From assembly GCA_963920665.1 (NCBI GenBank), contig OY987268.1:18540501-18604500 (forward strand): a stretch of DNA of 64,000 nucleotides. Reading direction: 5' to 3'. Below, piece by piece: positions 1 through 64,000 of this stretch (positions within the stretch are counted from its first letter, which is position 1; each line of letters opens with the position of its first letter). The DNA comes from Straminergon stramineum (taxonomy: Eukaryota; Streptophyta; Bryopsida; Hypnales; Calliergonaceae). The position numbers and the translations under genes were made by a program. The notes below the pieces were generated by a model. That model was not told the origin of the DNA. It saw only the letters and a list, made by a program, of their open reading frames with translations, and did no database searches.

Positions 1-2960
1 TGAACCCTAGCCTATTAGCCGTTCAACTCTCTTTCCGTAAGCTAGTTGATCAAATCAATACTCATATAAGTACTAGTCTTGGAATTAAGCAGAAACAACT
101 GAGATCATTAAAGAACTTACAGTGCCACCCATGCCTACTGGATTTTATAGAATGGCGTTGGAGATTTCGGCACCACGAGCTTTGTCATCACTACCACTGC
201 CATCTTCATCACTTTCTTGTCCTACTGCAACCGGCCTCCTCGATGGATTTCTCCTCCCCATTTTCGTCTCACCCTAAAAAAACCACCACAAATTACTAAA
301 CACGAGCTAAGAATTGGAAGGCGTTGGAAATGTGTGAGAGCAAAGTACTTAGGGTTTAAAGAAATGTTTGTCTTCTACTTACAAGTGAAACAACAAAAAA
401 CCGAAATCCATGCAATCATTGGGCAAAAACTCGTTTACTAGGGTTTGTTGCTTACGACTTTAGTGAGCCAAGACAACAAGTTTTCTCCCCGACTATACAA
501 GAGTTCATTGACAATACTTTCTTGAAGATAGTATATAATACCACACTTTACGAAAACTATATAATTTTCAAAGTACCTCGTCAATGGCTTCAGTCATGGG
601 TCTCTCTTAGAGTATGTGAAAGTTAATTATTTAACAAGGAGGTAGAACTTTCTATCTTTGTTTTTTTTCCTTCTTTAATTTTTGACACAAATGAAACAGA
701 ATTTCATTGCTAGAGTAAAAATTACAATTCAACCTACCGCAAGTTCCCTGGCCACGAAAATAATGACAACACAAGCAAACGACATGACTGATCCATAAGG
801 TAGGAGGGCCGTAAAGTGCTCATCAAAGAGGTGAAACCAGAATTTGTGGAGGTAAAGCTTCTTGAAATATTTTTCAGTAAGTTTTTCTTCAAAGGCAAAT
901 AGAATTGGCATCTTACCCAATTCGTTCCATATTTTTTGGAGTTTTGTAGAATTAGTTTTGAATTTTTTAAGTTGAAATGGCGTAGGGCTCTAAAATCACC
1001 CACCTCTATAAATGTACATTATTTGTACATCATTGGTAGAATGAAAAAATAGCATGTTCAAATACTATAAATTTACAAAGGTGGGAAATTTTAGAGCATA
1101 TCCACTTTTTGAACTTCCTACCTTAGAGAATAGATGCCCGAAGCACAGCTCAAAAAGGGGCTACTCTGTTTTTAATTTTTTCTTTATTCCCACAAGAGGT
1201 TGGTGGTAGTGTTATATTATACGCATTTAAATTTCCAACTGCCTCAAACAATAATATGCAGATCCAATCCTATTTTAAAAAATAAGGATAAATTTGGACT
1301 AAATGCCATACTATAATCATGGCCCTACACACTGTTGCCACCATGTTTCAAAAATCTTATTTAGTCCATTGTGTAAAGCAAGCACATATAAAAATTGCAT
1401 ACTCAAATTGGGCTGCAAAAATGGATGCCTCCAAAATGAAGGAGATAGAAAACTCAAAACCATTTTGAAAGAAAGACCACATAAGTATTGTCGTGAAAAC
1501 CAAAAAAAAAGGTGTTTAATTCTACTTGCTTTAGACTTTATGGATCTCCAAAGCATTTGTTACTCAAAGGAACAACCTCTTCAATTTTTTATTGTTCATG
1601 CATTCAAAACAACTACATTATTGGCCTGAAATGTGCACTTCTGGTACATAAGCAAATACAAAATCATTGGCCTGATATGTTGACTATTACAGCATTGAGA
1701 AGACGTATTTAATGCATTATACTAATGCATCTCATTTATAGACTTGGTTCAATAGCCTACTAGATTCTATGTTTGGAAAGAATGGAATGATCCCTTTAGT
1801 GTAAAAGAAGAGGTGAATCTAGAATTTCCTCAATCATAATATCTCTCTTAATAGTAAATTTTGGTGTTGAAAACTTGTTTTCAAATGCATATAACATTGT
1901 AAACTCTGAAGGCCTTACTCACAATGTGCTATATCCAAATTCAAAAATCAATTGCTCAATGTAAAAGGTCATGTGTGAATTGATTTTCTTATGGAAAAGT
2001 AGACCAGTGTTTGTGAGCTGCAAAGAAGGAATGACTTGTCCACAGTCAGTTGCACCTTTTGAAAATTGCACTTCTCTGCTTCTTCCACTTCGTTCTCTTG
2101 GGTTTCCTTCAGGTTGCAAGGGCATCTTTGCAAGGATGCATGTGTTGCCAATGAAATAGCTAATGCTCTCTTCCGAGAGCGCTACAACTCCTTCCACGAT
2201 GAGAATAGAAATTTTCCCTCTTCTTCCTCTTCCTAATCGTCTTTGCAACCCTATAACTACCATTGCCTATCTCTTTATCTGCAAGCATGAGACTAATGCA
2301 TCATATTGCAATTTGGCTCTAAGGGAAAAAAGACTTAGTATGATTCATTATATTATTCTTATAGTGCTTATGTTGCTACCGTTACACTTGTATCTAACCT
2401 CTACTTTATTCACTATCACTACTAGAATTACACTTATTGCTCACTACATCAATAAACCATCTTGAAGGTATGTGCAACCCTATTCCAAAAATCATGTCTA
2501 CTAGTACATTTTTGGACAAAATGATTGCACTAACCGTGGGTCATAAATAAGAGAGTGGAAAGATGGTTTAGATCTTTTGAAAGGGTGTTATTGCATTTGA
2601 TCTAGAAACTGCCAAGAATCTAATTTAACCCCTCACCTTCCCACTAATGATAAGATTTTTGAATTTTGAATTGATCCCTTTAATGAATTAGGGGAGATTA
2701 ATGAATCACATTATTGGCAATCAACTTGTTTAATGATAGGGGTGACTGTTATAGATTCAAAAAATTTTGAGGCTACTGACAATGCCCTTAACCCTAACAA
2801 TTAAAGACAATCCTACGGTCCTATCTTTCTCAAATACTTGGATGGGATATCTTCGAGCCCTTATATTTTCTAGTATGGAACCATTTCAGACATTCGGTCT
2901 TTAGGTTCTAACTATTTGCTTCATATTTTTCTGATTCCCACTACATCTTTGAATTCTGCC
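1..2960. other. AT-rich stretch, no firm gene
   Basis: Apart from the possible exon noted near the left edge, I see no supported gene. The open frames are short, overlap on both strands and show no recognisable domain. Plant-type AT-rich intergenic sequence is the simplest reading. The last part (about 2,700-2,960) probably contains the 5' end of the MULE-like element that follows, but I could not identify its terminal inverted repeat. Confidence 0.5.
120..261 (-). CDS. Possible 5' exon of a minus-strand gene running off the left edge
   Basis: Read on the minus strand, an ATG at 261 opens a short basic then acidic peptide (MGRRNPSRRPVAVG, followed by a Glu/Asp/Ser/Gly-rich stretch). It reaches a TAA near 135, and a canonical GTAAGT donor-like site lies just beyond, near 120. 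An AACCCTAA motif, common in plant 5' leaders, lies upstream at about 350. The family is not recognised. The TAA before the donor argues against a simple intact exon, unless splicing occurs earlier. Low confidence. Confidence 0.2.
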
Positions 2961-2963
2961 TGA

Positions 2964-5900
2964 ATGGCCTCCATTCGAGTAGATGGCCATGAAATTCCTC
3001 TTGTCGTCCCTCTTAGAGAAGGAGGGTTTGCTATACTATCTTCACACCTTCTCCATGTTAGATTTGGATTTCTTCAATCTAGTATATACGTTGAAGAAGA
3101 GGTCATGTTTGATTTTGGGCGGTTGAAGGAGTCTATCCAAATGCTGAAGTTAGAAGTTCAAGACGGTCATGTTTGGCACCATCATCTAGGGCATTATAGA
3201 GCTTATGGTTTGTCCTCTCATGCAATGGGAGGCTCCAATACATCTTACTTCGGCAATTAGACTATTCCACGGTTCACATGCCTTTTGCTCACCAGGATAT
3301 TCATAATTCAATAGGACGTGAACCTACCACTAATACAAATTCTCATGTTCCACGTGTCCATGTAAAGCAGGAAGTTCTAAACCCTATCATAGATATATCT
3401 AGTGAGTCAAAAGGAGAGTCCCCAAGCCAACCAAGTTTGCAAGCAATACTTCATCACAGAGTCATAGAAGATGTCTTGAAGCCATCTTCTAGTCAGTACA
3501 ACACTCCCTCTAGTAGTCATGCAAGGTCCACTTACTCTCGCCCACCACCCTATCCTACTAGTACATCCGTAGTTAGCGTTGTTGGTTGTCTACGCAAGCT
3601 AGCATCTATTTGTGGGTCCAGGAATGAAGTTGCTACAATAGATTATGATTCAATCATACATAAGGAAGTACAATACCTTCCAACAGACTTTAATGGAAAC
3701 GTAGTATTTGAGTTGCTTTTTCTAAGTGCTTCATCTTCAACATCTTCTGCTAGAGACCTTCATGGCATGGACAAACGTTATGACGGTCATGCTTGGTGTC
3801 GAACCATGACATCTAATATCAACAACCAAGATGGTCTTAAGTTCAAGAAATCGTCTTGTGCTGGTCATTTAGTATGCAACAACTCTGACTATAACTACCT
3901 CAAATGATCGTTAAAGCGCAATGAGACTAAGTGGTTTGGTAATACTACTATCCCATTCTATGTTGGCACAACCCCTCTAAAAGATTCCACTCTTCTTTCC
4001 GAGATATGCAAAACTCCACCCCATTGCATTAGTATCTGTGATGCTAGAGTATATTATGTTTTTAGTGATACTACGGTCATGACCAGAGCGTGCATTCATT
4101 TAGGAAACCACATGCATCCTGTTGCTTCTGGAACTTGTAGAGAGTCATTGGACACTATTACCGAGCTCATTGCAAACGAGGGTTCCAAAACCCCTACTAC
4201 TACTAACTCTACCATTGCCCTTGCAGCTAGTAAGCAATTTCTAGACAACTACCTTATACACAATGGTGATGGCCCTAAGGAGATGTTGCTAAGAAAATCG
4301 CTAGATGATGTGATGGATAGTTTTCAGAGATTAAGTTCCCCAAACATACGTAATACTATTTCTTCATTTCATAGCACTGGAAAAGGTGGTCTCATAGATA
4401 GCATTATGAATATGAAACGAAACTTAAAGTTTGAATACATTCATGATAGCGTTTTTCCTGAACAAGGTAAAGAAGAGGTATACTTGTTTAAGATGTTGGT
4501 AGAAGGTCCTAGTAGTGGAGTGGACTTGGTGAAGCACATGCAACTCAGAGGAGATCTAGAGAATGTGTGACTCATGTTTGACCATGTAAAACGGGTAAAA
4601 GATTGGACTACCATGGCTTGCCATGTGTATGACACTAAATGCAAGAAGGTCATGACAATTGCAGTTTGTGACATGCAATCTAAAGATACAGAAGTCCAAT
4701 GCATCATGTGGAAATCACTAAATGATATCATGAGACGCAATGGTGTGGAGAATCCAAACTTTAGGGGCTTTATGGCAGATAGTTCACAAGTGAATTGGAA
4801 TGCCGTTCACATTGTATATGGTACGGGAAATACCAAAGATGAGATGCTAAACCGTGAGCGAACATGTCTTTTGCACTAGAGTACTTCACTGCATCGGCAT
4901 ACACAGAAGTTCATTAAACCAGATATGCAACACCAACATACTCATCTGTACAAGCAATACAAGGACTCAAACACTATGGAGGAAGCAGAGACACGATACT
5001 TGGCCATTCAATCTTGGTGGTTATCATCTGGTGCTGCCTTAGAAGATGCTATGCGGGAATTGGAATTGTAGCTTGCTTTTTGGCACTTCCAATATTGCCA
5101 ATGGGGAGGTTTTATACAAATGGTATATTCAACTATGTTCTTTAAGTTTTAATGCTTTTATCTTTATTATTCACTTTTCATTACGAATATATTTTTGTAT
5201 TCATAAATTATTACTATAGAGAGATATGGGGATCAAACTCGTGAAGGGTTCACTTTCCTCTCTGGGCTCTAGCCAAGAGGTGCTTCGACCACATATTCAA
5301 GAGATCCCAAAATGTAGCACTCTTCAAAGCCTAGGGCAATTTTTGGATCAAACTTGTGAAGGGGTTAGTTACCTCTCGGGGCCGAGAGGTGCCTTAACTG
5401 CCTATTAATGAAATCTTCAATTGTAGAGCTCTTCGAAGCCCCAGATTTCTAACAGTCAAAGAATTTTCACAAATTACATTATAGGACTCACTATAGTTTT
5501 CTCATGCAGGATTTGAGTGTTGAGGAAATGGCAGACATGCCATCATGCAACTTATCCGAAACAATCCATAACAAATGGTTGCAGCAGTAGGGTAATCAAG
5601 GTAATGATTTGTTTGCTGCTACTTGTGATGACTGCATTTGAGCCTTCATGCAAATGACAAATTATCGATCATTCTTAAACGACAAAACATCAAGGTCAGG
5701 ACCATCTAAAAAAGAGATGAAATTAAGAGGTGCTAGACGTAGTGGTGACCCAAAGAAAATCGCAGAAGCATTGAATGTCCTTCCCGGAGCAACGGATGTT
5801 GGAACTCGTGTTCCCTACTTGGAAGGCGAAGAGATTTTTGGGAGTAGTAAGCGTAAGCTTGACCTTCCCATTGGATCGGATGGTGACTCCCATTGACCAA

Positions 5901-6605
5901 ACAAGGTCAACTTTTCTTAGCCGTGTGTCATGACCAGATCTACACACACACATGTAGAGGCCTCAGATACATTTGATAAGCTCGGTAACTTTGAGAACGT
6001 ATTGCATGTCACAACTGCATTGGAGAGTGACTGTGGCACTTCGCAATGGCATATTGCAAGACTATCTCACAAGTCCAACTGCAAATGTCACGCTCAACAA
6101 CAAGGATCAAACATCCAATGCGTTGCCAAAATTGCAAAGGGATGTAAAGGTACTCCTGCTCCAACATATCGTGGTAGAAAGAAACAATATGGCGGGAATA
6201 AGAAAATTGTGACAAATTTCTAGTTCTGCCTAGATGATATTCACCGATGTGTTCAAGGATCTAAACGTGCTTGGGTGATTGACTGGCCTCAAGTACCAGA
6301 CTTCTGGCCAGTACTAACAGACGCTAGTCTAAGTCGCCAAGAAACAGTTCTTTTGCAAGAGGCTGGCTTTCAACTCCAAGAGCGACCACCTATATCACCT
6401 CAACGATTATTCACGATGTCAAACATATTCGAGGCAATCCTTTATGATCACCCCATTCCGCTACATGTGGTGTCACAATGTGCAATTTTCGATTTTTTTG
6501 GTTTACCTAGTCAAGCTAACCAGAAAATACATATAGGTATCCGGAATTAACTAAGGAACCATGTAGATTTGAATAAGAAGCGGAAAATGAGATAGTGGAA
6601 AGATC
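2964..6605 (+). pseudogene. MULE-like transposase, N-terminal and catalytic part (decayed)
   Basis: Open frames at 2964, 3278, 4079, 4574, 5648, 5930 and 6275 read as pieces of one long protein. From 3278 to 5070 they share one frame, broken by stops at 3905, 4568 and 4876. The central part has the layout of a plant MULE-type DDE core: a first Asp in VMTIAVCDMQ, a second in GFMADSSQVNWNAV, then a Cys and His just after (RERTCLLH). A putative intron lies at about 5,115-5,220, and later exons continue through RRSGDPKKIAEAL and LEGEEIFGSSKRKLDLP. The coding sequence stops being recognisable near 6,605, where a second element begins; its continuation is at 9,720. The family match is by recollection of MULE-like proteins in seed-free plants. 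The gene cannot make a functional protein because of stops and frameshifts. Confidence 0.7.
5226..5410 (+). repeat. Two imperfect direct repeats in the MULE-like region
   Basis: Two blocks about 115 bp apart start with GGATCAAACT-CGTGAAGGG and GGATCAAACTTGTGAAGGGG. Each continues into a CTCTCGGGGC-like segment and AGAGGTGC. They look like a local duplication within the decayed transposase. Confidence 0.5.
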
Positions 6606-6732
6606 TACTCAATCCAGGTTCCAGGGAATGGACGGATAGGAGCGAGTGTCTGACCGGACAGGGATGGACAGGATACCTCTGACAAACTGGATCCGGAATG
6701 AGTCAGGATGAGGTGGCAGGGAGTCCAACGGC

Positions 6733-6740
6733 TATAAAAG
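6733..6740 (+). promoter_or_regulatory. TATA box of gag-like element A
   Basis: TATAAAAG lies about 260 bp upstream of the ORF start at 6,995, in a block that is otherwise GC-rich. It is placed as expected for a core promoter of the element. Confidence 0.5.
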
Positions 6741-6994
6741 AACTAGAGCTACCTAGATCAAACTCTTTCTCATTTTCGTTTGCCTAGTGTTGTCTGTGCT
6801 CTGTGTTTGCCTCTATGCCTGTCGATTAGTTTCCCGTGACAGTCTTTTGTGCTAGTGTCTGTTGCGAGACTTGTGGTCTTGGAGCGGTTGAGCTTTAATT
6901 ACCGGTTGAGATCGGGGAGCGAAAGCAAGAACGAGGCGTGCAGCTAGGAGAGATAGCGAGGGAGTATCGGAAAGGGTCCTGAGCACACCAATTC

Positions 6995-8677
6995 GTGTCC
7001 ATGCCGCAACTTAGGAGGAGTAGAGGCGGACAGGCCAGTTCCAGTATACCACCAGCGGAGGTGAAGCTCCAGAAGGTAGTTCTGGTTGTTCCCTCCACTG
7101 AACCAACCAAGTCCCAACTCATGGAAGATTTAAACTCCATGGGTTGCCTAGGGTTTATGGAGAAACCCTGGGGCTTCAAAGAAGAGTCCATAGTCAGAGA
7201 ACTCTTGGGCAAGCTGTCCAATGAGTTTGACAACACTTTGAGAGCCGTTCCACATCTGTGGACAGAAGACGTGTGGAGAACAGCCTATAGTTTCCGCGTA
7301 GGAGGGCTAGGAATGGCAAGCCGGAAGGATGAGTTTTGCCGCGGAAAGTTCGGGGGAGCGGTCAACTCGAAAGACGGATACGCGGTGGATGACTGCATCG
7401 ATGAGCGGCAGCGCCGGCTGCTGAAGTTCTTAGTTCCGGTCCTTCATCTGGAAAAACCGACGAGGGTGACTATCTCCCTTGCCAACACTATTTTCGGCTC
7501 TTTGAGAGGAGACCGGAAAGTTGATTGGGCTTGGATCATTTCCGAGCTGGTCACCCAACTTGTAGGAAGAGTGGGGAAGAGTAGAGCCACTCCGGTGTGC
7601 CCCTATCTCATGCACCTCTATCATTCTCACCAGCTCCTGAGCGCACCAGAGGAGAAGAGGTGGAAGGCTCAGGAAACTCTCCTCAAGTACGGAGAATCGG
7701 AAACGGATGAGGAGATGGAATCCGGTTCCAATCCCGAGGAGAACAGTGAGTCAGAGGAAGAGGAGGCGCCAATGCCGCCCATCAAACGGCAGAAGACGAC
7801 CTCTCCCAACAAGAGGGGGACGCCGCCTACTCGCGACACCTCGGCCCCAGAGGAAAAGCCGAAGGTTGAAAAGACAGTGTCAGAAGAATCAAATCCCGAG
7901 GATCCGTTCAGATCACTTGTAAAAACCTTGTGCGACATACGAGCGGATTGGGAGATGAAAAGGAAGATGCTGGTAGCAATCGAGAGGATGGTGGGAGCAT
8001 CACCCGACCGAGAGCTACCAGAAAAGGTGGCGGGTTGTATCTCTGATCCGGTCAAGGCCCAAAAGCAGGAAGCAGAGATCCGCCGGCTACAAGAGGAGGT
8101 GGATCGGATGAAGACGGAGATCCTAGTGCACAAGGAGAACTTCGCAGCCACCAAATCTATTGCAGAGGACGCTCGGCAGATGATGGAGCAAGTGAAGGCC
8201 ACGTTCGGGGAGACCGGAACGGCCCTTACCAAAGCAAAGTTGTTTGACGAGCGAGTGCACGAGGAGAAGAAGCTATCCAGTTCCCGGATGGTGAGGATTC
8301 TCAACGACTTTGCCGAGCAAGTAGAAGCGGCAATGAAAGAGGCATAGAAGGCAGTGGACCGGATGGAAGAGAGTACCCGGATACTGTCGGGAGCAACTTG
8401 CTCTCGCGATATTCGACTCTCGGATATCTCCCTCCCAGATTCGTTCCCGGAAGTGACAGTAGGAGAGGGGAAAGATACGACCCCCAAGTCCAAGAGAATG
8501 ACCTAGGCCGGCACGCCTGGAACCGCCATTGACTTGGACTCACCACCCGCATCCACAAAAGGCAATCCGGTTCCTCGACCTCAGGAGGTAGAGAGGAGTC
8601 GGAACCTAAACGAGGTTTTCGAGCAGATAGACTCGGGAGCGAACAACGCGACCATCGGATCTCGAATAGGGGCTTAG
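6995..8677 (+). pseudogene. Gag-like / coiled-coil protein, copy A
   Basis: The open frame runs 450 codons to a TAG at 8,345 and continues in the same frame past a second TAG (8,504) to a third at 8,675, about 560 codons in all. The first about 235 residues form a compact domain shared with copy B: LWTEDVWRTAYSF, KPTRVTISLANTIFG, PYLMHLYHSHQLLS. An acidic, Pro/Ser-rich linker follows (EENSESEEEEAPMPP), then a long heptad-like coiled coil (AEIRRLQEEVDRMKTEI) and a conserved VRILNDFAEQVEAAMKE segment. The layout resembles a structural or gag-like protein, but no CCHC knuckle, protease or polymerase is visible. No function can be assigned. The TAG stops are one transition from CAG. Confidence 0.6.
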
Positions 8678-9719
8678 GATGTACAGAGTAGGTAGAATAG
8701 GAACGGATACGGAACCTGTTCCGATCCAGTTGGGGAGTAGGTAGGACCGGAAAGTCTGACCGAGATGGCGGCAGAACTTTCGCGAGTTCTCCCGCCCATT
8801 TGTAACTTTTTGAAATGTATACAGTCAGCACCCGCGAGGGACATTGAGAGTCTTCTTTTTGCAATTTCTATTGTACCTTTGTATGCGCTCTGTTGTTGTG
8901 TGTGTCCCCCAAGCTTGGCAAGTGTGCATGAGGCAGAGTTAGGAAGGCGTAAGGCAGAGTTGTGATTAGATTTCTCCCCTTAGTGCGAGAGTTTCCGATC
9001 CTTAGTGGGTGTGCAGGTTGTGTAAGTGTTGGGAGTGCATTTCAGTGCCTCAACAAGATCTAGGGTTTTGAAGTTCCGAGTGAGATAGCCGTTGTTAGGC
9101 TAGGCGGATAGGGAGGGTATCCTTAGTCACGCTAGAACTCCTGGACGGGTAGTCCGGTTGAGTGTCCAATCTTCTGAGAGGTCTCACCACCTTAGTCGGT
9201 AAATGGAATGATCCTAGTTACTGTTGGAACGGACGAGTACACTTGTAACCACCTAGCTTCGCACGGGTAGGAGCTGGCATTGAGGTCGTTGTAGTAAGAA
9301 CGGATCGTACGGGGGATCTCTATGTGACCTACATTCCGGATTGCTGTCGGGAGTGTTGTGAGGGATCAAACCGGATTCGAGTTAGTTAGGAGAGGAAGGG
9401 AGAGAACAATGGGTCTTCAACCACTATAATCCGCAGAAGGAGTGGTGGGCCTACCACTCAGAAACCTAAGCGGCGAACCCTCTGATGGTCCAACAAAGGC
9501 AAAACTAAACCGGAAGAGTGTTGAGGAGATACGGGAACCAGTCGGAGCGGATTGGTTCGGAGCAGTACTAGGACCGGAATTGTTTAGGTCCTGGAGATTG
9601 GGAGAATTGGGTTAACCAGAGGATTGAAAGATCGGATGGGAAGTAATCCGTTCCTAATCCTCTTGGTGGTTGGTTGTTTCCGGTTTTAGATCTAGGACCA
9701 GAAAGTAAACTTTAGAAGG

Positions 9720-10305
9720 TGAGGGCGCTTACTCGCCCAAATCAAGTAAATACTTCACAGAATCTCGTGGGTTCGATCTTTAGAGTCACTTCGTTATGCT
9801 CTAGAGTGATTTTTGTGAGCATAATAGGGAGTTTACTTATCCTGTGCTACGACATGCGGACACCTATCCGACAACTTGAAGGAGCAAGCCCATTAGACGT
9901 ATTGCAAATGCTCTTACTACGGAGCATCGCAATAAGTGGGAGAGTGTAGGGAATGTGAAAGGAATGATTCTAGGAGTTACCATGCTCCCCTTTCCTAGAC
10001 TTGGAGCCATAATCTCCCTTCAATCTGGAATGGAGCCGATGCATAAAGTTTATCAAATCACCCTTGGCATGTACTCAGAGTGCACTTGTCCTAATTTTGT
10101 GGACATAGCTATCTCAGCAATTGGTGGACGCCAACAGTATGTTAATTGCAAACATCTTTATTACTTATTTTGTTACTTCTGCAAGATGAACCCGACGGAA
10201 GACAAGTTCATACATTCTCCAAGCTTCAGCTTCAATGAAGTGAAGTGCCTCCTCCTTAAGGCCGGTATCATCAATGTTTCACATGAGGGTCTCCAAAATC
10301 GCTAG
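9720..10305 (+). pseudogene. MULE-like transposase, C-terminal SWIM zinc-finger part
   Basis: The frame ending at 10,305 contains CTCP...CKHLYYLF, the CxC...CxH pattern of a SWIM zinc finger, followed by DKFIHSPSFSFNEVK. SWIM fingers sit at the C-terminus of MULE transposases. Upstream in the same frame, the residues around EHNREFTYPVLRHADTYPTT (about 9,800-9,880) are broken by a TGA. Order, strand and content make this the tail of the gene at 2,964-6,605, separated from it by gag-like element A. Confidence 0.65.
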
Positions 10306-11600
10306 AAGTCCAAGAATCTCTGAGTAGTTCAAATCTAAGACTAAGAGACTTTAGACTACAATTACACTTGTAGTTACAGAAGTATGAAGTTCTCTTTTGT
10401 CAAATATTGTACCCCATTGGAATATTTCATATTCTACCTTATTTCCATCATGTTCATCTTTCACAACAATTGAGTTTTTTGTCTTCACAATGTATACTTT
10501 TAGTGATGCAAGAAAAATTACAAATAAAAATTCTTATACAAATAGTATATATCCATAGTCATAAATCCATGGTAATAGGTCTACATAAATAGGTCCAAAA
10601 ATTTACACAAAACGGAAGATTTTGCCCGAAATCTTCAAATTGTATGTTTTTTACTACTTTTATTAGGTTTTCAACTACTTTTTCAAATTCTGGTGCTCAC
10701 CGCTCACAAAATCCCTGCTCAACGCTCATAGGCTCATGCTTGCATGCTCGCAGAATAGCACTGATGCCATGGGATGCATGAAGAAGAAATTTTTTTATCT
10801 ACATAAGAAGTGGTTTTAAGAAATGGAGACTTGGGGAAGCTCTTCTCCTTGACATTTCTTTTTTTTTTCCTTGTACTCATGTAAAATTCAACATGACCAT
10901 TTCCTATTTTAATTTTTGGAGGGAGTACATTTAGAGGAGACCTTCCCTTTTGGGGAAAACCATGTACAAAAAAAATACTAACACCGTGGGATGCATGAAG
11001 AAGAATTATTTTTATCTACATAAGAAGTGGTTTACAAAATGGAGACTTGGGGAAGCCCTTCTCCTCATCATTTCATTTTCCATCCTCCAACATAGGAATT
11101 TCAATATAGTCCTCCCCTTGATACATCCAAGGGATTTAAAACACATTTGAAGGGATGAATGAATATTGAATTTATTGAAGATTAAAAAGTTAGGAAATGA
11201 CACTTTGAATGGTTTATATTTTACAAGTACAAGGTTCAGGAGTTCAAACTTTTTTAAGACATATAATGAAAAGCAACTCACATGTGTTTGTCATTTTATG
11301 CACCCTAAAAAATAGAAGTACATTACTTTTGGGGTGGCATATATGGAGAAGGTCCATGGTTTTTCTATAGGGTTTAGGGTATAGGATTAGGGTTTGGAAA
11401 ACCCTCTTCAATTTGTCTAATTAGTCATACTAAAATTTCTGTATTTATAGACTAATTCTGTAGTATTAACTAACTACCAACATTGAAGGACAGGTTAGTT
11501 GTAGTGTATGGAAGACGCAATTAAGTCTGACTTCATTAGAGTTGGAGATGGCTCACATCTTCTACTACGTTGGTTCCTAAATTGATGTGACTTTAAGATA
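10306..11600. other. Non-coding stretch with a local duplication
   Basis: No gene seen. Two about 80-bp blocks (10,768-10,850 and 10,988-11,068), both starting GGGATGCATGAAGAAGAA and ending in GGGGAAGC(T/C)CTTCTCCT, are direct repeats about 220 bp apart. TTTAGGG-like words at 11,380-11,400 are too few to be an interstitial telomere. Confidence 0.5.
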
Positions 11601-11614
11601 GAAGCGGCTACTAG

Positions 11615-12390
11615 TGGGGGGCGAGTTTAGGTTCTGGGCGACCGTGGGTGGGGGCTTGGTCTTCTGGCTTGGTGTTGTTGAGCCCAATTTGGTGGAATGG
11701 AGGGCGACTACGGGTAGGGGGCAAGTTCAGGTCTTAAGCGATCACGAGTGGGGGCTTGGACTTCTGGCTTGGTGTTGTTGAGCCCAATTTGGTGGAATGG
11801 GGGGCGACTGTAGGTAGGGGGCAAGTTCAGGTCCTAAGCGACCACGAGTGGGGGCTTGGACTTTTGGCTTGGTGTTGTGGAGCCCAATTTGGTGGAATGG
11901 GGGGCGACCGTGGGTGGGGGCTTGGTCTTCTGGCTTGGTGTTGTGGAGCCCAATTTGGTGGAATGGGGGGCGACCGCGGGTGGGGGCTTGGTCTTCTGGC
12001 TTGGTGTTGTGGAGCCCAATTTGGTGGAATGGGGGGCGACCGTGGGTGGGGGCTTGGTCTTCTGGCTTGGTGTTGTGGAGCCCAATTTGGTGGAATGGGG
12101 GGCGACCAGAGGTGGGGGCTTGGTCTTCGGGCTTGGTGTTGTTGAGCCCAATTTGGTGGAATCGAGGGCGACTACGGGTGGGAGGTGAGTTCAGGTCCTA
12201 AGCGACTACAAGTGGGGGCTTGGACTTCTGGCTTGGTGTTGTTTAGCCAATTTGGTGGAATGGGGGGCTACTGCAGGTGAGAGGCGAGTTCAGGTCTTGG
12301 GCGACCACGAGTGGAGGCTTGGTCTCTTGGCTTGATGTCGTTGAGCCCAATTTGGTGGAATGGGGGGCGACCGCAGGTAGGGGCTTGCCT
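11615..12390. repeat. GC-rich tandem array, 66-bp unit with longer variants
   Basis: At least nine units are present. The four central ones (from 11,904, 11,970 and 12,036 onward) are spaced exactly 66 bp and nearly identical. Each has GGGCGACCGTGGGTGGGGGC followed by a CTTGG-rich segment and CCCAATTTGGTGGAATGG. Outer units are about 100 bp because of an extra block with AAGTTCAGGTC and AGCGACCACGAGTGG. Because 66 is a multiple of three, long frames open on both strands, but they are by-products of the repeat. The core ACCGTGGGT is shared, in reverse complement, with the GC-rich leader arrays at 17.36, 20.46 and 27.7-28.06 kb. Confidence 0.9.
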
Positions 12391-12452
12391 TCCAATCCAA
12401 AGAAGTTTTAATAAGTATAACACATTCAACTTTTAACATCCAAGAACAAGTC

Positions 12453-12589
12453 ACTTCATTAGGGCCTTGGGGTCTTCAAGGCATCTTTGGGTGATGCATG
12501 GAAGTTGTTGTTCTTGTGGAGGTCTCGGGTTCAATCCCCAATGAGATCAATTTGGTTTGGTTCTTGTAGCCAACCTACAAAAAAAAAAA
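12453..12589 (+). mobile_element. tRNA-derived SINE candidate
   Basis: A perfect pol III B-box (GGTTCAATCCC, 12,528-12,538) lies about 75 bp into a GC-richer segment beginning near GGGCCTTGGGG. The unit ends with CCAACCTAC and an 11-base A run (12,579-12,589). This layout fits plant tRNA-derived SINEs. The A box is only weakly defined, and I could not find a convincing target duplication. Confidence 0.45.
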
Positions 12590-12617
12590 GATGTCAAGCT
12601 AATTCCCTATGGTATGT

Positions 12618-12818
12618 GGGAGGGAAGGTGATTTCATTCTCAAGGTCTAGGGGATGGTCCATGAGAGTTATAGGAAATCAGTATTGAATTTTGTTCGAAA
12701 ATGTGTATAGTGCAACCTTGCAATTCATACATTTCCGTACAAAATTCAATACTGACCATCTAAACCCTCATAGTACATCTCCGAAACCTTGGGAATTAAA
12801 TGATGTTTCCTACTCACC
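12618..12818. repeat. Long imperfect hairpin, about 95-bp arms
   Basis: The two arms fold back around a very short loop near 12,717. The inner part pairs almost perfectly (CAGTATTGAATTTTGT on one arm, its complement at about 12,733-12,752 on the other). The outer part pairs with scattered mismatches (CAAGGTCTAGGGGATG against CAAGGTTTCGGAGATG). It could be a foldback MITE or a young microRNA-type precursor. Confidence 0.8.
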
Positions 12819-12819
12819 T

Positions 12820-13540
12820 ATCAGAGTGACCGAATTGGATGTTTTGTCTTTTTGGAGAGAGATTATTTTTTGTATACAAAAGTTGAAGTAAACCTTGGAT
12901 AGCTTTTACAAGAACATATTGAATGTCCTCTATAGAATACTTAGCCAAAGAAACTGTACATTGTATAAGGATTTTCATGTTACGCTTCTTCATCTTTTAA
13001 TGATGAGGTGGCTAATTTTGAGTCCATAAATGATAGAAACTCTCTATATAGGATAGAAGAGCATCTCTTCATCTTGTAAATTTTGTAGTGTAAGAAGGGG
13101 TGGTCCTCCTTGGAAAGTTTACTTCCAACGACCACATCTGTAATTTGTAACTTAACAATTTACAATGTCTAAGAAAGATGATTTCAAAGGTGTCCCACTT
13201 GTCCATTTAGAAATATCTTGTATCTTGTGGGTGACCAATTTTCAAGGATTGGCATGCGAAAAAAAGAAATGATAGAATTCAAACACCCTTGAAGGTTTGA
13301 ACAATGTCTTCATCAAAGACAACAATCTTTTGATTTGATGTGCATATGCTTAATTTGTTGTTCATTTCAATGTGCTCTGCAACATGTTTGTCACGAGCCA
13401 TAATCTTAGAAGTCTCCCTATTAGTATTTACGAGGGTATAACTATATAGAATTTTTCAAAATTTCTAATAGGTAAAAAGGATTAGAATCCTCTTAGCCTA
13501 AACAACTCAGTAAGACTAAGAAAACACTCCAGGTAATCCG
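12820..13540. other. AT-rich stretch, no gene seen
   Basis: Nothing recognisable. It separates the hairpin from the second gag-like element. Confidence 0.4.
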
Positions 13541-16500
13541 TAGCTAGGTCGAGGCCAAATCTGGATTCCGGAAACCCGAATAGCAACAGCCTACGGTCTA
13601 GACTTCCGGTCTAGAAAATAGGGGCCTGTTACGGGTAAACGGTCCGCTTTAGGAACGGCCGGTATTTTGACGGGTACTTAACCCCGCCACTCTCATTTCT
13701 TCTTCCTCTTTCCCCACAACTGTTTTGTGCGCGCATAGCTGAGTGAAAGAGTGGTGAGTTAGTGCTCGGGTGATAACTGATAGTGTCTTCAGATTTTAGA
13801 GTGCTTTGTGATGGCGGAGGGAGATATCTGGAAGACTTTGGTCACCGGCTGGATGGTTTGTCCAACCATTCCGAAAAGGCTGAGAGAGAGATTACAGCTA
13901 GAGGATAACCTTAGTGAGATAGGGTGTGTCGGTCTGTTCATGCGGCCATGGACCGTAAAGAATAACTGAATGATCCAGGAACTGATTGTAGGAGCGTCAA
14001 ACCAATATGAGTTGATAGTGAGAGGAAGGCCTCAAATCTGGACTGATGAAGTCTGGGCTAAGGTTTACGGATTCCCTAAAAAGGGATCCGGTTTAGCTTC
14101 TCGGACCGACAAGTTTACGGTCGGGAAGTTTAAGAACACTACCCATTCCAAGGAAGGGTATGCGATTAGTGACTGCCTGAATGCACGACAGAGGCATGTG
14201 CTAGAGTTCCTGATCCCTATCCTCTATTCGGAAAAGCCTACCCGGGTTACAGTTATGGTAGCGAACACCATCTTTGGTGCTTTTGAGGGTAGACCAATCA
14301 GTTGGGGCAAGGTGATTGGATCAGTAGTCGCCAAGCTTGCCGCCAACGTAGGAAAGGGAAAGACGAGCCCCATAGGGCCGTATCTTTTCCATCTCTACCA
14401 CCACGCAGAGCTTCTTAGCGATGCGGAAATGGTGGAGTACAACACCGAAGCGACCATCCTCCAATACGGCCTGAGGGAAGAAGTGACATCGGAGCAGCCA
14501 CCGGTAGAAGAGGAGGAGGATTCAAAAGAGGACGAGCAACCCTTGGAGCGGAGGCACCGGAAGTCGACGGATCCGACATCTCGGGGGAAGCTTCCAACTC
14601 AACAGAAGGTATTCGAGGAGGAGGAAGGAAGCATAGCTGGATTCTTCAAGACCGGGTTCAACTGGGTACTCCAAGCATAGGAGTACCACGAGAACCTAGC
14701 AAATTTGCTCAGGAGGATTAGCCGGGAGTTGAAGACGGATCCGGAAGACATCCTCAATGCATTGAAGAAGCTTCCGAATCCGGAAGTCCTCGAGCGGAAG
14801 GACAAGCAGATCGTAGCCCTGGAGAAGGAGAAAGCGGATCTTCAAGCAAGATTGAGCTGGGCACAAGGAGAGATGGCTGTGGCGAAACAGAGAGTGAAGG
14901 AAGCCTTGCAGCTGCTGAAGAACCTATCCGGGTTGGTGGACAAGCTAGCCAACATGGTGATGAAGGTGGCTCTAACCCAGAGCCGGTTGACCGAGGAAGA
15001 GCACCTTACCGGATCCAAGGTGATCCGGATACTCGTAGACTTCTCATCGCAGATGGAGCTCACACTAAAAGAAATGAGGCAACTGCTTGGGCGGATCGAC
15101 CCCGACCGGATAATGGACTTCTCCAACTTTCCGAAGATCCATTTCGACACGGAGACTCCCGTCAAGCTCACCGCCTCAATGCCACTACCGTCGAAACCGG
15201 AAGCCCCGCGGGAGACTCTCCGGTACTCGATGGAACCCTTCTCCAAGTAGCTGGAGAAGACAATTCGGGGGAGCGTGAAGTCTGCGCACGAGCCAAGTAG
15301 GCAGCCGGATACTACACGAGAGTTGGCACCTCTAGAGATTACGGTTTCTCCACCCGTCCCAGTGTTCAATCTTCCGGAAAAGGAGCCGCTGCCGACACTT
15401 CACACCCAAGCCCGTGGCCAAGTGATAGAACGGATTGGAGGGTTGTTGAATCCGGCCCGGTCTCATCCGGAGGAATTTGAGCATATGTTGGAGGAGCAAC
15501 AAACAAGAAAGGAGATCGAGCCCATTGTACTAGATGAAACGTCTCCAGGCGAGGAGAATGAGAGGGAGATAACTCAGATTGAGAAATCTGAGGAGGAAGA
15601 GTACCAGACCGGATCGAAGGACGAGGACGAAGACGAAGCAGACTACTCTCCTCCGGAAATCCGGAAGATACAGAGTGACCCGGGCGGCGTTACGGATGAC
15701 CCCCATCAAGGGGACCCCGAAGGCAACTCCAAGGTCATCCACGCGAGCACCGGCGAGTCAAGGCGGGAGCAGCCAGAAGAAAGCACAAAAGGGGAAGTAG
15801 ATAGGATCTTTCTTTAGGCAGATAGGATTTTAATTTTGAACCGGATCCGGATTTCCAGGTGTGGGACTGGGTTCTAGATTTGTAGGATCTCACTTTTCCG
15901 GATTTCTCGGGGAGTTTGTGAGTGGTCACCTGGATTTCCGGGTGCCCTTTTTGCCTTTTTGGCTTTGGTTGTTTTAAGTTTTTAAGAGAGGGGAAGGTTT
16001 GTTGCCTCTCATTCCATCCTAGCTTTATAGTTTGTATTTTGTCATCCTTATTTTAATCTGAACCACCAAGTGGACCCTCAAGGATTGATCTGTTGTATAT
16101 CCAGCTTCCTTGTGTTTCCTTGTGAGTGTGTGAAGTGTAATTGAGGAGGAGGAAAGGAGGAATCTGGATCTGAGGGGACTTGGGTCTGAGTGTTGAGGAA
16201 TGTCAGTTACGTAGTCTAGACTAGTGAATTTGGTCTTGAGCACGTGCCTTTAAACTCTTGGAACGGGAATCCGATTAGGAGTGGTGTGGGTGCAGATCCG
16301 GAATACCAGAGAGGGTTCTATGTGGAGATAAGCAACCACCAGTGGAAGAAACCCCATATCACTTATCGGAGGGTCAGCCAAACCCTAGGATTAGTCTAGC
16401 AAACGACTTACAATCCTTACCTTAGTTCCGGTCTCTGTTGGTCTGTCGTTGTAGTGGAAAAGTCTAGAGGCGGCTTTGTGTGACTTGCTTTCCGGATTGG

Positions 16501-16900
16501 CCATTTGGATAGCTGTGAGAGTGTTTCCGAACTAATCTAATACAAGAGTTGATCTGAATGGATGTTGTGTAGTTTAGAGAGAGAAGAGAGTGAGGAATAC
16601 GAGTGGTGAGTCCCTACCCCTCTATACAATCAAAGGTGGACCCTCTGAGGATAAAACAAAGGTACCAAAAACCAGTGTTGTGGTGTGAGAAGACGAATCC
16701 GGATTCCGGATTGAATTCCGGAAGAGTAGTGCTCCGGAAAAGAGAAAGGAAGAGAAAGGAGTGCTTAAGTCGGTAGAACGGATAATCGAGGCTTGCAACG
16801 ACATACTAGAATCACCTGGGACGATATTTCGAGTTAGTTTATACGTTTGGGTGTTGTAAAAGGTATTTACCGCACGCTGCGCGCATGACAATGTTTGTTT
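13541..16900 (+). mobile_element. Gag-like element, copy B
   Basis: This is a GC-richer block with many TCCGGA/CCGGAA words, a leader (13,541-13,810), one long broken ORF (13,811-15,817) and a non-coding 3' region. The last about 500 bp (16,395-16,900) recur at 28,240-28,770. Boundaries are approximate; the right one is placed where similarity to the 28-kb fragment ends. No reverse transcriptase, integrase or terminal repeat was seen. Confidence 0.6.
13811..15817 (+). pseudogene. Gag-like / coiled-coil protein, copy B
   Basis: One reading frame of about 668 codons starts at the ATG at 13,811 (MAEGDIWKTLVTGW) and is interrupted by TGA at 13,967, TAG at 14,678 and TAG at 15,248. It aligns with copy A throughout: IWTDEVWAKVYGF with LWTEDVWRTAYSF, EKPTRVTVMVANTIFG with EKPTRVTISLANTIFG, SPIGPYLFHLYHHAELLS with its counterpart. 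It then has the same acidic linker, coiled coil (KQIVALEKEKADLQARL) and VIRILVDFSSQMELTLKE block. An extra acidic C-terminal region (EEEYQTGSKDEDEDEADY) extends beyond the part seen in copy A. The family is unrecognised. Divergence between copies suggests an old, amplified element. Confidence 0.6.
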
Positions 16901-17350
16901 GCATTTATGACCTTTTCCACCCAAAAAGGGTTTAGGGTTGTGTAAAAAAATTGATTTCATGTTCAATGTAGAGCAAACTCGAAGAAATTAGAAGAAGACT
17001 TTGGACACTTCTAAAGTAACCTCTATAATATTATTATGCAATGGTAGAATGTAAGCATTTCAAGTTCTCCCTTTTTGTTTCAATAGAGGTCAATCATGTC
17101 ACGTACTTTTGTGTTTTTGATTCCCTTTTTCCCTTTTGGCCCATTCCTTTTTTTTTCTTTGTGAACAATGTAGACATATTTTTGGAACCATAAAGAAACA
17201 ACTCAAAATCTAATTCCACATTCTAGACCATATCATAGTGGTCTTATGATTTTATTTGAAAGCAAGAGAAATAGAAGTGGGAAGTTGTAATGCCAATGTT
17301 TCTCCTCCATATCAAGGTTTCTTTTTGCTATTATTTATTATGGTCCATCC
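16900..17350. other. Spacer, no gene seen
   Basis: AT-rich sequence between gag-like copy B and the next GC-rich leader array. Confidence 0.4.
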
Positions 17351-17355
17351 TTTCT

Positions 17356-17520
17356 AGACCCACGGTCGCCCCTACACCAACGGTCGCCTCTACACCAACG
17401 GTTGCCCCAAAACCCGTGGTCGCCTAGATCCGTGAGCACCTTTGGAACCCACAATTGCCCCCCTCCTGCGATCGCCTCCATACCCGCGGTCACCCATTTC
17501 GCACGTGCCAAACTTGCATG
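17356..17520 (+). repeat. GC-rich leader array, about 18-bp units (kinase element)
   Basis: Eight or so degenerate units of 17-19 bp follow one another: CCACGGTCGCCCCTACAC, CAACGGTCGCCTCTACAC, CAACGGTTGCCCCAAAAC, CCGTGGTCGCC and so on to CCGCGGTCACCCATTTC. The array lies just upstream of a kinase-like pseudogene. Similar arrays precede two other decayed genes in this window. Confidence 0.8.
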
Positions 17521-17729
17521 CGCTCCAGGGCAACCTCAGGTACTTAAGCAGTCGCCATTCTTGGTCTTGCGCATTGACTTTCATCCACCTTGAAGTTGCT
17601 GAATGCGTGCTCGTGGGCCAAGGTGACTTCAAAAAGGGAAGTTTTTGCCTATTTTCCTTGCCAAGTTCAAGTCAAGAATGCCTCGTTTTTCAAAAGAGGA
17701 CCATATCTACTTCAAAGGAAGGAAGTAGT

Positions 17730-19284
17730 ATGAGTCGGATATCGGCTTGGGACAAGGATCTTGACAATCCTGCAACGTTTCTTGTAGATATAACTACAAA
17801 GGAGGTAATTGGGGGTGCAGAACCATCCAAGACAAAGAAGTCCAAGACAACACATGATAAGGACCCTACCTATCCTCCAGCACGATGTACAACCTATGCG
17901 CATGAGGCTTGTTTGCAATGGTATGAGGAAAAAAGTGTACAATATTTGGAGAGGAAATACTTGAGAAATAAAGAGGCAAGCATCCAATCCTTGAAGGATG
18001 AGTTGGAGGACTTTATTACAAGGAAATGCAAGGAATCTTCGGACTATGTAGATGTGGATGAAGTGTATTTCAACCAATAGCAAATGTGGATTGGCAATTG
18101 CCTACAAATTGGTATATTCAACACTAAGAAGTTGATGCTTGAGTTGCGACCTATAGTGCCCGGATTTGGAGAAACGGATAGGGCCTAAGAATTCTGTGAG
18201 AAGATGGATTGGTGGCAAATTGCAACAAAAAGATTGTCAAGGTTTGAAGCTAGGGGTATGGGGTGGCAGACGGATGCATTGAAGGTTGTATTTACGAGAG
18301 ATAGTGGTTCATGTATCATATGGGTCTACTCAGAGGCCAAGGTGGTCCCACTTACTGGATTTGACCGTCAAGGAGGATATGCAAAGGTGCGCAAGGTATG
18401 TATTGTAGGGATGTCCACAATCCCAACACATGTACATTTTGCAGGGAAATTGTCAAAGCAAAGGAACAAACGCAATGCAAGGGTGGAGTGGTCAATGGAG
18501 GCTTTGGTATGCCCGTTGAATCATCCAGCCATTATTAAATTCCTAGCTGTCCATGACCAAACAATGGAAGCATACACTTTGTGGTGGAATGGTAGTAATT
18601 TCAAAGAGTTGCTTCATTTGAATGAGAAGGTGGTGCCGCATGTGGAATGGCATGAAATCAAGTTGGTCAAGCAACTTACAGGCCAACAACAAAAAGAAAT
18701 TAGCCTCTTTCGAAGACACAAGGCGAAGTTGGCGTGGGCCCTGGTTTATGTGACAAGTCTCATGCACAATGACTTGTCACCTATGAACATATTGTTGTAT
18801 TATCCCCCCCTTCTTCGACGAAGAGATTAACATTGTGATTTGTGATTGGAGAATTGCAAGTTGTATTCAAGAAGGAGCTCCCTCACATTTTGGATATGAA
18901 AAACAGGAAAAACTTGATGTTGAGAGGATGGGCCATTGGTGGGCAGCTCCAGAGTTGTTCTATTTGTTTGGGCCAAAGGGTTCAAATACAAGTCTAGATG
19001 TGATGAAAGCGACCTACAAATATTCGGTGAAATCCGACTCTTATTCGATTGGAAAGTTGACCCAACGCATGAATATAGAACACATGGTTGAATACGACAA
19101 GGACTTATTTAGAGATCATGAGTCATTAAGGTACTTTGCCATGAAGTTACATGAACTAGGTGATCCTAATGTTAACAAAAGAGTGAGAAGACCAACATGT
19201 GTGCAAGTGGTGGACCTCCTCATGGGTAAACCATGGTTCATGAAACCACCCGAATTCGTCTTTCGGGACTCTATCCTCTCGTAG
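17730..19284 (+). pseudogene. Protein kinase-like gene, decayed, with GC-rich leader
   Basis: The N-terminal about 115 residues (MSRISAWDKDLDNPATFL...) precede a protein kinase fold that can be followed in order: a Gly-rich loop (DRQGGYAKVRKV), the HFAGK lysine, an alpha-C glutamate (WSMEALV), HPAIIKFLAVH, a catalytic loop HNDLSPMNIL in place of HRDLKxxN, VICDWRIAS in place of DFG, then AAPELFY and SDSYSIGKL. Asp and Asn of the catalytic loop are kept; the DFG Gly is Arg. The frame is broken by TAG (18,078) and TAA (about 18,186), and by a one-base shift at a run of eight C (about 18,803), after which the DWR segment is read. The length without breaks is about 518 codons. It sits behind a repeat leader shared with other decayed genes, so I read it as a host-derived kinase carried by a repeat element. 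Confidence 0.7.
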
Positions 19285-20220
19285 AATTTGATGTAATATT
19301 TTTTTAGCTAGAATAGCTACATTGGCCACATTTTGGGCGTCCCATTTTGGAAAAGCAATGCAAGTGTATAAACTATTTTTAATGTGAAGTGCATGTTCGG
19401 ACCCAAAATATTGAGTATTGTACATACACATCACCTACTTGCATGCATTTGGGTTTGAATATGAATTCTTTGCATGGTTCATTGTAGCTTGAGCATCAAA
19501 TGAATGGGATTGATATGATTCATAAGTAAGATATAAATCAGCTATGGATAACTCCAGTCCTTATTCAATTGATATGCCCAAATTAGATTGAGATAATCTC
19601 TTGACTATGTTTTCACCGAAAATATCCAAACACTACCGTTTGTACTTCGTAGCGTGAGTACTAATTTTCCCAAAAAAGGTTTAAGGACACCCTAAACCCT
19701 AGGATTTGGCAGTATACAGACTTGAGAAGATGGGTTTAAAATGTTAAGAATTAAATGTTAGGAATTTTCACCATAAAGATTGGAAAATATTATCCTTGGA
19801 CTTGATCGAAGTCATTGTTCTAGCCATGTCAAAAAGAATGCACTTGGACTTCAAATCATGACATATGTTTTAATTTATTTTGGAAATGGTGTTGCTTCTT
19901 TAGACTCATTCATCAAGATGAATTGGCTACATACCTACGAAAATATAGATAATTTGGAATTGTACAACATGTAGGAAAAAATAGTAGGTACTAAGAAATA
20001 CAAAATGACTTAAAAAAAAGAATTCTAAAAAATGTACTTGTGGAATTGGAAAATGTCAATCCCAATGGCTATTTTGTTGAGATACAAAATGGACATCCCA
20101 TGATTTAATTATTTTCTAAGAAGATAGAAAATTTAGAAAATCCATATTTATCTACAAACTAAAAGTCCACATAACTTTGATTTTATAAATGAATATGGAA
20201 TACTTAAGAGCTTTTTGCAA
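19285..20220. other. AT-rich stretch, no gene seen
   Basis: This holds the 3' flank of the kinase-like pseudogene and AT-rich sequence. No supported coding frame or repeat boundary was found. Confidence 0.4.
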
Positions 20221-20442
20221 TAAATAGTGAAATTAGGTTTCCCACACTATATAAATACTTAATATTAGATTACAAGAATGCACTACTTTTGAATTAGGTG
20301 TTGTTGTAATTGGAACTCATGAACCTTCATGTGTACAAATGAAAATATATGTAGAAATTTTTGTTCACTTTGATGGCTTCTAAAGTACCTTTTGGGGATA
20401 AGGCAATCTAATTGTTAAGGCAATCTAATTTCACTATTCAAT
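20221..20442. mobile_element. MITE family 1, copy 1
   Basis: It begins TAAATAGTGAAATTAGG and ends CTAATTTCACTATTC, forming inverted ends of about 17 bp. The interior matches 36,823-37,068, including GCACTACTTTTGAA and GTTGTAATTGG, and the doubled words GGCAATCTAATT / GTTAAGGCAATCTAATTT near the right end. Flanking CAATAA and CAATGA may be a degenerate target duplication. Confidence 0.6.
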
Positions 20443-20590
20443 GAAGGTATGTGCCGTCACAGTCGGGGATTTGGGACCCGCGGTCACCCCAGACCCACAG
20501 TTGCCATCACCCGCGGTGGTTCTGGACCCACGGTCGCCTTCCCGACCCACATGCGCCCCATCCAAAGTCGCACTCACCGTGAGGCGACTT
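20443..20590 (+). repeat. GC-rich leader array (second element)
   Basis: Degenerate 17-18 bp units (CCGCGGTCACCCCAGAC, CCACAGTTGCC, CCACGGTCGCCTTCCCGAC) resemble those at 17,356. The following leader also matches: TTTATCCACCTTGAAGTGGC at about 20,647 corresponds to TTCATCCACCTTGAAGTTGC at about 17,577. The array and leader are thus shared while the genes behind them differ. Confidence 0.75.
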
Positions 20591-20931
20591 CGGGTACAAA
20601 ATGAGACCCTAAACCCGCAGTCTCTTGTCCTTCCCTTTTGTGCCTTGTCTTTTATCCACCTTGAAGTGGCTAATTGCAGGCTTGAGAGGGGAGGTGGGTG
20701 TTGTGAGGAAGATATTCTATCTCTCCTCATGTCACTTTCATCTATGTGTTCCATTGATCGTAAATCACACCGAATTGTTTGAAACTTGATTGTGATTGTA
20801 AATGTTGATGTTGATGTATTTGTAAATGTGAATTACCACAAGGTAATAGATTTCAGTTTGTACAGCAGGGTTTTAGGCTTGCTGTATTTGGCATAGTATC
20901 CGAGTACAATTGATTGTATAGATTGAGCACT

Positions 20932-22395
20932 ATGGAGAATGAGCCCCCACCATTGACACTTGCCACAATCAAACGCCTTACATGACAAGAGATGAAGCTC
21001 ATCCGCAACAAGGGTCAGAAACGGTGCGGTAAAATTCACAAGAAGTGTGTGGCCATTTTGATCCATCCAAAGATTAAGGCATTTAAAGGTTGGAGAAATG
21101 AACCTTAGCCTTGGAGTTACAAAATGGTTTGTAAATACATGGATTGGTGCCACATCAACAACTTATTTCTCTTGTGTCGGCACAAAGAGCATCTGAAGCA
21201 AAACAAAGTAAATCTTGCATACTCCAAGGACAAGGGCTTCATACTTAGATGTTGTTAGGTGTGGAAGCACTTGTATTTGGAGGATTCAACTTACCGAAAT
21301 GACAATTTCTATTTCTTTCTTGTGAAAATGGTGTATGCTGAATATGTGTTGAAGAAGGAGGTGGATTGGTCAACATTGAAGGAGGTCCCTATTGCGATCA
21401 TTCCAAAGACTGCAAAAATTTTACGACTAGATGAACCTGTGGATGTAAAGAAGATGTTATCCAAGGTGAAGTGTGGGAAGTCATTTGTTCACGATGAAAG
21501 CGTGGTTTGGTCAAAGACTTCTAGCTCTGATCAACACACCCATGAATACGATGGATATTCTTTCCACAGTGATGACGAGGAGGTTGCCATACAAGAATCT
21601 AGGCCGGCTATGGATGTGGGAGTCCACCAAAGTGGACAATTAGCCCAAGAGCCCATTATAGTACAAGACACGAATGAAGAAGGCATGGATGATGGGGTGG
21701 CTAGGAAAGTGGACCCTATTTTGTGAGAGGGTGACGGGAGTGGCGGAGGAAGCGATTCAGAACATGAAGAGGCAATGTTGCTTGCCAAAATAGAAAGTGC
21801 AAAATTAGCATTGCGTGCAAAGAATGAGCAATTGAAAAATTTGAAGGAGCAAGAAGTGAATCCCACTTTTGTAGAGGTGTTGAAGCAACAATTGAAGGCC
21901 ATAATGAACGTTGTTGAAGAGAATGACAAGGGCTTCCATTCCTTAAAAAGAAATTGCGATTTTTATTTGAAGGAAATGAAGAGCGGGAAGGTGCATAAAA
22001 TGGACCATTATTTGATATGGGAATCAAAACTCAAAACCCTTGTCCACAAACGTCAGTAGGTACAGACTAAAAGGCAAAGCCTAGAACTTCAAATAATAGA
22101 GAAGAAGAAAGAATATTATGAGGCTGTTGTCTAGCACATTCCAAAAGTAGAGCTTTTGGCTTCTTCCTTGGCATATGATAGTGTTGCTAGAGAATTAGTG
22201 AGGCTTGAGAAGTTGGTGAAGTTCCATGAGCAAAGATTACCATTGATGGTATCGGAGTTGAAAGCTTTGAGGGCGGAAAGTCGTTTTTATTCGGATTGGT
22301 ATAAGTGGAATAGAGCTAGCATATAGAAGTCTGATGTAGAATTACAAGAAATGGGTCCAGAGCCCATTCTAAAGGACTACCTCAACACAAAATAA
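20932..22395 (+). pseudogene. Unknown element-borne protein (homologue of the 25.0-27.5 kb gene)
   Basis: One frame starts at the ATG at 20,932 (MENEPPPLTLATIKR) and runs to about 22,395 with several stops (TGA at 21,724; TAGs at 22,057, about 22,132 and about 22,324). It aligns with the minus-strand gene at 27,545: KAFKGWRNEP with LAFKGWNEELEPW, YMDWCHINNLFLLCRH with YIGWCHIGKFFPLWRH, and VYAEYVLKKEVDWSTLKE with AYAEVALNKEVDWSTFKE. The second half is Glu/Lys-rich and probably coiled coil (AKLALRAKNEQLKNLKEQ). The family is not recognised. The shared GC-rich leader makes it part of the same repeat family as the kinase-like pseudogene. Confidence 0.55.
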
Positions 22396-23400
22396 AATAC
22401 CTAGAAACACAATGAGGAAAAATACTTTCACCACGATTATTTTGTATGTTGCCTATCGTGGTTTTATAAAGAAATGCAATGTTTTGAAATAAAACAATGT
22501 ATATGGTGTCTTGACATAGTGTGTGTACTAGAATAGTTAAATTGGTGTGGGCACACTAGTGGCGTGCATGGAAGGGAGAAAATGCCATACCATTTTTGGA
22601 TCTTACAACTTTTCTACATGGATGAATATATCTTCCTCATGTTTGGGGAGAAGGCGATGGTATGATGAATGGAATGGGATTCTCGCACATAAGTACAATC
22701 GAATAGGAACATGGGATTCATGGGAAGTTCTTGATTCTTGATCGTAAAAGTCGACATAGTATTTTGTGAGAATGTCCTCGTGAAATCTACAATACAACTT
22801 GTATTTATGATTTTCATATGAATAGTGGAGAACTAAGAACCGATTGTGCCCAAAATACCATATTAATTGAGGAAATTTATTGGGCTTATTTGTCTCAAGT
22901 GATTTGCTTCATTGTTCCTCTTTGTATATAGGACTTTTTAGAATTCTAGCTTTAGCATAATTTGAAGAAAATTACAATGAATATTGAGGAATTAGGTAGG
23001 TTTTATATGTAAATTGGCCTACTCATGTTTTTTATGAATTAAAATTTTGACCCCCAAGGACAACTAGACATGGTGAACCATTTGAAGGTATGGTAATGTG
23101 AAGTCAACAAGTCAACATCCACAAAAAGGGGCATGTTGTACTTGAACGTTGTCGAGTAGAGAGGCCTTGCCTTGGGAAAACGCGGGGCTTTTAGCTGCAA
23201 CTAGATGTGGTTCAAATACTGAAAGATCCCGTGGCCAAAGTCACAAATATAACAATAAATCCCCCCAATGATGCCATATGAACCAAAATACTATCCCCCT
23301 TCCATGCACCCCTCCAAAGATGTCATGGAGTCTCAATATACCCCATGCATGGTAAAAAATTGTAGAAACAAAGTCATATCCTTCATGAACTCCCCTCGAA
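22396..23400. other. AT-rich stretch, no gene seen
   Basis: No supported gene or clear repeat. Confidence 0.4.
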
Positions 23401-23404
23401 GAAG

Positions 23405-24050
23405 TGTCTGATAGTTGATTGAGTGTCACGTTCGCTATACAACTCCAAACTAAGAGTGTGATATGCCTCTGAAAAGCTAACAAAAATTTCTACAACCTCT
23501 CCAAAATTCACTCAAGACTAAGATATTGTCCGACTTTTATGGTCGGTCAAAGTTCACCCTTCCCAACTCAAAGGCAGCTCACCTATACTTCACTCTCAAG
23601 CTCATAACTTTCACATACTACCTCCAAATTAAGAAAATAAATCCATTTTGAAAATCTAACATGAGCATCTACAAGCTACCCAAGTTTCACTAAAATAAAA
23701 AGTACTGTCCACATTTCATACCCTTTCAAAGCTCACTCACTTGGAAACCCGAAAGTATCCCTTCACCCTTTCACTCTCAAGTCCATAACTTTCTCATACT
23801 ACCTCCAAATCAAGAAAATAAACCCATTTTGGAAAGCTAACACAAATATCTACAAGCTCCCCAAGTTTTAATCAAATAAAAAGTACTGTACACATTTCAT
23901 ACCCTTCCAAAACTCACTCTCTTGAAAGTTTGAGGTAACTTCACAACACTTCACTCCCAAACTCATAACTTACACATACTAACTCCAAACTTCATGAGTG
24001 ATAGCTTTTCGGAAACACAAAAACAAGATACACAAGCTCTCAAAAATTCA
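23405..24050. repeat. Degenerate tandem repeat, about 180-bp unit
   Basis: About 3.7 diverged copies. The block CATAACTTTCACATACTACC recurs in degenerate form at 23,603, 23,784 and 23,964, that is, every 180 bp. GCTAACAAAAATTTCTACAA and its variants recur with the same spacing. The unit length is satellite-like, but the copies are few and diverged. Confidence 0.7.
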
Positions 24051-24990
24051 TTACCAAACTCTCCATGTACAAAGTGCTATTCCCTCCCAAAGTGATGGCT
24101 TCCTTAAGCAAAACAAGGAGGAGGAAGAAGATGATCCTCAACCTCATCCACCACCTCAACCTCCATGCCATCCACTTAAGTTAGTGGATTTTGGCCACTA
24201 AGATGCCACATGGGCCATAATACCCACATGGGCTACCTCCTCTTCTCGATAAGTCTATCCATATCATCTACGTGGATTTCTAATCCATTAAAAATAAAAT
24301 AAAAATAAGGAAAAAGGTAAAACAAGCTTTACCTTTTGTTTTTACAATTTCAACCTAACTAACTAACATATTAAAATATCTTCTAGTATAGAAATCAAAG
24401 AACTAAGTGTTTGTCAAATAGAGGTAAAAAAAAAGAGTTCAAGTGGAGTATAACCCCATTTGTTTCTTGAAACTCTACAAAAAAAACCCTCCAATTTAAC
24501 AAACAATTATGCATTTTCACATAATGAACACATTTACAATACGACAACGCCTTTTATTCCTTCTTTGGCCAAGTATCTTGAAAGCTTAGAGGAAAAGTTT
24601 CCTATAATTAGAACCTCATGATTTTAAAGAATATGAAAGGAAATATCCAATTGAACAATGATGCTCCACTCTAGTGAGTAGTGACCTAGTTTTCTTCTCA
24701 ATGCAAGTGAAATTAATTTGGAAAGTTAAATTTTAGGAACTTTGTTGATTTCATTCATAAAATCTATTTTTGGAAGAATTGGAAAAGATCATTCTTGATA
24801 TGATTTCAGAAATTGGTACTTTGGTAGAGAGGAAAAAAAGGTAGTATTAAATAAAAATTAATGCCATATGGAATTGCCATATATAGATATGCTAGGAAGT
24901 CATAGAAGTGGAATGAAAGAAGCAAACCCTAAACCACTCCATTGTACTTGCCAAAACAACTAGAAACATAGTGTAACTAAAACCTAACCC
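24051..24990. other. AT-rich stretch, no gene seen
   Basis: No supported gene. Possible 3' flank of the minus-strand pseudogene. Confidence 0.4.
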
Positions 24991-24997
24991 TTACTTC

Positions 24998-27545
24998 TCA
25001 TCTATTATGATGGGAAGTAAGGCTAAATTGCATGATTCCTATGAATGTCCAGTCAATTACATTTGGGTTGTTTTGAGAGCCATTTCCTTCACCTTCTTCG
25101 TAGGTCGATGCTTCCCCAACCCCAAGCTTTTGCTTTACACGGGTTCGTGAAGCAGGCCCTTTTGCCTTCAAAATTGATTGCAATGCGTTGGAGTCTTGTA
25201 GAGCTTGGAGGGTTCTTGTTGTTTGTGGAGAATGTACTTCCAACAAGTAGTCAAGTGCTTGACTTTGGTAATATGGACTATACGTAGAGTCCAGGTAAGC
25301 CATACTAGTCAAGTCTTCTAGGGAGGCACTATCATCTTGATTAGCCACCCTTTTTCCTTCTAAATTCCAACGGTGTCGTTGCAGATGAGGACCCCACTTG
25401 AAGGTTGAGGAGGTCTTGTTCCAATATCTACCAAGGCATTGGAAGAAGAATACCCTCCTCCCTTCGTTTTGTGGCCCCTTTCCCATGAGCCTCGGTGCAA
25501 CTCTAGCAATTTCGTCTAGGTCTGTTTCCCAATTCAATTGCAAGCTAGCAGGTCCTTTTTCTTGATCATGTTGTCCTTCTCACCAATTCCAAACCAAATC
25601 TCGTCCCCACAAGGTTGTGTCAGCCGTAGTATCATGGGTGTGTTTCCAAGAAGGAGGCATGTAGGTCGTCAAGTTGAATATGGTATACAAGCGATCGTGG
25701 AATGGTGCTGAACAAATCATGCAATGTCGTCTAATCAAGCATTGTGCGATGAGACATTGGAGGTGGTATACATGGGCATAAGATCCTAGTGCCCAACCTC
25801 CTTCGGGACCAAATTGTTCAAGAAATATGGGGCATTTGGTATGGTCCAAAACAAAAGGTGCAGGCTTGGGCCATAGGAACATTCATTTCTTCTCTTCTAT
25901 ATGGCTAGACATTTGGTTTTGGTGGTCCCAACCATTTTTGCTCCGATCTATGACCTCCTTTTTTGGCAATTCGACCATGCACATGTTACTGGGAAACATG
26001 TCCTCCAACAATGCCCATGATGTCAGTCCATTCTCTCGTTTAGGAGCATTTGCAACAAAGTTTCTAGAAACTTTCTCTAGCTCCTTCGCAACTTGTTGGG
26101 ATCTATCCACAGAGAGAATGCACGCGACCTTCCAATGATAGTATGTGGCAGTCAACTCAACCAACTTTCTTCGAAGCATCTTATTTTTTTTCTTGAAGTC
26201 TATGGTCTTTCTCCAATTGAATAATTGATGGAACCACAAGAAACAAAAGAGAATCTTGGGTCCCATTGAGGTCAATTGTGTCATTGGTAGTATATCTTGT
26301 GACAATAGTAGGAAGTATATTTGGAATGATGGGGGAGCATCTAGTGCGCTTGGCAAGAGGAGAATGCTAAAGGATATGGTTGGTAAGGTCCCCTACAACC
26401 TTGTCCACATTTTGGAGGTTCTGCTCAACAAAGGCGTCATCCATATCCGACAAAGTGAAAGTGTCATAGTCTTTTTCATGGAGGTGTTGCAGTTCTGTAG
26501 TTTGTTGAGAGATGAGTGTACTTTTGTGTTCACACTCACATCGCAATTTCCTCATTTCATTCTATAGTGAAGAAATTTCAACATCTTTGGTCTTGAGGAG
26601 GTCCAGAGCTTTTGCCAAAGTCATAATGTCGTGGCTTGAGCCCATTGTTGATGGAGAAATGGGAACACGGTTAGTTTCTTCCATAGCCGTGTCCTCATCG
26701 GGCTCGAAGTCAAAGTCGTCCTGTGTGTGTTGTGTTGGCAATGATGGGTTAGGAATTATAATTGGAATTGATGTGGGTCTTACTCGTGTTGTTGAACGCC
26801 GTATTCTAGATGGTTGCCTTGGTCATTGTCCCATGGATGTCACGAGTCCCTCTATAATTTCATTTTGAACCTCACTAGGGCAAACAGATTGCTCCACGAT
26901 TTGTACTATCCTATGGACGCGCATACCATTAGAGTCATCATCTTCTTCAGACTCCTCAGTGCCAACCTTAGTGGCAAGGGTTTGCATTTTGTATGCACTT
27001 CAAATAGGACCAAATCCCCCTTCGGGAAAGGCTAAAATTCCTCCTGGGATGAAACCACTCTCTAGACGAGTTACATACGTACTTTCCTTGAATGTGCTCC
27101 AATCAACCTCTTTGTTTAGAGCGACCTCAGCATATGCTCCTCTAGCAAGGAAGAGGGGAACCTTGTTCCTATCTACAAAGGCGGTTTTGTAGAGGACTTG
27201 CCACAATTCAAAGCATCTTTGAAGGAATGTTGAATTCTCACAGTACTTCAAGTTGGCCTTATTGGTGTGCCAATTATAATGATGACGCCATAAAGGAAAG
27301 AACTTGCCGATGTGACACCACCCGATGTAGTCTTTGTAAGTTGGTATTGTCCAAGGCTCTAGTTCTTCATTCCAACCCTTAAAAGCAAGGTGGGTTTCAC
27401 TATTGAGCACGTGCAATTGCTTCCAATGAATAGTGCCCTTATGCTTGTGATGTTTATCTTTGGCAGCCTTCCGTAATGCCTTGGTGGTCTGTGCAACAAC
27501 AGAGATAGGCAATGCTCTGGCATTGTTAACTCTAGTGGCCATCAA
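24998..27545 (-). pseudogene. Unknown element-borne protein with RING-like finger
   Basis: The gene starts at the ATG at 27,545 (MATRVNNARALPISVVAQ). The first part holds LAFKGWNEELEPW, YIGWCHIGKFFPLWRH and EVALNKEVDWSTFKE, shared with the plus-strand gene at 20,932. An acidic stretch and coiled coil follow (ALDLLKTKDVEISSL). After a frameshift near 26,360 the frame continues through KKKNKMLRRKLVELTATYYH to a Cys/His cluster, CPIFLEQ...YAHVYHLQCL...HCMICSAPF. This has RING-type spacing, although the first zinc pair lacks its second Cys. The C-terminal part (to 24,998) is unrecognised. There are stops at about 26,997, 26,560 and elsewhere. A RING-like finger could mean an E3 ligase or a DNA/protein-binding role in the parent element; this is inference. 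Confidence 0.5.
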
Positions 27546-27726
27546 TGATTATCATGTGTAAGGCTCAAAAAACTCATTTGGGAGTTTAGGTGGTCTACAA
27601 CTAGTAAGGTAAGAAGGGTGGATGAATGTACTAAATAATAAATACTCAAGGTTCATGCATGTAGATACTAAAGGATACAAGACAAGAAGCCTCAATGAAA
27701 GGTGCCCAAAAGGTCTTGGGTGAGTG

Positions 27727-27736
27727 TATATATAGG
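27727..27736 (-). promoter_or_regulatory. TATA-like core promoter of the minus-strand element gene
   Basis: CTATATATA on the minus strand lies about 185 bp upstream of the ATG at 27,545 and just inside the GC-rich leader array, where a core promoter would be expected. Confidence 0.4.
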
Positions 27737-27739
27737 TGG

Positions 27740-28060
27740 GGCGAGCGCGGGTGAGACTTGGTCATGGGGCATGTATGGGTGGGGGACCACTAGTTGAACC
27801 CGCGATCTCCAAGAGGCGCGTGCAAATCTCAAGAAGCGACTACGGGTCTGGTAGGGCACATTTGAGTTTGAGAACGCGATTGCAGGTCCTAGACAAGGCG
27901 ATTACGGATCCAAGGGCATGTGTGAGTCCCTTGGGAGGCAACTACGGGTCTTTTGGAGCAACGCAGGTATTCGTGGGGCATTACTTCTCTTCAGGTTTCT
28001 ACTTCGTGTCTTTGCTTCGAAGGTTGCCATGTACTCTCCACCCGCGGTCGCCCCTTTAGG
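27740..28060 (-). repeat. GC-rich leader array (minus-strand element)
   Basis: Read on the minus strand, it begins near GGGGCGACCGCGGGTGG and contains repeated (A/G)CCCGTAGTCGC, ACCCGTAGTTGCC and CCGTAATCGCC-type words about 30-45 bp apart. It is a looser version of the arrays at 17,356 and 20,443, in the matching position upstream of the homologous gene. Confidence 0.6.
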
Positions 28061-28239
28061 ATGCCACATGGAAGACATTTGTTTGCCACATGGCATATAG
28101 GTGGCCTCACGGGTAAGGTGAATTTTTTTTAAAAGTCAAAGCTAAATTGGACTCTATTAGAAGGACAAGAGGGTCTACTTGACGTGTTAGACGTCGTGTT
28201 TGTCATGTTGTCAAACTGTCCGCCAGAACAACCCTACCT

Positions 28240-28770
28240 AGGATCAATCTAGTGAACGACTAACAATCCCCCATTGGTTCCAATTTCTATTGATTTGTCG
28301 TTGTAGTGGAAAGGACTTGTTACAGCTCTGAATGACCTACCTTCCGAATTGGCCATATAGGAAGTTGTGAGAGTGTTTCTAGGTCTGATCTAGTGCAACA
28401 TTTGGTCTAAGTGTGTTTTGTGTAGTTTAGAGAGAGAAAAGAGTGTGAAGAATACGAGTAGTGAGTCCCTACCCCTCTACAAGATCAAAGGCGGATTCTT
28501 TGAGAGTAAAATAGAGGCACCAAAACCAGAGTGTGTGTGAGAAGTGACGGATCCGGATTCCGGAAAGGAGTGGATTTGGATTGGATTCCAAAAAAGTAGT
28601 GATCTAGAAAAGAGAGAAAAAGAGGTGGAGAGAGCTTAAATTGGTAAAACGGATAATCTCGGCTTGTAGCAATAGTCTAGAATCCCTTCGGACGATATTT
28701 CAAGTCATTTTACGATATTTTGGTATTGTAATGGTACTTATGCTCCACTACGCGTATGATGTTTTTGGCA
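28240..28770 (+). mobile_element. 3' fragment of a gag-like element (copy C)
   Basis: This matches 16,395-16,900 of copy B over about 500 bp: GTCGTTGTAGTGGAAA, TTTAGAGAGAGAA, GTGAGTCCCTACCCCTCTA, GGATCCGGATTCCGGA, and GACGATATTTC near the end. Only the 3' non-coding part is present, with no ORF. The copy is more diverged than B. Confidence 0.75.
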
Positions 28771-28779
28771 CCAATTAGC

Positions 28780-30040
28780 TTGAAGAAGTAAGGCAGTACT
28801 CTGGAGATGGAGAAGATATTAAAGATGATGTCCCTGATGATCATCAGGGACCTAATCGTCGTTGTAGTCCTTTGCCTCCACTTCCTGAAAATGAAGACAT
28901 TGCAGAAATCCACCCTTTGTTTTCTCCTTCGAAGGAAGATGAATCGAATGCTACAAACGGTGATAATCATGATAGCCCCCTAGATGATGACCACAACAAC
29001 ACAAACCTTCCTCCAGAAAATGACAACGGGAATGGAGATGACTTCAACAATGGCAATGGAGGGAATGTAGAGAACCACACAATTCCGCCCCAAGGAGGGT
29101 CTACCCTCCTTGGTCATCGGAACACAGGGCCCATGGGGAGGGGTGGATCGTTTGGAGGCAATAGAGTGGTCCAAGGACTTCATGGTACAAATGTTGAAAG
29201 TATTGCAACCACTCCCACCATCGTAGCAAATCAATTGAACAATAATGTAGCTCAGCATTTTGACCCTAAGCATATAGAAGTTGATGTTTTTGCATTCAGA
29301 GAGGATGTCACACTTTGCACTCTCATGTTGCGCCCTCTATAGTTTGCCATGCCCCAAATACATCGGTGCAGAGTTCGATGACCCCCCCTCATACTACAAT
29401 TCAAAATGCAATGTCTAAAGCTACCCAACAAGGGTTAAGCTTAGTAGGGACTACTCAAGCCACAATTCCAAACGTTTCTAATGTAGCTATTGGTAGTAGA
29501 CCCCTTCAATCCCCTCGTTCCCATGAAATGGGTCGGTACGGGTTGCGAGGTCATGGAGGTCACGGAGGTCGCGGAGGAAGGAACAATAATGAAGCATCAT
29601 CATCAACGCCTCTCAAACGTCCTCTCTGTGGAATTGGGGCACGAGACCCCAATGTGGTGATAGAACCATACGTTGATGTAATCATTCTAGGCTCCACCCC
29701 ATCCACTCCATCATTTGTTGTTCCTCGAGTTCCAATAGGCCCCAATATTAATTCCGATGTAGAAGATCCCCATGCACAACGACACAAAAGGTTTTAGCAC
29801 AATTGTGGCCTAAGTGACCGAGTTATGGAGCTTCGAAATGAAAACTTGGAAGTCGAGGACAATATGACGTCAAATGGTGACAATGAATATGATGGAGATG
29901 GAGATAATGAAGGCTACTATGATGAGGATGACTACAATTGTGATGAGGCACTAGAGGATGATGATGTTGTCATTCGAGATGCTAATCCAGTAGGTCCCCC
30001 TAACCAACTACACCGTAGATCAAGTCGTTTGAATATGTGA
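28780..30040 (+). pseudogene. Asp/Asn-rich hypothetical protein, frameshifted
   Basis: The frame covering 28,872-29,342 encodes an acidic, Asn/Gly-rich protein (DDFNNGNGGNVEN, later EVDVFAFREDVTL). After a frameshift near 29,315 it continues in another frame (29,315-29,797: GRYGLRGHGGHGGRGGR, an RGG-like stretch). Past a TAG it goes on to an acidic tail ending QLHRRSSRLNM at 30,040. It begins immediately after gag-like fragment C, so the upstream part may have been lost. Composition resembles the low-complexity tail of a transposase, but no catalytic domain is visible and I do not recognise the family. Confidence 0.35.
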
Positions 30041-31890
30041 GGAACATCAAAAGTAGATCTTTTAGATTATTCTAGTGATAGAGAGATTGAAGATCTACAT
30101 AAAAAAAAGGAGTATCTTACATAACCAATGAAGAAGTTAGTGTGTTATGGAAGTATAGATTCATCATATTGTTATTTGGATTTGCAGTGCATGAAATCTA
30201 TAAATGTTTTTGGTTATCATAAAGACCCCTTCATACATTAATTTTAGAAATTTCACAATTAATATTATTATCATGTTGTTTGGAACATCTTCCAAAAATT
30301 AGAAATTGTACTAACTATATTGTCTTTTTAATGATAATAGATTGAACCTTTTATTTTGAAAATTGTTAATAATTAAAATGAATTTTTTTTCCCAAATCTT
30401 CTTTTCAAATGTAGAGTGAAGACTAAAATGTTGAAGAAATAGTATTTTTTCCATCTCTTTCATTGGAAAAAAATAAAAACATATTCCAACTACACCTTAT
30501 AAGCAATGGGTACAAGGTCCACGCCCAGTCAAGAGACATTTCCACCCACACCCATACGTCCGTGCCTAAATGTCCTCTATTGGAGTGCATCTTAGTCCCT
30601 GCCCTAGACAACAAGTCTACGCCCAAGTATTTCACGTTCCATCACATCTGTGTCCATGCCCTATGAACAATGTCTCCACCTCTATGAAGACGTCCATGCC
30701 CAAGTACATGACGTCCACGCCTATGCCACTCCGTTCCCGCTTGGACTACCGTCCATGCCTGGTTCCAATGTGGAATGACACGTCAGTTACTTAAGGTAAA
30801 TAAAAGTTATCCTTGGAAAAATTTCAGGACCTAGGAAATCGAAGTTGGACCAATTGGACGGACCGCCCGGTTGTCCAATCTAATTTGTTTATCCATCTGG
30901 GACGTCCGGTGACCCTAACTCGTCTGATGTGACAACCCTGATTTGTACTTGAGAATGTTCTAGTAAACAATTGGAATCCTCTCTTGATTTTATTTGAAAA
31001 TTTTCAAAATTGAGTGCGAAAAACAACTTTCTATGTTTTTTCTACCTGTATTTCCTACAAAATAAAACTCTTAATAACTTTCACCACAATATTCGAAATT
31101 AAATGGTTTGAATGTTTTTGAGTAGGTATCAATCTATGCAATCCAATAAAAAATAAATTTATTTTGTTCTAGAACACATAATTTATTAATCCCAAATTGA
31201 CATTGGATTGAAGAATACACTTTTAATGTTTGCAATATATAGAAGAATGACCTAAAACAAAGCTCCACACATAGATTTGGATGATTAACATCCATCCTAA
31301 GTATTTCACAAAATAAATCTACATTGTGAAGTCAAAGGAGACTGCCCAAGTTATGAAAATGGCCATATGGGTTTATATTTTATACCCTGGAATACCAAGT
31401 GATCAAGTGATACTTGTTTCACAGACCAAGTGGCCGGCCTGTTGCGTAACACAACTTAGATATCCTGAATTGGAATTGTTAAAGTGGTCACATGGACTGA
31501 TAGGTCCCACAAACCAATTTTGGTAAAGCACGTACTGTTGATGAAAGCAAAGTGGGAACTCACGTTCCGCGGTTCCCAAACACTCAACAAACGTTGCAAG
31601 AAGCAGGTACCAATACGAGAAACACTAATACCCTTCCTTAAAACAATTATTGAATGTCCTCCGATTTCCTTTTCCTAATGTATTTGGCAACATCGTGGGT
31701 GATGCACCCCCCACCTCCATGTATGATCGGTGCCGGTGGAATCAGGAAAACGACAAGGATTGAAATCCCAAACTTCACCGGAAGAGGGTGAGCGGAGAAG
31801 CACGACATTGAGTTCCACTACTCATCAGTGGCACCTTTCATTGGCTCCTTTCTTTGTTGCGTCTAAGTTTAGGTACATGGATTAGAAGAA
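30041..31890. other. Gene-free stretch with short degenerate repeats
   Basis: No gene seen. At 30,510-30,780 the words GTCCACGCCC, GTCCATGCCC and GTCCACGCCT recur every 20-50 bp, making a GC-richer patch similar in style to the leader arrays but with a different core. The rest is AT-rich. Confidence 0.45.
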
Positions 31891-31929
31891 GGTATATTTG
31901 AGTGTACAAATTGATGGGGTCTGTCTCTG

Positions 31930-32137
31930 CCGGTGCACATGGAAGTGCTTTGCAGATTTCGGGGGTGGTGAAGTCACTGTTCACTGGCGGACCGACCCAA
32001 GTATGGAAGGAGGCCCTTATTCTAGTAGTGTTGATATTCAAGTGGAGCTCAGTAATTATAACGACGTGGGGACGTACTTCTTCTACGGGGGTCCCGGAGG
32101 ACGGGAGGAGCGAACCCTGGATGTCACTATGAGCTAG
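31930..32137 (+). pseudogene. Neprosin C-terminal fragment
   Basis: The frame ending at the TAG at 32,137 reads GGGEVTVHW... and then DIQVELSNYNDVGTYFFYGGPGG. It matches the C-terminus of the intact neprosin gene nearby (WGGEVAFTV...DIQVQLNNYVNWGTYFFFGGPGG), including the Glu of the GGEV motif. The middle of the domain is shortened, and no upstream exons are recognised. It lies tail to tail with the intact gene, so it is probably a relic of an inverted duplication. Confidence 0.75.
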
Positions 32138-32352
32138 CTAGAACGATTTTCGTCTAGCTGCTCGATACTATCGCCAGACCATTATACTGGTGGAAGCGGA
32201 AACTTCGGAAGCGTACTTGTGCTTTGGATTGAGGATTTCGTGTTTCAAATTGATTGTATTTGTTGCCAGCTTGATAAGTTCAGATCGAATCTGGAGCCTC
32301 GTTGCTCTGTGTGTAGCCTAGCTGCTCTGTGTGTGGATTTCATGAATGAATA

Positions 32353-32505
32353 ACACAGGGAGATCGGGAGGGCGTTACCCCCGGGGTACAATTTTCACAT
32401 GTAACTATACCCCCTTTGACTTTCTAAGAAAAGTAAGTCAAAGGGGGGTATAGTTACATGTTGAAATTATACCCCCGGGGTAACGCCCTCCCGATCTCCC
32501 TGTGT
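32353..32505. mobile_element. 153-bp foldback element (MITE-like)
   Basis: The two arms of about 70 bp are nearly perfect inverted repeats, from ACACAGGGAGATCGGGAGGG to its complement CCCTCCCGATCTCCCTGTGT, with only a short loop (TTTCTAAGAAAA region). If the ends are taken as CACAGGG...CCCTGTG, the flanks are TAA on both sides. A TAA duplication fits PIF/Harbinger (Tourist-type) MITEs. Confidence 0.85.
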
Positions 32506-34155
32506 AAAACGTGGTGCGCTTGTGCGAGTTTGGATTAGTTTACTTCGCCGAAACTGACAAACCTTTCTTTCGGTATCGAAATTGAATGTTTATTGTCTCT
32601 CAATTTTGACGCATACCATTACAACTCATCTTAATATCAGAGTCGGTATGAGATGAAAGATCAATCAGAGCGTGCGGAATAGTTAAATGGCGGAGGAACC
32701 ACTTTGCAGAAATGGAACCGGAGACGTCAAGCCAGCTATGACGAATGTCAACTCTGAAATGTATGACTTCAGTTGATAGTAGATAGCGCTCACGGCGTTC
32801 CAGAAGCTGATCCTAGGAACATCAATTTCGTGCAATTGTTGATATTCCACAATTCAAAAAAGGTGGCATATATCTTCACAAATTCAAGGTCGAATGTCAG
32901 GCCACAACTTGGGACAGGTATCAGATTTTGGTTTCAGGTCGCGCAGTCTGAACTGCGCCAAAGTTATGGAATATCGCTAATTAATTGAAATTGACGGTTA
33001 AGCTTGGTGCACTGGACCTGGTATGTATGGGTGCGTGCACTCCCCAGCTTTTCAAGTTTGTGTCTGAGTGACTTCAATTATTTGAATGTCTTTCAACTGT
33101 TGATGCGAGCTTGACATTTGATAGACTCCCAAATTCACAAAAAAGGGTCAATAATCTTCAGTTGTGATTTATGATATGGATGCATGTTGGGGAGCAGGGG
33201 ATGTGCATCAGGAGTTTGAACTTTGAAAACAAAATATATGTAACGCCATGTGTTACATTTACAGCACACTCCCAGTTCCCTTCTCCACACAGTCACATAT
33301 TAACGACACCAATAGCGTGAACTGCTGGTAAGAAATTTTCTTTCATATTATAAGAAATTAAGTTGGTTCCCTTCGATCTTGTGCACTCACTTTACCATTT
33401 TACCCACAATTTCCGCAAGGTAATGGATCAACTTTGCAAGCAACAATATTGCATGATCAACTTTAGTACTCATTGAAAAAGTGTAAAATGAACTATGTTT
33501 TGGTGAAGGAGAAGCACTTGATTCTAATGTTCAAATTTCGGATATTTTATCATAAAATGCGTCGATATATAAATCACGAGATATGCAACAGTTCCCGAAC
33601 CATATTTCCTTGTGGGAGGCTTAAAACTCAGTAATCAACAGTACGTATACTGTGAGAAAATTCAAATCTCTCAGCACAATTTCATATTTAGGGTGTGCAC
33701 GCAGGGGCCATCCGATCATGTACTAGGATCAGTTTCTAGAACATCATGGGCGCTTTCACACTGACAGATCTCACATTGTTCTTGTACGCCAATATTCTGA
33801 AAGTGGCCTATTGAGTCGTGATGATATGCGTAATTAATTTGCGTCTCTCAAAACATTCAATTCGACATGGAGGGCTAGAAAGGTTGGTCAGCTTCGACAT
33901 CTGGAGTGAGTCTAAACTCATACAGGTCACGGTTTTTTGTTTTTGTTAAAATCCACTTGGTGGCTATACACAATTCTTCTATACTAGCTACAAATTCTCT
34001 ACTGATCAAATTCGCAGCATGTGAAATCAACTATTCAAGTGTGAACACGAAATCCAATCCAAACCACTCGCTTCCAAGTTTCTGCTGCCACCCTTTCATG
34101 ACTCTGCGTTCTCTGAATACCAGCTTGCGACATCCATCGTTCGGCCGTCACCATT
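32506..34155. other. Spacer between neprosin fragment and gene, no gene seen
   Basis: No supported coding frame. It is the 3' flank of both tail-to-tail neprosin copies. Confidence 0.45.
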
Positions 34156-35918
34156 CTAGTAGTGACAGCCGGAGCTCGCTCCTCCAGGACCACCAAAGAA
34201 GAAGTACGTCCCCCAATTGACATAATTGTTGAGCTGCACTTGGATATCATAACAAAGCGGATTGTTAAAAGTCCTGGCGGAGTTCAAGACTGTCGGCTCT
34301 GGGACGACACTCGTCCCACTAGCATCGAAGTAAGTAATGTTCCTCTGGTAGGCCGCCTTTGGGTAACCAGAAGCCGGAAAAGCCCCCGATCCCATCGCCG
34401 TCTTGGAGTGCGTCGTCTGCCCTGTCTGCACCGTAAACGCCACTTCCCCTCCCCACTGCACTTCATTACACGTCCCTTGCATGTACCCGTTCACGTAGAT
34501 CGACTTCGGCCAGTACCCGATCGCCTCGTTATTCAGGTACAACCACCAGTTTCCGGAAGTGGGGTTGTAGAGGACTTCGATGGTGACTTCGAACTCGGAG
34601 TTGGCGTTCTGGGCGAGGGTGGTGTAATGTGGCATGGCGCCCCCAATAACCCAGCTGTTGCTCTGTTGGACGAAGCCCGGGCACAAGAGGTTGTAGCAGG
34701 TGCCACCATGGGTGCCGGCGTAGGCGTCCTTCGTCCAGAAGATGAAGAGGTGCGGAGCGTCGGGGTTGTCGTTGGGGTGGAGAACGGGCTGCGTTTGCCA
34801 ACCGACTTCGATGGTGCTGAGACTGTTGTCGTTGTAACTGCCGTCCACGATCCAGAACTGAGAAAGGCTCATCTCGCTTTGGGAGCCCAGGGTGGGACCG
34901 TTCACGCTGAAGATCGATTTCGTTCCAGAGTAGGAGGACGCGACTTCCGGGATTCCTGCAAAGAATTCGCAACAATTTTCAGTTCAAAATTCCAATCTTG
35001 GGGACAATTGTGTACTGAACTGGAGTCAGTTCCAGCCCTGGAAATGTAAAGTCTCCATTCACCATGTATACACGGAGGGGTTCCTTGCACCGAACAGGTC
35101 TTCAAAGTACTTTGAGCCTTTCCCTTGCAATAGTCTGACAATCTAGAAACTTGAAAATTTGCGTCATCTAAAATTTTCCACTTTGATTTGGTGTTAGGCT
35201 AAAAATGAATTCCATGAAATCGAATGTCAATAGATGAAGCGTTTTCACACTTAGCACAAAATAATCAAATTAAATTCACCTGCATGGTCAGTGGAGCCTG
35301 TAATGTATGGCATGGTCAATGGAACCTCTACCTTAATTCTCAATTAATATCTGGGAATCGGGAACTCGAGAGGCCGAGCATGCCGTACGTACCTGTGACT
35401 GCGTACTCATGCTTTGACGTGTTCGCTGCCGGGTCCAGACTCTCGACGCTGCCGGGACCAGGTGCCCTCCTGAACACGGGCGGGGCCACCTTTTTCATGA
35501 ATTTGCCGCTGGGGTCGTCTCTGAGCACCGGAATGGTGCCTTCAGGGCATCCCCCATGCTCCCGTGCAAAGGCCTGGGGATGAGTCTCCGAAGGCCTTCG
35601 AGGTTCCCGAGACGGCGCCATTTGAATGACGTGGTCCTTGAGAGACGGATGGTGAGCCGCAATTTGGCCTTCAATAGGGATGCAGTCGACCCAACTTCCA
35701 TCAGACACCAGGAACGACTTCACTGGTGGCGCATGCCGGGCGTCGTTGCAGCCGGGATCAAAGTACGCTTGCAAGCGTACCCCCTTGGCACCTTGTTGCT
35801 CCTGCATCCGCCTGCTTGCTTGGGTTGAACCCACCATCATCACCAACACGATTGCGAACCAAAGTTTAGACGACGCCCCAGTTTTGCACCCCTGTTCGCC
35901 TCCTGGTGGAAAAGCCAT
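34156..35918 (-). CDS. Neprosin-family secreted peptidase, two exons
   Basis: Exon 1 spans 35,918-35,393 and exon 2 spans 34,955-34,156. The donor (CACAG|GTACGT) and acceptor (TTTGCAG|GAATCC) are canonical and keep the frame, giving 441 residues. There is a signal peptide (hydrophobic core LWFAIVLVMMVGSTQA, residues about 19-34), then the neprosin activation region (VKSFLVSDGSWVDCIPIEGQ, HPSLKDHVIQMAPS), then the neprosin domain (FWIVDGS, IEVGWQTQP, FIFWTKDAY, CYNLLCPGFVQ, WGGEV, TYFFFGGPGG). The two glutamates in IEVGW and WGGEV correspond to the catalytic pair described for neprosin glutamic peptidases. The gene looks intact, and its coding GC is well above the flanks. The protein probably acts in the apoplast; its substrate is unknown. 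Confidence 0.9.
34956..35392 (-). other. Intron of the neprosin gene
   Basis: A 437-bp intron with GTACGT donor and TTTGCAG acceptor. It is AT-rich compared with the exons, and the phase 1 junction is consistent on both sides. Confidence 0.85.
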
Positions 35919-36013
35919 CGCGCTAGGACTGTCAAGATTCTGAATTGAGAAGTGTAGTCCGTGCTAGTCTGGAGTATGCAATCAAGCTTACAACTGAGCC
36001 ATAATGATGGATG

Positions 36014-36024
36014 CCTCCCGATCG
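36014..36024. repeat. Left target-site duplication of the MULE-type MITE
   Basis: CCTCCCGATCG, repeated exactly at 36,294-36,304. Confidence 0.85.
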
Positions 36025-36293
36025 GACGAGCTTATAGTTGTATGACGAGCCTCTTGCGGAGGTCCAGTCAAGGCTGAATGTAGAAAAAGTCCCCCTATTT
36101 TGTGCCGTAATAACTTTAGTGTTAACACCTTACCTAGCTAATAGGGGGTCTCTGATTGCAAATATGAACTCAGAATTTGAAAAAAAAAATTTGAGCAGCA
36201 AATAAAAGGTTCCTGCGTTTTCCCCATAGGTAAAATACGGGCCGTGGCACGACCGCTTCCGCAGGAGGCTCGTCATACAACTATAAGCTCGAC
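36025..36293. mobile_element. MULE-type MITE, 269 bp, 11-bp target duplication
   Basis: The ends GACGAGCTTATAG... and ...CTATAAGCTCGAC form terminal inverted repeats of about 37 bp with two or three mismatches. Both sides are flanked by the exact 11-bp direct repeat CCTCCCGATCG. A duplication of 9-11 bp is the hallmark of Mutator-like elements. It lies about 110 bp upstream of the neprosin start codon and may affect that gene's promoter. There is no coding capacity. Confidence 0.9.
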
Positions 36294-36304
36294 CCTCCCG
36301 ATCG
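36294..36304. repeat. Right target-site duplication of the MULE-type MITE
   Basis: Exact copy of the left flank, CCTCCCGATCG. Confidence 0.85.
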
Positions 36305-36822
36305 ACGTCAACACTGGTACGAACTGTCCCCAGAGAGCCCGTACAGTCTACTCAGACAATACTAACAGGACACACAGATAGATTTGCGACCGGACCAGTT
36401 TATGAGATCTTTACTTCGGTGTGTTCTTGTTTTATAGCTTAAGTTTGGTTATTAGTAAATATCTTCCTTCTGACGAAAGAACTCCGTAAGCCGACCAGGT
36501 CGCCGCCCAGCATGCGGAAATGGATTTTCGACCATATATTCACTGCTGAACACGTTGGTTACTGGTCATTAATTATACGCCGTTTCGGTGAGAGACTGAG
36601 AGCAGTGTTTTGGAGGGTGCTTTAGAGGAGGGCGGCAATGTTCGCCTAAGTAGTGGGTGTAATTCAGTCGGTAGGACTCGGCCACTCGGGCAATTGCTGT
36701 GATAGGAGATAGGGAGCAACTTCGTCAAGAGACAACCGACACAATATTAAGCAACACTACTGCACTAGGCCACTTGATTGCTCAAACAGTTATTTAGTAA
36801 TTGGTATGCCACCGAGCTACAC

Positions 36823-37068
36823 TAAATAGTGAAATTAGGTCGCCTCACACGAACTTCTGGACAATTGACACAATATAAATATTCACTGGTATTGTACAAG
36901 ACTGCACTACTTTTGAAATAGATATTGTTGTAATTGGGACTTATAAATTTTCAGATGTACAAATGGATATATTTGTAATAGTAATTATTGACTTTCATGG
37001 CTTGTAAAGTAATTTTCTTGGAGTAAGGCAACCTAATTGTTAAGGCAACCTCATTTCACTATTTAATG
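36823..37068. mobile_element. MITE family 1, copy 2
   Basis: It starts TAAATAGTGAAATTAGG, ends CCTCATTTCACTATTTA, and matches the copy at 20,221 through the interior. It contains a short extra segment near its left end (about 36,840-36,880). Confidence 0.6.
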
Positions 37069-39684
37069 TAGAGTATCTAACAAAATCACTAATCCATGTT
37101 TTCCCATTCAACCTTTCTAAGAGCAATTTTTAACTTGATTAACCTTTGAAGAACAAGCCTATGACCACTTATTTGAGTATTATACATTAAGAGTTTCTCT
37201 ATTACTCCATTAGTAGATGCATCATGCATGGACAAATATTCCACACCTAATCATGTTTGTCATGTGGGATCTTTTAATGAATCTTTTGTGTAGACATGTA
37301 GTCTATGTGGCCCATGTTTCTATTAGTGCTATAGGTTTCATGATTGTCTTTGGATAAATCATATTAATGTTACATTCCATTGCTAGAGTCTAGAAAGAAG
37401 ATTCTTTAGCTTGAGAATACTATGTGTCTTTGTAACTACTATATCAATCCAAAATATTTGAGAGAGCCCATCAAAAAAACTAGGAAAGAATGAACATTAG
37501 AAAAAATTTGGACTCTTGAGAAGGCCTCTTAGAGAGCATGTAGGAGACTCCATTTTACATTTAAATTTGTACTTTGAGAAGAATGAAGACATGCTAATTC
37601 CATATTTTCGCCCTTGTACTTTGTGTAAAGAATAATCATGATTTTACAAGGGTCTTCTTCCATTGGTTGTGGAAGAGATTATACTATATTGTTATATTAT
37701 TCTCTATACAATTACCAAGGTTAATAATATTTGATCTAATTATATTCTATCATGTGATGAAGACCTTAGTACAACAATCTATAGGACAACTTTTGAATGT
37801 GCATGGTAGTGATGGTACCCTAACAATGTACATTGTATTGAGGTATTGGTCTATCATTCATTGTTTATTTATAAACTTAGCGATTGGAGTGCTAAGTACT
37901 ATGAAGTATGTACAATGTGGCTATGCACTTTTTCTTACCACATGGTATATCATCATTGATGTCCTCACCATACTTAATAAAAAATTAGAATACTTTTATT
38001 AAAAAAAAGCATAATCCAAGTTGTATAAGTTGGCACATGTGATGTACATCACACAAGGTAGTGACATTTTTTGGTACCTTTAATAAGCTCCCCTATGACT
38101 CTTTTAATAGCTTTACTTGTCAAAGTGAAGGGGCCTTCTCAAGAGTCCAAATTTCCTCTAATGAATGAATTGTGAGAAAGCATTAAATTGCACATAGGAA
38201 CACAAGATTGTAAGAGAGATTTTAGAGGGAGTTAATTGCACAACAAAAAACACAGGGTATGTGGCTATGTGCAATGACCCTGTTAATGAAAGTTGAATTG
38301 AACACTTGTAATAGGGGGACTAGGGGAGTTGTATACATCATTGTATAATGTGATGAAAGGTGGAAAGAACATGCAGAATTTGCGGATTTGGAAGCAATGA
38401 AGAAGAACATGATTGGTCATTGGAAATTTTGGATTGTCAACTTCACTATTTTATTACATTATGTCAACTAAAATAGGTACATGTATGTGCATGTTGGTTG
38501 ATTTGCAAGTGTCTGATCTTCTATATGTCTATATATTTATAAAAAAGAAGATAAACTAGAAGTCACTTGTGTCTTGAATTCGGCCCTTTCTTGCTTTTTG
38601 TTTCTCCCATGTAATTTACCTTTGGTTCAAAAGTTGTAACTAAAGTTCTTAGAGCATTTATTAGAGGTTGAAAACTTGAAATTACTTTTGCAAGAATTCA
38701 CCTTCTCACCCAAAATTCCAAAGATGAACATTTGCACTTGTATCTTATATAAAAAGTTTCTCTATCTTCCATTGGACACTTTTAAATTCTCAAGCATAGA
38801 GACACTCACAATGCTTCAAGGCAATGCCTACAAGTCCACCACCAAATCACATGGATTCCTTATATGAATAAACAATCAAACAAACACAATGAATACAAAA
38901 GTACATGGGCCCAAGCAAACACATATGGTATTGTCATATTGTGCCATTGTGGCATATGATAAACAATAGGGTATTCCTCCAAAGCTAAGACATCTAAGTG
39001 CGCACACCTCTAATCCCTAAAATCCAAGACGATTCTAAACAACCTTTTAGAAAACTGCAAAGTGTGAGTTCTTGACATTTTAGTATTGGAATTTGTATCA
39101 TGTCATTATAGTAAAAACAAGAATAATGTAACCATGTAGCTATATCTTAGGTAAACAACAATATTAATTTATTGATCAATCGAATCCCACACACCCACTC
39201 CAACGAAATCCTAACCATGTTGTGCAATGCGAATGTGGTCGTAGATAGGATTTAAAAACTAGGATCCAGAAACTACAGTCAATGCCACAATCTCTGTCCA
39301 AAGGATAAAGCCAAAAATTTAGTAAGGATGGTTCTTGTTGTGGGATTGAAAGTCTGTGTGGCATCAATTTCCTCACTGCATGGGATAACTTCGAAAATTT
39401 ACAGTAGGACTTCACAAAATCTCATTCAACTCAAGTTTATGCTTCGGATTGATGCCTTTGTGTGCAGTCATTCCCAAGTCGACACAAACTGGGTGGATCA
39501 TAAAGGCATGTATGAAACGCTTCGTGGCACCGCTACCACCAAATGAATCTGATATTATTAAATGATCCTCATCGATCACTGCCATCAATCCAATTTCTGT
39601 TAAGTTCCCGCTAATGATGCACCGCAGAAGTCTTCACACACTTCACAAGTCTGTTGCTGGTAGGCATGTATTGAGACATCAGGT
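37069..39684. other. AT-rich stretch, no gene seen
   Basis: Only short frames without domains. It forms the left flank of the large transposon. Confidence 0.45.
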
Positions 39685-39690
39685 CATCGC
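39685..39690. repeat. Left 6-bp target-site duplication of the large transposon
   Basis: CATCGC, identical to 49,896-49,901. Confidence 0.85.
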
Positions 39691-39930
39691 TAGGGTGTAC
39701 CAAAACAGCCATGTTTTGTCTCCCCTCCAAAAGCACGGGTCACCCGCACTAGAGGCTGGGTCACCCACAGTGGAGGTTGGGTCACCCATGGTGGAGGCTG
39801 GGTCACCCATGGTGGAGGCTGGGTCACCCACGGTTTTCTCTCCACGCTTCTCAATTTGCCTCTCTTTCTCCTTTTCCCTCTCCTCTCCTCTTTTCGTAGA
39901 TTTGGTTTAGGGTTTTTTGATTTCCTTGCA
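39691..39930 (+). repeat. Left terminal inverted repeat
   Basis: It contains the outer TIR, 4.5 units of a 21-bp repeat (39,737-39,833) and a pyrimidine-rich tract ending CTTGCAACTTA. All have counterparts on the right in reverse complement. Confidence 0.85.
39737..39833 (+). repeat. 21-bp subterminal repeats, left
   Basis: Units start GGGTCACCCGCACTAGAGG, GGGTCACCCACAGTGGAGG, then GGGTCACCCATGGTGGAGG twice, and a partial GGGTCACCCACGG. They are regularly 21 bp long. Likely transposase-binding sites by position (inference). Confidence 0.85.
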
Positions 39931-40069
39931 ACTTAAGGAAGAGGGAGATAGGGCAAAAGAATTTGTTGCAGAAGGATACTACTGACAAGATTCTGCATTG
40001 CTTCTACATTCCTCAAGTGAAACGCTGCGTAGATCGTTCCATTCGAGCAAGCAAGTTGTGCAAGAAGAA

Positions 40070-40320
40070 CACAGGCTGTGCGAGGAAGAGAATGTAGGCT
40101 ATGTAGGGGGATTGTCGTTTTTTCAAAGGAGAGTGCACACAGTGCCAAGAAATTTCAGGTTGTGGCGAGGAGGGTGCCAGTTTCTCAAGGAGATTGCAAA
40201 TTGTGCACAGAGAGTGCAGGTTTTGCAAAGACAGTACAAGTTCTACACGGAGAGTGCTGATTTCGCAAGGAGATTGCTGGCTTGGCAAAGAGATCGATTG
40301 CATGTTGTGCACAAAGCTCT
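40070..40320 (+). repeat. Degenerate 20-21 bp array in the transposase leader
   Basis: Successive diverged units of 20-21 bp resemble TTTCGCAAGGAGATTGCTGG (also TTCTACACGGAGAGTGCTGA and TTTTGCAAAGACAGTACAAG). The array lies between the left TIR and the transposase start and explains the open frame there. Confidence 0.6.
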
Positions 40321-40642
40321 TCTTCTCTATGAATTTCACCATAATCCTCTTATAAAATGTAGTGCTGGTAGCAGCAAGGCAAGCCAAATGCAAGATGTTT
40401 TCCCCTACGGAGAGGGAGACAAATTAACCATATTAAGCCAACAAGGGCCGGGCTTCAAGTTGTTTACAGAAAATGCTTCTCCAATAAGTCTCTCCTCTGT
40501 TGGTAACAACCTCAACTCATAATGCCATTATGAAAATAATCCATTCTGAAATTAATCCATTCAACTTCTTGTTTCTGTCTCAATTGATGTTTTTGTTTTT
40601 AATTCTATTCTGATACTTCTTTGATGTAGAAGCTTCGAGGAG

Positions 40643-42311
40643 ATGGCTAATGAGAATGTGGAGCTGCCAAGGGCGGATTTGATTGAGTATGTACAGAAAA
40701 TGCTCAGTGAAGGGACTTCATTTAAACGGATAGCTGAGTCATTGAATATCTTTGATCCAAGGCAATTGAAACGAATGATGACAAAGGCTTTAGGATATGA
40801 ATTTCGAGTCTATCATCGCTTTACTGTAGAGGAGATATCTACCACAATTCAGGGTGCCCTTCCAATTGCAGAGCATGGGGCAAATTGGGGCATTCGGCAT
40901 GTGAAGGCTGCTCTTTCACGTTTGCATATTAGGGCGCCGAGGCGAAGTGTGGCTAGAGCCTTGCAAGTGATATCAGGTCCTTTCAAAATTCCATTGTCCT
41001 ATTTCAAGTAAATTTATGTGTTGGTTTTATAATTTGAACCAATTTTATTTTTTGTCTACAGAGGCTGACTACAACAAACGGATGAGAGCATTGCCCATTA
41101 TACGCCGACAATACAACGTTACAATTCCCATGGCCTTATGGCATATTGATTGTGAGTTACTTTTTGCCTATTTTATTGTTTTTTTCTTCAATAATTGGGT
41201 AAAGGTTATGCTTTAAGTCTATTTATAATATGTTTTAATTGGTGTCTTGTGCATTGAGATTCATTAAAAAAGTTAGGTTTCAAAATGTGTAGTTGCTACA
41301 AGGATTTAGCATTTTATGAAAACTAGTATGTAATCATATTTATTTACCATTGAGTTGTGGACACTTTAGTTATCACCATATTCTATTTCTTTTTGTAACA
41401 CATTATTCTTCCTTTTATGTGTAGCATATGATAAATTGTCCATGTTTGGGCTCCGAATTCATGGTTGCATCGACGGAGCTTCACATTATGTGCTATATGC
41501 ATGCATTGCATCAAACAAGACCCAAGAGACTCTTTTTGAACCCTTCTCTGCAGCTGTTCAAAAATTTGGTCCTCCTTTGCGAGTGAGGTCTGACTTTGCA
41601 GCAGAGCATGCTTTGATTAAGAGATATATGGAGGAGGTACGACTTGGGACTCGTAATCCATTTCTTGTGGGTTCCTCTGTGCACAACCAAAGAATTGAAC
41701 ATTGGTGGAGGTTATTGTGGGAGAAAGTTGTTTGGTATCATAAGAATGCCATTCAAGAAATGGTAGACCAGGGGTACTTCATTCCTGATGATCCTTATCA
41801 TAGAACTTCTTTCCAAGATGTCTACATCCCTATTTTACAAAAAATTATAAATGAGTGGATTGGTATTTGGAACCTTCACACAGTGCGACTAATCAATGAG
41901 CAAGGACGATTTCGTCCTTCACACGTGCCAACACAATATTTCCAAGAATATGAGCGTCTTCATGGATGGACGTCATTTATTGAGGACATGCATGGTGGGG
42001 ATATTCAAGAGAATATTGGTACCCAAGACTTAGGCCCACGTGGTTTACGGACATGGGTTGCACGAAGAAATCCCCCTGGTCTTACTTTATTCAACATTCC
42101 ACAGTTGCCGCCAAATCTCCTAGCCATTCGGGATGCTGCATATGAAGTAGGGAAGGTTAATAAGGATATTTTGCAATGTTTTCATTTACATTACTTTCTC
42201 TCTCACTATTGCTACTTATCTGCTGAAGGTGGCATGTCTCTCTTTCAACTTAATCGAATAGATCATTCAGCAGAAAGTATTGAAGCTTTTGAGTTGTTGG
42301 CTAGAATGTAG
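40643..42311 (+). CDS. DDE integrase-type transposase, three exons
   Basis: Exons 40,643-40,976, 41,062-41,151 and 41,425-42,311 join with canonical GT-AG introns, both in phase 1, into an uninterrupted 436-residue protein. The first about 110 residues hold a helix-turn-helix-like region (SFKRIAESLNI, WGIRHVKAALSRLHIRAPRR). The integrase fold follows: MALWHID (D141), SYDKLSMFGLRIHGCIDGAS, RSDFAAEHALI (D198), VHNQRIEHWWR (E233). D198 and E233 are 34 residues apart. The C-terminal part (IINEWIGIWNLHTVR and beyond) is typical of this integrase group. The WHID...K(L)...IHG.IDG signature matches eukaryotic integrase-like proteins of IS3EU-type transposons, as I remember them. It should cut and join the element's ends. 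No disabling change is visible. Confidence 0.88.
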
Positions 42312-44228
42312 CACTTATTAACCAGGTTTTGATGAACTTTCTCGTTACAGTGATATAAGTTTTGAAATTTTGGTTAATAAAAATTTGGAGAGGCAATTGT
42401 AGCCATCACACATTCAAGTGTTGGAGATTTGCTTTTAATTTATTCTTTAGATCTAGTTTGAAATGGATTTAGTTTGTAAGTGCATCCATTTTACTGTTCA
42501 TTTGAGAATAAAAATCAAAATATGATTTTTGATTTGATCAATTTCTCTAGGCTTCCTTTAAAATTCTTCCTCTTAAGATGTAAAGAGAATGTGTTCTAAG
42601 AAGAAGACTTTGGATGCCTCCCATTTTGTGTTTGTGTCTTCGAATGATCAAGGCTCTCTAGTCAGGCTGAGATTTAATAATCTTTAACACTTTAATATGA
42701 AGTTAAATGAACTTTAAATTTATATGAAGCTTAGGAGGTATTCAAAGTAAAACAGCATAGCTAAAAGTAATTCAATTCACTTTACTTTATTTAACTATTT
42801 TTTGAAAATTAAACTAGAACCAAAATTAAAAGGTTTATTTGTATTAACTACTAAAGTTTCATTTTAACTAGTGTGCCCCATGCAATTCCACTTTTGAGTT
42901 GTAGGTTAAAATGCCATAAAACAAAGCCCATGCACCCCTCCTTGTTGAGGGCTTTCCAACAATATGAAGAATACAATGGGGGGATGTATGGTCTAAGAGA
43001 TCTCAACATAAAAAACACAACAAACAAAAAAATAGCTTATCTAAAGGTATTAACGATTATTTTACTATATTATTTTAATATATTACTTAGATGTTTATTC
43101 TTTGTCTTTTCTATTAATTAATATGCAAGATATTTATGTAGAATGTATAACTATTAATAATTATTCTGCAAAATAATATATTATCTTAATATACATTCTC
43201 TTAGAATATTTGCAGAAAAATTGATTTAGAAAGAACTGAATGAATATTTAATAGTATTATATAATGACTTTTTAGTTATTAAGAAGAAGAAAAATAAGGC
43301 AATTGAAAGCAATTTTTACCAAATTGATTTGGATTTTGGCTTTGACTTAGATTTTGACTCCATCCAGTAAGGTTTATTTTTGAAAATAAAGTTTAATTGC
43401 CTTGAAGATATTGATAATCTCCTCAAAGACTACAATGAAGATTATAGTGTAAGTTCTACTTAATTTGGCCATCCTCAATTTTCTACTTAGAGCATCTCGA
43501 TATTTGCTTTTAATTTATCCCAACCAAAGAAAGACATTGTGTGTACTTTAAAACAATATGAAGTTCTTGAATGTGTTGACGTAATAAATGAGCTATCATT
43601 TATTTGGAGGGGTTGCATGATCTAGTTATAATTCCTTAATTTTCCATCCAAATTATATTGTGAAAGGTAGGTGTATTGTAGGCGATTTTATCTTTGCATC
43701 ATTTGTGAATGCCAAGTCGATAATGTCTAAGGTATGCCTTAATAATTGAATTCTCATCCACGTAGATGAAACTGCTAGGGTTTCAGGAGAGTTGTTTCTT
43801 TCACTATCTTGTGTTTGATACTTTCTTGTTTTTCTCACTTTCTGCTTCTATTGGAATTAGAGTTTGCTGATATTGTTTGTAGCTTGCATTGAAGCTTATT
43901 GAAGATAGTTGCAGCTTGGATCAACTGTTGAGGTTGTACGGATTCTTGGATATTTTGGTATCACAGGTACTTCCAGATTTTCTTTTGGGTTATTGTTGAT
44001 CTTGTGTAATTGGGTTTCTTGATTTGGTCTGTGTAATTTGGAAGAAGGTTCTAATGAACGGAATTCATGCTCGTGGTGATAATTTCATAATTACAGCTTC
44101 AATGTTATCTCTATTAAGTTGTCCTATGAGATGTATCTAGCTAATGCTGCTTCTTAATCTACGATACAAAATGTGCCAATCGATCAAGTTAGTTAAAAAC
44201 AAACATCAAGATTAGGAAATAAATGTGA
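42312..44228. other. AT-rich spacer inside the transposon
   Basis: About 1.9 kb between the two plus-strand genes. No coding frame is supported; it presumably holds the transposase 3' end and the promoter of gene 2. Confidence 0.5.
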
Positions 44229-44245
44229 ATGATCTTGTGTGGTAG

Positions 44246-47141
44246 ATGGAGAACCATGGAGATCCACTACCATCTACCTCACCAACTACACCAACAATAC
44301 CGGCTAGAATGTCAGTGTTTCCGAGGGCAATTGCAGATAGGGTTAGGGTATTCTCCTACCCACCAAAATTCGGCACACAAAGACAAAGAAGAGGATTGTC
44401 TTCGGTTCAAGCATCACCACCTACTCCAGCTCCTGCAACCGCCACCACTACTCGAGTTCTTGCAACTGCTGCCACTACTACTCGAGTTCTTGCAACTGCT
44501 GCCACTACTCAAGATCCAACAACATCAACCATGCCTAATGGATGTCAAGATCAGGCATCATCTTCAACTCAACTTGCTTCAATTTCTCCTGTTCCGAAAG
44601 CAACACAAAGATTCATTACATGAAGTTTTTTGGCAATGCCTGAGGGCACCCAATGGTCATCAGGTGTACCAAGCATCACACATTGGCCAACAAACTCACA
44701 GCATGTGTTAGCTTCTTTGGAAGATTCCAAGAGGTGGGCAGGGGTGACTTTCCCACAACCTTTTCCTCCAGATAGTGTGGAGTTTCATGTTGCAAAAGCA
44801 TTTGGAAGCCTTTCCCAACACCCAACTCATGAATATGGAATTTCTGGATCATTTTTCAAACGAACAAAGAAAAGAAAAGGAATTGGGCAGGATCGGGCTT
44901 ATAGATTGGAGCCCTATGTCCAAGAAGTAGGTGCAGTATACGGAAAATTGAATTCGAAAATTATGATTGTATACATGCCAGCTTCACAAGTTGATCTGCC
45001 TGCAATTGTTCAAACTTCAGTGCTGACATCATAGATTGTCTCTCCTCCAGTTGACCCGATTTCAATGTCAACTTCTGAGATTGCCTCAAGTGATCCAACT
45101 TTTGTACCCACAATGCAAATTGCTTCTCCTCCCATTGACCCAATTTCAATGTCAGCTTTTGAGATGGCCTCTGGTTTGCTTACAAATGGCCTTGAAATAC
45201 TGGATGAAGAGATGACAGAATTGGAAAGATTAGCAATTATTTGGGAGAGTTGCCATGTTGCTTACTATGAATCTATGGACTTCAAAGAGAAAATAGACAA
45301 ACGGGAGGCTTCAGCACGTACTTCTCAAGTTTTTTGGTCAGCATTTGAGGACTTATGTGAGAATATACTTCAGAGTTCAAATGGCGATGGAGAGGTCTTC
45401 AATGCATGTATGAACCTGCAGAAGCGAAGACAATTACAACGAGGGATATCAATGTCTAAAGCAACTCTTTCAAAACTTACACAGCACAATTCAATTGCAA
45501 TGTATAGTGACACAGATTTCAAAGTCGAGTTTGAACTTCAAGCAAGACGATTTTGGATGGACTGGGATTTGCTTGAGGCAGCAATTGAAAGATGCTTACC
45601 TAGTCGGGAGAAGGAGCATGCAAAGGCCTTTGTTGAGATTTACGGTGGACCAAATTTCAGGCAGACTGAACCTCCAACTGATGCAGATATTGAGAACTTC
45701 ATAAATAATGAAGCATTCTCTGCATTTACACTTCAACAGATTCAGAGAATGTGTTATCATGGTATAGATGGTCCTGAAGAGGAGATTGAGTTACTTGAGC
45801 AAAGGGAAAATGTGGATAAAGCTCTTCTTGCATACCAACGACTCTACATCTCATCACAAATATTTCAAACAATTCAGCACGCCTTAGGGTGCAAAAGAGC
45901 TACATCCATTGAGGTAATGGTTTGTTCTCATTTTTTAAATAATGTTCTAACTTTGCAAAAAAATAAATTCTTGATCATGACTTAATCAATCTTGTTTGTG
46001 GAAAGTGTAGGTTATACAAGGTAAAGAACTCCAAGCATTCACAAGACATTGGGACTGGATTTCGAGCACAAGAGAATACTTCTACAAGCCATCAGTGGAT
46101 TCAATCCATACCTTGGGTTTCAAGGAAACTGCAGTTGACCTCTGTGGGTTGACAAATTCGTGGTTGAGCAATTGCTGGAAGCAATTCTGGGGTAGCTCCT
46201 TCAACTACAATGCTATTTTTGAGTATCCAGATGACATGGCAGGGAAGATCCTTCACCCCAAGGTAGATGTTGCGATTGTCAGACCAGATATTCAACTTGA
46301 CTTGGCTCGCATGGTTGGACACTTGATTTATCTTCTTACATTACACGGCATTGAAGTGAACAGACCAGTTTCATTTGCAACACTTCTTATGCTTTGCAAT
46401 GAAGTGCCTAAATCAACAAATCTATCATCTTCAGTCTATCCAGATACTCGCCATGCATTGGAGAGGGACTTTCGCCGAGGTTGGGGAGCAACATGGTCCC
46501 TTCTAGTTCCTCTGAGGACTAGCTTCGAGTTTGCTACAAACTTGATCAAGGAATTACAGAATAATCAGCTAGGAGACCTTGGGTGGACATTCAATACTTT
46601 TACACTTGAAGAAGCAACCTGGGAACAACAGGTAGAAGACAAGATAGGAAGCATCATATACAGTCACCTTTTCAATGGCAAACTCGAAATTGGAAAAGCA
46701 ATGTGGGAGGGCTTTTACCTTGCAGTTGAACATGCGGACACTTCTGTTTTGGAGAAGCAAAGGATGACGGAGTCTTTAGACACCCTTACAGCAGATACTT
46801 TGCGTGTTATCTTCAGTGCCAAAAATGCTATGGAAGCATCTGAGTTCCTCGCCATGTGCACTTTTTCTAGCGCAATTCCCAAAAATTTGGAAGACATGTT
46901 CAGAGCATGTGTTCATAAAATGACATATAGTGAAAGGTCAAGACTTGCTATTTTCATCACAGGGAACGAGTATTTCGGAGGAAAGATAGTCAGTATTGAA
47001 TTTCTGGATAGGACAGATGACCCTCTCATCTCATCATCAACATGCTTCGAGAAGCTACATCTTCCATTATACAAGGACATCGACACAATGCACCGAAAAA
47101 TATGCTACAGTATCATGGATAGATCATTTGGTAATATGTGA
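44246..47141 (+). pseudogene. Transposon gene 2: HECT-type E3 ubiquitin ligase-like protein, two premature stops
   Basis: Exon 1 (44,246-45,913) and exon 2 (46,011-47,141) join in phase 0 (GAG|GTAATG and GTGTAG|GTTATA) into 933 codons. Two stops interrupt the frame: TGA at 44,621 (codon 126) and TAG at 45,032 (codon 263). Residues 1-130 are Pro/Thr/Ser-rich with a repeated ATTTRVLATA unit. A repeat containing PPVDPISMS / PPIDPISMS follows at about 265-295, then a long helical region. The last about 170 residues match a HECT C-lobe: SRLAIFITGNEYFGG, then SSTCFEKLHLPLY with the catalytic Cys (codon 901) about 30 residues from the end, and a final SFGNM. HECT enzymes pass ubiquitin from a thioester on this Cys. 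The N-lobe is diverged and not certain. With both stops the full protein could not be made, unless initiation is internal (45,065 onward gives a 600-codon frame with the HECT part). Confidence 0.7.
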
Positions 47142-48060
47142 CAATTTGGAGAGAAATAGAGAAGCTTACAATGTTACCAAACATTGAGATAACACGGAGG
47201 TGGCTTACAATTTGATGGCCTTGCTAATATCACGGTTGTTCCCCAAGGCACCACAATTAAGCTTCTCTGGTACAGATCTTTCTCCCATAAATTGCAAAAT
47301 GCTGTCAATAAAGCAGTTAACTCACAACAATTGCGACATTTTGTTTCTTGCCTTTCTGTCTATTTGATTCATTTGCAACCACTAGCTATCCAATTGGCTC
47401 CCTTCCTAAGGATGACAAAGGTGGAAAAAGATATAATACCCTTTCTTCTGGTTTAGTCTTGACACCAGTAGGCAGCTTCTTCAAAGGGGTGACATCACTT
47501 TAGAGTGGTTTAATGTCAGCATAGTATACTACACCTGCGGAATCTCCATTTTGGTTTGGCAGATTAACCTCTTTAAATAACCTCTTTAACCGTTTTAATT
47601 TCTATCTTCACACATAAGCATGACCAAAAAATAATACTGAACTGTTAGAGAATCAGACCTAAGTCCTGAGTTCAACAATTTCCGACTCCTTCGCCAAATT
47701 GTTATCTGCTCAAAACGAGTGACTTATGAGGAATGTAGCAATCGTGGAAGAAATCGTTGTTCAACCCTAAGTAAAAAAAAGCAAGTCCATAGGACTAAGG
47801 AGTTGTCAACCTTGGTCACATCGTCACAACCACTGCCCATCTCCAAACGAAAAATATCAGAATCTCTAAGTCCAAAAATGCCAATATATTTACATTGGAT
47901 TTCTGACTATAGGCATCAGGTCAAGCATACTTGAGATGCACGGCATACATAAAGGATGCAGCAAACATTGATGGTGACTGCTTAAAGAAGAATTCATTAG
48001 ACTAGTTTCATTTCAAATTGAATATTATGCTATCAGACATGAGCTCACAAGACGGGATGT
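47142..48060. other. Transposon interior, no clear gene
   Basis: On the minus strand, about 47,380-47,500 has a short protein-like stretch (KLPTGVKTKPEERVLYLF), which may be the tail of the minus-strand segment described next. Otherwise nothing recognisable. Confidence 0.35.
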
Positions 48061-48067
48061 ACATTTA

Positions 48068-49074
48068 CTAATCCAAATTCAGAGCTCCTTCGCTGGTACA
48101 ATGTGACACTGATCGGAACTGTGCAATATGAACGTCCAATTTCACTTTCTCACCTGCTTTGAAAAGTTTGCAAGTCCCTAGAGACACAAGAAATGTCATT
48201 TCCCCATTTCGAACTCGACCTCCGGACACCTGGTGCGACTTGAGTGTCTCCGGGTTGCCGATTGTCTTCCGAAGAGATCTGAGAAAAGGACATTCGAAGT
48301 GAAGCGGAAGCACCAGATTCCGTTGATTCTACTCCAGATCCTTCCTCTTCTGACAAAGCAGCAGCTTCCAAATTTTGGCTCTCATCTAAGGAACGTTCCT
48401 AAGCCATCCCAACACTCGTTTCTTCCATGGTTATCCCAAAACCCCGTCCGAATTCTCTTTGGACCTCCCTAAATTTTTGCTCCGAGAAAAGCTTACAGAC
48501 AATGGATCAAAGGCGCCCATACTGTCGTCAGCCTCTACATCGCTCTTGTCGAGATCCGAGGGTTTAAGGTCAAAGGAAGTAGCTACAGCAGGTGCAAATG
48601 CAGGGGTTTCTTCTTGAGACGCTGAATAATCCGACCACCTCTCAATAGCATTCCCAGTTTCACTACCGCGGATGCATTGCGTGAGTTTGTTCAACTCCAG
48701 TACTTGCTCATTCCATGTGGACACTACCTCGTTCACCGAATTTTGAATTTTGACTTCTCCTCGCTCCGAGGCTCCGTCCTCTGTTCCAGATTCTAGGTCA
48801 AGGTGGTTGGAATGTTGCCACCCAATCTGAAGCTCGACGTCAGGGTTGGATGCATGCGAGAAAACACTACGATCAGCAAGCACGAGCCAATCGGCGAGGA
48901 ACGATACGAATATGTGATGTTGCCGCTGCATCTTTCTTCCTGAAAATTCGAAACCGCCCCCGACAGCTGCCACCTCGGGAAAGGAAGAGCGCAAGGGTTG
49001 TCCTTCATCCTTAAATTAAGTACGCAACTATTGAAGGCGCACCAGCACAGCACCATCGCCGCGGGGGCCACCAT
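48068..49074 (-). pseudogene. GC-richer minus-strand coding-like segment of the transposon
   Basis: The minus-strand frame 48,994-48,431 (MRSSFPEVAAVGGG, later NEVVSTWNEQVLELNKLTQ) is 187 codons. It has a GTAAGC donor-like site after GAFDPLS near 48,495. A second frame (48,371-48,150) is Ser/Glu-rich, flanked by an AG acceptor and a GTGAG donor, but its phase does not join cleanly to the first. Base composition is richer in GC than the rest of the element interior. No domain is recognised. It may be a third transposon gene read inward from the right end, or a piece of captured host gene that has decayed. Confidence 0.3.
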
Positions 49075-49466
49075 AGCGCAACAATCCTCACTTGGGACCG
49101 TCTCGCTAACTAAGCTTCAGACAGGCAATTCAGTTACGAAAGAGGCGGGCAACGGCAACACAACACCTAAACACTGGAGGAAATGCTACAATACGTCGAC
49201 TTCTAATAACTTAAGCTTGAGCTAATTGTTGATCCGTGCAAGCCAACGAGACTCTCATCGGTCATGTTTGTCTATCTAGGACACACAAAATGAGTAATTG
49301 GGATAACTGAATGAGGAGAAGCTTGGATTCTGCAGCTGTGACTTCATTTCAACAGCTTGGAAATTTCCAACAACATTCCAGGAAGCGAAGCTGAATTCTC
49401 AGAAGTGCCAAAGTCGTTAGTTTTGTAGAAATTCGAAAGTGGCACTATACCCACGCTAGAACTTGG

Positions 49467-49895
49467 TAAGTTGCAAGAAAACCACAAAACCCTAAACCAA
49501 GTCCACAAAAGGAGAAGAGGAGAAGACAGGGAGAAGGAGAAGCAAATCGAGATGCGCAGAGAGAAAAGTAGATTGCCGTAGCCATCAAGCAGCAGCGACA
49601 AAACCCTAAATCAAATCAGAAAACCTCGTTGTGAACACAACAACAAGCAAAAAGGGAAGCGGATGACGCAAAGTGCTGTAGTGTAAATTCCAACAGCTCC
49701 TCGAATGAATGAAAAAAGCGCTAATGGATGATAAAATCCGGCGGGCAGATTGAAATTTTGAAGGTACCATGGAGCACGGGTGGCCCAGCCTCCACCGTGG
49801 GTGACCTAGCCTCCACCGAGGGTGACCCAACCTCTAGTGCGGGTGACCCGTGCTTTTGGAGGGGAGACTGAACATGGCTCTTTTGGTACACCCTA
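49467..49895 (-). repeat. Right terminal inverted repeat
   Basis: Reverse complement of the left end: outer TIR at 49,820-49,895, 21-bp repeats at 49,776-49,849, and the pyrimidine-rich block (here purine-rich) at 49,467-49,575. The right arm has about 195 extra bp (49,580-49,775) between the repeats and the inner block. Confidence 0.8.
49776..49849 (-). repeat. 21-bp subterminal repeats, right
   Basis: About 3.6 units in reverse complement of the left array, each with GGTGACC followed by (T/C)(A/A)GCCTCCACCG(T/A)G-type sequence. Confidence 0.8.
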
Positions 49896-49901
49896 CATCG
49901 C
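49896..49901. repeat. Right 6-bp target-site duplication of the large transposon
   Basis: CATCGC, identical to the left flank. Confidence 0.85.
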
Positions 49902-52012
49902 TTCCACCAATCAGGATCGATTTCATCGAATCTGGTATTTATCTATTGGAACCATCAGGATCGATTTCATCAAATGTCTATGAGTATAGTATCAAGTTCC
50001 CCGATCCTGATCGCTCGAATTCATCCAATTTCTACCAATTTCCGATAATAATGATGCGGTGCAAAGGACTAAGATGGGCAATTTTATTAAAATGGCATAT
50101 GCCATGCACCATTTTTGACATACTCTGCGCCATTTTAATGGAATGCTATGTAGTTTCTAACATATTCTGCTCCATTTTAATGGAATGTTGCACCATTTCA
50201 TCATCATACCGCCATTTTAATGAAATTGACCATTAACCAACATTTGCAAGTCTCCCGCCAGTGGCATGTTGAATCAAGTCTATATTTACAATTTGTGGTA
50301 TCAATTTGCCTCAAATGGACGGAAGATCGGGAGTGTAAATTTAGAAAAGTCTTGGAGAGACGCAGGAATTGTGGGGGATTGGCACAATTTCAAACTTCCA
50401 AAGTATATATGTACGTGAAGGAACATCAACAATTGCTTCTAAAGTTTAGTTCCTTTTGGTAAAAGAGAAGTTCATGGTTCCTATTGAGAGCGGACTGGAG
50501 ATTGAAGAATTCAACCTGTATGGCAATGTTCCAATTGCAGATTGATAGTGTGATGAAGTTAGTTTTGGTAGTTGTTTCAAATTTCTCTGATCGTCTTGGT
50601 AGTTGTAGAATTGGCATGGACAGGACATGTCTATGGAGTTGGCCTAAACAATGATGTTCATCCATCTGATGTAGGAATTATAATAGTTTTTTCATCCATA
50701 TTCTTCCATTAAAAATTGCAATTGCATCCATCCGTATAGCAAGTTTTCATCCATGTTAATCCATCTGTGTTGACAACTCATCCATCCCAAAGTAGTTTTC
50801 CATCCATGTTCATCCACCCAAAATTGTCAATTTCATTCATCTCAAAAGAATTTTTCATCCATCTAAATAGACATTTTCATCCATCCTGAAAGCAAATTTT
50901 CATCCATATTCATTCACCTAAGATACTGATTTCATTCTTCCATCATTACATTACAATCAAGTCTCCCCATGAGTTCCTGGTGATTATATTCCCGGTGTCC
51001 CTTGTAGTTTCCCTGTGAATCTCACTTTTCCCGGTGTCAGAAAAATTCCCGGTGTTCGCTTTGAAACAAAAAGAAACACTGGGAAATTCTCTTTGTTTCC
51101 CTACTGGGAACCGCTTGTGAGTCCCTTGTGTGCGCTTCAGTGTGCGGTGGAGCTGCTCCAAATGCTGATGTTTTTAATAGAACGCAACTGCATTTAGTGC
51201 CCCTCCCTCTCATTTCACTGTAGCTTCCTGTCTTGACCCTTTCGCATAATGATGGGAATGAAATAAAATAGTAAGAAAGGTACTCAAAAAATATCCCGAA
51301 CACTGGTACAGACATTACATTACATTACATTTCAGATTTGATTTCATGAGCCCCACGCCCCAACCCCCAGATAAAAAAGAGCATATATATTTATACGACA
51401 TCCACGCAACTCAAAAGTCAATACCAACAGGGTCCACGTACATGAAATCATAATTCTTCCGGGTTCCGTAAGTGTGTTACTTACACTTGGAGTTTTGAGC
51501 TTTCGAGGCTTTCTCCCGGGGGTGAAAGGGGGGCTAATCCCCTGACCCCGGCACAGGCGCGCGACGCAGGCAGTGGAGCGAGGGAGGCCAGGGCCAAAAG
51601 GGGGATGTCTGTTCAGTACAAGCTGCTTCCGGAATGGTGATGCGTGAGGAGTGCTCAGAGATATGGATAAATTTAGCCAAATTTCGATCAATTTTTCTTT
51701 ACTGCTACAGAAATATACGAATAACATTCCTTTACTTTCACTTGACAGTTGTAAGTTAACGCAACTCCTGTTTGCAGGGAATATGAAACATTTCACTTGT
51801 GTCAAAATAAATATATGTATACGATGAGTAACACAATTTTGAATTTGAATTTCTTGCACATTCAGTAGTGGTTTCTTCCAACTATCTTAGAGATGAATAT
51901 GAAAATCAGATTTTTGGACCATTGCAAGAAAGATTGAAAAGTCAAATTTCACTATGAAAGGACAAGTCTTTTGACCAAATAGTCAACTTTCAATATCTTT
52001 CCTTCACAATAT
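49902..52012. other. Right flank of the transposon, no firm gene
   Basis: It holds two tandem words CCATTTTAATGGAATG (50,130-50,200), a tract of TTTTCATCCAT-type words about 30 bp apart (50,690-50,930), TTCCCGGTGT repeated three times (50,990-51,060) and a GC-rich patch at 51,460-51,660. No gene is supported. Confidence 0.45.
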
Positions 52013-52014
52013 AA

Positions 52015-52310
52015 GGTAGTCTGCTATAACAATGCCCATTCTATAAAAGCAATCATGACACAAAGATACATTTCGCTTTCTTTGATATCCCATCAATGTA
52101 CATTTTAGGAGTTGGTTGCTTTTAGTGATCACTATATTTCAACTTCAGAAATTCGTAACAACTTTTGCAAAAGTCCATGAAATTCTGAAACGACTTGGGT
52201 TTGATGCCATTTCCATTTTTCTTCCTACTAAATTTTACTAAACTTTTTTTCAAGGAAAATAGCATTCCTTTAGAGACAATTCACTCTACTCTAAGTGTCT
52301 CATTCTACAA
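52015..52310. mobile_element. MITE family 2, degenerate copy
   Basis: It aligns with 59,857-60,166: AAGGTAGTCTGCTATAA at the left end, AAAAGCAATCATGACACAAA, then ACGACTTGGGTTTGATGCCA inside. The right end is diverged. Confidence 0.6.
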
Positions 52311-55300
52311 CTACCTATGACTATAAGTTTCTATTTTTATTTTTCAATTATAAAAAAATTTCTTAAAGATTTGGAATTACCAAAATTCTTTCAAGATTAT
52401 GTGAATAAAATTCATATCTACTACAAAATATGCTTAATAGGGATTCAAAAATTCCAACATAGATGTAAATTATAATGTGGAATTCCATATTGTAATCACA
52501 TTTTCATGTTGTTGTATAATGCAAAAAGCAATATACTATGGTCATGACCTCATGGGGCCTAAATTTCACATTTCAATACAATATTCACTCTTGACAATTT
52601 TAAATTATTCCTACATAGAATACAAAGTATACTATGTGAGCTGTTGCTTTTCAAATAGAGGGGCTCAACTTTGGAAGGGAGAATTTCTTTCTTGAAATTA
52701 CATTTAAAAGCAAGGAATTATGAGTGCCCAAAATATACTAGTAAGGCTCTTTTGTGATATGCTCTTAGAGCATCTTCTATACTATTGAAGAGTATTCAAA
52801 ACTTCATAAGATCTCTCCTTTTACTATTGAAGAGTCATAGGAGTATGAAGATTTTGTCCATTGGCTTTTGAATCTACCAATGAAGCTCCATAAACCCTAG
52901 GCATAATTCAAGAAAATGTCCCTTCTATAGTGCTATCATAGAGAAGAACACTCTAGCTTCTCTAAACCCTAAACAAAAATCTTCTTTAAAATTATGTGGA
53001 AATAAAACCACAAATTTTAGGGGGTTATTGATAGAATTATTAATTTTTGAAGTTCAAACTTCAAAAATATATGAAAACAAATAGAATTTTATGCTTCTTC
53101 CAACAATACTCAAAATTTCAAAATTATAAGTACCCTTGAAAAATTACATAAAACAAACCAATATGTCAAAATTGTTCTAATAAAATTTTATGAAGTGAAG
53201 CTTCAAATTTATTTAAAGTGAAATGTAATCCACTTTTGAAATTCAAACTTTGAAAACCAATATTATGATGTATTCAACTCCTACATTCTTTAATCCTTAA
53301 AGTACATTTTGTATTTGGGCTTGGTCGAAATTCATTAGATTTCTAGAGTAAAACACACATTTCAAAAATGTGAGATTTTTCACACATAATAATGTACATC
53401 TAGAATTTATACTCATTTTTTCGTAATAAAAAGCATGAAATTGAATTTATGTGATTTATTAAAATAGATGTCTTTGCAAAAAATTAGAGTAATTACAAAA
53501 ATGCCTAAGATCGTATGAATTTTTTTTAAATGTTAATAATAGTGAAAAACATTATGGTGTAATAGGTGTTCTCTCTTATCTCATACAAAAAGAAACTGGA
53601 TTGAAAATTTTTTAACCCATAAACGACACGGTAGATATTTTTTGTCCAATGAGTGATAAGGAATTCTCCTATGTAGGATATAAGTGCAACTATTCATTCA
53701 CGGAATTAGGAGTGGAAAGGAGAGACTTTCTACACTAGTTGGATTCACAATGAATATTTTTAGTTTTCTTAAAGTAGATGATGTCATATAATTCCAAAAG
53801 TAATGATTTCCGTAGTCACCATTTTGGCATTTAAGTATTAAAGTAGTATATATTGAGCTTTTAAGATGCTATCTTCAAATGTCACAAAATTAAAAATTAA
53901 AAAATTTGAAAACATTTGAAATGAAAAAAAAGTAGATTCTTGAAACTACATTTTTATTGCTAAATTTGAAAACATTTAAAATAAAAAACTATAGAATTTT
54001 AGGTTTCACTTACAAATTGCCTGCTAGGCTTGCAATGTCTTCTAAAGGTTAATTCTATTTTTTTGATTGAGTGTCTAGAACATGGTTCAAAGATATGAAA
54101 TTTGACAATACTTTTCCAACAAATGCCTCCATCAATATAATTTTCTTTTTAAAAAAAAATTGAGAGTGGGGTTATTTCACTTCCTTTTTGATAATATACA
54201 TTACAAGAATATAAGATTTTGCAAATGAAGAAGCAAAGAGTGCTAAAATAAAATAAAATTTTAAAAAATATTTCATAATTTTCTTAGACGTAATAAATTA
54301 AAGAAGCATAATACTGTGTGATTTGGATTCTTACACATCTAGCTTGAAATTATAGTAGTTTACTAATTTTCTAGATTTGTCAAAAATTTAAATAAAATAG
54401 ACACTACACTTGTCAAAACTCATTTATTAGTTCACAACAATTGTAGAAAATGCATATCTTTTAAGCTACAACTAATATTAGCCAATGGGCTTTACCTTCT
54501 TTGGGAATCAATTTATAGAAAATGGATTTCACATAGGACTTCTTCTTACAAAAATCATACCAAATTGTAATAACTTCTACACTATATTCTTTTAATCCAA
54601 AAAAGGGTTTGGTTCTTTTCTTGCAATTCTATCTATTCTTCTCAATTTCATATACTTATACCAATTGAAAAATTGTAATTGTCAACTATTGATTCTTCTT
54701 TCTCTTAAACTTTTCTTGACATTGTCATGACTAGTTGAAAACCACGAAGGAGTGACAAGATGCATTCACTTTTCTACTTTTAGTTCCAAACTCAAATTTT
54801 TGAAAGTTACATTTTAATATTATATTCAATTCAAGTTGTTTTACAACAATCCAACTCAAAGTTCATTCACAATAATTCTTCACACTTCTCTCACCAACTA
54901 GTCAATTACGTTTCATTGTATCTTGAATCTCATATGTCAAATTTTTAGTTCTACTTAGACAAGAATTTTTTATATACATAAATTTATGCATAATACAAAT
55001 CATTGGCCTAATGCATATATCATCAAATGGAACAGACCTCTTGTTCTTGATGAAATTCATACTAGTGAATTCATCAACCATGTTCGTTTGTAGGCCATTA
55101 ATCCATTAAGGACCTTGGTTGATTTTGGAGGCGGGCCAGACATTTTCTAGTCGCTGGTTGAACATGATAAAAAATACCAAACTGAGATGAATTTGGATGA
55201 TGTAAATGTACCAATTGAAAGACATGTAAAAGCTTGGAGCTTTACAATACATTATGTGATAATGAAATTTTCTAATTCAGATTTGTGCGTTGATTTGTGT

Positions 55301-58300
55301 ATTTTTGTCTTATATTTTGTTTGTTTTTTCAACCCCTAAATCGCATGCAAGCACAAAATTTCCTAATCTTTGTCCCTATACATTAATATCTAAATTTTTG
55401 ACACCTGCCCCCTTTCATCCAACCTCAAATTCATTTGAGAAACTATGGCTCCTAATGAAGAAGTGTCAATTTTGACCATAAAGTGGGCAACCAAACCTAA
55501 ATTGGTTAAGTGATATTTTTCTTTGCTCACGATACTTTGTAGCAAAATTTCCTTGAATGTATCCTTCAAACTCATGGAAGAAAATTTGTGTAATGTTGCC
55601 TTAATATGGTGCCTCCATCAGATTATCCTCTTTAACTACAACATTATTACCAATTTCATAAAATACATAGCCCATTATAAACCTCTGGTGCTTATATATG
55701 TATGGTATGTGATTGAATTTTCCTTTCTTGTTCATGTTGCATTTGTGCATGGGATGTCCTTCTAGAAACATATTTGCCTTCTCATGTGTTTGTCTTGCAT
55801 TTAGAGCATTTGCAAAAATTTGGTTGTGTAAGATCATTAGGACGATTTCCTCGACCTCTTGTGCCTCATTTTCAAGTTCAAAGAGTTATCAACACCAAAT
55901 ATGTATGAATCATATCATTTATAATGTCAATTCCTAATTGCCTTCTTGTTATATGAACCTAACTATATCCAATTCATTTTCACTTTCGCAAAATAATATT
56001 TTAATATAATCTAAATTTCATAAAAATTTCATATATACAAATTGAATTCCTTCCTTTAACTTTTTTTACAGTTATATCCTTATATACCTACATTATGAAT
56101 AAAATAAAATAAATAGCATGCTTCTACTTTTAACAAAAAAAAATACATACTGAAAAGGGAAATAAAGTTCACTTTAGAACTCCATAATCAAATTTACCAT
56201 GGTAATGCATTCAAAATAATTATTTTGAAAGACTTTGTACTTAATCTTAAAGGAATTTATGCTGAATTTGGAATCACAACTTGCACATTGAATCCAATGA
56301 ATCAAACTTAGGTCAATACACCCGCAATTGCTCTTTGCCTAAAACCACTATCATCACACAATGTACATCTCCAAAATCAATATGTACCTATGTTGAAAAA
56401 ACAATTTTAGAACATCTTTCAAATACACTTTGATCTTTCATAACTTTAGCATATAGTAACCAAATGTTTTGTTCTTTGGTGCATTGCCTTTAGCCCAAAA
56501 TTGGATTTGCAGAAACGAGGTCATAGATTTTAAGAACACAAAAATTTCCAAAAAATCACCATGTTAAGAAAACTTCATTTCAAATCCATTCCAACACATT
56601 TTACTCAAAAAATGATAATATTTTGCTTGTAATCAAATTTAGAAGGAATTTTGAAATTTTCCTTTCAAAATTTATAAAAAATTATTGGTGATAGCATTGG
56701 TGAATCTAACCATATGGATGAAATCTATCTTACAATCTCACAATTGTATATCAATTCCAAAATATTCTTCCAAAAAGCACTTTATGATGATTTTTCTCAA
56801 ATCATTAACTCTAGAGAAGACTTTGTGCACTTAGGGAGGTTAAATATAGTTCTAAGTGTACAAAAAATTTGATGTGCACCAAAAAATCCTATCATTGTAG
56901 GGTGCAACCTCCCCTCCTTTGTTGCCAACTTGGCTTCCTTTTCGTACTTTGTTGGACCCCTCATCCTTCTTTGTTTTTGTAAAGTTGCAGCGCTTTTAGC
57001 TTTGGCATCACGCATCAAAGTGCCTTGGTACACACGATTCTTCCTTGTTGGCTGCATTCAACAAGTTTCTGGGTAAGAAATTTGTGCGCTTTAGGGTTCA
57101 CTATCATTGATCTTTGAAGTGTTGAACTCTTGTTTTGGAATTCGATAACTAGTATTAGGGTAGTTGTAATCTTCTACACGAATACCAAATATTTAAAGAT
57201 TCCAATAATGCCCTACTCCATGTTCCTCAGGGTTTCTATTCATGATTGCTTGCTTCGACTAACAAGTATATATGGGTACGTGATTGAGAACTTGAAGTTT
57301 GTGATGATCAAATTTTCTTTAAATTAGAAGAAGGTAAATTCTCAAGTCCATCTTATCAAAGCATGAAGTGAAGCCTTTTCAATTTTCTCTTATAGGTAGT
57401 CTATGTCATCGGTAGAAGGGTGTTCTTGTGCTACAACTAGTGTCTAATATGAGTTTGTGGAGCCAAATCTTATTATATATTGTTCATTCCAAACTAGAGT
57501 AGACTTGTGTCAAACACTTGACGCTCATCCCTAAGTGAAGGTGGGTCTCTCTTTTTACATTGAACATTTCGTTTGTTGAACATGCAATTTATATGTAGTT
57601 ACTATAAATGCCATGGGAGATGCATGTAATAGCCTTCTCAATATGAAGCAAAGCATAAGGATTACATTATTCTAAGGAAGTGTGGGCATCTATTCATTCC
57701 TGCAGAAAATATCCTTAATATGTGTTCATTGTTACCTTCCAAGTGCCTACATATGGGACAACTAAATGAATTATGAAATATTACTTCCTAAATTTTTTTT
57801 AATTTTGGATCAAAAAAGTTGTAAAACATGATGATTAGAAATATTCTATTTGGTCAAACCTCAAAAAATTGTTTTAGATCTTTGCCTAATGAATTGGAAT
57901 CATTTTTTTAGTTACATTGTACTTTCGTCTTTATAGTTAGAGTGACCTAATTATGCTTTGGCTTTTGTCATCATTGTAGGCCTTAGAATTGATGTTGGTT
58001 TTCTGGCCAATGACTATTTGAAACTAACCTCTGACATTGAAGGGCCTTTTAGGTTTTGGGAAGATATGTAAAGACGAACTCCCAAAAGTGTTTTGACGAA
58101 ATTCAATTTTTGATTGAAGTTGTTCCATACTTCCATTGTGTGTTAGTACCAATTGATCTCAAGATGCATTAGGATGTTATATCTCAAAAGGTTGTGATAC
58201 TGTCTTCATTTTGCTAGTAAGATATACAAGAGAGGGACAAACCCGTTTCTAATGATCTATTGTGGCACTAGAGTATAGCAAAGTATATAGCTTAGAGAAA

Positions 58301-59000
58301 AAAAATGATCCTTTAAGTTTTTTCACTTAGCCTCTTCAATTCTATTTCATTGATATGTTAAGAAGGTTGTAGTGGATATTTAGCACAACAAAAAGAGTTC
58401 ACATGTCATTTTGTCTTTGTACTCTTGCGATTTGTGGTGGTGTTTCAGATTCTCATAGGAGGTTTTATTTGACATTATTGTTGGTTAACTTGAAAATGTC
58501 GTCATATAGAATGTAGCATTTGATTTTTAACTAGCATCTTTGCTCGGCGACAATACGTAGAGCTTAGGAGAACTACCTGCGCACCCTAGTGTAAGTTCAT
58601 TACCTATCTTGTTCATGTTTCTATACTTTTGTGAATATTATTTGTGTACTTCCAATTCTGCAATTTCATTAGTTTTTCTAAACATTTGTTCTTCCCTAGA
58701 ATACCCCGCTTTTGTTGATGGTAATTTGTGTATTGGTATCCCATCAAGACTAATGTAGCAAAGTTGCTTACTATCAATTGCTTAGTGGTTGTAACTTAGG
58801 AGCCAATTGGAAACAAACACCTTCAATTCTGGAGATCATATCAAATATCATGAGCTCCATGGTTAATTTCATGGAGTTGGTTGAAGATGAACTATCCATT
58901 CCATTTTAATGGTCCTTTTGTAATTGTTAGGGTTAGGGTCCATATGAAGAATTTTAGTGTCTTTGTACTCTAGAGCTATCATTCCTACAATAAAATGTGG
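52311..59000. other. Long AT-rich gene-poor stretch
   Basis: No gene that I can support. Short minus-strand frames at 55,390-55,575, 55,601-55,837 and 56,797-57,057 (the last Lys/Arg-rich, MQPTRKNRVYQGTLM) have no recognisable domain and could be fragments of old elements or chance. Confidence 0.45.
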
Positions 59001-59400
59001 AATATTCATCTACTATTTTGTCCATTTTTTGTCCATTTTGTCATTTGTAATTTCATGCAATTGACAATTTTCCATCCATTGCATCAATGCACATGAATTC
59101 ATCCATTGTAATTTATTTCATCCAAATATGTGATGATATTCATCTAATTGTCATAATGAAGTTCATCCAATCATTCAATGGTAATAATAAAAAATGGCCC
59201 AAAATTTATCCATGTTGCTCGTGGTAAAATGAATTTAGCCTACCCTAATGCGTACAAAAATGGGGCTTAAGGGGGGGCTAAAATTTTGCTCCCCTACAAC
59301 TCATCAACTAGTGCTAAGGGGGGGCTAAAAAGGGGGCTAAGGCTTCATTGGTTAGCCAAGGCTAATGCCCTAAAACCTCCCAATGATTGTTAATGAGGTT
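59000..59400. repeat. CATCCAT-rich tract and GGGGGGGCTAA words
   Basis: Words such as TTCATCCAATTG, TTTCATCCAAAT and TTCCATCCATTG recur every 20-40 bp up to about 59,215, resembling the tract at 50.7-50.9 kb. Just after come three copies of AAGGGGGGGCTAAAA-type words (59,268-59,340). Confidence 0.5.
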
Positions 59401-59856
59401 AGATATGAGAGCCTTGCAAGGCACAATGTACTAGCACCTATTCATCTTCTGCACTAATAGTGGGAAATCCTACAAAACAAAGCCCATTTGACAAAAGAAT
59501 GAAAACTTATTATTCAAGTATATTGTATCCCAGCTTATATATTCACGTGATCCATCTCATTCATTCCCTGACATCCTTGTTCAGAGGAACGATACAATTT
59601 TCCAGTTGTTATCAGACACTAATACTCAACATTGAATTACTTGAGAACTTGAAATGTAGATGAGATCCTTTGTATTTTTCAAAAGAGAGAGAAACACTGC
59701 TTCTAGCCCTTGTTTAGTGTGGTCCACAAATTTAAATCAAAGAACCCATTTATCATAAGCTACACTAAAATCTCAGCATGTAGTTGACGCCTTGCTACAA
59801 TTCCTTCCATTGGTGGCAACAATTGAAAGTTCTCACCACATTATATACTTGCATTA

Positions 59857-60166
59857 AGGTAGTTTGCTCTTAAAGCGACCATGCTCTAAAAGCAATCATG
59901 ATACAAAGGTACATTTTGCTTTCTTCAATGTACCATAAGTGCTAAAGTGCACATTCCAGGAGGTGGTCGCTTTCAATGACAGTTGCATTTCAACTTCTAA
60001 AATTCATAACGAATTCCACAAAGGTCCAAAAACTATGAAACAACTTGGGTTAGATGCCAATTCCATTTTCCTTCCTACAAAAATTGATTGAAAATTGTTA
60101 CAAGGAATTTTGCTTCCGCGAAAAGGCAATCAGCTCTTAAATGGTCACTTTAAGAGCACACTATCT
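59857..60166. mobile_element. MITE family 2, 310 bp, TA target duplication
   Basis: The ends AGGTAGTTTGCTCTTAAAGC and its imperfect complement ...CTTTAAGAGCACACTATCT form inverted repeats of about 27 bp, with TA on each side. A TA duplication fits Tc1/mariner-derived (Stowaway-type) MITEs. A second, older copy is at 52,015. Confidence 0.75.
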
Positions 60167-60169
60167 TAT

Positions 60170-61500
60170 CTCACCTACATTGAATACATTGAAATGCTTT
60201 TCACTTCACAATAGGATATTATTACTGATATTGCTATGACTTAATTGGTTTGAGATTATTCAAGATGAAGCAAAACAAAGTGAGACACATATAGACATTG
60301 AGTGAACAAAGTGAGTGGATTCTACCTTCATGAAAGTTGTAGTTGATACTCTGCAGATACCACTAAAATAGTAACTAAGCTTTATTGGTGCAACATAGGC
60401 AACCATCTCTTCATCCCTCTTAGAAATTTGCTTATTGCAACAATCATGACAAAAAATTGGGTATGAAATAGAAAAACACTTTGATGTACCATTAGCCACC
60501 ATAATTCACAAACTTCAAACACTCCCTCCACTCCACCAGGTCACTTGTGGTTGAATCTTGTATTGTGTGTTAACAATGAAATTCCATTTCATTTGAGAAA
60601 AAAAACACCAAAACAATCCCTCCACGTACATGAGAAGTACTCCTAACACAACAGACTAGACATAGATGCAACTATCAATTCAGTATATGCACCCTAAAAA
60701 ACAAGAGGTGCACAAAGACATGGTAAAGCTTATACCTGGCTCATCAAGCCACCAATGAAGTCCTTTGTTTCTTCAAAGTCTTGGTCACTAATGTAAAAAA
60801 ATTTCCAACACACTCTATGCATGCGTCTACAACAAAGATCTTAAAGGAAGCACAAATATGAATGGGTAATTAAGAAAAGTAAACTTTAAAATCATCAAGG
60901 AAACTTATCTCTGAAATACCCCAATTCAAGTCATTAGCCTTTGCAATGAAATTTTGTTTCATTTGTTTCAAAAATAAATGAAAAGTTGTGGGGTTGACTT
61001 GGAGATGATACATGGCCTCCACTTGCATCCAAATTCTAAGTGTTTAGAGACACTCAACACGTAAGCTTAGAGCATTGGATTTCTCTGCTAAAATGCCCAG
61101 GCCTGTAGTGAGAACAATGTTGGTACATCAAAGATGATAGACTATGTGTATTAAGTTTTTCCTTCTCATTGCCTCTAGGAGATCCATATCGTAGGCCTAA
61201 TTTGTCAAATACAAAACGTATGAGTCCAATGGAGTATTTTAGTAAGGTTGTAAAAAGCATATAATCATAAGTGGCTACAATTACCCATGGTGAATTGGTG
61301 CAAATAAGGCGAGTAATTTAGGGTTCAAGGTCTCCATGTCCATATACATTTTTTGACAACAATGTCATCTTTCATCTCGTCCTTGTGCAGGTGTTCCAAA
61401 GGAAAAAATAAATTACTTAAACACAACTACTCCTCAAACATTTTGTTGAAAAAGAAATGAGTCCACATTCATGACATCCATTAATGTATTTGTACTCACC
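60170..61500. other. AT-rich stretch, no gene seen
   Basis: The longest frame (60,502-60,260, minus) is Cys/Ser-rich without a recognisable domain. Confidence 0.4.
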
Positions 61501-61504
61501 TTAT

Positions 61505-61550
61505 CACTAGAAGAAAACATGATTGGTTTCAACAATGTTTTCTTCTAGTG
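61505..61550. mobile_element. 46-bp CACTA-like micro-element
   Basis: CACTAGAAGAAAACAT and its exact reverse complement ATGTTTTCTTCTAGTG are separated by only 14 bp, and both sides are flanked by TAT. CACTA ends with 3-bp target duplications characterise En/Spm-type transposons, and the CACTA-GAAGAAAA start resembles their plant consensus. It has no room for coding. Confidence 0.65.
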
Positions 61551-63400
61551 TATAAATCTTGGAACTTGCCTGGACGTCATCTTCTTTGAGGCTCCTTTCC
61601 TCGTGAAGCACCTTTTGCCTGTTGAATTACTTCCACATTTGGATTGAGAGGTGAAAGGGGTAGAGCTTCCAATGAAGAAGCTCCTTATTCACTTGGTACA
61701 GATGAAGTTGAAGTGAGCATTATGGCTAGTGTTTCTTTAGTAACTTCTTCCGTTGTCAATCGTGCACTTCTAGGAATGCTTCTAAAACTCTTTTGGTAAT
61801 GTTTAATTTCAAAAAGATATTTTAGAATATCACTTCCTCTCCAACAAAGCTTAATTAGTTCAGTCTTTAGGAAATTTGATGTCCACCATTCTTTCATCAA
61901 GATCACCAAATGAGCGCATTTTACAACGATAGCTTCTTTATTTTTTCAGAAACTTTGGGTTCCTGTGTAATGACGAAGACCTCAAAAACTCCTCAACAAA
62001 ATCATTTTTACTTAGCAAAAACCAACTTCGAACAATTTCTTGATTTTTTTTCAATTTTAGGTGTTGCTTCTTGTAGCAATGGTGTTGCTTCAAGGAGCTC
62101 TTTCCCTAAGTAATGTCTCGAGGAAGACCTTTTACTCTTTGTCTATGTACTCTATCATAGAGTGTCAAATTGGGGGTTGTGAGCCCCTAATTCGTCACCA
62201 AGGGCTCACTCTTTTTTTTGCATTATGTCATTTTAAATGCAATTTTATATACAAAAAGTCCAACAAAGAGTGTAGAACCAAAATAGGTGTGTCATAAATC
62301 AATATAGTTTTGGTCTAATTTCAGAATATTATAGCTAGAATGGCCCAACCACGAGTTGTAAATAGGTTAAAACCCAACTAATCTTGGCAAATTGGTCAAA
62401 TGCAAGTGATGGTTGTATCAGGCCTAAAAACCCACATGGAGAAGACATCTCTAGGCTAGAATTTGTTGAGGGGACTTTGGTAAGGTATAGGAGTCAATTC
62501 CCGGAGATTGGTTCTAGTTTTCCCATTTCATCAACAAAAATAGTAAAAACCCAATTGTTGGCTTGTAGATGTTAAAAATATCAAGACGAGACCATGGAGG
62601 AATCTATAGTCTAAGGAGAGTGACTTGGGGTTAAAACCATGCTCGAGAATCAATAGCGAAGTCGGTTCGCTAAGATTCCCCCTTGGTGTGGAAGATTCCC
62701 CGGCCACTAATAATTAAACAAGGGGGTGGATTTTGTTCCCCCTAGGCCAATGTGTAGAGTAAAAATATGAGCTTATACATGTGTCTTGGGATCCCATGGA
62801 GGTTTCACAAAAATTTTTGTAATTTTTTGATAGTCAAAAGATGTCTTTCCAGATGGTCAACTACCCAAACTTGCGATAGGAAATTCCTAGAAATTCCCTA
62901 GGTGGCGGTAAATTCCCACTACAAATTAGTATAGTTTCTTTTATATTAATAAGATGCTCCGATGAGTTTCAAGACATTCTGATAGTTGGAAGTACCCAAA
63001 ACTGCCAAATTTATTGACAATTAACGAAATTTAAAGTCCACTTCGGGTTTGATCGGCAGAGCGGGAGCATATGAAAGCGGAATGGGGCCCAAGATAGGTC
63101 TTTTCTCACTCCCCCATATCTACTTAGGAGCCTAGACTAGTTACTTTTGCTAGAAAAGTCAACTTCCAAAAGTTGGGATTTTTCCGGGTTTGGGGCATTA
63201 AGTAGGCGCTAGGTTTTGTTGAGATTTTGAAGATAGAAAAGGGGAAGGGGGATCCTCTACATTGAAAATGACCTTTTGAAGCCAATGGCATAATTTTTTT
63301 GCAATTCGGAATTAATATCCGAAAGTTAGCTTAGCAGGCCAACATAGGATGAAAACCTTGAATTTGGATGAAAATTCATGAAGATAAGGTTAACTTAGAT
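61551..63400. other. AT-rich stretch, no gene seen
   Basis: Short frames only. From about 62,580 the sequence becomes GC-richer, with several runs such as GGGGGTGG and CCCCTAGG, perhaps the start of another repeat element. Confidence 0.4.
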
Positions 63401-63430
63401 GAACGAGAGGAGGTGGGTGCCTAGGAAAGA

Positions 63431-64000
63431 GTATAAAAGGGAACCTTTTCTCCTCTCTCACCACCCCCTTTTTTGTGTAATTGGGTCCGTTGGGTCCAAT
63501 ATATGTTGGAATTGTGGTGTTTTTAGCCACAAACCTTGCATTGGTGTATTTGGGGCACTTTTTGCCATTGTTGTTGTTTTCCAAGCTTGTGAGGTCTTTG
63601 TGGGTCCCTTGCATCTTGAGTGTGTGTAGTACTAACTCTTCCAAGCTTGAGCTTAAAGGCTTTTTTACCTTACTATTTTATTAGATGTTGTGTGCATTTA
63701 CCTTTGAGGGACGTTTTTGTCACTCTCCTTGTCTTGTCGTTGTACTAACCCTAAAGCAACCCCCTATATGATTGGCGATGCCACTTTGAAGGGCCTTTAG
63801 TTCAAGTCATTGATGATACTAACCTCGTGTAGCTAATCCCTTGGGTGTCGAGGGTCCCTTCCTTTGGTCCTTAATATTGATGTGGTGTTCCCTAATGAGA
63901 GACATGAGGGTGTGAGGGTAATAGGTCCCGCCCTTACAATGAAGCTTTGAACCCCCTTGGGATAAAAAGTCTTAGTGGAGTGTTAAAGGAGAGAAACATG
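63431..64000 (+). mobile_element. Possible 5' LTR / leader of a retroelement, partial
   Basis: GTATAAAAGGG at 63,431 is a strong TATA box followed by a C/T-rich leader. ATTGGCGATGCCACTTTGAA at about 63,770 resembles the GGCGA.TCC.CTGGGGA-type sequence that follows the LTR in some plant Gypsy elements. The element would extend beyond the window, so I cannot confirm an LTR. Confidence 0.3.

Follow-up and report, generated by a model that had tools for sequence, protein, structure and literature searches.

A probable moss transposon of the IS3EU/GingerRoot type with a putative HECT-type ubiquitin-ligase gene of its own

The stretch of Straminergon stramineum DNA analysed here (64,000 nucleotides, hereafter the window) contains a 10,205-bp element at 39691–49895, which is very probably (about 0.87) a cut-and-paste transposon of the IS3EU/GingerRoot type in a moss, with its own HECT gene travelling along and with captured patches. 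Its ends, inverted repeats, transposase and target duplication were all found, in agreement with a preliminary description that had proposed a full-length plant element of the IS3EU type. The features are located as follows:

39685–39690: left target-site duplication, sequence CATCGC
39691–39811, plus strand: left terminal inverted repeat, starting with TAGGGTGTACCAAAA
39737–39831: 21-bp unit with GGGTCACCC, left side, 4.5 copies
39834–39935, plus strand: left subterminal inverted repeat, partner of 49467–49567
40643–40976, plus strand: transposase exon 1
41062–41151, plus strand: transposase exon 2, with the first catalytic D
41425–42311, plus strand: transposase exon 3, with the second D and the E
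44246–45913, plus strand: N-terminal exon region of the HECT-protein gene, in-frame stops at 44621–44623 and 45032–45034
46011–47141, plus strand: HECT-domain exon, catalytic-type Cys codon at 47043–47045
47168–47575: putative captured fragment, 87% identical to G000:C6:1408324-1408731
47592–47772: putative captured fragment, 92% to G000:C5:3805577-3805759
47821–48007: putative captured fragment, 92% to G000:C2:342133-342320
48010–49277, minus strand: putative captured fragment, 84–85% to G000:C2:342527 onward
49276–49452: element segment common to three short copies, 90–92%
49467–49567, minus strand: right subterminal inverted repeat, partner of 39834–39935
49775–49895, minus strand: right terminal inverted repeat
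49778–49849: 21-bp unit, right side, 3.4 copies
49896–49901: right target-site duplication, sequence CATCGC

The element runs from TAGGGTGTACC to GGTACACCCTA, with the TA..TA termini and inverted repeats of IS3EU/GingerRoot elements, and the exact 6-bp duplication CATCGC, identical at both flanks, was found where it had been reported. The long inverted repeats were likewise confirmed, with arms of 121 bp each. However, only 110 of 121 positions are identical (91%), so the ends are not near-identical as previously stated, and the recent movement deduced from them was rejected. The repeated 21-bp units within the ends are proposed as transposase-binding sites. The subterminal inverted pair is 82% alike, its two members out of register owing to additional sequence at the right.

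The transposase gene consists of three exons with GT..AG introns and, as already described, is intact, with an open frame of 436 aa and the complete triad D141, D198 and E233 (spacing 56 and 34). Its best Pfam family is rva_4 (PF24764, E 3.5e-41), presumably the IS3EU-type domain, and its Ka/Ks is 0.17–0.18. In a tree of 28 rows (24 rva_4 and 4 bacterial, 2 of them annotated IS3; named Repbase and GingerRoot entries were left out), the window transposase and 8 other plant-A rows formed one group (100/99), and the rva_4 rows were separate from the bacterial ones (100/100). No solved structure matched the transposase (E ≤ 1), and 39 pattern matches in viral contigs included no relative.

The second gene of the element (44246–47141) is, judged by a domain above the family cut-off and its cysteine, a putative HECT-type ubiquitin-ligase gene. 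The Pfam match in the window copy has an E of 2.5e-12 and a score of 47.5 bits (cut-off 23.9), covering profile positions 172–303 of 306, and the catalytic-type Cys aligns with the Cys of HERC5 and UBR5 chains. This copy is broken by two in-frame stops and is not an open frame. Structure prediction of the HECT exon gave no usable fold (mean pLDDT 33). No homologue of the gene was found in the protein database at E ≤ 0.001 among 7,595 candidates, an absence that says little since the search was limited by shared words and length.

Next to the HECT gene, the region 47168–49277 is a patchwork with matches to three unlinked loci, from which the patches were probably copied into the element. Part of it corresponds to an open minus-strand frame of 313 codons (G000:C2:342527 onward), which is broken into smaller frames in the window copy.

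Relatives of both genes were searched in the 326-Mb host assembly and grouped by hand, giving 8 HECT loci from 11 matches and 11 transposase loci from 26 matches. Six of the 8 HECT-homologous loci, window included, lie 3.8 to 17.3 kb from an IS3EU-type transposase locus on the same strand. Under random placement, the probability of at least 6 HECT loci within 20 kb of a transposase is ~3e-18, a figure that ignores shared descent; the cases are not independent, since C9/C6 and C1/C7 are near-copy pairs. No transposase lies near two of the HECT loci (C3:26810791 and C5:12444019), and 5 of the 11 transposase loci are without a nearby HECT match. The HECT domain was recognised by Pfam at other loci as well (C4, E 8.9e-12; C9, E 1.6e-6; C6:12527642, E 9.7e-9). 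Both parts of the gene, the N-terminal and HECT exons, occur together on C9 and C3, also with stops, and none of the copies examined was shown to be complete.

Outside the window assembly, HECT adjoins an rva_4 transposase on contig L003, probably of sponge origin, as it does in two moss lineages. When profiles of four moss HECT pieces and L003 were compared, the C-lobe aligned (E 0.0031, with a probability of just 10%), while window HECT and L003 aligned poorly with MAFFT and gave no match in plain BLASTP. For the N-terminal HECT regions of lineages A, B and L003, hhalign gave no convincing match (E 0.26; 0.19, across just 4 columns; and 0.021, across just 9).

The presence of captured-looking DNA in the element and the two stops in the window HECT raise the possibility that HECT is merely a captured fragment of a host gene with no role in the element. 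This was considered improbable. The patches are 84–92% identical to their loci, whereas the 10 other matches of HECT are only 24–60% identical (60% over 35 residues), with no such donor among them. In addition, the repeated proximity to transposases and the adjacency in two moss lineages and L003 argue against it, and so does the substitution pattern. One N-terminal block showed Ka of 0.26–0.30 against Ks of 1.6–1.9, and the HECT exon pN of 0.39–0.40 against pS of 0.79–0.82, values which indicate that most of the HECT gene has evolved under purifying selection between families. Gene order is transposase then HECT at three loci, HECT then transposase at three, and convergent in L003. Since order differs and the synonymous divergence of HECT exceeds that of the transposase, HECT may have undergone exchange or repeated acquisition.

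Three short copies in the host genome have ends like those of the window element and exact 6-bp duplications of their own (CCCAAG, CATGGT and CCCACC), a recurrence beyond chance; two of them are 99% identical to each other, which is better evidence of recent movement than the element ends. Two long relatives on different chromosomes (C6 and C9) are similar at their ends, have their genes in the same order, and are 95.6% alike over 12.5 kb. Their duplications are imperfect, with 5 of 6 bases in C9 and 4 of 6 in the other. Thus, among the six elements with both ends found, window included, the duplication is exact in four, and the expectation of further copies with 6-bp duplications was borne out. 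A Tet-like oxygenase gene, DNA-demethylase-like, was found in this sister family (C6 and C9) between transposase and HECT; it was not found in the window copy, and the Tet-like protein had no match among solved structures (E ≤ 10). The HECT gene, the captured fragments and the sister family with the Tet-like gene had been overlooked in the preliminary description.

Segmental duplication or nested insertion could also have brought HECT and transposase together without forming a single mobile unit, as might be thought from C1 and C7 (lineage B), which have 17.2 kb in common at 95.3% identity, both genes included, and in which no inverted repeats longer than 15 bp were found. Nevertheless, this seems quite improbable, because HECT lies between paired inverted repeats in the window and in C9, with exact and 5/6 duplications, the HECT remnant of the C6 relative is likewise enclosed, and order and strand of the two genes are identical in all three. 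In the stretches of C4 (lineage B) searched, and in two stretches of L003, no pair of TA ends with 17/24 matching bases and 5/6 duplication bases was found. One stretch of the C4 transposase, with stops as X and the reading frame unchecked, gave no Pfam match.

Polintons carry polymerase and capsid genes, and the one point bearing on Polinton specifically is that no domain of either kind was found by Pfam in the part of the frames scanned (6 element proteins and one extra frame). Membership in Ginger1, Ginger2 or Polinton, the other integrase-type superfamilies considered, is extremely unlikely. Integrases are distant relatives of the transposase (rve, E 3.2e-4, under the Pfam cut-off), and the 6-bp duplication and missing HHCC motif are also features of Polinton (PMC10045372), so they do not tell the two apart. 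But the best family is rva_4, the termini are TA..TA, and the duplications of the window element and short copies are 6 bp, against 4 bp in Ginger1 and 4 or 5 bp in Ginger2 (same paper). The absence of HHCC was seen in residues 1–131, which contain no Cys, and in a Pfam scan without a zinc-binding integrase domain.

GingerRoot elements reportedly have inverted repeats of 100–150 bp and captured gene fragments, a habit that the fragments in the window element match, and their original abstract is said to name bryophytes, with presence in bryophytes and lycophytes. IS3EU is known from animals, and rva_4 relatives were found in fish (Austrofundulus, Fundulus, Poecilia), a coral (Dendronephthya) and a beetle (Pyrocoelia). 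Bacterial IS481 and IS3 transposases are distantly related, with NCBIfam scores far under the family cut-offs (IS481, E 6.8e-9, 35.6 bits versus 224; IS3, E 0.011, 15 bits versus 160), but the moss element differs in its introns, long repeats and accessory genes. PMC10045372 gives IS3EU TA..TA termini, usually 6-bp duplications and no HHCC motif, all as in the window element, and includes a plant member, GingerRoot of the clubmoss Selaginella lepidophylla (Cerbin et al. 2019), which Kojima 2023 merged with IS3EU. GingerRoot is alike in its integrase-like DDE transposase, mostly TA..TA termini, 6-bp duplications and early land plant host (PMC10045372), a likeness of features in which no named sequence was compared. 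Since GingerRoot is already a plant member, the earlier claim that the element extends IS3EU to plants was rejected. An apparent difference from IS3EU as described is the accessory HECT gene of the moss elements. In rust fungi and a truffle, TET-positive IS3EU elements carry a TET/JBP gene between the transposase and a second accessory gene (PMC12730594), the same Tet position as in C6 and C9, with an alpha-kinase as second gene instead of the HECT of moss. A literature search gave no paper with both words IS3EU and HECT; the GingerRoot description was outside this search.

For an IS3EU/GingerRoot transposon with its own HECT gene, family precedent suggests that the 21-bp units in the inverted repeats would serve as binding sites for the rva_4 DDE transposase, which would then cleave at the terminal TA and insert the element into target DNA opened by a staggered cut, so that 6-bp duplications arise. 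The lineage would keep its HECT-type gene over long times, moving with the element, and the ligase might, most plausibly, make the transposase, or host proteins involved in silencing or repair, more or less stable. Because HECT is broken in the window copy, this copy may rely on its own transposase for movement, any HECT help coming from elsewhere. Patches from three unlinked loci would be expected of a gene-capturing transposon. As a tentative and rather doubtful extension, plant and animal IS3EU/GingerRoot elements may share the HECT partner, through ancient or repeated gain, some moss families adding the Tet-like oxygenase; the pair would then be a counter-silencing kit, with the oxygenase acting on methylated transposon DNA and the ligase on silencing proteins or the transposase.

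A plant IS3EU element is by itself ordinary; elements of this kind had been described in a clubmoss and animals. More surprising is that the window element and several relatives have a HECT gene. The Tet-like gene in plant transposons parallels the fungal transposons reported in PMC12730594. A transposon-borne ubiquitin ligase would offer a way to study how transposons cope with the proteins of their hosts, and mosses lend themselves to transformation and assays.

The window element spans 39691 to 49895 (10,205 bp), with CATCGC flanking each end. Its outermost 121 bp form terminal inverted repeats (TIRs) matching at 110 of 121 positions, and an inner second inverted pair is 82% alike. Within these repeats, 21-bp units containing GGGTSACCC are arranged head-to-tail and are putative transposase-binding sites. 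The three-exon transposase has 436 residues, with D141, D198 and E233 present. Against Pfam, it matched rva_4 (E 3.5e-41), with rve below the cut-off, and NCBIfam gave the bacterial IS481 (E 6.8e-9) and IS3 (E 0.011) as relatives, both scoring far under the family cut-offs. With its TIRs, exact duplication and transposase, the window element is a real, complete IS3EU/GingerRoot transposon; the preliminary description had proposed a complete IS3EU-like one. As for a Polinton, two features at first held against it turned out to be compatible with it. The overall best explanation, to which we assign a probability of about 0.87, is a moss IS3EU/GingerRoot transposon with its own HECT gene.

The suggested extension of the superfamily to plants was not upheld. 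According to PMC10045372, TA..TA termini and, usually, 6-bp duplications characterise the complete IS3EU families, and GingerRoot, from Selaginella lepidophylla and also with 6-bp duplications, joins IS3EU in a single lineage (99% bootstrap), so plant IS3EU was already known. By its transposase the element belongs to a known superfamily; what sets it apart is the HECT partner gene. The literature searched yielded nothing combining IS3EU with HECT or on Tet-like genes in moss transposons, the GingerRoot paper, which may report some of these features, being outside that search; by title, none of the papers listed for HECT and transposons concerned a HECT gene in a transposon.

The HECT gene of the window element comprises the following parts:
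44246-44620, upstream frame, ordered matches on contigs C9 and C3
44624-45031, upstream frame, ordered matches on C9 and C3
45035-45913, upstream frame, ordered matches on C9 and C3
46011-47138, Pfam HECT match, E 2.5e-12

The Pfam match covers the later half of the domain, mainly the C-lobe, with a cysteine aligned to those of HERC5 and UBR5. The order of the three upstream frames is preserved in their matches on C9 and C3, so they belong to the same gene. Two in-frame stops interrupt the window gene; the C9 frame continues through both regions but contains stops of another origin.

The host assembly (326 Mb, 59 contigs, window on C6) gave 11 HECT matches at 8 loci. Six of these have a same-strand transposase locus at a distance of 3.8 to 17.3 kb. 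The transposase comes first in the window element, C9 and C6, and HECT first in C1, C4 and C7; the loci at C3:26810791 and C5:12444019 have no nearby same-strand transposase locus. Because C9 is a near copy of C6, and C1 of C7, the associations amount to about four independent cases, spread across two transposase lineages. The C1 and C7 copies (C1:5630056-5647194 and C7:18618353-18635476) are 17.2 kb long and 95.3% identical; each combines a transposase of the second lineage with a HECT gene, and no inverted repeats were recognisable at their ends. On C4, an open frame of 563 codons (L047:3523-5211, minus strand), with the HECT gene region over 5 kb downstream of it, gave nothing significant in Pfam (zf-RING_5, E 0.09); its DNA is also matched in C1 and partly in C7, at 85-86%.

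Transposase searches gave 26 matches, which we grouped into 11 loci; the 10 outside the window element each carry at least one stop within a matched stretch, as counted by the search tool. In a 28-row tree, lineage A (9 rows) was supported at 100/99, lineage B (2 rows) at 100/98 and A+B at 100/99; animal rows did not form one clade, and P0013 sat on a long branch with unsure placement. The closest plant-named relative is a protein of the moss Ceratodon purpureus (85% identity across 38% of the transposase), and the host is probably a moss. A relative in Ceratodon (P0023, KC19_VG294400) is located on a 110-Mb contig, which, to judge by the locus name, may be the V sex chromosome. Elsewhere in the window, a neprosin gene (34156-35963, minus strand) has its domain and activation peptide in two adjacent open frames, and a tandem repeat stretch (11604-12387) is open on both strands across 135-151 codons.

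Ka was 0.16 and Ks 0.86-0.96 for the transposase. For the HECT exon, pN was 0.39-0.40 and pS 0.79-0.82; N-terminal block nt2 gave Ka 0.26-0.30 and Ks 1.6-1.9, with nt1 (pN 0.40-0.43, pS 0.68) and nt3 (pN 0.51-0.53, pS 0.76-0.81) less constrained. The HECT protein is partly conserved, yet is diverging faster than the transposase, synonymous sites included. HECT exchange among element families may be one reading of this.

The TIR query gave 17 genome matches: two in the window element, six at the ends of three short copies, and nine others. The short copies measure 1,696, 1,672 and 1,672 bp, and their exact duplications are CCCAAG, CATGGT and CCCACC.

The 6-bp duplication length was therefore borne out by further copies, each with a different exact duplication. 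Two of the short copies share 99.0% identity with each other and 96.5-96.7% with the third. Blastn at E 1e-5 aligned the three to the window element solely at the ends and along a single 178-bp stretch, and to none of the genes. All four exact duplications start with CAT or CCC, as does that of the C9 relative (CCC) and not that of the C6 relative, a possible target preference. Among the nine other matches, the one on C9 was extended to both ends; in stretches of 2.3-3.3 kb around the other eight, a weak inverse second match was found in four (L016, L019, L021 and L023). L016 and L019 may sit within a larger repeat, because their ends start AAGGG instead of TAGGG and share sequence beyond the end.

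Two long relatives were delimited:
C9:1027965-1051405, 23,441 bp, flanks CCCGGC/CCCAGC (5/6)
C6:12515116-12529854, 14,739 bp, flanks GGGGTC/GTGGTT (4/6)

Both C6 ends and the left C9 end start with TATGG in place of TAGGG. Starting at the left end, 12.5 kb of the two relatives are 95.6% identical; close to the right end, identity is 92.6-95.7%. The C6 relative lacks a large internal part found in C9. Their transposases contain stops and are 58 to 81% identical, exon by exon, to that of the window. In both, an additional intron roughly 100 bp long seems to interrupt the third exon, and the window copy has no such intron.

Part of the window element matches other host sequence:
47168-47575, C6:1408324, 87%
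47592-47772, C5:3805577, 92%
47821-49277, C2:342133-343882, 84-92%

The last part also finds weaker matches at C2:59999-60966 (64-82%). The minus-strand frame on C2 is open for 313 codons, and its window counterpart is broken into smaller frames. From these alignments, the patches at 47168-49277 are putative captures by the window element, the direction of copying being likewise presumptive.

A Tet-like gene, in each case on the strand opposite to the transposase, lies inside or close to relatives of the element:
C6:12526434-12527561 (L043:4435-5562), minus strand, opposite to the transposase, C6 relative
C9:1039197-1040324, minus strand, C9 relative, 91% to the C6 frame, one stop
C3:26493137-26494261, minus strand, 87%, stops, near transposase C3:26488875 and TIR C3:26484945

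The C6 frame (open over 376 codons; PF20515, Tet-like 2OG-Fe(II) oxygenase, E 9.1e-48) lies between the transposase and a HECT remnant, and the C9 copy between transposase and HECT. In fungal TET-positive IS3EU elements, PMC12730594 places TET between transposase and alpha-kinase. With 93 protein matches genome-wide, the Tet-like gene is not limited to these moss relatives.

Outside plants, a genome-contig scan found four loci with transposase relatives (L001-L004), all in records whose titles give symbionts of either Poecilosclerida or Iophon; both of these names refer to sponges. Their DNA is probably sponge DNA, since the transposase is of eukaryote type and has intron-like breaks. In L003, a HECT frame (E 1.5e-6) is convergent with an rva_4 frame (E 1.4e-75) across a gap of about 185 bp; in the short contigs L001, L002 and L004 (3.4-4.2 kb), of which three frames were scanned against Pfam, no HECT was recognisable. 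The interest of the element rests on the accessory genes.
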